Shown here: positions 1-64,000 of the stretch, in pieces | Layout: the number at the start of each line of letters is the position of its first letter | Position numbering within the stretch: position 1 is the first letter of the stretch | Assembly: GCA_011033025.1 (NCBI GenBank) | Contig: WFMF01000138.1 | Span: 186,001-250,000, forward strand | Length of the DNA: 64,000 nucleotides | Direction: 5' to 3' | From: Beroe forskalii | Taxonomy: Eukaryota; Ctenophora; Nuda; Beroida; Beroidae | The notes under the pieces: model-generated | The model's input: only the letters and a program-made list of their open reading frames with translations | Told to the model about the DNA's origin: nothing | The model's database searches: none | Translations under genes and position numbers: made by a program

Positions 1-51
1 TATAAAATAGAAGCTGAGTAGAAACCACATTAAAACCACATCCTTCCCCAC

Positions 52-678
52 CTGGGCGGTAGTCCTAGCGTGAAGTCCCTGTCAGGGAGGGCTATGAGCC
101 GGTGTGCACACTCGGCCTGCACCCTCATGGGACCCTGCGTGTAGGTGGAGTGGTCGGAGAAGGTCTGTTCCAGGGAGGAGGTGGAAGTGGTGAAGGTAGA
201 GGTGGGGGAGTCAGTCAGACGCGAGATCAGCTTGGTTTCCACCCCCCAGAACATGTTCAGGGACGTGTCTTCTTTGCATCTGGGAGGGGGTTGGGCATTT
301 TATTGTTTTGGGAGTTTTTATTGTTTCAAAACTTTAAACAGACTGTAAAAATTGCTGAGGGTCTGTAGCTCCATTACAGTTAAGCAGTTAGGTTCATCAA
401 CTTCCACCACCTATTCATCATTCAATTGGCTATAAATTACTAAATCAGTCTCTTTATGTCTCAGTGTCTAACCTGATATCGAACTCGAAGCCGGAGTTCC
501 AGTCTGAGTCCGCCTGGTCTCGTATCATGATGGTGAAGGGAGGGTCTGTAGCCGTGACATGGTCTACCTTCCCCACCAACGCAATGTACACCTTGTATAG
601 TCGCTTGTATAGAGCTGGTCCGAATATTCTGATAAGAATCAGGAAGATAATGATCACTGCAATTGTGTAGATTATCAT
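52..678 (-). CDS. CGRRF1-like membrane RING-ligase homologue, 5' exons (partial)
   Basis: Two exons join in phase: 473-678 and 52-279. The first starts at an ATG in a good context (AAACC before it) and ends at a CAG|GTTAG donor in phase 2. The second ends at CAG|GTGGGG, so the gene continues beyond the left edge. The 144 visible residues begin with one membrane helix (about residues 3-24, rich in I, L and V). A beta-rich stretch follows, then CKEDTSLNMFWGVETKLISR, which resembles the segment of CGRRF1 (cell growth regulator with RING finger) containing 'CLED...YWG'. CGRRF1 proteins are ER-type membrane ubiquitin ligases with a C-terminal RING, which would lie outside this window. The gene is divergently arranged with VIRMA. 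The splice structure is clear; the family name rests on a short remembered similarity and is tentative. Confidence 0.5.
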
Positions 679-1568
679 GGTTTACAGTGCGCTCTAGTAG
701 ACTGCTTGGCGCTGAGCTTCTCAAGTGGCTGATCTTTATTTTAATCGGTCTTCCGAGCTTCTGCAGACTTCCCTGAACTATACTTCCCTTGATTCTGCTT
801 CAGATCGTTTACCGGGAAAAGTTACGAGGAACAAAGGTAGAAATAACAGTCTCCAATTAATAAAACCAAGTTTTTAATTGGTGATGGAAGAGATAGTATA
901 AGGAAAGCCGGCAACACGAAGTATACTACATACTAAACGCCACACATAAAGTACTGAGCTCTCTCCAACATGCTCTCCGAGGTCCGAGCAATGGGATGTA
1001 AGAGAAACGAACTAATTATATACAGTGATACGTTCACTTACTACCGGCCCGCAGCTCTTCTAGGATATACTGCGTGTTAGGGTACAGCCCTCCGCTATTT
1101 CCTCATTAGGAGGATGTAATTACCTCATTAGGGTGTAATTACCTCATTATGATCATATGTCATTATGTCGTTATACAATGCGTTGGTCTGCCTGTAGTTA
1201 GGGGTTATTCCAGGGCTATACCAGGATGTAGTGAAATGTACTCCGTGTGACCTATGAACTGCAGAATGCTCTATCATGTTCACAGATGCAAGGATCTCGA
1301 GGCTCTCAATAATTTCTCCAGATTTACCCATTATCTTGTGACGAGCGATTTTTCAAATTTCTCAGAAAAATCATGACTTAATTACTTAGCGTAACTCGCA
1401 AACCGTGATTTAAACGTTATCCTAAGTATTCTAGGAATTACTATGATGGATATAGCAAGATTCATTTCCTGAATCAAACTATCCTGGAAACGTCTTAATA
1501 AGTAAATACAGGAGTGTAACCCTAATGAACACATGATCCCACCGCTGAAATGCAAAATTTCCCTGCAG
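679..1568. promoter_or_regulatory. Divergent intergenic region between CGRRF1-like gene and VIRMA
   Basis: This stretch lies between the start of the minus-strand CGRRF1-like gene and the first VIRMA exon that can be recognised, so it should hold promoters for both. The expected N-terminal VIRMA domain (about 130 residues in human) was not found here in any plus-strand frame. A 67-codon minus-strand open frame at 1128-1331 ends near a GTAATT donor-like site but matches nothing recognised. Two near-identical ATTACCTCATTA words occur at about 1120-1150. Confidence 0.3.
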
Positions 1569-4500
1569 GAACGTAACAAGATAGACACACTCTACGAATG
1601 TTTGTCTCCTGAGGGCTCCCCTACCAGGCTTACCAAGCCAGCTGCTGCTCCTAAAGGTACAGTTACCAAATACCAATACTTCTATCGTAAGACAGATTTT
1701 CATCTAGTCAGAGTCGTGTCTGTCAGTTTAATTCAGTAATCAGTCCCTTGAACGTTTTGATAGTCGATCATATATCCCAATATCAAGTAATCGGTCGAAT
1801 TCTATCAAAATATGTAAATTGCAAATTCCAAACCATGGTCCATGGTTAAAACACCTTCCAAAATACCTGTTTCTCGGTCGTAAGTCACACAACACATTAC
1901 CGTTTCTCAGCTGACTACGAGGAGCTATCGGACGAGGAGCTACCTGAGACAGAAGACACTGCAGAGAAGAGAGAAAAGCGAGGGAGGAGCGAGGAAAGGA
2001 GGGATGACGACGATCTGGAGGACGAGGGCAGGCACGAGGGAGAAGAGGAAGAGGAGGAGGAGGTCCCAGCCTGGATATTCGTGTCGGTGAACTACGACCC
2101 CTACTCCTTCAGACCCACCCCTCTCACCTACTTCTACACGCCCACTGCTACCTTCTACCAGAAGAACTCGCAGCGGATTGCTGCTAAGAACGCCGGAATC
2201 ACTGATAAGGGAGCGTACACCCCTCGAGCTCCTCCAAACGTAACGAAGCTGACTAAGCTGGTGCAGGGGCATGGGAGTAACCCTGAGGTGACAGCCAAGT
2301 GGATCCTGGCTCTGGAGCAGTGTCACGGGCTGGTGTCTAACTTCCTGCACTACATTGAGACAGATGACTTGAAGTCGATGGTGGTGTTGTTAGGGAAGTG
2401 GGTCCTTTCAGCCCTCTCTCTTACTGCTCTCTCGGGGCTACCTCCTGGGCTTAATGTCAGGGGACTAAAAGCAGGTAATACACATGGGTACATGGGTATT
2501 GAAAGTAGTGCTTTTTTCTTCATAACGTCGTAAATAGATTCAGCTATTCAGGTTTGGATGCCGGTTCAAGGCTAAGAAGAGAAAAATAAAGAGTAAATCA
2601 CTATAGAGCTGCCTTTCGACCGGTGGTTTTGAACATTACAAAACTTATAAAGTTGCACCGCTACTAATATGACAGTTATAGCCCTCACCACCCTCCAACC
2701 CTCTAGGACTGATGTTGATGGAGGCGCTGTGTAGCTGCTCCCCTGAAATAGTGGACATCCTCCTGAAGGACAACGTGGTCCACAAGCTCCTCAAGACGCT
2801 AGGAGAGCCTAGTCTGGGAACCCCGACCAAACTACTCGTTCTCAAGGTAGAGAATTAAAGAACCTGGGATTATCCATAAATTTTGTGCCATGATGATTAT
2901 TTTAATATTTCAAATCCTAAAATTGTAGAGTTTTAGGTACGCTTATTAACAGGCTTGAAACTTACAGCATACTCCTAGGAATATTTATCATTTTCGAATC
3001 CCGTAAAATTTGTTTACATTTATCGGAGAGAAATGATCGTACTCGTTCGAATTCCTTAAAACCCTCGTTCTCAAGGCGATAGGAGCCTCCTTCACCTCGG
3101 AGAAAGCAGTGAAGGAGTTCGTTAAGATGAGTCTGGTGGGTGTGGGTAAGACAGGGTACCAAGTCCTGTCCGAGATCCTGCTCAATAACCCCACTGAGAG
3201 AACAACCCACGCTGCTACCGTGCTCTTCGGCAGGGTCCATCTCTACGAGCTACTGCTGTCCATCAGGAACTCGGCACAGAAGTGTCTCAAACTCTCTCAG
3301 GACACAAAGGTAGACTAAAGCATTCGTGTTTTGATGCTCATAAATTTATGAATTTACATCTAAGCCGTCACAAGTTTATAAACCCTTCTCAACCGTTAAT
3401 CATTCATGCGACCATGCGTGATGTATAATCAAGTACAGAAATTACTTGAGTTTATAGATCCCCTCCGCTATCATTTCCCACTCCTCTTTTCACTCTTCTT
3501 TGTCCACTCACCACTACCTCCCCTTCCACCAGTCTCTGGAGGAGAGTAGCAAGCAGCTAACACTGGAGTACAGCATCGTATCACGAGGTATAGCTACCCT
3601 GGTGGAGCAGTTCATTGAGAAACCCCACCTTTTAGCGCTGCTCAACACCAAGGCCTTCCCACAGAACACTGTATCTCCTGAAACAACGAGCGATGGTAAG
3701 TGGGGATCACATTCTAACAAAAATCACAAATTCAAGAAATGGGGAAATTGAGATGTTGCCGTTTGTGTACCTATAGAGCTATAGTCTACTATACGTTCGC
3801 AAATTTTTCCTTGAATCGGTTGTGAATGAAAGTTCTAGACTTCCAAGAATTCTGAATCCTGAAGTTGAATTACTAAAACTCCCCCAGGGTTCGTGTATCT
3901 GCTGACCCTGATGGAAGGTATGAAGACTATTGAAAGTATTGCCCTGGCCACCAGTATCCCTGTTATCAGACAGAGTGTCAACCTCAGCCAGGACCTTCAT
4001 GTTAGTTTGTGTAAAGGAGCTCCCTGTCTATTCTTCTGTATTCAGTTTCCTACGTCACACACATAATGATTTGCCCTCATCAATAACACTCACTTTCCGT
4101 ATTCTCGATTCCAGAACTACACTTTCCTCTTTTCATTCACAACACATTCCCCTCGTGTGCAGGACCTGATAACACATTCCCCTCGTGTGCAGGACCTGAT
4201 AACCCATTCCCCTCGTGTGCACGACCTGATAACGAGGCTGCTGACCTCGTACCGGGGTTCCCTCTACCTGGCCTCGCACGCTGACTCCTGCAGCATCATC
4301 ATCCGGACCCTGCTAGACAACATGGAACCGGACCTCAATGTCACGGAGCTGCCGACTCTCGGGCAGATCACTCACTCAGACATCAGACTCAGTTCCCATA
4401 GTCTGGGTTTGCTGCTAACTGTCCACCTCCAAGCTATTCAACTGCTGGACAAAGTGCTCGCAGTCGCTGTCAAGGAACCTTTCATGGGTTTGTATGGAAC

Positions 4501-7500
4501 GTGGGCTGCTTGGTGGAATGTTTTCTAGATGTGGACTGTACTTAATGAGAAATTTGTAAAATATAGGCTCAACTATTTTGTGATAAATTCAGTCGCAAGG
4601 TATCAGCTTATCAGGATTCTCGATCAGAATGTTATATATCCGTCATGAAATAATTTGACTGTCACATTTCCGCAGACGATCCTAAGATGCTGTCTGCCCT
4701 CTCCTACATCGCAGCCCTTCTCATGGTCCCAGCCGGAAGAGCTGCTTACTTCACTCTGCTGTCCTCTGAGAACAACATGACTGCTTTACTCACCTTCCAC
4801 ACCGTGCAGGTGGGGCTAAATACGTAATTTAAATGAGGTATCGTTGCGTTACACTCATATCCAGCCGGAAATGATAATATAACAGTCTTAAAGTGTCATT
4901 ATCCCCACTAATAGCACTGTAAACCCAGCCCGATAAAGGCTATGAGAAGATCAGAAGACGAAGTCTTGCATACAGACACGCGGTCCAGTGTCTATTAACG
5001 TTTGTGAAAAGTAGAGAGGGAATAGTGGGAATTATAAAGAATCTGCAGGCTTTCACCAACCTTTTCTCTAAAACTGAAAAAGAGGTGAGGAGTGGGGAAC
5101 GTTGTAAAGATTGACGGCGATTTATTACTTTTTAGACCATGGTTATATAAATAATAATCATCCACGCTTTCCCACTGCTATACCCTGAAGCCATGACGAC
5201 TGTCACGACATAAGTTACTCGGTACACATGCCACCCCAAAAGTACCTTTTTTCCTCACTTCTTCCCACTTTTAACTCCCCCTTCCTCCTACTCAAGTACC
5301 TCATGTAATGCAGTAATACTAACACCCTTGCAGGGCTCACAAGACCCCTTCATGAGTGTAACCGAGTGGGTGAACCCCTTCGTGAAACTGAAGATGATGT
5401 GTGCCCGAGTTAACTCTGTCATGGACTACATCAAGTCTAACTCCGAAGAAATGGTGAGATTTTATCAAGTGATGTCACATTGAAGTGTCACACGATCAAT
5501 GTAGGTCTATATTCTTATATTGTCTCCTAATGGGATTTGCAGAAAAAATAGAATAGTTCTGAGTTGTTGTAACTTTTACGTTTTTTGCGATCGACATCTG
5601 ACTAGTTTTCCTCCTCTCATCCGCAGAAAGATGAGAGCTGTTTGCCGCGTCTGACCACCGCACTGCGTATCGTGGAGCATCTGGTAGTGCAGCACACGCC
5701 CATGCCTCACCAAGTGGCAATCCAACTGACGGAGTGTGGGGCCATGGAGACCATCATACAGCTGTTTGAGTCCACCTGCAAGATGTTAGAACGACCCTGG
5801 ATGGAAGGTGGGTGGGACATTGGAGGGGGAAATATTCAGGAATTACCTGCATAATTCATATGGTTGTGTACCTTGTAGACAATCATTAACTATTACTAAT
5901 ATTTACTTTTAGCCATCCTCTCGTATCTTTCATCACTAACATTTCCACCCTAAAGTAGGCATGATGTTGTGCAGAAGGTTTCACCTACTGAAACACCCTA
6001 CGACTACTGCTATACGCCACATTTCCGATGAAGAACACTTCCACAACCTCAGCAGAAAGCAGCAAAACCCCCGGGCTGCAACCCCCAAACCCCCACTTTC
6101 TAACCTAGGTCCGTGTCTGGACCTCATCAAGAAACACGACTACGAACATTACCTGTGTATTCTGATATCTCCGGCCATGTCACGACGCAGTCTGTCTGCC
6201 CTCAGAGCGTTTAATGTGGAGGTATCTAAAGCAGCCATCACCCCCTACTCCACACCCCAAGAAAGGGAGATTAACAAGCTGAAGTTAATGTGGTGGAGGC
6301 AGGTTGTAGAGGGGAGGGAAGTGGCCGGGTCTCCTATTGCCTCAGAGCTGAGGACTGCCATGACTCAGCGGAACCTCAGCAAGGGCTTCCTACTGAGGCT
6401 GATAGACGCTAGGCTGACCCCTGTACGGTACACCTCATTGCATGACGTGGAGCGTGCTGCAGACGACACCTTCTCCGCAGTTAACTACCTCACTATGGAG
6501 GTGTTAGGTAACAAGTCCGTGGAGACGGACCACGCTGCCTCCCACCTGGGGCGGTGCGAGGGCCTCGTGGCCCTCATCCGGTCCCTGCCCCTCCTCGCAG
6601 CACGAGGGGTGTGCCTCGTGCCCAGCACCACGCTGGCTAAGTGCGGGGTGTCTCAGGAGGAGATAATCAGACGGCAGGGGGAGGAGAAGATACAGGATGT
6701 GGTGCACGACATAGCCTCCTCAGCACACGTGCACGCTGACCACTGCGAGAAGTTGATGAGTACGCTGCCCTTATCTGCTAAACACGGACTCCTGCCCATC
6801 ATTCCGGCAAAACTGTTCTTGAAACGACTCGAGAAGTATGATTTCAACATCTTCCATGATCGAGTGTTGGTTCGGCCACCCACGTTGTTTTTCAGAGTTG
6901 CTTTTGAGTCAAAAAAGTTGAATATCGCAGCGAATATTGAGAATCTTAAAAAACTGAAAACGATAAACGAAAGGAGAAAGAAAAAGGGGTGATATTTGTT
7001 GAATCTGATTTTCTATGTGGTTCTTTTTGTTTCATATTGCCTGTGGTGTGGGTATTCCATTAATGTAAATAAAAAATATTGGGGAGCAATTTGTACTTTA
7101 ATTTTCTCTGTTCTTGAGTTCTTGACTTTTCCTCAAGATTGGTTCTTCACGTGTGTCAAATTCTATTGCTCCTTTCCTCAGGTCTCACGATGCATTTTAA
7201 ATCATCTTAAATGGAATTGGTATCCAAACAACTTAATCTTCAAATTAAAAGTAGCATCTCATCGTAAATAGTGCATTTTGCCTGACATTGTCTACTCTAT
7301 GAGTTCTATGCCATAAACTGCATATTATACCCCTCCCAAGCTTGTTTTAGCGACCGTGTAAGTTTGGTTATACGGTCTCCATTGAATAACAGTGCAAAAA
7401 AACTTAAAATGAAATTTGATTTTATAAAGGAGCACTCAAAATCTACTTAAGTGTTGAATCCGTACGGCTGTAGAAAAGTCGGTCCCATGTTTCTGGTCGA

Positions 7501-10500
7501 GCCGTCGATTCCATGATCATTCTCGGCTGTCGCCTCGACCATAAGTTACCACGACATGTAACCGCTTATTATACATCGTATCCCATACACTATACACCAT
7601 ACACTAAAGTACTATGTACCCAGGTATACTTTGTGGTGAGACAGTACGGTCAGTGGTGGACATGTTACAACCAGCCCTGGATCTCTGCTACTCCTACATG
7701 ACATACCTCCTTGCCAAGAACCATTCCTACAACAGTAAGTACCTTAGTGTTATTACGCTCCGTTCATTACTCTCCGCACCCTAAAACAAATCATACCTAC
7801 GCAATATGTAGCAAATCAGAAACTTATACATTTCAGACATGTACACCTATACATTTCAGACATGGTGATAGTGAAGCCCCTGCTCCAACTGCACACCCTC
7901 CTGTTCTCCCTGCCCCCTCCAGCTACTATAGCTAACACGATGTCAACCCTGCAACATACCATCGCTAACATCCTACTTTCCTTTACTACACGTACGTAGC
8001 GGCGTACACCGTTCATTTGTTACTGCGCAATTTTGAAGCTACTTTGGCGCTTTTTGGACTGTAGGAGTTGAAAAGTCTAATAGAGATCTAGTAGAATTGT
8101 AGAATTACAACGCCGAGCCAAATAACTCCACATGTTTCCCTACACGATCGAGTGTTTCTAACAACTCTAGCTGGACCCGCCTGGTACAGGAACTGATCAA
8201 GTACTCTACCAGTACTCCTCAAGCCTTCATCAGTTCGCTCATGATGCTGTGTGAACTGCTGCCTCAAACACTACCCATCGTGTCAAATGCTACTCTAGGT
8301 ATGTTTTCTGGTGCCGGGTCCTAAGTTGCGAGTTTCTGGTACGCTTATTTTGGTAACTGCTTTACCTCCCAGGTCCTTGAATAGGCGTAAAACTTGTTAT
8401 TTAGAACCCTCCGTGGATTAAATTTGAGTGTAATAATTCTCGATAATGCACTCGCTCATTAACTTTTCGACAGCTTTGTATTTGCGTAATGTAACTTGTG
8501 ATTAGAAATTGCATGTGAAATGTACAATATCCCTTCAGAAATTGAAGAAGAAACCCTGCTAATACAATGCCGCCAAACTTGGGCTGCACACTTGCTTCCC
8601 TTCTGGGAGGAGCTAAAACAGCACATACAGTCACTTCTCCCAAGTTCCAGCTCAAATGTCAATCAGGTACTCAATGACACACTGCCCTTTTGGTCACAAT
8701 ATGGTCGTTCAAAATGTAAAATATGGATTGCGCGACACAATGTTTCCAGTCACATTAGCGCAAATATACGCGCGAAATTTTTCGCGCGCGAAAATAAACA
8801 GGATTGATTGAAGAAAATACCATGTTTGAACTTTTTTGTACATTTTGTCGATGTACAATCTTTGGTTGGTCCGAGACTATCTGTGATTGAGTGGAATTTT
8901 AATCAATGCTTTCCCGAGCAACTGAAGATCGTAATTCTATGATAATTTTTCCTAACGTCTGAAATACTCGCTATCTATCTGGCTTTACCCGTAGTCCTCA
9001 TGAGTTTTCCTGCCGGTACAAGACCCGGAGATAGTGAAATAAATTTTGATAGTAAATGCACAACAGAAGTGGTTCAACAACCGATCTAAAGAATGAAAAG
9101 ACAAAAATGTCAAAAGACTGCCGAAACCCGGGATCGAACCAGGGACATTTAGATCTTCAGTCTAACGCTCTCCCAACTGAGCTATTTCGGCTTGTTATCA
9201 ATTGGAAATTGGAGCTTTATTTTCGCTGATTTTCTTTTGAAACTTTCGTTTTTCAGGTTGTGCGTCGGTTACTTGGACAGCTTTGTGACTTGAGCTGTCA
9301 ATTTTCAGAAGAGATAGTGTCCCTTCTTTTCACTGTCTTCATGGATAACACCTCAGTCCTGCAGTTTGTGTCATATCTGGCATACGTTCCTTCTAGCAAA
9401 GGTAACATCTTCGTAGAGTTATGTTTTGTCGTATACAATATACATATTCAATGCTGCCAAGATTGGAATTTGATGAGGTTGAGGCCCTCTCATTAAAAGA
9501 TAACCCTCAGCTGAAAGGATACCCGTTAACCCCCCTCCCATATCCTGTATCCTTTACAGGGGCGATCATGGATTACCTTATCAACAACAAGGAAGTATTT
9601 AACAAGATCCTGGAACACACCACCAGTGAAACTGAGAACCTGTCACACCACGCGCTGGTCTGCTTCTTCGGCATCTGTGATCCCTTCATCAGCATGTTCG
9701 ACTACAATCCAAATACCAACGGTGTATCGAGATGCACTATTGGCAACTTTAGCAGAAATTGAATTTGTAATTCATCTTTATATGTACGATTATGCATGCA
9801 GACATGGAGCTGTTGCAGTGCTGCATGACAACTGTTAAATTCACTGATCACTCGTCCTTGGACAAACCACCACCCCTCCCAGGTGTATCCCAAGTGTTGG
9901 TGAACAGCGTGCCCCCAAGTGAGATGTTGCAGTGCATCGCCCAGACCCTCCTCTCGCACCTCAACGACGGCACCTACTCCACCGTAGCTCTACGACTCAG
10001 GACCATATGGACTCTGGTGGAATACCATCTGGGTAAGTTGGTGACTGACGCAGCTGTTGGTTAACATTGGACTTGGTGTCAGAGATAATGTGGGTCGAGT
10101 TCCCACATAACTTTAGCCTGTTCAAACCTCAATATCACTCTTCAACACGTGACTTTAACTCTGGCTCGCTGCCATGATTAACATGTGTCCCCTGGTCAGG
10201 ACAAGAAGCAGTGAGGGTTAGCATCCAGGGAGGGGAGTACAGAATGGTTCTGGGCAGGTTGTGTGACGACACATCAGTAACTCAGGAGCATGACGAGTGC
10301 TCTTCTCTCCTACTCGACCTCCTACACCGCCTCACTACACAGGTTTTTAATCTCACCCTTCATTACAAACAGTCTAGAGTAATCCCCCACACAGCGATTG
10401 GCACGACAATGTCCTAAAACCTGCAATAATTAAGGCACCCCTCCATGGCCCAACATTGATTGACCTGTTTCACTGTTTCAGCTGACAGTCCAGGTTGAGA

Positions 10501-11274
10501 AGCACGGTTTTCACGTAAATGATCTGTCACGAGGTTTGTCACCTGATATGCGCGTGATCAGGCAGTATTTATAAATATCCCCCGGTTTTGTTGGAGCAGG
10601 TTTGTTGAAATTGCACTGTTTTCATCGCTTGTGGGGCATCGAATGTCAATATGCCTCACGTGATATGCATGTGATCATACAGCTTTATATCTGTAAATTC
10701 ACTGTTTCTCCAGAAAGATTCCCGGTTTTCACATTGCACTAGCAGTATCAGTTGCAGTCACGTGCTGCACGTGACATACATGTGAACTGTAAGAATGCTG
10801 TTGAGCCGAAACAGCCCGCAGAATATTTTCCCGGTTTTCACATCGCTGCTCCCCATGTAAATTGTAATCTAATCAGTAGATAGTTCGTTACACTCTTCAC
10901 TGTTTTCACAGTGTAAGTGTAGGGAATTGTTTTTTACCTTAAAAAAATTTCCAATGGATCTATTGTGTCCATTGAACACCATTGGACATGTCCATCGGAT
11001 CCATTGGATCCATTACACACTGTTTCTATTGGATTTAATGGATCCATTTTGTCCATTGAACAGAATGGATCCATTGGACAAAATGGATCCAATGGACACA
11101 ATTCACAACTCTTGTGACACTTTTACCTAACTTTGTAACATTCTTTTTGGACCACCAGGTATTACCTTAAGGGATCATGCTGGTGTTCAAGTACAGAGTT
11201 GGCTGTTGGAGAAAAGTCTTGCAGATGCAGGCCTTGAAGAAAGTTTTCTTAATGATTTGAAAATGAATGAATAA
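1569..11274 (+). CDS. VIRMA: VIRMA / Virilizer homologue, m6A methyltransferase complex scaffold (21 exons)
   Basis: Exons, all phase-compatible: 1569-1656, 1911-2474, 2707-2846, 3076-3309, 3533-3695, 3888-4000, 4163 (or 4193)-4487, 4676-4809, 4929-5084, 5334-5453, 5627-5807, 7624-7734, 7860-7995, 8171-8298, 8539-8666, 9257-9401, 9560-9721, 9802-10032, 10200-10342, 10482-10506, 11159-11274 (TAA). About 1,180 codons. Family marks, in the order of human VIRMA: an acidic stretch after YEELSDEELPETED; NYDPYSF; LNVRGLKAG; ERPWMEG; RLVQELIKYSTSTPQAF with ISSLMMLCELLP; and RRLLGQLCDLS. VIRMA is the alpha-helical-repeat scaffold of the nuclear WTAP-METTL3 writer complex. The N-terminal ~130 residues were not found. 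The C-terminus is short and lacks the RGG-rich tail. The 25-nt exon 10482-10506 and its weak donor (CACG|GTTTTC) are least certain. Confidence 0.88.
4141..4230 (+). repeat. 30-bp splice-acceptor repeat, three copies, in VIRMA
   Basis: Three head-to-tail 30-bp units (4141-4170, 4171-4200, 4201-4230) each contain the intron end CCCCTCGTGTGCAG and the exon start GACCTGAT. Copies 1 and 2 keep the AG acceptor; in copy 3 it reads AC (4221-4222). The unit is ten codons and stays open, giving DLITHSPRVQ per copy. Splicing at copy 1 or copy 2 therefore changes VIRMA by ten residues without changing frame. Confidence 0.85.
5961..6992 (+). CDS. NDUFAF6: NDUFAF6 homologue, intronless, nested in a VIRMA intron
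   Basis: An uninterrupted 343-codon frame lies in the 5808-7623 VIRMA intron, on the same strand. NDUFAF6 is a mitochondrial squalene/phytoene-synthase-like factor needed for complex I assembly. Family blocks seen in order are CLDLIKKHDYEHYLC (about residue 52), LRAFNVEVSKA, the TDHAASHLG block (about residue 190), the GVSQEEIIR block, VVHDIASSAH and the YDFNIFHD block. The first 45 residues are rich in R, K, H and T and poor in acidic residues, consistent with a mitochondrial presequence. The start is the first ATG of MMLCRRFH. Human NDUFAF6 is about the same length. An AATAAA lies 75 bp after the stop. The gene is probably independently transcribed or retroposed; no tail or target-site duplication was identified. 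Confidence 0.9.
   Translation: MMLCRRFHLLKHPTTTAIRHISDEEHFHNLSRKQQNPRAATPKPPLSNLGPCLDLIKKHDYEHYLCILISPAMSRRSLSALRAFNVEVSKAAITPYSTPQEREINKLKLMWWRQVVEGREVAGSPIASELRTAMTQRNLSKGFLLRLIDARLTPVRYTSLHDVERAADDTFSAVNYLTMEVLGNKSVETDHAASHLGRCEGLVALIRSLPLLAARGVCLVPSTTLAKCGVSQEEIIRRQGEEKIQDVVHDIASSAHVHADHCEKLMSTLPLSAKHGLLPIIPAKLFLKRLEKYDFNIFHDRVLVRPPTLFFRVAFESKKLNIAANIENLKKLKTINERRKKKG
7068..7073 (+). terminator. Polyadenylation signal of NDUFAF6
   Basis: AATAAA 75 bp downstream of the NDUFAF6 stop codon, inside the VIRMA intron and with no other gene between. Its presence suggests the nested gene makes its own transcript. Confidence 0.55.
7814..7859 (+). repeat. 23-bp splice-acceptor duplication in VIRMA
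   Basis: The acceptor segment TATACATTTCAGACATG occurs twice, with AG at 7835-7836 and 7858-7859, 23 bp apart. Only the second copy keeps the VIRMA frame into the next exon (7860). Use of the first would reach a TGA almost at once. Confidence 0.75.
9119..9191 (-). tRNA. trnF-GAA: tRNA-Phe (GAA)
   Basis: A complete 73-nt cloverleaf on the minus strand. The acceptor stem is GCCGAAA paired with TTTCGGC and the discriminator is A. It has A box TAGCTCAGTTGG and B box GGTTCGATCCC. The anticodon loop is CTGAAGA, with anticodon GAA at 9156-9158. There is no intron. A TTTT stretch follows just downstream (9113-9116) as a Pol III stop. It lies antisense in the VIRMA intron 8667-9256. All stems pair well, so it looks functional. 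Confidence 0.96.
10951..11101. repeat. Palindromic GGATCC-type intronic repeat in VIRMA
   Basis: About ten copies of variants of TCCATTGGACAAAATGGATC, many of them self-complementary around GGATCC or ATCCATTGGAT. They sit in the last VIRMA intron, about 60 bp before the final exon. The stretch could fold into several competing hairpins. Confidence 0.6.
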
Positions 11275-11299
11275 ATTAAAATATTATAGATATAGATTT

Positions 11300-11305
11300 A
11301 ATAAA
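11300..11305 (+). terminator. Polyadenylation signal of VIRMA
   Basis: AATAAA 25 bp after the TAA of the last VIRMA exon (11272-11274). Confidence 0.55.
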
Positions 11306-12002
11306 AGGAACCTTAGCTTTTGATTCTTCCCCATTTGTTACTGATTCTTGCTGAGAGGCCATGCTGCACTGAAAAGGTTACTGGTCAGGAACACACAAAC
11401 TTAATGACAAGGTTAAGTGATAGGTACCAAATTACACAGGATACAATTCAATTACAGATTCTTACAGCACAAAATACAATATAATACTCTCCTCTCTTGA
11501 TATACAGAAATGATTTCTTAACAAAATAAATAGCAACTTGGCCAAAGTTGCTTTAATCAACTAGGCCAGAGCCAGTCAGGCTAAGCATATAACTTCTTAG
11601 TGCACAGAGGATGAAGGGTGTAACCTGAGTAGCTGAGGCTACCAAACTGCAAACCTTCATGCAGGTAGGACATTTAAGCTAGGAGTGTGGGCCATGCCCT
11701 AACTCACAAACCAGTTCCTTGCACTAAAACTAATAGCTCATAGATAAGATAAGATAAGATAAGTATTTTGCCATAAAGCAACTCAATTAGGCATAAAATT
11801 ACTTCATCACATTTTATCATTTTAGCATGTACCCTTACTAAGGTACTCAAAATATAACTATATACATATCAAAATTGTTTGAAAATCCATAGAATATTGA
11901 CAATCAGTGCACATTGCACTTTGAGTTCAGGTGCTTGATAACACCATCTTCTCAACACTGTTTACAATCCCGCCTCTGATGAAATGCTGCTTGTTAGGCT
12001 CA
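11306..12002. other. Probable 3' region of a LINE-type element
   Basis: No host exon is seen. A short (AGATA)n run at about 11741-11763, followed by unique sequence, lies downstream of the minus-strand LINE ORF1. It looks like the simple-repeat tail of a non-LTR element. No reverse transcriptase is present between the ORF and the tail. Confidence 0.4.
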
Positions 12003-12839
12003 TCAACCTTCTTCCTTCTTCAGCTCTGCTACTAGAGTCCTTTGTGCAGCCCTCTCATCATAGGATCTGTCTGGAGACAGGAACACCATCTTATACTTGT
12101 CCTTCTTGCTAAGTTGGCGAGACTTAGAAATGACATCTGAAACAATTGAGGAACTGGTCAAGGTAACCCTTACAGGCCGAGGTCTACCATCCTTAACTTT
12201 GCCCACTCAAAACCTCCATCTTTGGTTTTCTCCAATCTCTTCCATGATGCTGCATATCTTCACATTGAGGTCCTCCTTGTCCTCCTCTGCCAGACCAAAC
12301 ACCATGATGTTACGGCTCCTGTCCTCCTCCTCCACAACTTTCTTTACTACAGACACTATGCTTGCTGGTGTGACTGATGTCTGCCCTTGCTGTCCTGACT
12401 TCACAACAGAGCTGTAGCTCTTGAACTCCTCTTTGACTGTTTCCTGGACAGATGACTTGACACATGATGTGACTGCACACAACTGATCATCTTTAAACTC
12501 CAGCAACTGCTTCTGAAGCAGTACCACATTCTCCTGAGACTCAATCAGCTTCCTTTGCAGCACAACCATCTCATCAGAGGTTTGGTTGAGTGGAGAAGTC
12601 TTCAGAGACTCATCATACTTCACCTGCATATTATGATTCTCCTCTTCCATCCCTCGAACAGTACGGTGCATGTCTGATATATGGACAAATGCTTGACACA
12701 ACATTGCAGCAAGTTTACTCTTTTCAATTGATTCACAGTGGTCAACAGTCAAATCCTTGGTGCTTGGGCAATCCAAAATTTTCAGTTTCCTCTTTATCCA
12801 CTTATCCCACAAGTCCACATTATCTCCAGTATGATCCAT
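12003..12839 (-). pseudogene. Non-LTR retrotransposon ORF1-like protein with one in-frame TGA
   Basis: Reading from the ATG at 12839, 210 codons end in a TGA at 12207-12209, and the same frame then runs another 67 codons to 12003. The product has a coiled-coil-like middle (about residues 65-130) and a fold starting SRNIMVFGLAEEDKEDLN. The last part, VKDGRPRPVRVTL...VFLSPDRSYDERAAQR, is typical of LINE ORF1 nucleic-acid chaperones (RRM-like plus C-terminal domain) of invertebrates. The TGA splits the domain exactly where it should be continuous, so this copy is broken or misread. No ORF2 (endonuclease/RT) is nearby. Confidence 0.65.
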
Positions 12840-13490
12840 TGCAACAACAAAACTTCGTTAAACCAAAATTATGACACAAAATTATGACACAAAATTGTGT
12901 TTTCAAAAGTTAACAGATATTTTCATTGAGAAAGTAATCAAGTGAGCATCAAAAGCTATTATATTCTTATTTCCACCATATATAGAGTTATAAGGCACAT
13001 TATATATTATGATGTTTTGCTGAAGTGGGACAAGAATGGCATAAGTGGAGAATGGTGTACACTGAATCTGAGGAGGATATGATTTTTTCAGTGCACTAGA
13101 AAATCAGCTGAGAATTTCCAGTTTAACTGTGCACAACATGAATCAGTTTTGGACCAAAGTGCTGCACGCAAATTTAAACCATTTCACTCATAAAACCATT
13201 TGTCAATGTCCAATCTAAACCATGACCAAAATGTGCATGGATACAGTTTACAGTATAAGACATTTTCATCCAAAAATAACCAAGCTATAACAGAATTTAG
13301 TTTGGATGAAAATGCTTCACATTTTCACAAACGCTGTTTATGCCACAAACTGTATCCAAGTACAAGTGTATCCATGCAAATTTTGGTAAAGATTGGACAG
13401 ATGGTTCTTATATGTGAAATGGTCAAAATTTGGCCCAACACCTTCCGTCCAAAACTGATTTGTTTTGTGTTAAAGGACCTATTTAAACCT

Positions 13491-13680
13491 ATTTTGCGCG
13501 CGCAAGCGCGCGCGCGTGATTATAAAATACGCAAAATGTATGAGACTTTTCGAAAAACAGGCGCGCGCAGTGTGCAGTGCGCGCGAACGTGAACAAACAG
13601 GGACACATTGCATGTGGCAAACATAATTCTACCACATGTTACGTGTCCATCTTTGTTCGTGCTTGCGCGTGCAAAATAAG
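13491..13680. mobile_element. Short CG-rich inverted-repeat (MITE-like) element
   Basis: The ends read CCTATTTTGCGCGCGCAAGC and, reversed, CTTATTTTGCACGCGCAAGC. Inside, 13587-13618 and 13633-13664 form a second long imperfect stem. The AT-rich surroundings make the CG-rich ends stand out. The flanks 12840-13490 and 13681-14490 hold no gene, only an 18-bp triplet repeat (ATTATACACCTAGTGAAA) near 14010 and a short inverted pair at about 13831-13890. Confidence 0.45.
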
Positions 13681-14502
13681 TCTCCGTAACATAGACTAAG
13701 CATAATTTGATTGATTGCGTTGTAATTTGAATTTTAAACTAGCTATCATGATTTATCATTCAAATATTGTTGAGCAACAAGAAAATTGAGGAAAACAAGA
13801 AAATTTATTTCACACAAACAACTTGCCCTAACCAGCGCCCTGGTTTCGCGCACGGAGTGCGCGGCGCGGCAAGCCGCTGGTTCATGGTTAGGGGAAACAA
13901 ACAACATAAATATAAGTATTAATTGTCAAAGATAAAAATGATTCTAAAAATTCAGCTGATAAAGGATTTGAATGGTTACGTTGTTCTCTGTGGAACTATT
14001 TTAGATATTATACACCTAGTGAAAATTATACACCTAGTGAAAATTATACACCTAGTGAAAATTGAAAATTCAGATTTATTCCTGCTAAGCCAACAAGTAG
14101 ATCAACAGAGCTCAATCGTTTATTTGGGGCTGTTTAAGTTTGGGAATTTAGTAAAAATAGGTCTTAATGTACTTTTTGGAGTCATTGTTTGAATACATTG
14201 GGCTGTTGTTTCTATATATTTGAATTAAAAAGAAATCTTTCTTCAATACATCAATCTGCAAGACTTTTATCCAACTCCGTACTTGAACACCAACATGATC
14301 CCTTTAGGTAATACAATGTTGAGAGCAGCAGGTTCTAAGTGAGTCACACCAAGATGAGTGGTGTGCAGGCATCTCTAGTCCAATACCTACCTCAGCTTTT
14401 GGGGTGTTTAAATTGCGAGAGCTTTTTATCAGGTAGGCCCCCAGCAGTCACCCCCTGGTACCAGGGTATAGCACCTGCCTGAATGAAACTGAAACTTGCT
14501 CT

Positions 14503-15652
14503 TTGGTCTTTGTTTGTACTCGAAGCTGTTGTTTCTTATATCAAATTCTCCATAGTAGTACGTTCAATAATAAGTTTATATTCTGTCATGATAGTCTTAA
14601 TATTTCCTGCAAAAATTGCAATGTTATCTATCTGATTACCTGTTCCACATGTCAAAAACAGTATGTTGGTGAGACCAGTCAGCCACTTCACAAGCGTATG
14701 AATGGTCACAGATCAGGTGTGAAGAATAATGCCTCCACATTTATCTATGAGCATTTCAACCTTCCTGGTCATTGCTTCTGTGAAGCAACTATCCAGATCA
14801 TTGAATACGTTGATAAGGACATTTCAACCGACGTGAAGAATGATTTGTGTAGTTTGGAGGACTACTGGATTGACAGGTTAGGTACAGCCTATCCCTTAGG
14901 CCTTAATGATAAAAAAGAAGGGATATGGCAGTATATCACAAGGTATTACTGTCAACTATTTTAATGGTTTCATCAAACGTTATAAACGTGGCAGAGGCAA
15001 TAAGAGAGCCTCTTGTAAGAATAGGAGTAAAGAAGAGGTTGCAGATAATCTCGTTCTTTTCAAAGACTCTATTACTAATTTTGACCATTCTTTATTTAAA
15101 ACTCTGAGATCATATTCCTTAACAGATTTAGACTCCCTATTTAATTTAGCTAGTGTTAATTCTGGAATTTTGTACAATATCTGTAAATCATTTTGTAGGA
15201 CATTCTCACCGAAATTCAAAGTGAATGAGGCTGAGAAGATCAAGGAACGTGAACACCTAGTTTTATCATTTAATAGTAAATTTATGGATAATTTGAAATT
15301 TCAATCCATTTTCTCAGATAAATCTGTTGTCAAGCTTCTTCCTCCTCCTCTACAAGAGAAGTCTCCTCTACGCATTTACTATCGTTATAGTAAACCTCTT
15401 AGTTTATCCGTTTGTAATTACAGCAAATTACTTAAAAATCTTACCATTCCTGATGTTCGAGCAATTCTAAATTCTCAATGTAACTGTAGTTTATCATCTT
15501 ATAATTATGAGCCACTAGGGCATATTATTACTGGTGACTTGAGTATTGCCAATGATCCAGATTTAAGAAATATTTTATCTTTCGGTAGTAAATTTAGAAT
15601 TCCTTGTCATCAGACTGTGTCAGAGATCAAAGCTAGTATTGTGATGATTTGA
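14503..15652 (+). pseudogene. Naiad element: GIY-YIG endonuclease and CxC linker
   Basis: The first frame (14503 to about 14925) has the Cys cluster ISCKNCNVIYLITCSTCQ, then QYVGETSQPLHKRMNGHRS (a YVG-type variant of GIY-YIG with its catalytic Arg) and the late LEDYWIDRLGTAYPLGLND block. A frameshift near 14910-14930 moves to the frame ending at 15652. That frame carries the linker with SQCNCS (the CxC motif) and GHIITGDLSI. It stops at a TGA (15649-15651), after which the same frame continues open into the RT, so this TGA is an isolated stop. Confidence 0.78.
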
Positions 15653-17100
15653 CAAGCTTTATCAAGAGCAAAAAGTAAGAAGTACCACTTGAAGAACGCT
15701 GCTTTTGATTCTTGGTATAGCAGAGTGTCGGATATCGTTAATAATAGACTTAGATTTTATAATGACAACCATCCACATGTCTTTGAACAAACTGAAGACA
15801 ATGTCCTTGAGAGAGAGGGTGTCAAGGAAGAACTCAAACGTCTTCAGAAGTTTTATATCATTTGTACTATTGATAAAGCATCTAACAACTTCGCTTTTAT
15901 CTGTAAGAAGTTCTATGTTATAACTCTTCTCAAAGAACTTGGTTTTGACACTGATACACTAGAATGTACGGGTAACAAAACCTACTCTCCTCTCCCAAAC
16001 GACCCTGACTTCTATGTCGAACAAATCACCACGACATTACGAGACAAGTACTCCATCACCATCGACGACCAAAACATGTGTCTACCACGGCTGTTCTGGA
16101 ATCCCAAACTCCACAAGAACCCATACAAAGCACGCTTCATAGCTGGGGCGAGAAGCTGTGCTACTAAACAGCTGAACATCCTTGTTAATTGTAGTCTTAA
16201 ACTCCTACGAGAATACTTCCAAAGTATTGTCAGACAATATACAATAACAGTGGTGTCAATGTGTTTCTGGAGCATAGATTCTTCTGCACAGTTTCTTGAG
16301 TCACTGCAGGGCAGTGAAGCATTTAATCTCCAAATTTATGACTTTACCACTTTATATACCAATTTAGACCTTAAAGAAGTTGATGATATGATTGGAGAAG
16401 TTATAGATCTGATCTTCTCTGAAAGAAACAAGTACATAAATATTTGTAAATATGATACAAATAAGTGTTTCTTCATGAAGAAGATCTATGACAGCTACCA
16501 TAGTTTTGATAGAAAGATCAGCTCAAAGAAGCAGTTCATTTTATCATCTATCACACCTATATAGTTTTCATAGGTAAAGTTTTTTATCCAAGTCTTAGGA
16601 ATCCCCATGGGTGGAAATTCCAGTTCCCCCATCGCGGATCTCACTCTCGCTAAACGAGTTTAACTTCATGCTTAATCTTTTAAAGTCTAAAAAGTTTTCC
16701 TAGCTAAGATTCTTTCTAAAACACGGCAGCTATGTCGATGATCTTATCACCACTAATTATCTCAACTTTGAAGCTCTAATCAAACAAATCTATCATCCTT
16801 CTCTTGAAATGGAGAGGTCAGGTAATGACAACAAACGTGAACTACCTGGACCTCAATATTTCTATCCAACCAAGCAAGGTTATTGTGTCTGTATATAACA
16901 AGACCGATGACTTTAATTTCTCTGTAGTTTCCTTAACATTTCCACAGAGTAATATCCCTCTAGAAGTAGGCCATAATGTATTCTATAGTCAAATCCTTAG
17001 GTATGCTAACATTTGTACTGAATTAGAAACTTTCCTCTTCAATCTTCAAAAAGTTTTCCAAAAACTGATTGAAAGAGGATATAGTAACTCAATCTTGTAG
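15653..17100 (+). pseudogene. Naiad element: reverse transcriptase, broken
   Basis: RT blocks seen in order: IICTIDKASNNFAF, LFWNPKLHKNPYKARFIAGA, IYDFTTLYTNL (motif A region), LGIPMGGNSSSPIADL near 16597 (motif B), YVDDLIT at 16731 (motif C, catalytic Asp pair) and YLDLNISI. Frame breaks lie near 16560, 16660 and 16800. The catalytic YVDD is intact, but the protein could not be made in one piece. Confidence 0.78.
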
Positions 17101-17190
17101 ACATTATTAAACGTTGCCTTAATAAGAATAGCTTAGTTTTTCAGAAATATGCAATTTTAGATAACAGTACAATTTTTAGATCAATTTGTT

Positions 17191-19280
17191 TAGGTATTGG
17201 CACGAGGTTCTTCACATTCTGTACTGGATAGTTGTGCAGCTTGTTGCTGACCTTGAGCAACTTACTGTATGATTAGCCTGGGACTGAATGTGGGGCTGGA
17301 CAGGCAGATGCCTGTAACCTCCCATTCATTTAATAACTTTCACTTTCAGGTTTTAGATAGTAACATTAAGATGTTTCACCCGTATTTAACACTCATTGAT
17401 CTTTTGCCTCTACTGAACTCTTTCCTTTTCCTCCCTCTTCCCTCTAAACTGTGTTGCTCAGGAATCCAGGTCCTGGGTGGCCCAGCCCTGCAGTTGTAAG
17501 CTGTGAGGGGTACGTGGGCCGAAACCCCTCCGTTTCCCTTTGTCACCTGCTGATGGGACACCGACATCGCAGATGGCAGGGAGACCTTACAACTGTAGGG
17601 TAACCGCTGATGATTCACAGTTTAGTCTCTTCCGCCTCTTATGTCAATCCTTGAATTAGAAAATCGATGTACAGTATGGTGGCCGAGAGTGGCCATCAGA
17701 AAAATGTTGTGATAAAAATTTTAAAAAGAAAAAATTATTGTGAAAAAAAAAACAACTGAAAAAAATATTCGAAAGAAAAAAAACTCAAACGAAAATTTTT
17801 TGTCGTTGGCCGAGATTGGCCATATACAGGGCGACATACGCGCGCGCAAAAATTCGCGTGCGCGCAATTTTGTACAGTAAATCGTCGTGTGGCGATAGCG
17901 CCCACTTATTCTCCGTGTAGACATCGGTCAAGCTTCACTTTTTTCGTTTGAGTTTTTTGCCGATTCATGCGGCTGTTCAGTCAAATTTTAATGAAGAGAA
18001 TGAATGGCACTTTGACGTGGTCTCTCAGCTCTTTACTTAAGTATCTAATACCTTGATGAATTCCGAATGAAAACCATTTTAAACTTCAAGACAATTAAAA
18101 CGCCGTCATCTTAGGGATATTTCGACAAATGCTTGATTTCATTTTCAACTTGAATTTGGATAATTTATTTAACAATGCTTACAAGCGAATATATGATACC
18201 TAGTTTACAAGCACACAGAAGATGATCTAAAAGGACATTTTACGCATATTTTGCGTGATCACACCGTTCAAGAAAGCATATCTTAGATGAAAGCAATATT
18301 CGGAATAGCCAATTGATGTAGTTCAGTGCTACCTGTACTGTGTCTTGGTAGGTCACATTCCAGGTCTGGATCAACCTTGATGTAGAGCAAAACACCAAGA
18401 CAAACACAGTGGAAAGATTAGGAGTGAGAAGCGTGACCAAAAGTAGCTATATACGATAACCGGTTTAGTTAGGAAGATCTTCAAAGTTTTCGCTCGCTTC
18501 AGTGTGTTTCCGTGACTATTTTGGCGGTGGGACGAGGGTGTTCGCCCGCCATCAGCTTTCGCCAGCCTGAAATGACATCGGGTTACTAAGTTAACAAAGT
18601 AGTGTTGTCTTTCCCTATCCGCAGTAAATTGTGATTTGTACGCCCCTCTCTATGAAGATGCGGCTTTCAACTTAAATGATTGATGCAATATACAATAGCT
18701 CAGCACAATAGCTAGGCAAAACAAATAAAGTCAATTTTGTAATATTAATACATACTAGTTTGATCTTGCTTCAGCCCAAACAAACTGCAGCGTTAGTTCA
18801 AACAGCAGTTAATTTGCACATCAGTCGTACCCACCATGCTTCAGCCTTCATTCTAGAGATTATTCCATTTCCCAACGGAATAACACGTCCTCAAATTTGT
18901 TAATTATATTTAGCAAGCATTTAAGCATTACAACAACGATCAATGATATAAAACTGGAGTTAACCCCGCCTTGCATGCCGTACTCTCGCACTATTGGGAC
19001 TTGGCTGCGGCTGGCCGTACACTGAAACTGGTGTGCGGTGTGTCAACAAGTCCCAGGCGGAGTGCAGGTGCTGTCATCACCTGTAGGCTGCATTAACCCC
19101 GAACACTTTCATGACAACTTAAAAAAGTGTTTTAAAAACGGGGGCGGGCCGCAGCACTCCCATATAATAACACTATCTTTCAGGGAACCATAACTGGAAA
19201 GATGCAGAGAGGAGCTAGTAGAACGAAAAGCAACGGTTAAGTATACCGTATACTTCTGAACCCTAATTATGTATTTAAAC
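17191..19280. other. No gene recognised; one hairpin
   Basis: No exon with family similarity was found. At 17488-17600 a GC-rich segment is bounded by CTGCAGTTGTAAG and its near-complement CTTACAACTGTAG, giving a stem with a roughly 85-base loop. It could be a structured 3' part of the Penelope element. A CG-rich patch lies at about 17838-17870. Confidence 0.35.
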
Positions 19281-19450
19281 CCCACAGGTAGCGCAGTGGT
19301 TAAGACGTCGTACTTAGCAGCCACATGGTTCACTCAGCCGAGCGTACAGGAAACTGTACGGGAGGGTTAAATGAGGAGCTGCCCATTGCAGCGAAGTCTC
19401 GGGCGACTGAAGTATGGATTACACTGGCTTATTATTACAATTGAATCCTT
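19281..19450 (+). mobile_element. tRNA-derived SINE-like element
   Basis: It begins with GGTAGCGCAGTGGTTAAGAC, a good Pol III A box, and a GGTTCACTC-type B-box remnant follows about 45 bp later, as in a tRNA head. A body of about 90 bp follows with no coding potential. No clean tail or target-site duplication was defined, so the 3' limit is approximate. Confidence 0.5.
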
Positions 19451-19726
19451 CGATGACTGTCATTGGCTGTTACAGCTGTTGGAATAGAAGTAAAACCTTC
19501 AAAAAATAATATATTTATCGCGTGTCATCTCATAACGTGTTGGTGTATGTGTATCGTGCCATGCCGTATCGTGTCAATGCTGTATCGTGTCATGCCGAGC
19601 CTCGTTATATCAATCAGATTTTCATGTTTCATTTATGCCATGTAACAAAATGTGTGACGTCATGTTTCATGTAACACTTGTTATTTGTTGCCGGACTCAT
19701 TGGATTCAACAGGTTGAGCAAAAAAA

Positions 19727-20640
19727 TTACTTTGACTGATTGACAGACTGATTGGGCGACTGATTTACGGCGAACTGGCTTATATTGACGGACTGACTGA
19801 CCGACGACTTGACTGATTGACTGACTGATGGACGGACTGAATGACTGATAAGCTGACTGATTGACTGACTGATTGGCAACTGTTTGACTGAATGATTGAC
19901 TGATTGGCGGCCCAGCTGAATTGGCAACTGATTAACTGACTGATTGACCAGTTGATTGACTGACTGATTGACTGACTGATTGACTGACTGATTGACTGAC
20001 TGATTGACTGACTGATTGACTGACTGATTAACTGACTGATTGACTGACTGATTGACTGACTGATTGACTGACTGATTGACTGACTGATTGACTGACTGAT
20101 TGACTGACTGACTGACTGATTGACTGACTGATTGACTGACTGATTGACTGACTGATTGACTGACTGATTGACTGACTGATTGACTGACCGATTGACCGGA
20201 CTGATTGACTGACCAGATTGACTGGACTGATTGACCGACCGATTGACGACCGATTGACTGACGATTGACCGACTGATTGGACTGATTGACCGACTGATTG
20301 ACTGATTGACCGACTGACTGATTGATTGACTGACTGATTGACTGATCGATTGACTGACTGATTGACTGACTGATTGACTGACTGATTGACTGGCTGTTGG
20401 ACTGATTGAATTACTGACCGACTGATTGACTGGACTGATTGACTACGGATTGACTGACCGATTGACTGACTGATTGACTGACTGATTGACTGGTTACTGA
20501 CTGACCGATTGACTGACTGATTGACCCACTGATTGACAACGATTACTGAACAAACTGACTGATTGACTGACTGATTGACTGACTGATTGATCGATTGACT
20601 GACAGACTAACTGACTGATTGATTGACTGACTGATTGCAG
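19727..20640. repeat. 12-bp tandem satellite (ACTGACTGATTG)n
   Basis: About 900 bp of head-to-tail ACTGACTGATTG units. They are nearly perfect in the middle (about 19950-20190) and decayed at both sides. Apparent Ser/Gln/Val open frames across it are by-products of the 12-bp period. Confidence 0.9.
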
Positions 20641-20994
20641 ACATCATTTATGGATGGACCCTTATGGATGGCATACAAAGCATAGGAATGTGATATTATT
20701 TAAGGAAACAGAAAGACTTACTTTAAGACCATCTGCTTTCTCACGGCTGCACAGTTCAATGCATGGAGCTCTGTAGTCTGCAAAAGTGTTACTGTCTTGA
20801 AATTGCCACATCAAATTAGTGTATTTAAAAGATTGTTGCATTATAGATAAATATCTGCTGCTCATACAGCTTCAGTTCAATTCAATTCAATTATAATGTT
20901 TTACAGCACTGAAATTACAATATATTTTTTCTCTTGCTTTATATAAAAGAAGCTTTTAGGTCGTGCTGAGGGCAAGCACCAAGTCAAATATTAA

Positions 20995-22157
20995 GGGCCG
21001 GATTACACAATTTTCGTGTTAGGTCGACCTAAGAGGCTCGAAGTTTAAGGAGGAGCTCTAAGGAGCACCTCCTGTAGGTCCTCCTTTAGCAAAATCGGTA
21101 TTACCCAATTCGTAAAGGTCGACCTAAACCGTAAAGGAGGAGGTCGTCCTCAAACGCTAAGGAGCATCTTAGGAGCAGCTCCTCCTTTGACACTTTCTGG
21201 GATAACCCAAATTAAAGGAGCAACTCAGTTAAGGAGCAGCTCCATATATGGTAGAGACCACCATATAAGGGAACTGGGAAGTCATATGGAAGTGAAATTA
21301 AATCTAGAAATCAGATGCAAATTGAATCTGTTATAGCAAACTAATCTGTTATAGCAAACTAAATTATAGATGGGTTTGAATGTGCTCGGTGCCAGTGAAA
21401 CGGATTTTACTGCTAGTGAGTAAATATCTTGCAACGATGATTGATGGGGCTCGTTAAAAAATAAACATGCCTTATCAGTCAATCAAACACAGTTGCTAGA
21501 TAATAGACCTATTGTCAATTTGATTGAAGCCTACGGTGGGGCACTCACACAGTTCCCAAAAGCATGAGAGCTGCCACTGCCAGCTCTGTTTACCCTAATT
21601 GCTGAATTGAGATTGAATACTTGAAAATAAATATAAATGTTGTACACAAATTCCAGAGCTGATTATCGGTCTTACCGTTCACAAATTTTACCGTTTACGA
21701 ATCCCAATAAAACACACCACATTATGGAGGTAAATTTTGGCTGTTTTTGCTTTTTAAACTGATCAGAGCCAGACCGCAAACTATCAGTTATCAGCAAATT
21801 GAATCATTGAATTTTATCTCTTCTTATGTGACAACGATGAAGCTCCAAATTATTATCACATATAACGTGTGGTTTAAGGAGCACCTACTGGTTTTAAGGA
21901 CGAGCTGGAGGTACCTTAAAAATTCGCCGTTTAAGGAGCAGCTAAAGGTCCAACTTAAGGACGAGGTAGATTGGGTAATACCGATTTTTCGGGAATTTTA
22001 AGGTCGACCTAACTCGCTAAGGAGCACCTTAAAATCGCCTTAAAGGAGCACATTGGGTAATACGGAATTTTAAGGTGGACCTTAAACTGCAGTTTGGGCC
22101 GTTTTAAGGAGCACCTAGGGCTAAAGGTCGACCTTAAACGGTTGTTTAATCCAGCCC
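20995..22157. mobile_element. Harbinger-like MITE, copy 1
   Basis: A 1,163-bp element with terminal inverted repeats GGGCCGGATTACACAA (left) and a near-complement at the right end. It is flanked by TAA (20992-20994) and TTA (22158-22160), fitting the TWA target of PIF/Harbinger transposons. Many sub-terminal copies of AGGTCGACCT and AAGGAGCACCT in both orientations line both sides and look like transposase-binding arrays. It encodes no transposase. Confidence 0.7.
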
Positions 22158-22160
22158 TTA

Positions 22161-22941
22161 GGGCCGGATTACACAATTTTCGTGTTAGGTCGACCTAAGA
22201 GGCTCGAAGTTTAAGGAGGAGCTCTAAGGAGCACCTCCTGTAGGTCCTCCTTTAGCAAAATCGGTATTACCCAATTCGTAAAGGTCGACCTAAACCGTAA
22301 AGGAGGAGGTCGTCCTCAAACGCTAAGGAGCATCTTAGGAGCAGCTCCTCCTTTGACACTTTCTGGGATTACCCAAATTAAAGGAGCAACTCAGTTAAGG
22401 AGCAGCTCCATATATGGTAGAGACCACCATATAAGGGAAGTCATATGGAAGTGAAATTAAATCTAGAAATTAGATGCAAATTGAATCTGTTAGCAAACTA
22501 AATTATAGAGGGGTTTGAATGTGCTCGGTGCCAGTGAAATGGATTTTACTGCTAGTGAGTAAATATCTTGCAATGATAATTGATGGGCTCGTTAAAAAAT
22601 AAACATGCCTTATCAGTCAATCAAACACAGTTGCTGTATAATAGACCTATTGTCAATTCGAGTGATTGAAGCCTACGGTGGGGCACTCACACAGTTCCCA
22701 AAAGCATGAGAGCTGTCACTGCCAGCTCTGTTTACCCTTATTGATGATTTGAGATTGAATACTTGAATATAAATAAAAATGTTGAACACAAATTCCAGAG
22801 CTTATTATCGGTCTTATCGTTCACAAATTTTACCGTTTACAAATTACAATAAAACACCACATTATCTTAAACTGCAGTTTGGGCCGTTTAAAGAGCACCT
22901 AGGGCAAAGGTCGACCTTAAACAGTTTGTGTAATCCGGAGC
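22161..22941. mobile_element. Harbinger-like MITE, copy 2 (internally deleted)
   Basis: Starts directly after the TTA that ends copy 1 and is nearly identical to it for about 700 bp. It then lacks roughly 350 bp of the right half. The right end reads GTGTAATCCGGAGC, so its terminal repeat has diverged. A TTA (22942-22944) separates it from copy 3. Confidence 0.7.
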
Positions 22942-22944
22942 TTA

Positions 22945-24120
22945 GGGCTGGATTACACAATTTTCGTGTTAGTAGACCTAAGAGGCTCTAAGTTTAAGGA
23001 GGAGCTCTAAGGAGCACCTCCTGTAGGTCCTCCCTTAGCAAAATCGATATTACCCAATTCATAAGGTCGACCTAAACCGTAAGGAGGAGGTCGTCCCTAA
23101 AACGCTAAGGGAGCATCTTAGGGAGCTCCTCCTTTGACACTTTCTGTGATTACCCAAATTGAAAGGAGGAGATCCTCCTTAAATTTTAAGGAGCAGGTCT
23201 TAAAGGAGCAGCTCAGTAAAGGAGCAGCTCCATATATGGTAGAGACCACCATATAAGGGAAGTCATATGGAAGTGAAATTGAATTTAGAAATTAGATGCA
23301 AATTGAATCTGTAAGCAAATGAAATTATAGATGGGTTTGAATGTGCTCGGTGCCAGTGAATTGTAGTTTACTGCTGGTGAGTGAAACTTGCAATGATGGG
23401 TCTCGTGCCTCGTTAAAAATAAAAATGCCTTATCAGTCAATCAAACACAGTTGCTGTATAATAGACTTTTTGTCAATTTGATTGATTGAAGCCTACGGTG
23501 GGGCACCCACACAGTTCCCAAAAGCTTGAGAGCTGTCACTGCCAGCTCTGTTTGTCCTGATTGCTGAATTAAATTGAATAAATAAAAATTTTGTGCACAT
23601 AATTCAAGAGCTTATTATCGGTTTTACCGTTTACGAATTCCAATGAAACACACCACATTATGGAGGTAAATTGTTGAAAGATTTTGGCTGTTTTTGCTTT
23701 TTGAACCGATCACAACAGGACCGCAAACTCAGCTAGTCGGCTAACAGCAAATTGCAAATTCATTGAAATTTATCTGCTCTCTCCACTCTTGTGACAACGA
23801 TGTTACTCCAAATTATTATCACATATAACGTGTGGTTTAAGGAGCACCTCCTGGTTTTAAGGACGAGCTGGAGGTACCTTAAAAATTCGCCGTTTAAGGA
23901 GCAGCTAAAGGACCAACTTAAGGACGAGGTAGATTGGGTAATACCGATTTTTCGGGAATTTTAAGGTCGACCTAACTCGCTAAGGAGCACCTTAAAATCG
24001 CCTTAAAGGAGCACATTGGGTAATACGGAATTTTAAGGTGGACCTTAAACTGCGGTTTGGGCCGTTTTAAGGAGCACCTGGGGCTAAAGGTCGACCTTAA
24101 ACGGTTGTGTAATCCGGCCC
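22945..24120. mobile_element. Harbinger-like MITE, copy 3
   Basis: A full-length 1,176-bp relative in the same orientation. It begins GGGCTGGATTACACAA, ends TTGTGTAATCCGGCCC and is followed by TAA (24121-24123). It carries the same internal AAGGAGCAGCT and GGTCGACCT words, plus extra copies near 23160-23230. The following 24124-24670 stretch shows no gene. Confidence 0.7.
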
Positions 24121-24679
24121 TAAGTATGTTAACATTGATAAATAGCGATGCTTGATGTTACTTTAGAAAACATAAACGTACCATTTTATCATATGGCCAT
24201 GATTTCCGATCACATTAACTGCTTTGATAACTGCTTTTTAATATGGATCAATTACAATCCAGTTCATGAGGCTTGGATCATACCAGCCTGAGACACTATC
24301 AAAATGATCATGTCACTCCCCCGGTAGCTTTCTATCAGATCTTCTGTTGCCAAATAGATAATCTGTGATCTGGCCGCTGGCGGTGTAACCGCTGTAACAG
24401 CTAAAAATGATCTTACTGCTAACGATCAAGAACAACAGCTACTCATTGGGTTGCCAGTTAGAAAGAAAATACATATTCGTAATTTTAAAACATTATCTTC
24501 ATACTAACAGACTGGATAAGGCTGAGAGTCGATCTGTGATCTGTGGATCAAATCGTTGACCCGTTGTATTTTTAATCTAAAATGCCCAAGATCAACGGTT
24601 CACTCTCAACACGACACAGTACTGAGTAATAACATCTGTGTTGGCAGTTAGATGCGATTTGAGTACAATTTATCCAAAT

Positions 24680-27180
24680 TGGGGGGTGCCGACATATTTT
24701 TTTGTTTTTTGTTTTTTCCAAAAAATCACATTTACCTTAACAAAAAAACAAAAAAAACAAAAAATACAAAACAAAAAAAACCCAAAAAAATACAAAACAA
24801 AAAAAAACAAAAAACAAAAAAACATAAAAACATAAAAAACAAAAAAAACAAAAAAAATACAAAAAACAAAAACATAAAAAACATGAAATAAGAATTGCGC
24901 CTGCCGGCACATTTCTTGTGCCCGTCGTTCCCGTATGCAGGCGCTTAATTTCCTGTTCCCTTGGGATGGTATTAAAATACGCCGCCATTTGATCGTCGAC
25001 CGTTGTACGTCTTATTTACCGACAATTGACATGGTGACTTTACGATGAAACGCTTCTTTTATCAAGTGTCACATCGCAATACTAACATAATGGAATCAAT
25101 TTTCTAAATATCAATTCGTAAGTATAAACTGAAAACAATAATTGCGATCGTTTTCTTTAAGCTGAGCGAGCGCTTTAATTTCATGAAACAATAAAGGTCG
25201 TACGTGATCACAAATCGCGTGCATTTTATTGCGCGCAAATTAATTCAACACCTGCCATGTTCTGTTTGCGCGTACGCGTTCATTCTTGGTTGTTTTCCTT
25301 TTGAGTTTTGTGTGACGTCTCGTGCCACTGTCCACATCAAGCGTTGCGCATTATCAAGCGTTTCCATTGATGACAATAAAATTATATCATACGAAATCAC
25401 ATTATTTTCTGTCCTTACAAGTTTCTGCAGTTCGATTTTATGTTGCTCAGATGCCACAGTAAGAGGCCAGAGCTCACTTTCAAATAATAACTAGATCGAG
25501 GATTGCCACTTTTGATATTCAACCAAATGCAATGTTCTTCCTGGGCGTCGAAATTTTATGATCAACTGTGCCAACTTGAAGATAAAGAGAAGGATTCTAG
25601 CCAAGATTGAAGATTCAGATATCGTAAATTCATGAGGTACCAGGACCAATTTTAATCTCTTTACTTTCCTCAGCGAAGGTCAATCATCATTGATCGAACT
25701 CAAATTGCTCATTGTCAATTGTCTCCTGCTAAAAGAAAATGATAATGTGATTGAAACTCAATCAAAATTTGATGGAGAATTCAAGAAAATCTTAAGTCAT
25801 TCATGCACCTCTTATCAAATATCATTGAAAGTTTGATGAAATTGAAGAATGATGAAGTTTTTGAAAAGAATCAATTTCAAGTTTCAACATTAGGATGAAC
25901 AGAGCATTGAACCGGAATACCTGTAAGCTAGCTGCAGTGCACACTGTACAGCACAGGATGCCACTACTCCAAGGTATATTGGCGCGAGTGATATTATAAA
26001 GGAGCAGTTGGATGCTTGAAAATAGAGCATACATACGTACGTACATACGACCAAATTTGGTCGCGCGCAGCACCACCACCTATTTCAGATTTAACAGTAC
26101 GCGTAAAGGTAGTATACACACAACCCCCACAAAAAACGATCTCTGCTTACCTTTTCTCAATGCCTTTTTGTAAAACAAAAACGCGATTGGGAACAGGAAA
26201 AAATACAAAAATTACAAAATAGATTAAAAAACAAATAAAAGAGTAAATATAATACTATTGATACATCAAGTTATTAAGGTTGGCGTAGTAACCTTCTGCT
26301 GAATTGAGAGTGGAAAATCCATTTTCACATTCATTTTGTCAGTTTGAGCCCATAACCAAACCTTATTCTAACTCGGAACAAACAACATTGGTCACGTATT
26401 TTATTAATTCCTACAACTCATCGACGAACTCACCGGCTGAAATACAGAAACTGACATCAAGTTTACGTGTTTCTATCGCATCTGAACTTGTTTCAATGTA
26501 ATCAAGTCGAATGACCTATGCAAATATAAATTTCTTGAAATCCCTAATTTCTAGAAAACATCCACGAACTTACGTGCTTCACAATTTCATCGTAGATTTC
26601 TCATTCCTATTTATTGAGGCATTGAGAAACCATTATCACTTCGTCATTGTATCACCGAATAGGGCTACATTCAAAATTTTCGGTCTTAAACGTAATTTCA
26701 AGCATTTGGCAGTTACATTTTTAGAAGCCTCCTGCGACAAAAATTTTCGACCGATCGCCTTAAATTGAGAACTCCTCTATTGCTAAATCTCTAGGTCTAA
26801 AAGCAATGTGTATCGAAGTAAAACACAATCTGGCGAGTTACAGATGTTCAGAGTAGGGAAAATAGCGTTCTATCGCAAAATACTTTATTAGAGTGGTTTA
26901 ACTCGATTTTGAAGACGACACCACAGCAGCAAAATGGGCACAAACCAAATTCCCTTTCATATTTTTTGTACTTTTTGGTTTTCATGTTTTTTGGTTTTTT
27001 ATTTTTTTGTATTTTGTATTTTTTGTTTTTATTGTATTTTTTTTGTTTTTTTTGTTTTTTATGTTTTTTGTAACTTTTTGTTTTTTGTACTTTTTGTTTT
27101 TTTTTTGTTTTTTTCAGAAAACAACATTTACCTTAACAAAAAAAACAAAAAAAAACAAAAAATAGGTCGACCCCCTCCCC
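24680..27180. mobile_element. Inverted-repeat element with T-rich/A-rich ends, long copy (A)
   Basis: The left end is GGGGGGTGCCGACATA followed by (T)nG runs, then CATTTACCTTAAC, then (A)nC runs. The right end mirrors it: T runs, CATTTACCTTAAC, A runs and AATAGGTCGACCCCC. The two termini are imperfect inverted repeats. The interior (24.9-26.9 kb) has no recognisable transposase. Its 26.2-26.95 kb part is shared with the short copy at 51.98-53.34 kb. Long Phe/Lys-rich frames in the T/A runs are not genes. Confidence 0.55.
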
Positions 27181-27976
27181 AAATTACATTGTTGCACTGA
27201 TTCGAAGTTTCAAAGAGTGAATACTGACTCCCCGCTAGTAAGATTACGTTCGCTGCACTCCTGACCAATTTTATCAGTTAGAGCCTCTTTAAAACCTTTT
27301 AGCTGTAAAATGGAGTTTTCGGACCATATAATATGTGATATAGCCACTGCCACCAAGAACATGGCTAAAAACTGCTTTGTTCTATGTTAAGGCATGACAT
27401 CAAGTCCCATAGAACAGTACTCGGTTATGAACCTTACCTGGTGATTTCAGTGAATGTCCTTGCTGAACCGCAAGGAACTGAAGCTGAGAGGTTTCGTTCA
27501 GACCGAACTATTGTGTCAAATGGTGGTTTATACAAATTGTGTTTTGCAACACAAACCCAGATTGATATTTAAGATTAATTTTAGTACGTGGGCAAGAATC
27601 TCAGTTACAAGCATAGCCCCCATTTCAGTGGGTCCTGAGGGCCCCATTTTAGTATTTCAAGCTGAGGGGGTAGAGTGACCCTGTCACCAGTCACCGACAA
27701 AGACCCCCTGCCGTTTTGATTAACAATGCCGAATGCCCCTTCGAGAACTAACGGGCGAGGCAGTTTCAAATGCGACTTTCTGTCCCCGTCTTTTTATCCC
27801 CAATTGGCATAAAATTGTAAAGTTCTAAAGTTCAACCATAGATTGTGATAGCTGGATCTTTTGTTTGTGAGCTCATTCTTTTGACGAATTACTTTTCGCG
27901 GATGGTACTCGTGGGGCTATAATTTGGTGGCTTTTTCAGATTTTGTCAGATTATAGGTTAGAAACTAAACACATAC
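27181..27976. other. No exon recognised between element A and MSH6
   Basis: The next MSH6 exons should lie here on the minus strand, but no segment resembling the MutS connector domain was found. A 62-codon plus-strand frame at 27384-27572 is unrecognised and could be chance. Confidence 0.3.
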
Positions 27977-30900
27977 CTTCCATGAAGCTGTGAGTCTTAG
28001 TGCCCTTCGTTATCACGGCACACACCTCCCTGCTCACTGTCTTACTCTTGTTCTCTCCCGGCCTCGAGGTCTGCTCGATACGAGCCTGATGGGAACAGTG
28101 GGATTAATGGGGACAGTGGGAATAATGCGGACATTGGGAATAATGGGGGCAGCCGGAATAATGGTGTTTAATTGGGAACAGTGATGAGTGAATTTGAGAG
28201 AATATGGCAATGGTAACTCAATAAGTCGAACCCACCACTCGGAAGCCTTTCTGGACGAGCGTCTCCGAGTATCTGCCGAAAAGCTTTCTCCGGAAATCCG
28301 CAGTGAGCGAAGTTCCCCTTCATGTAAATCAGACCGAGCTCCTTCACCGCTATCTCGGCGTCCATATGGTACAGCTCGTAGAACTTTCCGACTTTGAAGA
28401 AGAGGATGATGTCGAAGTATTCGCTCTGAAATGCAGTCCAATTTGAGCGCAATCGGCTTTACCTTACTACTTTATAACTTAGCTACCTTACCTGAATAAT
28501 AGACCATGCACAATGTATCCCCGATTTGCATATCCTTGACCTACCTCACCTTAACTCCTCCTCATAACCTCATTTCATAGTGTCACCTCAAGGCGCCGAT
28601 AATTCGCGGAAGAGGTGCCTCACCTGCCACTGCCTCACCTTGATTTCCCACCACTGCCTCACCTTGATCTCCCACCACTGTCTCACCTTGATTTCCCACC
28701 ACTGCCTCACCTTGATCTCCCACCACTGTCTCACCTTGATCTCCCACCACTGTCTCACCTTGATTTCTCACCACTGCCTCACCTTGATTTCCACCACTGT
28801 CTCACCTTGATTTCCCACCACTGTCTCACCTTGATCTCCCACCACTGTCTCACCTTGATCTCCCACCACTGTCTCACCTTGATTTCCCACCACTGTCTCA
28901 CCTTGATTTCCCACCACTGCCTCACCTTGATCTCCCACCACTGCCTCACCTTGATCTCCCACCACTGTCTCACCTTGATTTCCCACCACTGTCTCACCTT
29001 GATCTCCCACCACTGCCTCACCTTGATTTCCCACCACTGCCTCACCTTGATCTCCCACCACTGCCTCACCTTGATTTCCCACCACTGCCTCACCTTGATC
29101 TCCCACCACTGCCTCACCTTGATTTCCCACCACTGTCTCACCTTGATCTCCCACCACTGTCTCACCTTGATTTCCCACCAGACTCACCTTGATCTCCCAC
29201 GACTGCCTCACCTTGATCTCCCACCACTGTCTCGCTTTGATCTCCTACCACTGCCTCACCTTGATTTCCCACCACTGCCTCACCTTGATCTCCCACGACT
29301 GCCTCACCTTGATCTCCCACCACTGCCTCACCTTGATTTCCCACCACTGCCTCACCTTGATTTCCCACCACTGTCTCACCTTGATCTCCCACCACTGTCT
29401 CACCTTGATCTCCCACCACTGCCTCACCTTGATTTCCCACCACTGCCTCACCTTGATTTCCCACGACTGCCTCACCTTGATCTCCCACGACTGCCTCACC
29501 TTGATCTCCCACCACTGCCTCACCTTGATCTCCCACCACTGCCTCACCTTGATTTCCCACCACTGCCTCACCTTGATCTCCCACCACTGCCTCACCTTGA
29601 TAGTTGATTTCCCACCACTGCCTCACCTTGATTTCCCACCACTGCCTCACCTTGATTTCCCACGACTGCCTCACCTTGATCTCCCACGACTGCCTCACCT
29701 TGATCTCCCACCACTGCCTCACCTTGATTTCTCACCACTGCCTCACCTTGATCTCCCACCACTGTCTCACCTTGATCTCCCACCACTGCCTCACCTTGAT
29801 TTCCCACCACTGCCTCACCTTGATCTCCCACCACTGTCTCACCTTGATCTCCCACCACTGTCTCACCTTGATCTCCCACCACTGCCTCACCTTGATTTCC
29901 CACCACTGCCTCACCTTGATCTCCCACCACTGTCCCACCACTGTCTCACCTTGATCTCCCACCAATGCTCACCTTGATTTCCCACCACTGTCTCACTGTC
30001 TCCCACTTCATCTTGATCTCCACCACTGTCTCACCTTGATCTCCCACCACTGTCTCACCTTGATTTCCCACCACTGCCTCACCTTGATCTCCCACCACTG
30101 CCTCACCTTGATTTCCCACCACTGCCTCACCTTGATTTCCCATCACTGCCTCACCTTGATCTCCCACCACTGTCTTACCTTGATCTCCCTCCACTGCCTC
30201 ACCTTGATTTCCCACCACTGCCTCACCTTGATTTCCCACCACTGTCTCACCTTGATCTCCCACCACTGTCTCACCTTGATCTCCCACCACTGTCTCACCT
30301 TGATTTCCCACCACTGCCTCACCTTGATTTCCCACCACTGTCTCACCTCGATCTCCCACCACTGCCTCACCTTGATTTCCCACCACTGTCTCACCTTGAT
30401 CTCCCACCACTGCCTCACATTGATCTCCCACGACTGCCTCACCTTGATCTCCCACCACTGTCTCACCTTGATCTCCCACCACTGCCTCACCTTGATCTCC
30501 CACCACTGCCTCACCTTGATTTCCCACCACTGCCTCACCTTGATTTCCCACCACTGCCTCACCTTGATCTCCCACCACTGTCTCACCTTGATCTCCCACC
30601 ACTGTCTCACCTTGATTTCTCACCACTGCCTCACCTTGATTTCCCACCACTGTCTCACCTTGATTTCCCACCACTGTCTCACCTTGATCTCCCACCACTG
30701 TCTCACCTTGATCTCCCACCACTGTCTCACCTTGATTTCCCACCACTGCCTCACCTTGATCTCCCACCACTGTCTCACCTTGATTTCCCACCACTGCCTC
30801 ACCTTGATTTCCCACCACTGCCTCACCTTGATTTCCCACCACTGTCTCACCTTGATCTCCCACCACTGTCTCACCTTGATCTCCCACCACTGTCCAACCA

Positions 30901-32697
30901 CTGCCTCACCTTGATCTCCCACCACTGCCTCACCTTGATCTCCTACCACTGCCTCACCTTGATTTCCCACCACGGTCTTACCTTGATCTCCCACCACTGC
31001 CTCACCTTGATCTCCCACCACTGCCTCACCTTGATTTCCCACCACTGTCTCACCTTGATTTCCCACCACTGTCTCACCTTGATCTCCCACCACTGTCTCA
31101 CCTTGATTTCCCACCACTGCCTCACCTTGATCTCCCACCACTGTCCCACCACTGCCTCACCTTGATCTCCCACCACTGCCTCACCTTGATCTCCTACCAC
31201 TGCCTCACCTTGATTTCCCACCACTGTCTCACCTTGATTTCCCACCACTGCCTCACCTTGATTTCCCACCACTGCCTCACCTTGATTTCCCACCACTGTC
31301 TCACCTTGATCTCCCACCACTGTCTCACCTTGATCTCCCACCACTGTCCCACCACTGCCTCACCTTGATCTCCCACCACTGCCTCACCTTGATCTCCTAC
31401 CACTGCCTCACCTTGATTTCCCACCACGGTCTTACCTTGATCTCCCACCACTGCCTCACCTTGATCTCCCACCACTGCCTCACCTTGATTTCCCACCACT
31501 GTCTCACTTTGATTTCCCACCACTGTCTCACCTTGATCTCCCACCACTGTCTCACCTTGATCTCCCACCACTGTCTCACCTTGATTTCCCACCACTGCCT
31601 CACCTTGATCTCCCACCACTGCCTCACCTTGATTTCCCACCACTGCCTCACCGTGATTTCCCACCACTGTCTTACCTTGATCTCCCACCACTGTCTTACC
31701 TTGATTTCCCACCATTGTCTCACCACTGTCTAACCTTGATTTCCCTCCACTTCCTCACCTTGATCTCCCACCACTGTCTCATTCCGGGGGTGCAACTCTT
31801 CAGAAAGTCCTGGGGAACGTGCAGGGTCCGGTGGTTGTACATCTCGTCATCACGTGACCGCCTATCCTTATCCTGCCAGGTGAATGTGATCATAAGATTA
31901 TGTTTGATACTATAATACACATTTTATCAAAAAATATTTCTAATATCCATCTCATTAAATCTTTTACCTTATAATGATTGTTTTATTCTAAGTATCTGAC
32001 ATGACTTTTTTCATTTTCGATCAAATATTACAATCACTTCAAGGCAAATTAGGAATCGTAAATACCTTTATGAGCTCCGGTTTCAGCCACTTGAGAGTAT
32101 GATGTATATACTGAGCAGCTTGTCCCGACTGAGGAGCAATTAATCGTTATGCCGCAAAGAGTTGATGTGGTTTACAATGCTTCTGATTCTACTGTTATAT
32201 TCGCATAGAAACAATTTATCAGCGACATCATGATATTAGTTAGCTGATTGCTTTGGGGATTACCATGGCTCGACTAATCATGCTGAATTGATGATGTCCT
32301 TATATAGGTCAAGCATCAATATATTCACGTACCTATTTATCTCAATTAATGAATGAATGTAACTATAATAATTCTTCAGAATCATTTGACAACAATTGAC
32401 GTAACAATTTACAGTTGCCACGCCGAGTGCTTGAGGTTCCGAGAAAACTTCACCAAATTGGCTGCCGCAGCAACGGCAGTGGTGGCTGGCGTTACAGGTG
32501 TCCTTGGGGTAGAAGGTTTTCGAGGCAGTATAGGAGTTTTCAAAGAAGCAGGGGTTTGGGTGTTTGCCGGGTCATTTTGTGCGCGGACTGCGTTGTTCCC
32601 GTGCCATGGTTTTTGGGAGTTTTTGGGAAAGATTTTCGTTGGAGTGAGGATTCATTGTCGTCGTCCGCGTCGTCCCCAGGTTCGTAATCTGAAATTT
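27977..32697 (-). CDS. MSH6: MSH6 mismatch-repair protein, partial (four exons)
   Basis: Minus-strand exons: about 32465-32697 (acidic and Pro/Thr-rich linker starting [10 protein letters not shown], with one frameshift); 31759-31872 (38 codons, ending [14 protein letters not shown]); 28236-28425 ([22 protein letters not shown], then [13 protein letters not shown]); 27977-28085 ([17 protein letters not shown], then [13 protein letters not shown]). MSH6 pairs with MSH2 to bind mismatches. The visible part is the end of the N-terminal tail and MutS domain I, with the mismatch-stacking F-x-E in GKFYEL. Exon 28236-28425 is one base too long (190 instead of 189). The surplus is in the AAAA run at 28279-28282; removing it restores [14 protein letters not shown] and phase. 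The PWWP region, clamp and ATPase are absent. Truncated gene, pseudogene or assembly error are all possible. Confidence 0.82.
28088..28165. repeat. 17-bp intronic repeat in MSH6
   Basis: Four to five copies of a GGGACAGTGGGAATAAT unit between the third and fourth visible MSH6 exons. Confidence 0.65.
28630..31758 (-). repeat. 24-bp minisatellite derived from the MSH6 exon end and splice donor
   Basis: About 3.1 kb of head-to-tail 24-bp units, roughly 130 copies. Read on the minus (MSH6) strand the unit is GTGAG[A/G]CAGTGGTGGGA, then [A/G]ATCAAG. The last 22 coding bases of exon 31759-31872 are the same sequence ending at ATCAAG, and the intron opens with GTGAGG. Each unit is therefore exon end plus 5' splice site. 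The unit is eight codons (VRQWWEIK), so all six frames stay open for long stretches. Longer-period structure exists: the junction CACTGTCCCACCACTG recurs at about 29.93, 31.14 and 31.34 kb, with a one-base variant at 30.89 kb. The array fills nearly all of the intron 28426-31758. Conceptual proteins from it are artefacts. Confidence 0.93.
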
Positions 32698-33686
32698 CGA
32701 GGAATGTGAATAAAAGCAGTTATATCATTTGGATTCATTCGCATTACGATAATATTGGGCGACAATCTGAGTTTCTCTCGTAACTGGGAAAGTGCACAAA
32801 AGTTCAATTTCAAGCCCCCAACTATGATTTTCAGTAATTCCAAAATTTGCCCGAAGTAAACACTGAAGGGTTTAGTAACAGGTAAAAAGGTGCAAACCGG
32901 GATATTACGCACAGTTGTTTGAAGGCCAGTGTGTAATATCATTAAAGCTCGAAGGTTTTTACTGCGGGGAGTTTTGGTCTTTCTAAGTTTTTAAACCGAA
33001 TTATGCCGACCTAACTCATTAAAATGGGTTGTTCAAACACAAGTAAATGTTTTTAAATTATGATATGGAGGTAAGAACTGGCTCTATCGTGCGAAATATT
33101 TTTGCGATAAATATATATATGAAAAAGAACTGGCTCTTTGTGCGAAAAAATATTTTGCGGGGCCCCGGTTTTTTAGTACAGACTTTAAATGGTGCCTATG
33201 GGTTTTAAGCACTGCAAAAACGTTGGGAAAATTTAATTTTTTAAAAAAACATAGTAATGTAGAACTCAAAGGGCCCAAAAGAAACCTATTGGGGCCCTTA
33301 TGGGATGTTTCACCAATTCCAAAAAACCCCCAATGACGGGGTCAACCAAACACTATTGAAACGAAAATGCAGCAGCTCATCTTGACACTCATCCAGACGC
33401 GACGCGCCTAGGGAAAGCCGCGCCAAATGAAAAACAAATAATCTTTTTTCTTTTGTTGGAGATCGGGTTGGCCCCCTTATTTTCCCCAAAAATTTGGGAA
33501 AAAATGTTAACAATTGTAAACAAAACGCGTATGTTAACAATTTTCCCGGGGGCCCGAGTTCGTCAGGTTGAAATTCTGATGTGCAAAAAATTTTTGTGGG
33601 GATTAATAATGTTTTATGTTTTTTGGGTTGATTAGTGGGGGCCTCCTAGCCGCCAAAACCTTTTTCTCTCACAAATCCCCTTTTCA
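32698..33686. other. Low-confidence sequence next to the assembly gap
   Basis: No exon is recognised. From about 33,080 to the gap the sequence is rich in doubled homopolymers (GGGGCCCC, runs of 5-8 A or T). It reads like poorly polished consensus, so frames here should not be trusted. Upstream MSH6 exons could be hidden here. Confidence 0.4.
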
Positions 33687-33786
33687 NNNNNNNNNNNNNN
33701 NNNNNNNNNNNNNNNNNNNNNNNNNNNNNNNNNNNNNNNNNNNNNNNNNNNNNNNNNNNNNNNNNNNNNNNNNNNNNNNNNNNNNN
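33687..33786. other. Assembly gap (100 N)
   Basis: Exactly 100 N, the usual placeholder for a gap of unknown length. The left arm of the inverted duplication begins directly at its right edge. Confidence 0.99.
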
Positions 33787-33966
33787 CAACTCTTTCGTGT
33801 GCGGCGTATTTTGACGCGCGTTGTGCTTTTTGTTGCGTGCAAATGTGCTTCTTGCTGCGCAGTATCGTGCAAATCTTTTTTCCTTAAAAAACATATTAAG
33901 CACATCTGCGCGCCGCAGAAAAAACACGACTCGCGTCCTTATATGCCGCGCACGAAAGAGTTGGGG
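33787..33966. mobile_element. 180-bp palindromic (MITE-like) element, left copy
   Basis: It begins CAACTCTTTCGTGTGCGGC and ends with the near-complement GCCGCGCACGAAAGAGTTG. Most of the element is one imperfect palindrome. A relative lies at 55560-55745. Confidence 0.55.
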
Positions 33967-34322
33967 CACCCGATGTCATTGTTATGTCTTAGAATGGTGA
34001 ATTGGCGACGTGATTAACCGCCTATTATTCGTATGCGATAATATGCACATTTAAGTTTTAATGATGCACGTATAAATACAATATGCAAATCACGTGAACA
34101 TATAGTAGATGATTTATACATAATCATTCGAATATTTCGAGGCTCATCAACCGCTGTGAAAACTAAATCTAACAAAATAATACCCTCTGACTTTGGGAGC
34201 TGTCATGGTAACGCCCGAACCGTGGAAGGTTGTCACTGCATGGCTCCTAAAGTGAGAAAATATCCTATATGATGTGGGCAGTTCGAACTGCAGTTTTTGC
34301 GTCTTTTGTGTGCGCGTCTTAA

Positions 34323-34373
34323 GTTTGCGCGGCGTACAGACATATGAATAACATGTCTGTTCGCCGCACAAAC
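34323..34373. repeat. Strong hairpin shared by both duplication arms
   Basis: GTTTGCGCGGCGTACAGACA and its near-complement flank an 11-base AT-rich loop, giving about 20 paired bases. The same hairpin occurs at about 55140-55192 in the right arm. Confidence 0.75.
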
Positions 34374-36569
34374 GTCAGCGCAGACAAAACTATAAAAGGC
34401 GCGCACAGTTGAAATCGTCTACGTCATTGGTAACCTCTTTATATGGTTTTATAGGGAGCGCTCTCGTCCTTATTAAGTTTGTAATTTTACATGTGCTCGT
34501 GCTTTTTGATTACGTGACAGTTTTGATTTTTTAAATTCATTTAATAAACGGAAATCAGTTCCGATATTGCTAATGAAGGAGCTATAATTGGAATGGTCAA
34601 TTTTCTTTTGAGCCGCTGCCAATACAGGATTAATTAACCGGTCTGTCCAAACACTGAATTAAGATACCCGTGTCGAAACAGGGCTGTGAATATTCTTTTC
34701 TGCTCTAGAACGCTGGTGATTTTCATGTCTAATTGAGTTACTAAGATGTAAGCTCTTATCAACCACGGTTGCCCCAAGGAGCTACCTAAGTAAGAAATTT
34801 TGAAGCATGAATCGTAGTTTAGTTTTATTCAGGCTCTATAAGTGCTACTTTTAAGAATCGATTGACGTTGAAAATATAAACCAATTCAATTTAATTCGAA
34901 ATCATATTGATTAGATCAACAGACCCCGCTTTATAATTAAACTTTTGTTAATGTGCTGTGAGATGATAAAATCAATCATGAAGTTGAGATGAATATATCC
35001 ATGCGTTTGATTTTTCATAAATAAAGACGTCAATATACCAGACATAATTCTTGGGAATTTATTGCGAAGTGATTTCTACAAGTGAACGCACAGTACTATG
35101 CCTAGTGATTTTCACATCGAAATCATATGCCACAATTCATGCTAGACGAAGGACTACGAGCCAAACTTCACATTCTCAACTTTTACATCTTCCATTCCAT
35201 GACACGTTTCTTGGTATATTTCATGTTCACTCCCCAGGAAGTATGCTGAAACCTTGTCTAAGTCCTGGAACAATATCTTCCCCATAGTGCCATCTGATTT
35301 GACCAATCAGCATGAAGAGTTTGCGTGATACTGCCCGCTGATTGGTCTAGATACAATGTGCTGCGGATAAACCAATATATTGATTATATTAGTCGGCTCA
35401 TGAACAAGATAGATTCCTCTGAAGTCTGAAGAATTTCACAGTTCGGGAATCCTGTAAATTCCGAATAACCAGTACCAGTACCCGGAATTCCTAGCAACTT
35501 CACACCGAAAGATAAATTAGGCCGTTTGTCCTGCCCAAAATTCATAACTCTCAGCCTTGATAGTGACGTAACTTTACCGCAATATTGTATATTTTGTCTA
35601 TCGCAAGAAAAACTGAAACCTGCCATAAATCCTGGAACTTGCCAGGAATACTGAAACCTGTTGGCAGGACATTCCAAGCAGGCCTTGGTTGAGTGTAGGC
35701 TCTATACCTGCCAGAAGTACTGAAACCGGCTACGGGTGCCCACGATATTCCTAGACGTAGGTTATATGTGTAGGCTCTATACCTGCATAATAATAAGAAA
35801 TCAAGCAGTAGTTTTGTAGGAAATATTACACCTACTCAGCAGTATAGTCTCACTTCCCAGTCTTCTCAGTCTACTCAGCACGATGTAAGATGTAATGTAG
35901 TCTGCATTGAGTGACATCATTATCATGGGTTAGCGTGATCAACAGCTGACGACAAGACGACTATTGTTATTGAAAGGCCCAGCTTATCAATACCCCCAGG
36001 TCACTTCTATGGATTGCACTATTTTAACAACACAGTCTGTTTAAAATCACCACCAGTCAGATTCAAGAGTTTAGGTTGAAGCTGATTTTCCGAAAACGGG
36101 AGAAATTTATTTCACAGATGGTAAAGTCATAAGGTATCCATATATCACAACCAATTTCCCTGAGTAGGTCTCATATGAAGTGAAGAGTAGTGTGTACTAC
36201 GTACATGGCCAGGTTGGAAATTCAATTTGTTGTACAACTACAAGTAATAAGGTGATGAATGAGTATACGAGCTAGCTTTGCCAAACTTCAGATGATATAT
36301 TCTCTTCTGGCAAAATAACGAATCAAAATAAATATCTAGCCATTCTAAAATCATAAAATTTGTTCAAGTTTTCGTCTAAAAAACAACGCTAGAAAAAGAA
36401 AAGGCCCATTAATCACTATTCACTAAGCACTTATCTTACTATATATAATGCGTGTTGTTAATATATATATATTTATTTATTTATGGCGATTCGTTTTCAA
36501 GTAGGCAACGAAATTCTTTTTTCATCGTGTTGCAAAAAACTTTATAATAAATCAGAAAAATAATATGAG

Positions 36570-37180
36570 ATTTTTTTCGGCCACCCCTGAGGGGCGTGGT
36601 GGGCCACGCCCTTTTTTCGCCAAAATCAAAGTTTAGAATTTTTCCAAAATTCTTTCGCCATCGAGTTGCTTATGATGAATAAAAATTTTGAGAATTTTGT
36701 CCAAATTATTGGGTCACCCTGAGGGGTGTGGGGGCCACGCCCTTTTTCCGCAAAAAATTAAACTTTCGAATTTTTTCAAAATTCCTTCGCCATTGAGTTG
36801 CTTATGATGAATAAAAATTTTGAGAATTTTGTCCGAATTATTGGGCCACTCTGAGGAGCGTGGGAGGCCACGCCCTTTTTTTCGCAAAAATTAAACTTTC
36901 GAATTTTTTCAAAATTCCTTCGCCATCAAGTTGCTTATGATGAATAAAAGTTTTGAGAATTTTGTCCGAATTATTTGGTCACCCTAAGGGGCGTGGGAGG
37001 CCGCGCCCTTTTTTCGAAAAAAATAGATTTTCGAATTTTTTCAAAATTCCTTCGCTATGGAGTTGCTTATGATGAGTAAAGGTTTTGAGAATATTGTCGG
37101 CAATATTGGGTTACCGTTGGGGGCGTGGGAAGCTTTTTTTCGCAGAAATTAAAGTTTCGAATTTCCCCTCCAAACTCGCA
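36570..37180. repeat. ~132-bp tandem repeat with CACGCCC palindromes, left arm only
   Basis: Five units start near 36580, 36711, 36842, 36975 and 37108. Each has a GGGGCGTGGGAGGCCACGCC-type palindrome, then CTTTTTTCGCAAAAATTAAA, then TTGCTTATGATGAATAAA. The fifth unit is decayed. The block is absent from the matching place in the right arm (about 53,535), so it was inserted or lost after the duplication. Confidence 0.8.
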
Positions 37181-38002
37181 CGGTCAAATCACTGTCAAAA
37201 GGACATGTGGCCGTCAGCTCATGCGGCTGCCATCATTCGCCGTCCGTAGGACGGGAACCGACTAGTACATTATAATGACGACAATTTTAAAGCAATTCGA
37301 TCTTTATACCAACCTTGGTATTAGTGAAATGTTTAATCAATATCATGGCTCGCCACTATTTTCCAGATGATTATCTACTTTTAAAAGCCTTTCATTTTTG
37401 GCCCGTATAATAATATCTTGATCTACTCATCTTTACTTTCACCAATCCCAGTCTCGGTCTAGATAATTCGATTAAATTCAATTCATCTGTAACTTATCAT
37501 CCTAGAAAGCAATGTATTGATGTCTTTCAAATGCCAGATATCTTGCTGCATCTAACATACTACTACTTTTCAGGAGCATAAATGCTAGTCCTTTACCACT
37601 GTGTTCAATTTCAACTTTTCTTCTGAAGTTTTCAGCCATGAGCGCCATGATTGAGGTTCATGTCTGATTTATGCCAATTTTAAATTTCTTGCTCCTCGGC
37701 TGATTCATGTGAAATTGGCATCAAACACTAAATTAATACGACAATTGTCACACTTTTGCACCTTTTCGTGAATTCCAAGCATCCATGCAATTCCACCCGG
37801 CTCGAGCTTTTATTTTTTTTATTGTGCTCTGTATTTCTGGTAAATCTCTGTCACATCTCTGTGCTCCGTATAATTTCATGTTTGCCATACATGTTCTTCT
37901 CATACATGTTCTTTTCATCTTTAAACATAAACTCTCTGTCACATCTATGATAGCTGATAATTGTCACTGAATGTTTTTACATCTTTTAACATAGCCCCTC
38001 TG

Positions 38003-41000
38003 TCACACGTCTATAACAGCTCCCCGCCTGCCCCGGGGTTGCCCCCCGGCGTCAGTTTGCGGGGCTTGGGCGGTGGGTTTGATACTTTTACCCCCCGAAC
38101 TGTAGTACTGAAGATTCAACTCCTCCAACTTCTTCCGCTTATCTACCTCCTGGGGAGGTAGGGTGTCAGGGGAGGAGAAATTAGGAGTTTCAGAAGGTGA
38201 GGAGTTTTCTGTGAGAGTCAGACTGCAGAGTCAGAGTTAGGGTTTTCGGAAGGAAAGGAGAAAGTATCACTAAGGGGAGTAAAGTTTGAAGGAAAGAGGT
38301 TGAAGAGGGCTTTTGAGTAAGAGGTTGTGTGTCAATTTTCATGGGGGGCGTCAAATACCTGCATGATGTCCTTAGCCATCTTGTTGGAGCTGTGGAAGGG
38401 ATGTCTACCATTCCGGATAGCCTTCCTGTAGAAACAGTGCACCGATACAAACATCACTACTGGTAGGATGAGCAGGAGCCACATTGCTGGTGTGAAGTCC
38501 CCTTTCACTTGAACAGTTTTCTGGGGGGAAAGAAGGGCGATTAGAGTTGCTAGATCTAGTTTTAATGGTCATTTTCGGTCTCTGGTAAAAAAATGAAGCG
38601 TGGTCGATTACATGGGCTATACCAGGTATGAACTTTGAAGCTACATCTTCTCAGCTAGTACTCACAGATTTGGACTGAGAGAAGTCCACCAGTTTAACCA
38701 CGCAGGAATAAGCCCCACTGTGGACTTCCATGGTAGATGCTATCCGGAGTATAGCTTCCGTTTGGTATACGTAATCACCCGTTATCACGTCGAACTTGTA
38801 AGATACCCCGTACTCTGTGGAGGTTTAATTCTGGGCGTCCTTTCTGAAACAGAATTAGATCAAAAAACGATCTCAAGTCAATTAAAGTGTAAATTCGCGA
38901 TTAACTTTTGACTAACTCTGTTACGGAAAGTGCTGCTGATCTGTATGCTGTGAAGTGTGAGTGTGATTACCAGATTACTTCCACCTGTTAGGTGCCAATG
39001 TCAGTACTCTGATAGTTAACGTGTCATTGAACTTGCATGTAACTTTATATGTAACTTCTCAGCTACATTTTAACGCCGTAGAGTGTTAATGCCCCTGGTC
39101 CGGAAACATCGTGAGTTTGCAGACTCGTAAGGAAAGTTGAAGCTTCCTGGACCTGTTGTTAATGCCAAACAATTCTTTGAAAATCTAAGCAAAAATTTTA
39201 TCTGAATTCTAAGAAGAACCAAGATAAAACATCCTCCCACACTCATAACTTCATAGCTTGATAGATGCTACTTATTTCTCAGGCTTAAGGAGGTAAAGCG
39301 CTTTTAGCATATAAGTTACACTTCATAACTCGCCTGGTGTGAGTCTGTATAGAATGAGAATTTTACCATTTCTATGGATTTAATTCATAGAATGTGCGGT
39401 GTTAAAATTTTAGCTTGTACACGCAGTAATTATCTCTAGGTTTCAATATATTCTCGGAAAAGAACGTTGCTGTACAGCAAAGACAGAGAGAGAGAGAGAG
39501 ACGAAGAACCTTAATTGCTCACTTTTTATGGTTATTCACCCCCATACTCTTTACCACGAAAAAATTTTAAAAAGTGAGTGAACAGTAAGAGGTTTTCTAT
39601 TCGTGAGGAACGAAAATGAGGGTTTACTGTTAAGAGTAAAACTTCTGATGCATAATTCTCTCAGAGCACTAAAAATGACAAGAGTAATAGTTTGAATTTA
39701 TTTCAAAATTACCAAAAAAAACTAAAGTTCTCAATATCTATAAAAATCCACAGGGACACTGCGATGAAATTAAAAAACTAACCTGTTGGAGACCCCATCA
39801 ATGTAGGAAGTAGAGCTGGTTCCATCGTTGTTGGATGTTTTCTGAGCGAGTTTGGTGGGAACTTGCCAGGAAATGTCAGGAAGGGGGAGTCCGTCACTTG
39901 TCAGGGAGTGGGCGATGCACTTCAGACTTACTTCCAGGCCTGTGTGCAGTGGTAAATTGGCAAATGGACTGAAATATAATCTGTTGGGTCCTGCTTAGCT
40001 TTTATCGAAACAGCTTTTAGGTCGGGACTTCCATCGGCGTAATACTTTTGGGAATTGGCAGAATTTCCCCATTTAGGGTCTTAGGGTCTAACTTCTAAGT
40101 CATTACCTTACCTTGGTCGACATTGATCTTATCATCAGTGTACTTGATTGTTCGCTCAGCGCTGTAGTCAAGGTGAAAATCCACTCCAACTGGAAGTGAA
40201 AGTAATGAAAGTTCCATTTTCGCCAGTTCATATTCAAGCAAAAACGTCTCAGAATTATACCAAAATCGATACCGCAATGATTATTCCTCTACAGTAGTCA
40301 CTGATAAGTTTCCCTGAGTAAGAACATTATAACTTCCACGTTCCTCTCACCGAATGTACACAGTTCCCTGAGCTCTCTATCGAATGTCCCATCATCAGTA
40401 CAGAGCAGGCTGACTGGTCCGTTGTGTTCTCTGGGGAAGTAACCGTGCTGGCACTCCACCTGCAATAATGGGGTCTCAGACTGTTGAGTGTTGCGTAGCA
40501 TGGGTGTCATGAGTTCGAGAAATGGGAATCATTCTGAAATTTCTGAGTTGTGCGGCACCATGTCCGAGCGGGGATGTTCTGTAAGTTCAGTATCACGCAC
40601 GTACAAATTGCGGTCGTGTGGAAATTAAGGAGGGCATTCTTAGAGCTCAAAACAGTGTTGCCGTACATTTAACAGGCTTGGTTAGATTGTTACAATGTAT
40701 GCACATCTTGGTTATAAAGAGGAAAGACAATCATTTCGTGTAACTGAATAATCGGATAATTATTTATGAGCTGAATAGCGGAATGAGTAATTTTCATTAA
40801 AAGGAGAGCCAAGACGAGAATATATTGAAAATTACGCCTCAGTTTCTCATCATCAAAATTAGATGAATTTGCTTGCCAGGTTTCAGAAAATTGTGATTTT
40901 CTCACAAGAAAGAAATCGTTAAGGTTATGCAAACATGCATCCAATTAGAACTGATTAGAAACACGCATACCTTCATTTGATTTGAATAATTAATGTTATT

Positions 41001-43032
41001 AAAAGTTCTAACTCCTATAATTACTCACGTTTATTCTCTGTTTGTGCTCTGGAAAGTTTTTAAATCATGCTACTTTGGTTCCATCCACAAGCCACAATAT
41101 CCTACCCAAAGTCCAATAAAGGTTTCAATATTGCGTTTCCATAACTTCTATACAAACTTATCCCTTAAGTCAGAGAATTAAAAAAAGTCCATAGCTGATT
41201 TAAAGTTTTTTGCCAAAATTTTGCCAATATATTTCCTTGTGTTTGGGATTACCTCTATTGACTGGCCTCTGTGTATGGTTTGTGCTGCTGTGGGGTTAAG
41301 GAAGTTGGATATAGCTTCTGATTCTGTCAAGGTGCAAGGGTATCCTGAGGGAGATTAAGATCAGATCTTCGGATTGATACATTTGGTTATTCTGAGTACA
41401 ATAAAATTGTCTGAAAGTCCATACAAATGGGAGAAATCCTTAGAGATACTATAACTATATGCATATGAGATCTTGTAATTACCTTCCCTGATCAACTTCA
41501 TATCAACTTTGTCAAATTTTCGTTCATCACCTCATGCTACTTCATATATTTTAGGGGTTGTTTTGTCTAACCCTAATTTTTTTTGTCTAACCCTAATTAA
41601 ACCTTAATCATTCTAATTACTCCTTCCTAATTACTCCTTCATCAACTCACCCTGCCACTTCTGGACGCAGGAAGGGAAGGCATGATTGAATGTACCGTTC
41701 TCATCGGTACACCGTAGCCTCGTGTGACTCGATGAAAAGACGTACGTTTCATCGCACAGATACGTCACTTCATCGCCTGTTCAGGGGAAGAGGGATGATG
41801 ACGTCATTATCAGGGATTAGAGTGGGGAGTTGATGACGATTAGCAACATTTAGTGGTCTTCAGAGTTGATTCTGTCAATTATATCGTCCGTTTAAAACGT
41901 ATAATCTAGTTTAAAACGTCTAATCTAGTTTAAAACGTCTAATCTAGTGTATGGTTGGAGGATAACTTTTAAATAAATTGCCCTCTCTTTACCGGAAATT
42001 GGATTTGTAGGACTGAGTAAATTTTTAAAAGTCTGCTAACGACTAATTTCTGGAAATTGGTTTGATTATCAGACGGCATTGTCTGTTGTCTGTTTCGTCC
42101 AAACGTTATACCGGGTTATTAAAAACCCAGAAAAAATATATCATCCTGATCCATTAAAGCTCTAAAGAAGAAAATCTGATAGAGTATTCAACAAGAAGCT
42201 TTCAATGACACAGTTTTGACCTGTTACTAGGACTGAAGCAATCAAAGGAGAAATCAAAAATCGTCCTAATCTAGTAATCTTGGAATTTATACCTATAAAA
42301 TTGGTATAAATTGGTTGAATGGGTTGACCAAGGACCCTCAGCTCACCCAATTTCGAGCCTTGAGTTCTCTTATTATCTAACCAGTCAAAACCTGGATTAA
42401 CTCTGCCCCCTGGATTACCTGGATTAAGTCTGTCCCCCGAGGTGTATCCCACACAGGATCCGTGGCTTATGTTGCACTTCACCTCACACTCCACTATTTC
42501 GTTACACGTTGGGAGGAGGGAGGATATGTCTGTGGAGGATGGTCCACAATCCACTTGGGAGTTACCCTGCGTGGAGACGTGTTAGAGGGGTTCAAACACG
42601 GTGACGGAGTTTCACTACGGTAAATTGAGTCAATTACTGAATCCTGGAAAAGTGCCAATTGTCACCTCCCTCCTTTGCTTCAGTCTCCTACACCTCTTCC
42701 TATCCAATTCATCAGACCCTGTCATGATATTCATACAATCACAAAATAATTTTACCTGTATCTGAAAGCCCTCGTAGCAATCCACTAGGATCCTATCTCT
42801 CAGCTGATCATCCCGAGTCTGATACACCGCCCCATTCGCCACTGTCACGTTGTCACATGTCATGATGACATGGTCACCTTGGTTACTTGTCTCGTCACCT
42901 TGGTTACTTGTCTCGTCACCTTGGTTACTCGTAGTGACGTCATCGTTTGCAGGAGTAGAGGAGACCAGGAGGGGTGAGGAGGAGTGGGGGTAGTGAGGAG
43001 TAAGCAGGGGAGCAATTAGGATGAGCAGCCAC
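38003..43032 (-). CDS. Type I membrane protein with sushi-like (CCP) repeats and an Ig-like domain
   Basis: Minus-strand exons, phase-compatible: 42756-43032, 42419-42566, 41651-41776, 41253-41344, 40351-40459, 40112-40189, 39783-39990, 38666-38843, 38359-38520, 38003-38149 (TGA). Order in about 508 residues: hydrophobic leader WLLILIAPLLTP; TSNQGDE repeat (three copies); three Cys-rich sushi-like units (for example VTYLCDETYVF, RLRCTDENGTFNHAFPSC, IEVECQHGYFP); an Ig-like fold (LEVSLKCIAHS, DISWQ, GAYSCVVKL); one membrane helix (MWLLLILPVVMFVSVHC); and an 80-residue basic tail ending GAVIDV. A surface receptor or adhesion role is inferred. The exon with the start codon was not found. Exon 38666-38843 has an in-frame TAA (38825-38827) despite perfect phases, so this allele would encode a secreted, Ig-truncated form, or the base is wrong. 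Confidence 0.75.
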
Positions 43033-43094
43033 CTGTGAAGAGGTCGGAGTTTGGTCCTTGGTATTAAATCTCATTGGGGTATGCATGATTTCCC

Positions 43095-43156
43095 CAAATG
43101 AGCCTCCCAGCTCCCTATGAATCTGAAGGTTCATAGGGAGCTGGGAGGCTTATTTG
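43095..43156. repeat. 26-bp-stem hairpin upstream of the sushi/Ig gene
   Basis: AAATGAGCCTCCCAGCTCCC...TATGAA and its near-perfect complement flank an 8-base loop (TCTGAAGG). It lies 60 bp upstream of the first recognised exon of the sushi/Ig gene. The rest of 43157-44270 shows no gene. Confidence 0.75.
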
Positions 43157-44275
43157 AGGGTATCTAAGGTTCAAAGAGAGGCTTATTTGTGGTGTATTTC
43201 ATTTCCAGGTTCATAGGTAGAATTCGTTGAAGGCAATTTCCGAACTTTCTTCAGTATTGCAAACGTGACAGTAACTGCAAGCAATTGTGAGCCAATTATA
43301 GGGTTGCTGGAAAATGTGTTTAACTGAAGCCTATATATCTCAATCTGTTGATAGGTCACACTTTTGTCGGCATATTTATTTTACAATTATTTTCCTCTTC
43401 TACCACCCTACTGTACTACTGTATCAGGGGTAGTACCAGCTACAAGTCAGGATGAGCATGGTGCAAAACAAAAGTTTTAATGTGCGACCTGTCTGATATC
43501 TAACAAAGGCAGTGTTATGTGACAAACATTGCTTATTGCTACAATAAACAATGTTTGTCAGAAGGCGGCTGCTGGTCCTTCTCTCCACAAACCAAGAACC
43601 TACACAGGAAATCCCTTTCATTCAACCTTGTCTAATATCTAAACAATATAAGGATTTATGGCCTAGGTTAAGTCTAAGTTTAGTCTAAGTTTAATCTAGG
43701 TTTCACAGCATGATGTGCGTGACAGAGTCGGCCTTTCTTCTTTGCATTCTTTTCGAAACAATGAAAATTCAAATGGAGTCATTAGTAACACAAAGAATAT
43801 AATTTTTAAGAGGAAACCGCATAAAGCAAGGCTCCAATCTTCATGAGAAAGTTCATTTGGCAAAATTGGGTTGGCAAAATTCTAAATTTATGGCCAACCT
43901 CTGAAGTTGGTGTCTTGGTTAATACACAGGCCCTTGCCTGATCAGATCCATATTGGTTGAGATTCTTGCCCAACGGGCTTCGGCCATCTAAACGGAAACC
44001 GGATACATTCCTTGGGCTTAGCCCCAGGAGACTATCCTTAATTCATGGACTTTGTAAGTTCTTAAATGTGCTTAAATGTGCTTAAATGTTATACGTACCA
44101 TCGAATCTTGAAACAACTGCTGAATTCCATAAGACCTTCTTGTACATTGTCTGACAAAGCTGTTAAATTGGTTTTTCTAAAATCACAGAATTTTACCATA
44201 TCAATGAAATTTGCAAGCGGCTAATATCAAAATGGACACTGAATGTAAGAATTTAATTGTAGAAATCTCTAAAAT

Positions 44276-44405
44276 TTACATTGTATTGGCAATAAAATGT
44301 ACTATGTACATTGTACAAAGACCTAAAGTGCACATTGTACAAGACAATAAAATGTACATTGTACATTGTACATAAGGCCCTAAATGTACATTGTGCAAAG
44401 GCCAA
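44276..44405. repeat. TGTACA-rich tandem repeat
   Basis: Four imperfect units of about 35 bp, each with AATGTACATTGTACAAAG, so self-complementary TGTACA/TTGTACAA words recur. Confidence 0.6.
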
Positions 44406-44904
44406 AACGCTAAAATATTCATATTACAAGTAACTAAAACTTTCAAAGTAGCATAAGCGTAGGATAAGTAATAAGAATATGAGAATATATGATGTAATTG
44501 TCCCTTTTGTCTCGTTTGTCTCTTCTCTAGACCTACAGAGTACTTAGAGTAGTTAAGAGCCTCGGTATATGGAGACAGGGTACTGAATGGTGACCCTCAT
44601 TCAATATGTTCATCACAGCGAAGGTATTACAAGCAAGCAGATATATATAATTTATATGCCCTGTTGTGCAACAAAACAGGCAAACAAAATGGGTTCCAAC
44701 ACGTGTAAACAATGCTAGTTGCTCACAACAAAACATCACAAATTGCCGGAGGTCAATAGATATCATACTTAAAATCCTTGTGAAATCGCTGGTGTCCGTT
44801 GCTTCGCACGAGCCGTTGAAACAGAAGTAAATTATTCTATTGTTTGACGAAGACAATGAGAGAATATCATCATAGGTGGTACTAAAACGTCATAGACTCA
44901 AAAT

Positions 44905-45140
44905 AACTTCTTACTATAAACCCTGATAATGACGTTGTCAATAAACTATTATACTCTAAACCCTGATGATGATATCATCAACTAATCACTCTAAACCCTG
45001 ATAATGATGTCACCAGTTCACTTCTCTAAACCCTATAATAATGACGCCATCAGCTCATTACTTTATTATTAAGCCTGAAGACGACGTTTTCAGTTCACTA
45101 CTCTAAGCCCTGATAATGAAGACATCAATTTTCTATTTCC
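44905..45140. repeat. ~45-bp tandem repeat with CRE-like words
   Basis: Five to six units of CTCTAAACCCTGATAATGAC followed by a TGACGTCA-like word and a CAGTTCACTA word. Single related copies occur at about 41800, 46350, 46580 and 47620, so this is a dispersed family. Confidence 0.6.
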
Positions 45141-47859
45141 AACCCTTATACCTATAATATGATCATTTCACAAGTTCACTTCTCTGCACTGTTTCATGAT
45201 AGCAGGCCGCTTAACCACGCGTAGTTAGACTTAGAGTCAATCGCGTATCGTTATTCGCTACTAAAGTAACGAATTTTATAGGAACAAAGTGATAAATAAG
45301 CAAATAGTCATCAATATCAGTATCACAACATTAGATATACCCATTCTATGCCAATAATATGACCAAAAGACCAGATATATGATTTGGGAAAATGATTTGG
45401 TCAAATGTTCCAGGCATCGATCGCATTTAACTGGTTAATGACCTTGAGTAAAACTTTCTTATTACCGTTACTGCTAGCTTTTATAGTTTTATTTTTACAG
45501 ATATTTGTTATACGTGACTCCAGAGCATATGTCTTACCGGGATATTTCTTTACCGGTTAAGCCAAGTATTTAGATAGTTAAATGTCAAGTAAACCGGGCC
45601 AAATATATGCGAATTTTACAATTTGAAAGCAGAATATTCACATTTTAAAGCACATTTTGAACAATAAAGAAAAGGAATGATCTTAGATTTTTTTGTGAAT
45701 AAGTGGTGTTTAGATTTAGAGAGGTAGTATAACTATAATATAAGTGGCATGATAAAGAGCGCTTTATCTCAAACAAAAACAGGCAAAATATATTGTCAAG
45801 CGTCAACAAACAGAGACAGGCAAATATTGCCAACAAGCAACAAAATGCAAATCAGCAACTACTTTGCGCCAAAGGGCAACATTTCCATAATATTTTGCAC
45901 AATCGAGCTTCTTTGCTCGTTCAAGCATAATGCATATGCAATGCGGATTGCGGTAGCTATTTGACTTTGAGTAGTTATAAAATCCTCACTTTGATATTGA
46001 ATACTAATAATCCTCACTTGAATGTATGAGGATTGAGGAATTATAGCATAAGAACGATACAAAGATAGACGGCAAAACACAAGGTTTGGTGGTCCTCCTC
46101 AATTGTAAATTCCGCTTTATAACGCGAACGTGTGTGGCTGCTATTATACTGCATTTATTGATGGGATGCAAGCATTGTTGTATAACTTCATTGTTTACTT
46201 CATTAGTTCATTATATTTATACAAACTTGGTCTTGCCACCTGCTGATGAAAGCTATGCAGCTATATTCGTAGGGAATAGGCGTATAAAACGGGATTGTAA
46301 GACGCTACGAATGAGAGTCAGGCTGTGTGACGTCATCAATTCGCCATTATAACCCCTCATGATGACGTCACTCGAAATGCCGAGAGGGGCAGCCGAGGGA
46401 ACCCATTGAGGAGTTCCGGCGATCATCATCCCATTGAGCGCGGTATAATGGCCAAAACCGCCGGTATATCATTATGTTCATATGCTGCCCTATTACAGGT
46501 CGAGTTGAATAGCGGGCCTGCACCCCCCGCCACCGGTTAAAGGTTTGATTACAGCTGGTTTCGAGAGAGTGTTGGGCCGTTTAGAGTCATTATCAGGGTT
46601 TAGAATGTCTAATTAATGACACAATGCTGTCAGTTATCATACAGTGCATACAAAGGCCGTCAATAAGCTGACATGCACACAATGGGGACTGGCAGAAAGA
46701 GAGCCATGTTCGTGCATCTTCCTAGGTCGTACAGGGGCCAAATTCAAAAGCAGACCTGTCATTTGCCAAAAACTCTCGCCTCTATTATTCAATTTGCTTT
46801 ATGCCTTAATGGCTAATTACCACGAATGCGCTAAACAATTGAAGAATAGAAGCGAGCCAGTTTTGTGGATATATCAACTCTGCAGTTTACCGTTAGAAGT
46901 GTAAGGTAGCAAAATACGTTGCAACTTATGGATCACTGCAAAGCCTGGAATTAGAAAACGTGGAAATCTTGAGACTGCAATACAGAGGAATGCAAATGAA
47001 AGTTGTTGAAAAACTGTCCTAACAAGAAACTTTTAATTCTATCAATTTATTATAAGGCAACATCGGAACTATCATGTAAAAACTTATACATATTCTGCTG
47101 TAGTAGACATGTCCAATGTCAACACCTCCTAATGAATTAATGATATAATGACTGAATTTAATACTTCAACAGATGTAAGAAGAAGTCCAAAAATCACGTT
47201 ATAAAACTAGCCTGCAAGAAAGAATAAAAATGGCTATAAGTAGAAATAGTTTAACGAAAAAAAACTTCAAAAGGAACACTAAATAATTCAAATCAATATA
47301 AAAGATAAACTGGAGTGGGTAAAAAATAATTAAAACTTCAAGTATTGAAATCAAAATCATAAAATTAAGTCAAAAAGACTGAAAACGTAATTATAGTTCC
47401 ACTTGGTCCTAGGATAAAAACTTCATATTATCTTAGATATTCTAAACATGAGTTCTGCAGCAGGGCAGGCTGTTGTATAACAGTCTGAATAAACACTGCA
47501 AAAACCACAAAATACCAAAAAATACACAATCCTATAATATTTATATCTGATGCTAAAAGTAGACCACAAGCTTACAAAAATACCCCAATACTGCCATCAA
47601 TTTCACCCACTCATCACTCTAAAGCCTGATACTGACGTCAATAAATATCTATTATTTTCACACTCTTCAGGCCTCCTATATGGGCTCCCAAACAACTAAA
47701 GCTGTCAGGTATACTGGAGTAGCTATACCGGACGTGTATACCTACGCTTTCGACAGATTTCAGACCGTCTTGTGGAGCTCAGTGTGCAATTAAGGTATCT
47801 GACAAGTGCCATAACCACTGAAGGCATTGCACAAGACACGACCGAACAATTGCAGTAAA
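45141..47859. other. No gene recognised
   Basis: AT-rich sequence with only short unrelated open frames, the longest 88 codons (46086-46352). No splice-supported exon or known family was seen. A 21-bp inverted-repeat word AATCCTCACTT..GAGGATTG lies near 45985-46036. Confidence 0.3.
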
Positions 47860-48960
47860 TGCAGTGTTTAGGGAGCAGTGGAGAGTTAGGGAGCAGTGAA
47901 GAGGTTAGGGAGCAGTGAAGAGTTAGGGAGCAGTGAAGAGTTTAGGGAGCAGTGAAGAGTTTAGGGAGCAGTGGAGAGTTTAGGGAGCAGTGAAGATTTA
48001 GGGAGCAGTGAAGATTTAGGGAGCAGTGGAGAGTTTAGGGGGCAGTGAAGAGGTTAGGGAGCAGTGGAGAGTTTAGGGAGCAGTGAAGATTTAGGGAGCA
48101 GTGGAGAGTTAGGGAGCAGTGAAGAGTTAGGGAGCAGTGAAGAGTTGGGAGCAGTGGAGAGTTTAGGGAGCAATGAAGATTTTAGGGAGTATTGAAGAGT
48201 TTAGGGAGCAGTGAAGAGTTAGGGAGCAGTGGAGAGTTTAGGGAGCAGTGGGGAGTTTAGGGAGCAGTGAAGAGTTTAGGGAGCAGTGGAGAGTTTAGGG
48301 AGCAGTGAAGAGTTTAGGGAGCAGTGAAGAGTTAAGGGAGTAGTGGAGAATTAGGGAGCAGTGGGGAGTTAGGGAGCAGTGAAGAGTTAGGGAGCAGTGG
48401 AGAGTTAGGGAGCAGTGAAGGGTTAGGGAACAGTGGAGAGTTTAGGGAACAGTGGAGAGTTTAATGAGCAGTGAAGAGTTAGGGAACAGTGAAGAGTTTA
48501 GGGAGCGGTGGAGAGTTTAGGGAGCAGTGAAGAGTGAGGGAGCAGTGAAGAGTTAGGGAACAGTGATGAGTTAGGGAGCAGTGGAGAGTTTAGGGAGTAG
48601 TGGAGAGTTTAGGGAGCAGTGAAGAGTTAGGGAGCAGTGGGGAGTTTAGAGAGCAGTGGAGAGTTAGGGAGCAGTGAAGAGTTAGGGAGCAGTGGAGAGT
48701 TAGGGAGCAGTGAAGAGTTAGGGAGCAGAGAAGAGTTAGGGAGCAGTGAAGAGTTAGGGAGCAATGGAGAGTTTTGGGAGTAGTGAAGAGTTTAGGAAGC
48801 AGTGGAGAGTTTAGGGAGCAGTGGAGAGTTTAGGGAGTAGTGAAGAGTTTAGGGAGCAGTGGAGAGTTTAGGGAGCAGTGGAGAGTTTAGGGAGCAGTGA
48901 AAAGTTAGGGAGCATTGAAGATTTTAGGGAGCAGTGGAGAGTTTAGGGAGCAGTGGAGAG
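47860..48960. repeat. ~19-bp minisatellite containing TTAGGG
   Basis: About 1.1 kb of head-to-tail AGTTTAGGGAGCAGTGGAG units of 17-20 bp, some 55-60 copies. The alternatives are GAAG/GGAG and GTTAGGG/GTTTAGGG. Each unit contains TTAGGG, but the spacing is not telomeric. Confidence 0.88.
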
Positions 48961-50936
48961 GCCTGAGCGTGACTTAAACCTTAAACTTTAAAGTTAAGTA
49001 TTGGAGCTAACATAAAATCATAACCCATGTTCAAATCTAACTCATACTGAGCAAATGTAGGCTGGATAGTAGATTTTAATTAATTTGCAGACTAGGGTAC
49101 TGGTAAATATCCAGCAAATTCAATTGTAATGGCTGGGAAAGTACATAATGAAGATATGTAAATACGTGGCTTAATTATAGTGAAATACAGCTGGTATGTG
49201 AACCTTAGAATTCTGCAGAAATTCATCCTCTGGTCACTGATCATTCACATTAATTTAAAAGACTAATTAAATTGTATGAAGCTTGCTGCTAATTTTAGTC
49301 ATGTAGGTATTATATTATGTTTGGTGGGAATATGGAAGAAGCTGACTCATAAACCATGAACTTTGGAGGGTTAATCTCTCCAAGCTTCCAAGAGCTCAAG
49401 AAAACTTGTGAATAAACCATTGCAGAAAGCCTTTATCAATTAACAAAAGAAAGCTACAATAGAAACATTAAACTGCAGAACTGAGAACTGCGAATTAAAT
49501 TGAACCATAATCCAAAAGCAAGACTGGCCAGCCTCTCTAAGTCTTCATACCATGTACGTATTCAATATAGGCCTAGGAAAACTCACGGCAACTCTGACAA
49601 GAAAACCTTACAAAGTTTAAAATGTGACCAGGAAACGACCAGTAACTCTGTTAGACCTAAAGTCTGCTAGAAGTAGCACTACACTCTACAACAGGACAAA
49701 CTTCTCTGGCTTTGTGTACAGTTTCACTGGGTTTAATTAAACATTCTACACACTTTACACTAGCCAGACGTTGTTCCCCCCTCCTGTTTGGTGTAGACAT
49801 AGGACTATACGGCCCTCTGGGGGGGGGGGCTCCCTTGAATTCTCCCCCTGAGAAAATGTAAGTCTAACGGGGGGAGGGGGTTGGGGGTTTGGCCCATTAT
49901 AGTCAAATATTTGTGCAATGGCATAGGGACAGCCGTCAAACAATTTCCCGCACAATCAACAATGCTTGTGGGGACAATCTATCAGTATTACTATTAGGGC
50001 ACAAGGAAGAATGCTGCTATTTGTCCATAAATTTCCTAGAAAAATACCACGTAAAAACGTTTTAAGAATGCTAATATAAGTCTGAGATCATCTTCCTCTA
50101 ACTCGTATGAGACTTAGTGCCCGCTAGCATTAGCCAGCTTTTCACAAGGTGTTATATGCCTCTAATTGTAAATGTTTGCATGATAAAAGTATGTCTATGG
50201 CTATACAGAAATCGCAAAAAGGGAAAGTCGAAACTAAGGGTCATACTCAGTAAGCAACAGATGTGACTATCATGACTAAAAGGTCTTTCGAATTCAGTCA
50301 AAAACAGGGTATAACGACGAGCGTGCGTTAAACATTGACGGGTTAAACTGAAAATATTAAACTTTAAACAGCAATATGAATATAAACGTCGTCTATAGCT
50401 GTAATAGCCGTAATCGTAGATCATGTTAAATCAATAGAGGCAGATTCGTAATCAGAACTTCAGTGGTAAATCAGCAAGTTGTGTGCCATACAGAAGTATA
50501 GGCAGGACTAAGTGATGACATGGTTATGGTTTAGGGTGGTGGATTGCCGATGATATAAATAATTCAGTGAGGGAGTGCAGCGTTTTGTGTGGAGTTGCTG
50601 AAAGCTGCAGAGAGGCGTTTGAACTTGCCCGTGGGCTAATGCTACGATCGTGTGTCGTGGGTGTAAAATAGTAAAATATGGATCAGGGTGATCAACGTCA
50701 TCAATTCACTATTCTCAACTTTGATTATGAGGTCACTTTTAGATTCGCCTACTGTTTTTCTCCCCCCAAAGAATTTTAACCCCAGCTGCTTTAGATAGTT
50801 AGATATACGAATTAGCATGACCTGAAACATTTCATGAAGCTACTGCAAGACGTGTTGATGGTGTATTTTACTCAGTGCATTACATATCGAGTGGATAGGG
50901 TTTAAACAAATCAAAGGATTGTTTAAACTATGGAGT
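48961..50936. other. No gene recognised
   Basis: Intergenic spacer between the minisatellite and the right duplication arm. It has only short frames and a G-rich patch near 49820-49880. Confidence 0.3.
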
Positions 50937-50939
50937 GTG

Positions 50940-51599
50940 GCTGGTGTTGATGTTTGTATCGGTGCACTGTTTCTACAGGAAGGCTATCCGGAATGGTAGA
51001 CATCCCTTCCACAGCTCCAACAAGATGGCTAAGGACATCATGCAGGTTGGTCTTCTAATCGAAACACCTATTACATCATGCAGGTATTTTACGCCACCCT
51101 TGAAAATTGAAGTTACATGAAAATTGACACACAACCTCTTACTCAAAAGCCCTCTTCAACCTCTTTCCTTCAAACTTTACTCCCCTTAGTGATACTTTCT
51201 CCTTTCCTTCCGAAAACCCTAACTCTGTGAAAACCATAAAAACTTACCTTACTCTCTAACCTTAACCCTTGTCCCTTACTCTCTGAAAACACCTCACTAT
51301 CTGAAACCCCCAACTCTCTGAAAACCCTTACCTTACTTTCTGAAACGCTAAATCTCTCTCTCTCTCTCTCTCTCCCTCTCTCTCTCATCCCCTTACGACT
51401 AACCTCTGAAAACCCCTACTTCCCCCACCCCTGACACCATCCCTTTCCCCAGGAGGTAGATAAGCGGAAGAAGTTGGAGGAGTTGAACCTTCAGTACTAC
51501 AGTTCGGGGGGTAAGAGTATCAAACCCACCGCCCAAGCCCCGCAAACTGACGCCGGGGGACAACCCCGGGGTAGGCGGGGTGCTGTGATAGACGTGTGA
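50940..51599 (+). pseudogene. Duplicated 3' end of the sushi/Ig membrane-protein gene
   Basis: Two plus-strand exons, about 50940-51045 (membrane helix shortened to MWLVLMFVSVHC, then FYRKAIRNGRHPFHSSNKMA) and 51453-51599 (the basic tail ending GAVIDV and TGA), match the final exons of the gene at 38003-38520. The intron is retained, so this is a genomic rather than a retroposed copy. All upstream exons are missing, so it cannot make the receptor. The tail is preserved without stops. Its donor region is duplicated (ACATCATGCAGGT at about 51035 and 51072). Confidence 0.75.
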
Positions 51600-51979
51600 C
51601 AGAGGGGCTATGTTTAAAGATGAAAAGGACATTCAGTGACAATTATCAACTTATCAGCTATCATAGATGTGACAGAGAGTTTATGTTTAAAGATGAAAAG
51701 AACATGTATGAAAAGAACATGTATGAAAAGAACATGTATGGCAAACATGATATACGGAGCACTGTGTCAGTGTGATCTATGTGACAGAGATTTACCAGAA
51801 ATACAGAGCACTATAAAAAAAGTAAAAACTGGAGCCGGGTGGAATTCCATGGATGGTTGGAATTCACGAAAAGGTGCAATAGTGTGACTATTGTCGTATA
51901 AATTTAGTGTTTGATGCCAATTTCACATGAATCAGCCGAGGAGCAAGAAATTGGCATAAATCAGACATGAACCTCAAAA

Positions 51980-53170
51980 AAGGGGGGTGGCCGACATATT
52001 TTTTTGTTTTTTTTGTTTTTTTGTTTTTGTTTTTTCAAAAATCACATTTACCTTAACAAAAAACAAAAAAACAAAAAAAAAAAAAACAAAAAAAACAAAA
52101 AAACAAAAAAACAAAAAAAAACAAAAAAAAAAACAAAAAAAAACAAAAAACAAAAAAACAAAAAAACATAAAAAACAAAAAAAAAAAAAAAAAAAAAACA
52201 AAAAAACAAAAAAAACAAAAATACAAAACAAAAAAACAAAAACATGAAATACAAAAATACAAAATTACAAAATAGATTAAAAAACAAATAAAGAGTAAAT
52301 ATAATACTATTGATACATCAAGTTATTAAGGTTGGCGTAGTAACCTTCTGCTGAATTGAGTGTGGAAAATCCATTTTCACATTCATTTTGTCAGTTCGAG
52401 CCCACATAACCAAACCTTATTCTAACTCGGAACAAACAACATTGGTCACGTATTTCTTATCAATTCCTTCAACTCATCGACGTGAACTCAACGGCTGAAA
52501 TACAGAAACTGACATCAAGTTTACGTGCTTCTATCGCATCTGAACTTGTTTCAAGGTAATCAAGTCGAATGACCTATGCAAATATAAATTTCTCGAAATC
52601 CCCTAATTTCTAGAAAACATCCACGTGAACTTACGTGCTTCACAATTTCATCGTAGATTTCTCATTCCTATTTATTGAGGCATTGAGAAACCATTATCAC
52701 TTCGTCATTGTATCACCGAATAGGGCTACATTCTTAAGTTTCGGTCTTAAACGTAATTTCAAGCATTTGGCAGTTACATTTTTTAGAAGCCTCCTGCGAC
52801 AAAAAATTTTCGACCGATCGCCTTAAATTGAGAACTCCTCTATTGCTAAATCTCTAGGTCTAAAAGCAATGTGTATCGAAGTAAAACACAATCTGGCGAA
52901 AACTCTCTGAGTTACAGATGTTCAGAGTAGGGAAAATAGCGTTCTATCGCAAAATACTTTATTACAGTGGTTTCACTTGATTTTGAAGACGACACCACAG
53001 CAGCAAAATGGGCACAAACCAAATTCCCTTTCATATTTTTTGTATTTTTGGTTTTCATGTTTTTGGTTTTTATGTTTTTGTTTTTGTATTTTTTTGTTTT
53101 TTTGTTTTTTTTATTTTTTTGTTTTTATTTGTTTTTTTTGTTTTTATGTTTTTATGTTTTTAGTTTTTTT

Positions 53171-53201
<31 letters not shown>

Positions 53202-53342
53202 GTTTTTATTTTTTGTTTTTATTTTTTTTTTTTTTTTTTTTTTTTTTGTTTTATTTTTTTTTTTTTTTTTTTTTGTTTTTGTTTTTTCAGAAAACAACAT
53301 TTACCTTAACAAAAAACAAAAACAAAAAATAGGTCGACCCCT
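51980..53342. mobile_element. Inverted-repeat element with T-rich/A-rich ends, short copy (B)
   Basis: It has the same ends as element A (GGGGGGTGGCCGACATA... and ...AATAGGTCGACCCC) and the same CATTTACCTTAAC words inside both T/A-rich termini. The interior 52.25-53.03 kb is nearly identical to 26.2-26.95 kb, but about 1.3 kb of element A is missing. It is inserted in the right duplication arm only, replacing about 220 bp of arm sequence. Confidence 0.6.
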
Positions 53343-55559
53343 TGGACTGGTGAAGGTAAAGATGAGTAGATCAAGATATACACGGACCAAAATGGAAAGG
53401 CTTTCAAAAGAAAACAATCATCTGGAAAATTCTGAAAAATAGTGACGAGCCATGATATTGATTAAACATTCCACTAATACCAAGTTTGGTATAAAGGTCG
53501 AATTGCTTTTAAAATTTAAATTGTCGTCATTGATGAGTGCTTAGTGAATAGTGATTAATGGGCCTTTTCTTTTTCTAGCGTTGTTTTTGACGAAAAATTG
53601 AACAAATTTTATGATTTTAGAATGGCTAGATATTTATTTTGATTCGTTATTTTACCAGAAGAGAATATATCATCTGAAGTTTGGCAAAGCTAGCTCGTAT
53701 ACTCATTCATCACCTTATTACTTGTAGTTGTACAACAAATTGAATTTCCAACCTAGCCATGTACGTACTACGTAGTACGCACTTCTCTTCACTTCATATG
53801 AGACTCACTCAGGGAAATTGGTTGTAATATATGGATACCTTATAATGTCCTGGCAACAGGTTTCAGTATTCCTGGCAAGTTCCAGGATTATGGCAGGTTT
53901 CAGTTTTCCATGCGAGAGACAAAATATAAAATAGTGCGGTAAAATTCCGTCACTATCATGGCTGAGAATTATGAACTATGGGCAGGACAAACGGCCTTAT
54001 TTATCTTTTGGTGTGAAGTTACTATGAATACTGACTACTGGTACTGGAATGATATTCGGAATTTACTGGATTCCCGTAGTGTGAAGTTCTTGAGACTTCA
54101 GAGGAATCTATCTTGTTCGTGAGCCGACTAATATAATCCAATATATTCGTTTACCCGCAGCACTTTGTTTCTAGACCAATCAGCGGGCAGTATCACGCCA
54201 ATCCCTAGTGCTGATTGGTCAAATCAGATGGGTAAAATAATGTTCCAGGACTTATATACAAGGTTTGAGCTTACTTCCAGGGGAGTGAACGTGAAATATA
54301 CTAAGGAACGTATCATGGAATGGAAGATGTACAAGTTGAGATGTGAAGTTTGGCTCGTAGTTCTTCGTCTAGCATGAATTGTGGCATATGATTTCGATGT
54401 GAAAATCACTTAGCATAGTACTGTGGGTTCCCTTGTAGAAATCACTTCGCAATAAATTCCCCATAATTATGTCTGGTATATTGACGTCTTTATTTATGAA
54501 AAATCAAACGCATGGATATATTCATCTCAACTTCATGATTGAATTTATCATCTCACAGCACATTAACAAAATTCAATTATAAAGCGGGGTCTGTTGATCT
54601 AATCAATGATTTCGAATTAAATTCAATTGGTTTTTATTTTCAACGTCAATCGATTCTTAAAGAGTAGCATCTAAGCAGACATTTGTACTTATAGAGCCTG
54701 AATAAAACTAAACTACGATTCATGCTTCAAAATTTCTTACTTAGGTAGCTCCTTGGGGCAACCGTGGTTAATAAGAGCTTACATCTTGCTAACTCAATTA
54801 GGCATGAAAATCACCAGCATTCTAGAGCAGAAAAGAATATTCACAGTCCTGTTTCGACAAGGGTACCTTAATCAGTGTGAACAAACCGGTTAATTAATCC
54901 TGTATAGTGTATTGACCATTCCAATTATAGCTCCTTCATTAGCAATATCGGAACTGATTTCCGTTTATTAAATGAATTTAAAAAATCAAAACTGTCACGT
55001 AATCAAAAAGCACGAGCACATGTAAAATTACAAACTTAATAAGGACGAGAGCGCTCCCTATAAAACCATATAAAGAGGTTACCAATGACGTAGACGATTT
55101 CAACTGTGCGCGCCTTTTATAGTTTTGTCTGCGCGGCTTACGTTTGTGCGGCGAACAGACATGTTATTCATATGTCTGTACGCCGCGCAAACTTAAGACG
55201 CGCACACAAAAGACGCAAAAACTGCAGTTCGAACTGCCCACATCATATAGGATATTTTCTCACTTTAGGAGCCATGCAGTATCACCGTCGGACCTTCCTT
55301 CGGTTCGGGCGTTACCATGACAGCTCCCAAAGTCAGAGGGTATTATTTTGTTAGATTTAGTTTTCACAGCGGTTGATGAGCCTCGAAATATTCGAATGAT
55401 TATGTATAAATCATCTACTATATGTTCACGTGATATGCATATTGTATTTATACGTGCATCATTAAAACTTATATGTGCATATTATCGCATACGAACAACA
55501 GGCGGTTGATTACGTCGCCAATTCGCCGTTCTAAAACATAACAACGATACCGTGGTGTC

Positions 55560-55745
55560 CCGACTCTTTCGTGCGCGGCGTATAACGACGCGGTTTGTGT
55601 GTTTTCTGAGGCGAGCAAATGTGCTTAAAACGTGTTTTTGAAAGGAAAGTACATTTGAACAGTACCAAACGCCGAAAAAAAGCACATTTGCGCGTAGCAA
55701 AAAGTATAACGCGGGTCATAGCACGCCGCACACGAAAGCGTTCGG
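55560..55745. mobile_element. 180-bp palindromic (MITE-like) element, right copy
   Basis: Ends CGACTCTTTCGTGCGCGGCG and its near-complement. Diverged relative of 33787-33966 at the outer end of the right arm. Confidence 0.5.
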
Positions 55746-55861
55746 ACACTTGGGAAATATCATAATCTCAACCGCCTATCATCTGCACGCGTCCTGAGTG
55801 TATATAGTAAACAAAGCAAACTCGTTATCAAGCGATGGAGGAGGTGGGGGTGTGATGGGTC

Positions 55862-58800
55862 CTACAAGTCCTTGAGAAGGTCGAGACCCTTATTCAGCTC
55901 CGTTATTATCGACTGGGAGTGACGGATCTGCAGTTCGGACATGTCAACCAGGTGCTTCCGATACGTTTCCAGACGACGGTTCTTGAACGTTTCCAGTTCT
56001 GGGAGAGGCAGATAGTAATTTTGATAGTTCTTATTTGTTCAAGAGAAAAGATCCCAAATTTGGAAATGGAATATGAAATAGCTTTTATATGAGTTGCAAA
56101 TATCACGTTACGGTCCTGAAAATTCCATCAAGGTGTTACCTGTTTTTGCCATATCGGATATTGACTCGAATCTTATCCGACAGTCTTCAAGATAGGCTTC
56201 AGCTGTGGGAATATCCTTGAATTTCTTTTGGGCGGTTTCCAGTTTAGCTTCTGCGATTTCTTTATCAGCAAGTGAACGTCCGCGTCTGAATTCAGATGGA
56301 AAATTAAGCAGGAAAATTAATGAGGTGGAACTAACGGGCGAATCTCCGAGCGAGTTTCGGTGAAAGCAGTATACTGTAAATTCTACATTGCCCACAAGTC
56401 ACAGGTAACTTCATGGCTATGATAAATGGTAAATTACAGTTCAGGATGAGATTTTTAACTGGAATTGGTGGTCAGATCATTATAATCGTACTTATTAATG
56501 CAGAATGACGACCCCAAACCTCCAACTACCAACCTGTAGAGAAGTGATTTAGAATTACGACCCCAGACTACCATTAACCGACCTGTAGAGGAGTGATTTA
56601 GCAGCCTGGGTTTCCCTCTGGTAATACTTGAAGAGATCGCTCAGCTTCAGATCCTCGTCTGTGCTGATCCTCTTCTGTAACTTCTGGAGGGACTCGAAGG
56701 TGATGGCAGCCTGGGCCATGAAGCGGGACAGGGACGCGTCCCGTGTTGAGAGCAGGGCCAGGCATCCTGCTACCTGAGGAGAAGGGGAAAGTTTAATTGG
56801 AGTTTTCATACGTGATAAGAAATTTTGTTATCTCGATCAAATGAAAATTCATGGAAAGTTTGGTGAATAAATGCTAGATTTGATGAATTCCCGCTCAGTA
56901 ATGAGAACTCTTAACTTGTGCATACTTCAATAGTGATCGTATTGAATAATACTGTATTAATTTAGCAGTGTTGTGAAGTTAAACTGCACGAATTTCCCGG
57001 TTTCTGAAGTACCTGCATGTAATCCACTGACAGTGCGTTGGTTGCAGTCGACAGAGCAGCGCTTTTCTTTGTCGTTTCCTTGATCTTGTTATGGTAGTCC
57101 TCCAAAAATGCCTTTCGTTCGATGAAAAACTCGTCCTTTTCCTTCTGCCCAGACAGCATGGCTTCGTCCACATTCTTCGTCATGCTTTTGAAGAAACCGC
57201 CGATGATTTCCTTCTTGTTCTTAGATCGAACTTTGAGCTGCAATAAGCAAGGATTCAAGAATCAAGTTAGGGTACAAGGGTGTAAGAATAATGGAATATT
57301 GGAATAATCTCCATTTAACTCGAACGTGATAAAGTAGTAAATACATAATAGGATTGTTTAAACATAACACGGTTTACGAAGTCACCGCTTGATATTTCTC
57401 AATAAGATTGCGATCACTTCTTCAGATCTTTGGTGTACTCAGAGAATATGTACTCAGATCTTTGGTGTACTCAAGGAACACCCTAAAGTTGCTATCCTCC
57501 CTCAACTTGGTATGAGCTGCTATCCGTAGCAGGTAGATCTCGTGCATGGCTACAGTTTTCTTGAAGAGCGCCAAGTAGTCGCTTTCCAGCTCCTTCCTAA
57601 GTTTCTTGTATTCGTCCTCAGTCATCGTGTTCTCCGCTGGAATGTAAGAATGAGAGTTACAAAATTGAAAGATCGACTTTTTTATTAAATCATTAAAAAT
57701 GTCCCCTTTTGGAAAATGAAAACTTATCGCAGGAGTATTTGTGAAAATTCGGACAGAAGTTTAAACTATTGATTCGATCGGCCCTGAGGAATTTTGCAAG
57801 TTTATTGATTAGTGTCTTAGTGAACTTCTCGTTCCGTTATATCTCGTTGAATGGCAAAGGTCGCATTTGGCACGCGTGTGAAAAGTCACACATTCGGCAC
57901 GCGCATCGACATTCAAACTGCCCGAAAGAAACGCGCGCATTTAATCGAATCAACGCGCGCGTATTTTGCGCGAAGACGTCTAAAATTATGTAAATTGTCG
58001 TTTCGCGCGCGCCGTCAACAAAATAATTATCGTATCATGAAGCATGAAACTTTGGCCACTTGTCAATAAAATTAATTTGATAGCGCAAATCTATTTAATT
58101 TGGGCAATTGAAGACTCCCCATTCTTACGCTTCACCAATTTGTACGCAAAATGAGGCAACAATACATCTTCCAAATCTACGACAATTATATGAACAATTA
58201 CAAATGCTATTTACAATGTATAGTCAGAATTTGAGAACACTGACAATGGTAACCTAATACATATCATTTCCTTGTGTGTATAATACACACAGAACATTAT
58301 TTTAGAGTGTGTATTGAAATGGAAGATGGTGTATTGTTACAGATGGAAGGCAACTCTGCAGTAAGATAAGAATAAGGAAGCACTTTTTGCAGAATACTGG
58401 ACACAAACTTTTTCCTTTTTTCAAAAATATTATTGCGATTTATCATTTTTATCAGGGTTGAATTATTTCTTCCAATAAGTTGGCTCAGAACTGAGAAATT
58501 GAGTTTATTAAGATAAACCATACCTGCAGTAACTCTGGTAAGCTTATCTCTGGCCACCTCAAAATCAGGTTTAGGTGGAGCAGGTGGAATCTGAAACAAA
58601 AGATATTATATTGAGAGATTCATTGGTAATAACACATGCAATAAATGGATGGAAATTATTGTTTCCAGATGGGTTCCAGATACTATAAAAATGAACAATA
58701 ACAAACGAAGTTGGGAATGGCAACAGAATGAAAACCATTCAAAGCCATCTAAAACAACATTCAAAACACTCGTGACAACACCAGTGACAACACTTGACAA

Positions 58801-59579
58801 CACTGTTGACAACACACTTACAATGTATCCTGCGTACTCTGGGTTCTCACTCAACATGTCGTGTAGCCAGATGAACTCCTCATGACACCGGATAACTGAC
58901 ATCTGGTGCTGTGAGAACGAGGGCAAGGCCGTCTGAAAAGGGATGTTAAAAGAGAGAAGAGACTAGGAGTGAGACAGAGGATAAGAGAATCGGACGGATG
59001 GGAGGTTAGAGTTAGAGAGGGTCAGAGGGGGGGGTTAGAGAGAGGTGTGTTAGAGAGAGGGTAAAAAGGGGAAAGGAATATGGATTATGGGATCAGAAAG
59101 GGATTGGTGCCTACAATGTAAATAAAAGCATATATCTGACCTGAAATAAGAAACAATACATTGACTTATTACAACAATTACATTGATCAATGACCTTTGT
59201 TTTTGTGTTATAATACTCGTAGTAACAGTAATAACCACGAGCGAGCCTATTCCATGTTGCTATAGGACATGATGCATATGCCTATATGGCGAGTACATTA
59301 GTTTCGTAAGAAACGTACTGCAGATCACTTACTTGTATAAATGTAAAATGATTCCCCCAATATACAAGTACAAAATAATGAAGGCTTAATATGATGTTAT
59401 TATCATGTACTAAAGTGGTAAGTTAATGACGTATTTCACTTCTGAATGCAAGGATTAGCACTTACCTTCGTTTGAATAGTAAACTTGACAGTCTCCAGCT
59501 CACTTACAGCATCGCTGATACTGACCGTCAGTCTGCCGTCGTTCTCATCACTCAGACTTACGGTTGCCGAGTGGTCTCT
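55862..59579 (-). CDS. SNX6: SNX6/SNX5-type sorting nexin (PX-BAR), first exon not found
   Basis: Minus-strand exons: 59466-59579, 58822-58932, 58524-58590, about 57454-57636, 57013-57237, 56583-56773, 56140-56285, 55862-55998 (TAG). SNX5/6/32 proteins are the membrane-curving SNX-BAR subunits of retromer/ESCPE-1 on endosomes. PX-domain marks: VKFTIQTK, EEFIWLHD, YAGYI joined to IPPAPPKPDF. BAR-domain marks: LFKKTVAMHEIYL, KNKKEIIGGFFKSM, SADEDLKL-like STDEDLKLSDLFKYYQRE, LLYRRGRSLAD, KHLVDMSELQIRHSQS. The order and spacing match human SNX6, slightly better than SNX5. Phases agree at every junction except after the 57454-57636 exon, where a 32-bp duplication obscures the donor. The initiator exon, upstream of 59579, was not identified. 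Confidence 0.88.
57422..57473 (-). repeat. 32-bp duplication at an SNX6 exon end
   Basis: TCAGATCTTTGGTGTACTCA occurs at 57422-57441 and 57454-57473, a 32-bp period. On the coding strand it repeats the codons for EYTKDL. Because 32 is not a multiple of three, the second copy reads out of frame to a TGA. No canonical GT donor fits the phase-0 start of the next exon (LKVRSK). Confidence 0.7.
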
Positions 59580-59760
59580 CTGCAAAGTTATTGTTATGTT
59601 TGACGTGTGGTCCCTTTGCAAAGTTATTATTAGTTTTGAAGCGTGGTCCCTCTGCAAGGTTATTGTAACGTTAAAAGTGTGGTCCCTCAGCATCGTTTTC
59701 GTATTTCATTTTTATAGTGTTTAAAGTGTAGTCCCTCTGCAAAGTTATTTTAATGTTGGT
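59569..59760 (-). repeat. 36-bp splice-acceptor repeat at the SNX6 PX exon
   Basis: Four units spaced exactly 36 bp (59579, 59615, 59651, 59687), with a further diverged copy near 59738. On the minus strand each contains AATAACTTTGCAGAGGGACC or a variant, that is the acceptor plus the first codons of exon 59466-59579. Twelve codons per unit stay open: LQRDHTSNITIT, LQRDHASKLIIT and so on. Units 1, 3 and 5 keep CAG; units 2 and 4 have lost it. Confidence 0.8.
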
Positions 59761-61226
59761 TCCTCGGCAAAATTAGCAAAGATTTTAGCTTCTTGTCATT
59801 TCTATGTACCTCTTCACATAAAGAATTTAGCGATTACAAAGTTTAATCGCTGCAATAGTGGCTGATAACGTGAATAACACAGAACCCTTCTTCAATAAAC
59901 TTAAGCACTTTCCAAACCTACGAACATACATGAATAATACTGTATGAGTTCGTGTACAATATCAACACAAAGTGTTAATATTTAATTGATAATATTTGCA
60001 GAATGCATTAATGGAAGGGAATTACAGAATTAATGGGCAGTAGATTACTGAAGTGTTAGCAACATTTCTAATACACAACGTGTCAACGTGACAACCAAAC
60101 CAATACCTGAACCAAACCGCATAAAATATGTGATGAAATTGCTGCATCATTATGATATTATGAAGGATATGGAGTAAACATGAGTTTTGTTCAAGAGAAC
60201 TTAGACGGCAAATGTCATACGATAATACATTATATGATTTATGCACACATCACATATCATACATCCAAATGCCTGTGTGTAACTCATTCTTCAGCCTCAT
60301 CAGTAGGTACATCACGAGATTGAGTGCCCTAGGGAAAAGTGTTGAGCTTACCTAGAAAAAAACAGAAAATTAAAGATAAAAAGCAAAAAAGGCAAAGATA
60401 AAAAGCAGAAATGAGAAAACTGAACTTTTCCTTCAACCAAACCATCGAAGCATCAATTCATATTTCATAACCATAAAGTTTCAGGTGGTCACTTTGGTTT
60501 GGATCGCCGTTAAGATCTCAAACTCTCACACGGCAACAGATCAATGATTTAGATTTCATAGGACTGAAGCGTTGAAATGGGATTGAAACAGAGAAACGTG
60601 ACTGAATAATTTGAATGATAATTAAGCCAGAATCAAATGTGGGACTAATGCTTTGCTGCTCCGATTAAAAGCAATGATCTGAATAATGAATAATGATATA
60701 TTCAATATTCCGTGCGCTAATGAAAGACTTACTCCGTATTGGAATAAGTGGTTTAAGATGAAGCGCAGTAGGTATCCACATACAGACTTACCGTAGTAGT
60801 GTACACACAGACAAACTTACGAACGTAATAACACGTAACATTTTAAAACGCACATATCATGGAACACATTTTCTACTTCATATTAATTTGTAGGAGGTAT
60901 TCAAGCTTTTAATGGACCGTTTGTTCGAAGGTGGTCCTACACATATTACACAAATATCAAGGCCACAACTTTGTGCGTATCTCACTGTGTATATTGAGCG
61001 CATAATATCAGTGGATCTGGTCTTATAGCAAGAAAATATCTTTCTTGGGTCTTCCATGCTGGGCAAGAAAGGTGCTCTGTAGCATATGTCCTGCTAAGCG
61101 TTTTGGCCCTTGGCTGTCCTCTGTTTATGAACATGGACTGCTGCCGAGGGGCGGTCAGAGGACTGTTACCTTGCACTGGTATTCTACCTAAAATATAGAA
61201 GAAATCGCTTTACTACAAAATTGACT
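59761..61226. other. No confident gene; expected place of SNX6 exon 1
   Basis: The short first exon of SNX6 should lie here or further right, but no start-containing exon could be fixed. A minus-strand open segment at about 60982-61188 follows TATATTTTAG and could be an exon of the gene at 61227-62021. This is unproven. Confidence 0.25.
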
Positions 61227-62021
61227 TCAGAGTTCTTGGATCACCTTAATATACTCAAGAGATCTCCAGAAATCCAGGACATCTTCAAACATAAAGTCAG
61301 GAGTTTCTCTGCCATTGCGCCCTACTGTGACATCTGACTCCGCTTCAGGAACCACAGCAGACTGTGATGAGCTGATAACAGGATCTCTTGCCTGATCATG
61401 CCAATCCACTTCTCTTGTTATGTGATCTCCTGCCCGATCAGGTCTATTGTCTCCTCTTGTTATGTGATCTATTGCCTGATCAGGTCTATTCTCTCCTTTG
61501 ATCCTGTAATCAGTGGATATCCCCTCGCTTATTCTCCTCCTTGATAAGAGTATCTTTTCTAACTCGGTAAACTCATCAGGAATGACTGGAGAAGACTTCG
61601 AGGCTTCATGGGATGAATGGAACGACTTACAATGACGAATTTGTGGAGGGTCTGAACTGACATGGTACGTGAGATTGCGGTGGCAACGTTGCGGACAATG
61701 CTCCATGATTCCGGAATGATTCTGCTCTTTTTTCGAAGATGGTTCAGGGGAACCAGTCACGGATGGTTTGGAGCTACCAGGCAGGGATGGTTGATCGTTG
61801 CAATGCATAGAAGAGTCAGGAGTACCATAATCAGGGGTACCAGGGGTAGATAAACCGTCGTGGTAAGAGGGTGGACCAGTCACTAACCTCGGGTTTAGAC
61901 ACATGACTTGATGGAGTCGGGGGGTGTCCTTACCAATGTCAATGACAACACTTATCAGACATGTTGTCATGTGGTAACAATGACAACGCGTTGTCACGTG
62001 ACAACAGTGGCTTGCTGCCAT
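61227..62021 (-). CDS. Unrecognised Pro/Ser-rich protein or C-terminal exon
   Basis: A 264-codon minus-strand frame ending VIQEL-TAG. It is hydrophilic, rich in P, S, D and H (GTPDYGTPDS, SSKPSVTGSPEPSS), and has a roughly 15-residue repeat of NRPDQAIDHITRG in three copies (a 45-bp repeat in DNA, about 61395-61500). The ATG at 62021 follows a His/Cys-rich start that may be intronic; AAG|GTGATC near 61239 could be a donor. No known domain was recognised. Composition suggests an unstructured cytoplasmic tail. Confidence 0.4.
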   Translation of the reverse strand: MAASHCCHVTTRCHCYHMTTCLISVVIDIGKDTPRLHQVMCLNPRLVTGPPSYHDGLSTPGTPDYGTPDSSMHCNDQPSLPGSSKPSVTGSPEPSSKKEQNHSGIMEHCPQRCHRNLTYHVSSDPPQIRHCKSFHSSHEASKSSPVIPDEFTELEKILLSRRRISEGISTDYRIKGENRPDQAIDHITRGDNRPDRAGDHITREVDWHDQARDPVISSSQSAVVPEAESDVTVGRNGRETPDFMFEDVLDFWRSLEYIKVIQEL

Positions 62022-62566
62022 GGCAACGGGAATGATAACAAAACGCTCTTATGGAAACGTAACAAAGCAAGTTCTTTGTTATCCTGACTGTCAGAATTTG
62101 CACAGTTGAGAAAGTGCTCGGCAATATACAAACTTACAAAAGTACAAATTGAGACCAGTATAAATCATGAGTTAGAACAACATTGTGAGGCATAGATTCA
62201 CAGAACTCACTATTGATGTTAATTCAGTGGCTCTAGAAATGGTGTGATTGCTACGGTGTATAGGAACAAGTCAAGCGATCGTAAAGAAGGGTTGTGACGA
62301 TATGCTGATATGGATAGGGAAAACACGTACTAGAACATCCTTTTTATTACCTTTAACATTAAAAAAAACCTTACACATTAAAAAAAGTGAGTTCCGTTTT
62401 CCTTTTTATATCTAATACGATGCATATCGACCAGATGTACATTGTATTCTGTATATTTGACATGGTTTACAAAACACATGGTATACAATACACATGATAT
62501 ACAATACACTGTATGGAATACACTGTTTCCACTTTACACGAGTTTATACACTTTACACACGTACAG

Positions 62567-62675
62567 AGAGCACAGTGAAGTTGCTGAGAAGGTATTCTAT
62601 CCTCCCAAACGCTGGAACATCCCTCGAATACCCATCTCCGTAGGGTCTAACGTAGACGGACCAGCAGTGGTATAG
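62567..62675 (+). CDS. Possible terminal exon of an unrecognised gene
   Basis: After a CACGTACAG acceptor, an open frame reads EHSEVAEKVFYPPKRWNIPR and ends ISVGSNVDGPAVV-TAG. The residue mix looks protein-like rather than random, and the acceptor keeps the frame. No upstream partner exon or family was recognised. Confidence 0.3.
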
Positions 62676-62699
62676 CTCCTGCCACACCGTTAACTCCGA

Positions 62700-62995
62700 G
62701 GTGTCGGCACACATCTCACATCATCATCATCAGGAGTGGTAGGAGTGGTAGCTAGATATTACAGAGAGGGTTCAGTGAACTACCACTGATAAGGGTGGGG
62801 TGGTAGCTAGATATAACAGAGTGGTTTCACTTCTACCACTCATCAGGGGGGTGGTAGAAGTGGTAGCTAGATATATTACAGAGTGGGTAATGCTCACTTC
62901 TACCACTCATCATGGTGGTGGTAGCTAGATCTCTAGATATATCAGAGAGGGGGTAATACAGAGGGGGAGTGGTAGCTAGATTTTACATACTGTAT
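62700..62995. repeat. ~75-bp tandem repeat (GGTGGTAGCTAGATAT)
   Basis: Four imperfect units each with GTGGTAGCTAGATATNACAG and CTTCTACCACTCATCA. The CTACCAC and GTGGTAG words are complementary, so each unit can fold. The remaining 62996-64000 shows no gene. Confidence 0.65.
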
Positions 62996-64000
62996 AATTC
63001 AAAACAACCGAGTGGAAGCAAATAGGTGTATTAGGGTAGATAGCAAATATAATGGCGATGGCAAATATGGTGATACCATATATGCAATAATATGACTAAT
63101 ATGCCATTGAACTTGAATAAAACTCTATTTCGAGCAAGATCCCTACCATTGTGCAATCTAAAACGTCAGTTATTTCGCAAACCAGAACACAAAAAAGTTG
63201 AAAATAGCATCACACACGAAATATAGATCTTCACAAAGACTTAAGTCATATAAATAAATGCAAAGGAGCAAGAGCTCAACATATTGAGCTAATGAATTGG
63301 AATTTGACTAAAGTGGGAGGGTACACTATACTGCTAAACTAAGTGTACCTACTTATGAACACAGTGTGAACAGTGAACATACGGAACTACTGAACCAAGG
63401 TTACACAATACACATGTCATGTTTAAACTGACTTTTCCATCGTGTAGCAATAAAATGGTTAACGTTGTTAATGTAAGCGCGGTAAGCGTTTAATACGAAT
63501 TAAGATACGTAATTCCGCATCGAACATAGCATATATCCAAGTGCAAATCATCCAACAAATCGCGTACATGCCTCAGGATACAAATCGACTACAAAAACGA
63601 TTGATTCTGAAGATGAATGTAAGTAAGTAAACCAAATACCAATAACGGGCAGCAACGAAACTGAAAAACACGCACGAGCAACGAAAAAAGGAAAATTCAA
63701 CATGAAAAACTTGTTCATTATATTAACTCCCTCATTGTAAAAAGGGGGCTTCTAATTGAAACAAATGTACACAGCACAAAACCTATTAACACAGCAAGGT
63801 ATAGCAACACCATTGTATATATCGATATAATAGAGCAGTGATAATGAAAAGGACGATGATAATAATAGGCCGTGGTGTACATAGTAGAGCTCTAGTTAAG
63901 TGCAATGTGCACACAGGTGTGTGTTTGGACTCTAAAATGTAGTGTTTTATTGTGGTGTCCAAGGTGTACCTTATATGGGCTCTAAAACCATAGTGTTTTA

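Follow-up and report, generated by a model that had tools for sequence, protein, structure and literature searches.

A 24-bp minisatellite of about 130 units, most of them bearing a splice donor, at an MSH6 exon-intron boundary in the ctenophore Beroe forskalii

How does the splice donor of a coding exon come to be repeated some 130 times within the intron that it opens, and what would become of a gene that carries such an array? The question is raised by an MSH6 exon in a window of 64,000 nucleotides from Beroe forskalii (contig WFMF01000138.1, positions 186,001 to 250,000). According to the initial annotation, this exon ends in AAG|GTGAGG and the junction recurs about every 24 bp in the intron until about 200 bp before the next exon. 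The sequence and TRF agree on the junction and its repetition, the latter placing the array at 28627-31724 with periods of 24, 48 and 72 bp and matches of 89-91%, and the repeats do stop at ca. 28624 (Table 1). From the authentic donor at 31758 to the far edge of the array, where the last one lies at 28623, we count 133 donor-like sites in register. Of the steps between them, 115 measure exactly 24 bp and 17 are irregular (11, 13, 15, 22, 23, 31, 35 or 38 bp). An alternative count, in which the motif and the end are slightly different, gives 116 units of 24 bp.

Table 1. Coordinates of the features of the MSH6 locus in the window, and of the array-touching splice sites of MSH6 on the second contig, C286.
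Feature	Position	Strand	Remarks	Basis
MSH6 exon	31759..31872	(-)	the repeat derives from its last 24 bases	sequence, homology search
First intronic unit GTGAGGAAGTGGAGGGAAATCAAG	31735..31758	(-)	starts with the authentic donor AAG|GTGAGG	
11-bp short unit	31724..31734	(-)	follows the weak +24 donor AAG|GTTAGA; also in C286	
TGA stop in the frame of the exon	31720..31722	(-)	would be hit by any transcript using a donor past intron offset 35	
24-bp donor-bearing minisatellite	28624..31758	(-)	ca. 131 unit lengths	
Remaining intron up to acceptor TGCATTTCAG	28426..28623	(-)		
Next MSH6 exon, where MutS domain I begins	28236..28425	(-)	1-bp insertion relative to C286	
18-bp pyrimidine-rich tandem array	28089..28164	(-)	3 bp away from the acceptor of the exon after that; C286 counterpart 12733-12808	
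Stretch homologous to C286:9564-16790	24123..33432			
Donor touching 24-bp array	C286:11495			
Acceptor touching 18-bp array	C286:12811			
Acceptor touching 17-bp array	C286:34485			
Acceptor touching 26-bp array	C286:53923			
Donor touching 29-bp array	C286:100860			

The assignment of the exon to MSH6 is also upheld. Joined to the peptide of the next exon, its translation matches human MSH6 (2o8b_B, 1e-43) and the MSH6 chain 8ag6_B (2.2e-43), and both MSH6 structures outrank bacterial MutS; the end of the query was taken from the C286 reading of the next exon, because the window exon is frameshifted. The end of the exon, ATGAGACAGTGGTGGGAGATCAAG, is equal to the array consensus, GTGAGGCAGTGGTGGGAGATCAAG, at 22 of 24 positions, so that the repeat unit spans the exon-intron boundary. 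The two mismatches are the first base and position 6; the latter, like position 18, is a two-way A/G site within the array. The peptide of the exon is conserved in human MSH6, which makes the exon the ancestor and the array its descendant.

We searched the assembly (216 Mb in 1134 contigs) for other occurrences of the array, with a search that omits very common words and with five candidates scored, and it was present at just two loci, both MSH6. The sole further strong match to the array of the window was C286:11473-12398, with 95% identity. This second locus shares with the window the exon, the irregular first units with their TGA and the end of the intron; its array is of ca. 790 bp and ca. 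32 units against the ca. 131 unit lengths of the window, i.e., the two differ about fourfold in length. Distinct 24-bp units number 20 among the 116 in the window and nine among the 31 in C286, and eight of them are common to both. Besides the MSH6 loci, four of nine matches, 68-72% identical, sit in arrays built of other units, which measure 22 bp on C531 and 27 bp on C459. The 22-bp arrays have GTGAGACAGTG in common with the MSH6 unit and lie in a segment that occurs twice, in which no exon was seen on inspection. On C459 a plus-strand frame was first taken as an exon, and we rejected this array as a donor array; likelier, cysteine-rich exons (no Pfam match over cut-off) are on the minus strand, and the array would for this reason be on the acceptor side.

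Most of the units carry a donor, as had been proposed: MAG|GTRAG is kept in 122 of the 133 sites, the authentic one counted. By an approximate donor matrix, 73 of the 133 (again counting the authentic donor) equal or exceed the score of the authentic donor, two of them exceeding it, and the authentic donor is itself the top scorer of the 12 donors mapped in the C286 MSH6. As RNA, the exon with the first units folds less than its shuffles do (z = +1.75), and such weak structure suggests that the donors are not hidden. The units are unlike acceptors, since the pyrimidine content of the 18 bases preceding any AG of the array is at most 39%.

The 24-bp unit corresponds to eight codons, and the initial annotation had it that a donor n units downstream would insert n copies of VRQWWEIK just before MutS domain I, without a frameshift. 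Past one unit this is wrong. The second unit has 11 bp where 24 would be expected, and through this change of frame a TGA is read at 31722-31720 (beyond the first unit the frame of the exon reads GTT AGA CAG TGG TGA). This stop would be included with 130 of the 133 donors of the window; three avoid it, and the open frame is kept by two, the authentic donor and the one 24 bp on. In the C286 copy three of 35 donors avoid the stop and two of these also keep the frame. The +24 donor AAG|GTTAGA is weak (6.8 vs. 11.1 for the authentic one, approximate matrix) and its use would add VRKWREIK in the window and VRQWREIK in C286. As only these two donors keep the frame, at most one altered copy of VRQWWEIK could be added, and the predicted outcome of using almost any of the extra donors is an early end of the protein, not additional repeats.

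Structures of this kind are rare but already known, contrary to what had been supposed (no named description), from the mirages of amphioxus and the minisatellite of human IFI6. Mirages are described as minisatellite-like tandem duplications of exon-intron boundaries in Adh3, globins, troponin C and PGBD5 (PMC3087553, PMC3902484), the last of these with repeats at its splice sites and a 108-bp triplication (PMC3902484). As in the MSH6 array, their unit spans the boundary and AG/GT signals are found in many units. The mirage of BflGb6 has six and three units in different haplotypes; our two loci, which may be alleles, have ca. 131 and ca. 32. The Adh3 unit measures 10-72 bp (PMC3087553, PMC3902484). 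For mirages RT-PCR suggests regular splicing (PMC3087553). They have been proposed as raw material for new introns (PMC3087553, PMC3902484), and a tandem duplication across an intron-exon boundary that copied the splice signals is reported to have given rise to a new intron (PMC4974935); the MSH6 array resembles that case in the boundary-spanning duplication of splice signals and differs from it in that we see extra donors and no new acceptor or intron. In IFI6 (6-16) the donors also lie in repeat units downstream of the exon, several being provided by the minisatellite (Turri et al., 1995, cited in PMC4526556), two downstream units being used to give three mRNA species (PMC4526556). The distal donors of MSH6 would instead lead to the stop, with one of the 132 extra donors keeping an open frame. 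The CeRep25B minisatellite of C. elegans, found near alternative splicing regions (PMC4039745), is likewise tied to splicing choices; the MSH6 array derives from a splice junction, and the abstract of that paper does not say so of CeRep25B. A literature search found no MSH6 case of an exon-junction minisatellite. The MSH6 array, with ca. 131 repeats of a 24-bp unit along 3.1 kb, is far larger in unit number than the mirages for which such numbers are stated, which have three to six.

We therefore consider it likely that the array is a mirage of very large size that arose as the exon-intron boundary was duplicated in tandem, with splicing at the first donor and degradation of the products of distal ones. 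The first duplication most likely involved the direct repeat that exonic TGAGACAG forms with TGAGGAAG of the intron start, 24 bp apart. Later unequal exchange or slippage would have expanded the inner units and left at the edge the irregular ones common to both copies. That two loci with very different array lengths share their irregular first units supports this reading. The spliceosome would normally pick the first donor by exon definition of the 114-nt exon, as is reported of the amphioxus mirages, and the product would be a normal MSH6 sequence. An occasional choice of a distal donor would extend the exon through the TGA. A stop upstream of later exon junctions normally triggers mRNA decay, and an RNA of this sort, with its stop ahead of later junctions, would probably be removed by nonsense-mediated decay. 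Given normal splicing at the first donor and decay of the distal products, the array could be tolerated or cost mRNA: it would be mostly neutral, and growth of the array would at most reduce the output of MSH6 mRNA. Against use of the first donor, those downstream include identical and strong ones, which might in principle compete with it.

A different question is whether the gene around the array works. The window copy might be a partial duplicated pseudogene, which would place the 130-unit array outside a working gene; we regard this as a serious possibility, although somewhat short of an even chance. It concerns the state of the gene and not the origin of the array, and is compatible with a very large mirage. 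Among matches over 400 bp, to which the comparison was restricted, no homology to C286 was found on either side of the shared stretch, i.e., beyond 24123 and ca. 33432, and two separate matches (C179:166000-167056 and window 52253-53181) resemble dispersed repeats. On C286, more exons of MSH6 lie between 34 and 54 kb. A search of C179:156001-280000 did not find the later exons of the gene, and searches with MSH6 domains III and V gave no match on C179 and found these exons on C286 only. In addition, exon 28236-28425 of the window reads TTTT where C286 has TTT. By these findings the window copy has neither an intact frame nor all MutS domains. Against a pseudogene, the eight substitutions in the three exons shared by the two copies are all synonymous (8/8), the inserted T being the one other difference. 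Besides, the ATPase exons of C286 are present twice in opposite orientation (in a self-comparison, pieces of 69-88 kb are inverted copies of pieces of 94-110 kb, with 92-97% identity); with this region doubled and inverted, the assembly may have mis-joined haplotypes, and what the window holds may be the other allele. From the limited homology, the lacking later exons, the synonymous-only differences and the inserted T, two readings of the window copy follow: a partial duplicate of recent origin, or a second haplotype that is scattered. It may not be a working gene.

Could the array have a function? It might be a regulatory device, either a poison exon extension that tunes the dose of MSH6, a local sink for U1, or a guard against early polyadenylation. 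Numerous strong donors, a weakly structured RNA and a single stop that catches 130 of the 133 donors and is there in both copies would all suit such a role. However, the roughly fourfold difference in length fits a tuned device badly, and the amphioxus mirages are reported without effect on splicing (PMC3087553, PMC3902484), so that we think a regulatory role improbable. We give still less credit to an assembly artefact, whether of the array or of its length. There is a gap of 100 N in the window, 1.8 kb upstream of the MSH6 exon, and the two loci disagree in length; but variant units occur in the array, irregular ones recur in it, and two contigs carry it with identical edge units. The least credible reading is a family of MSH6 proteins with n extra copies of VRQWWEIK before domain I, to which the eight-codon unit and the strong donors of most units would lend themselves, since the frame survives only at the +24 donor, nearly all others run into the TGA, C286 has the same short unit and stop, and an n of 2 or more is ruled out for each of the two copies as assembled, barring a misassembly of the 11-bp unit in both.

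The very large mirage of MSH6 could also be one of many. Splice junctions might be recurrent nurseries of minisatellites, in which donors and acceptors of many genes are amplified into long unstable arrays, a generalization that we hold to be rather doubtful. Examples would be MSH6, an MSH4-like gene, an M1 peptidase and a Sushi-like gene. In the MSH6 of C286, five of the 23 mapped splice sites touch a tandem array (they lie within 15 bp of it, or inside) against 0.28 expected by random placement of its 27 arrays (TRF, period of at least 9, at least 2.5 copies), and five were reached in none of 2000 trials. With the target array removed four sites still touch arrays, again 0/2000 placements. 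The test covers the exons up to C286:100860, leaving aside the ATPase exons past this point, the inverted ATPase copy and the exons of human MSH6 segments 487-536 and 600-645, probes that gave no match. The excess at acceptors is weak, with three of 11 real ones against 107 of 1227 pyrimidine-rich AG decoys, and the donor control is uninformative because 28 of the 36 AG|GTRAG decoys lie inside the target array (the other eight touch none). The gene on C325, which we take to be MSH4 from a MutS_V match and general knowledge, has a 51-bp array of ca. 25 units that carries the acceptor and GPNMSGKSTYIK; here the placement test, which leaves out the Walker-A acceptor (inside its array) and the last donor, was not significant (1/7, p = 0.245). 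By a stricter test, an 18-base copy of the junction within 600 bp was found at two of the 31 MSH6 and MSH4 junctions, one of the two being the target. This is no excess over a background of 8.8% (C286) and 26% (the C325 piece); most junctions thus show no copying.

Elsewhere in the assembly, and among the matches listed, an M1 peptidase exon (PF17900, 2.4e-6, above cut-off) has a donor array of three units, on C2 an 18-bp array begins where an open exon ends (Sushi, E = 0.014, below the Pfam cut-off), and on C174 ca. eight units adjoin an open exon that has no Pfam match. As these were chosen for their AAGGTGAG arrays, they are examples and not a rate. The genome-wide count of AAGGTGAG triplets (1040 against 885 in a reversed control) and that of CAGGTGAG (1605 against 78) were both rejected as evidence of generality, since single long arrays dominate them. 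No exon was seen at the array inspected on C157, and C1:1559034, where an open frame ends at the array, was dropped as a junction array, its sole Pfam match being below cut-off (E = 0.1).

The MSH6 array is real, striking and testable. It is a natural test of the choice that a spliceosome makes when over 100 5' splice sites are nearly identical, and one assembly offers two array lengths of the same junction. Minisatellites at exon boundaries may be a recurrent product of splice junctions, which bears on the growth and origin of introns. If splice junctions are indeed minisatellite nurseries, the MSH6 array would tie the dose of a protein that suppresses mutation to an unstable repeat in its own gene.

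The 18-bp array on C2 starts where a Sushi-like exon ends. The 22-bp unit on C531 has GTGAGACAGTG in common with the 24-bp donor-bearing unit from the MSH6 exon-intron junction; the flanks of its two copies match each other, and no exon was seen at these arrays in L011 or L012. Within the window, the splice donor motif MAGGTRAG, common among the MSH6 array units, is absent from the 19-bp minisatellite, and open frames at 14503-16564 look like a putative Penelope-like retroelement, with candidate reverse transcriptase and GIY-YIG-like pieces.

Repeat arrays and assembly gap (C, contigs of the same assembly; L, pieces of these contigs, with coordinates local to the piece)
Feature	Location	Remarks
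51-bp array with acceptor and exon start GPNMSGKSTYIK	L031 (C325:34001-44000) 3100-4411	MSH4-like gene
23-bp array, 3 copies	L031 (C325:34001-44000) 2492-2560	another acceptor of MSH4-like gene
18-bp array, ~150 unit lengths	C2:441092-443815 (ends in L034, L035)	many units with AAGGTGAG
22-bp array, two inverted copies of 3.4-3.8 kb	C531: L011 2017-5804, L012 4282-7702	
19-bp minisatellite GTTTAGGGAGCAGTGAAGA, ~59 copies	window 47866-48960	G-rich on + strand
TGAC-based array, ~850 bp	window 19786-20634	
Assembly gap, 100 N	window 33687-33786	1.8 kb upstream of MSH6 exon

The continuation of the Walker-A exon of the MSH4-like gene (tentatively so named, from a MutS_V match) was not found within the 10-kb piece C325:34001-44000. 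At the second MSH6 locus, on C286, the ATPase region is doubled in inverted orientation (C286:69000-110000, L019-L023), with copies 92-97% identical, representing either mis-joined haplotypes or a real inverted duplication. C303:562903-565323 (L033) carries a further MutS homologue, MSH2-like by our reading, in a single open frame of 922 aa without introns, a gene structure different from that of the intron-rich MSH6.
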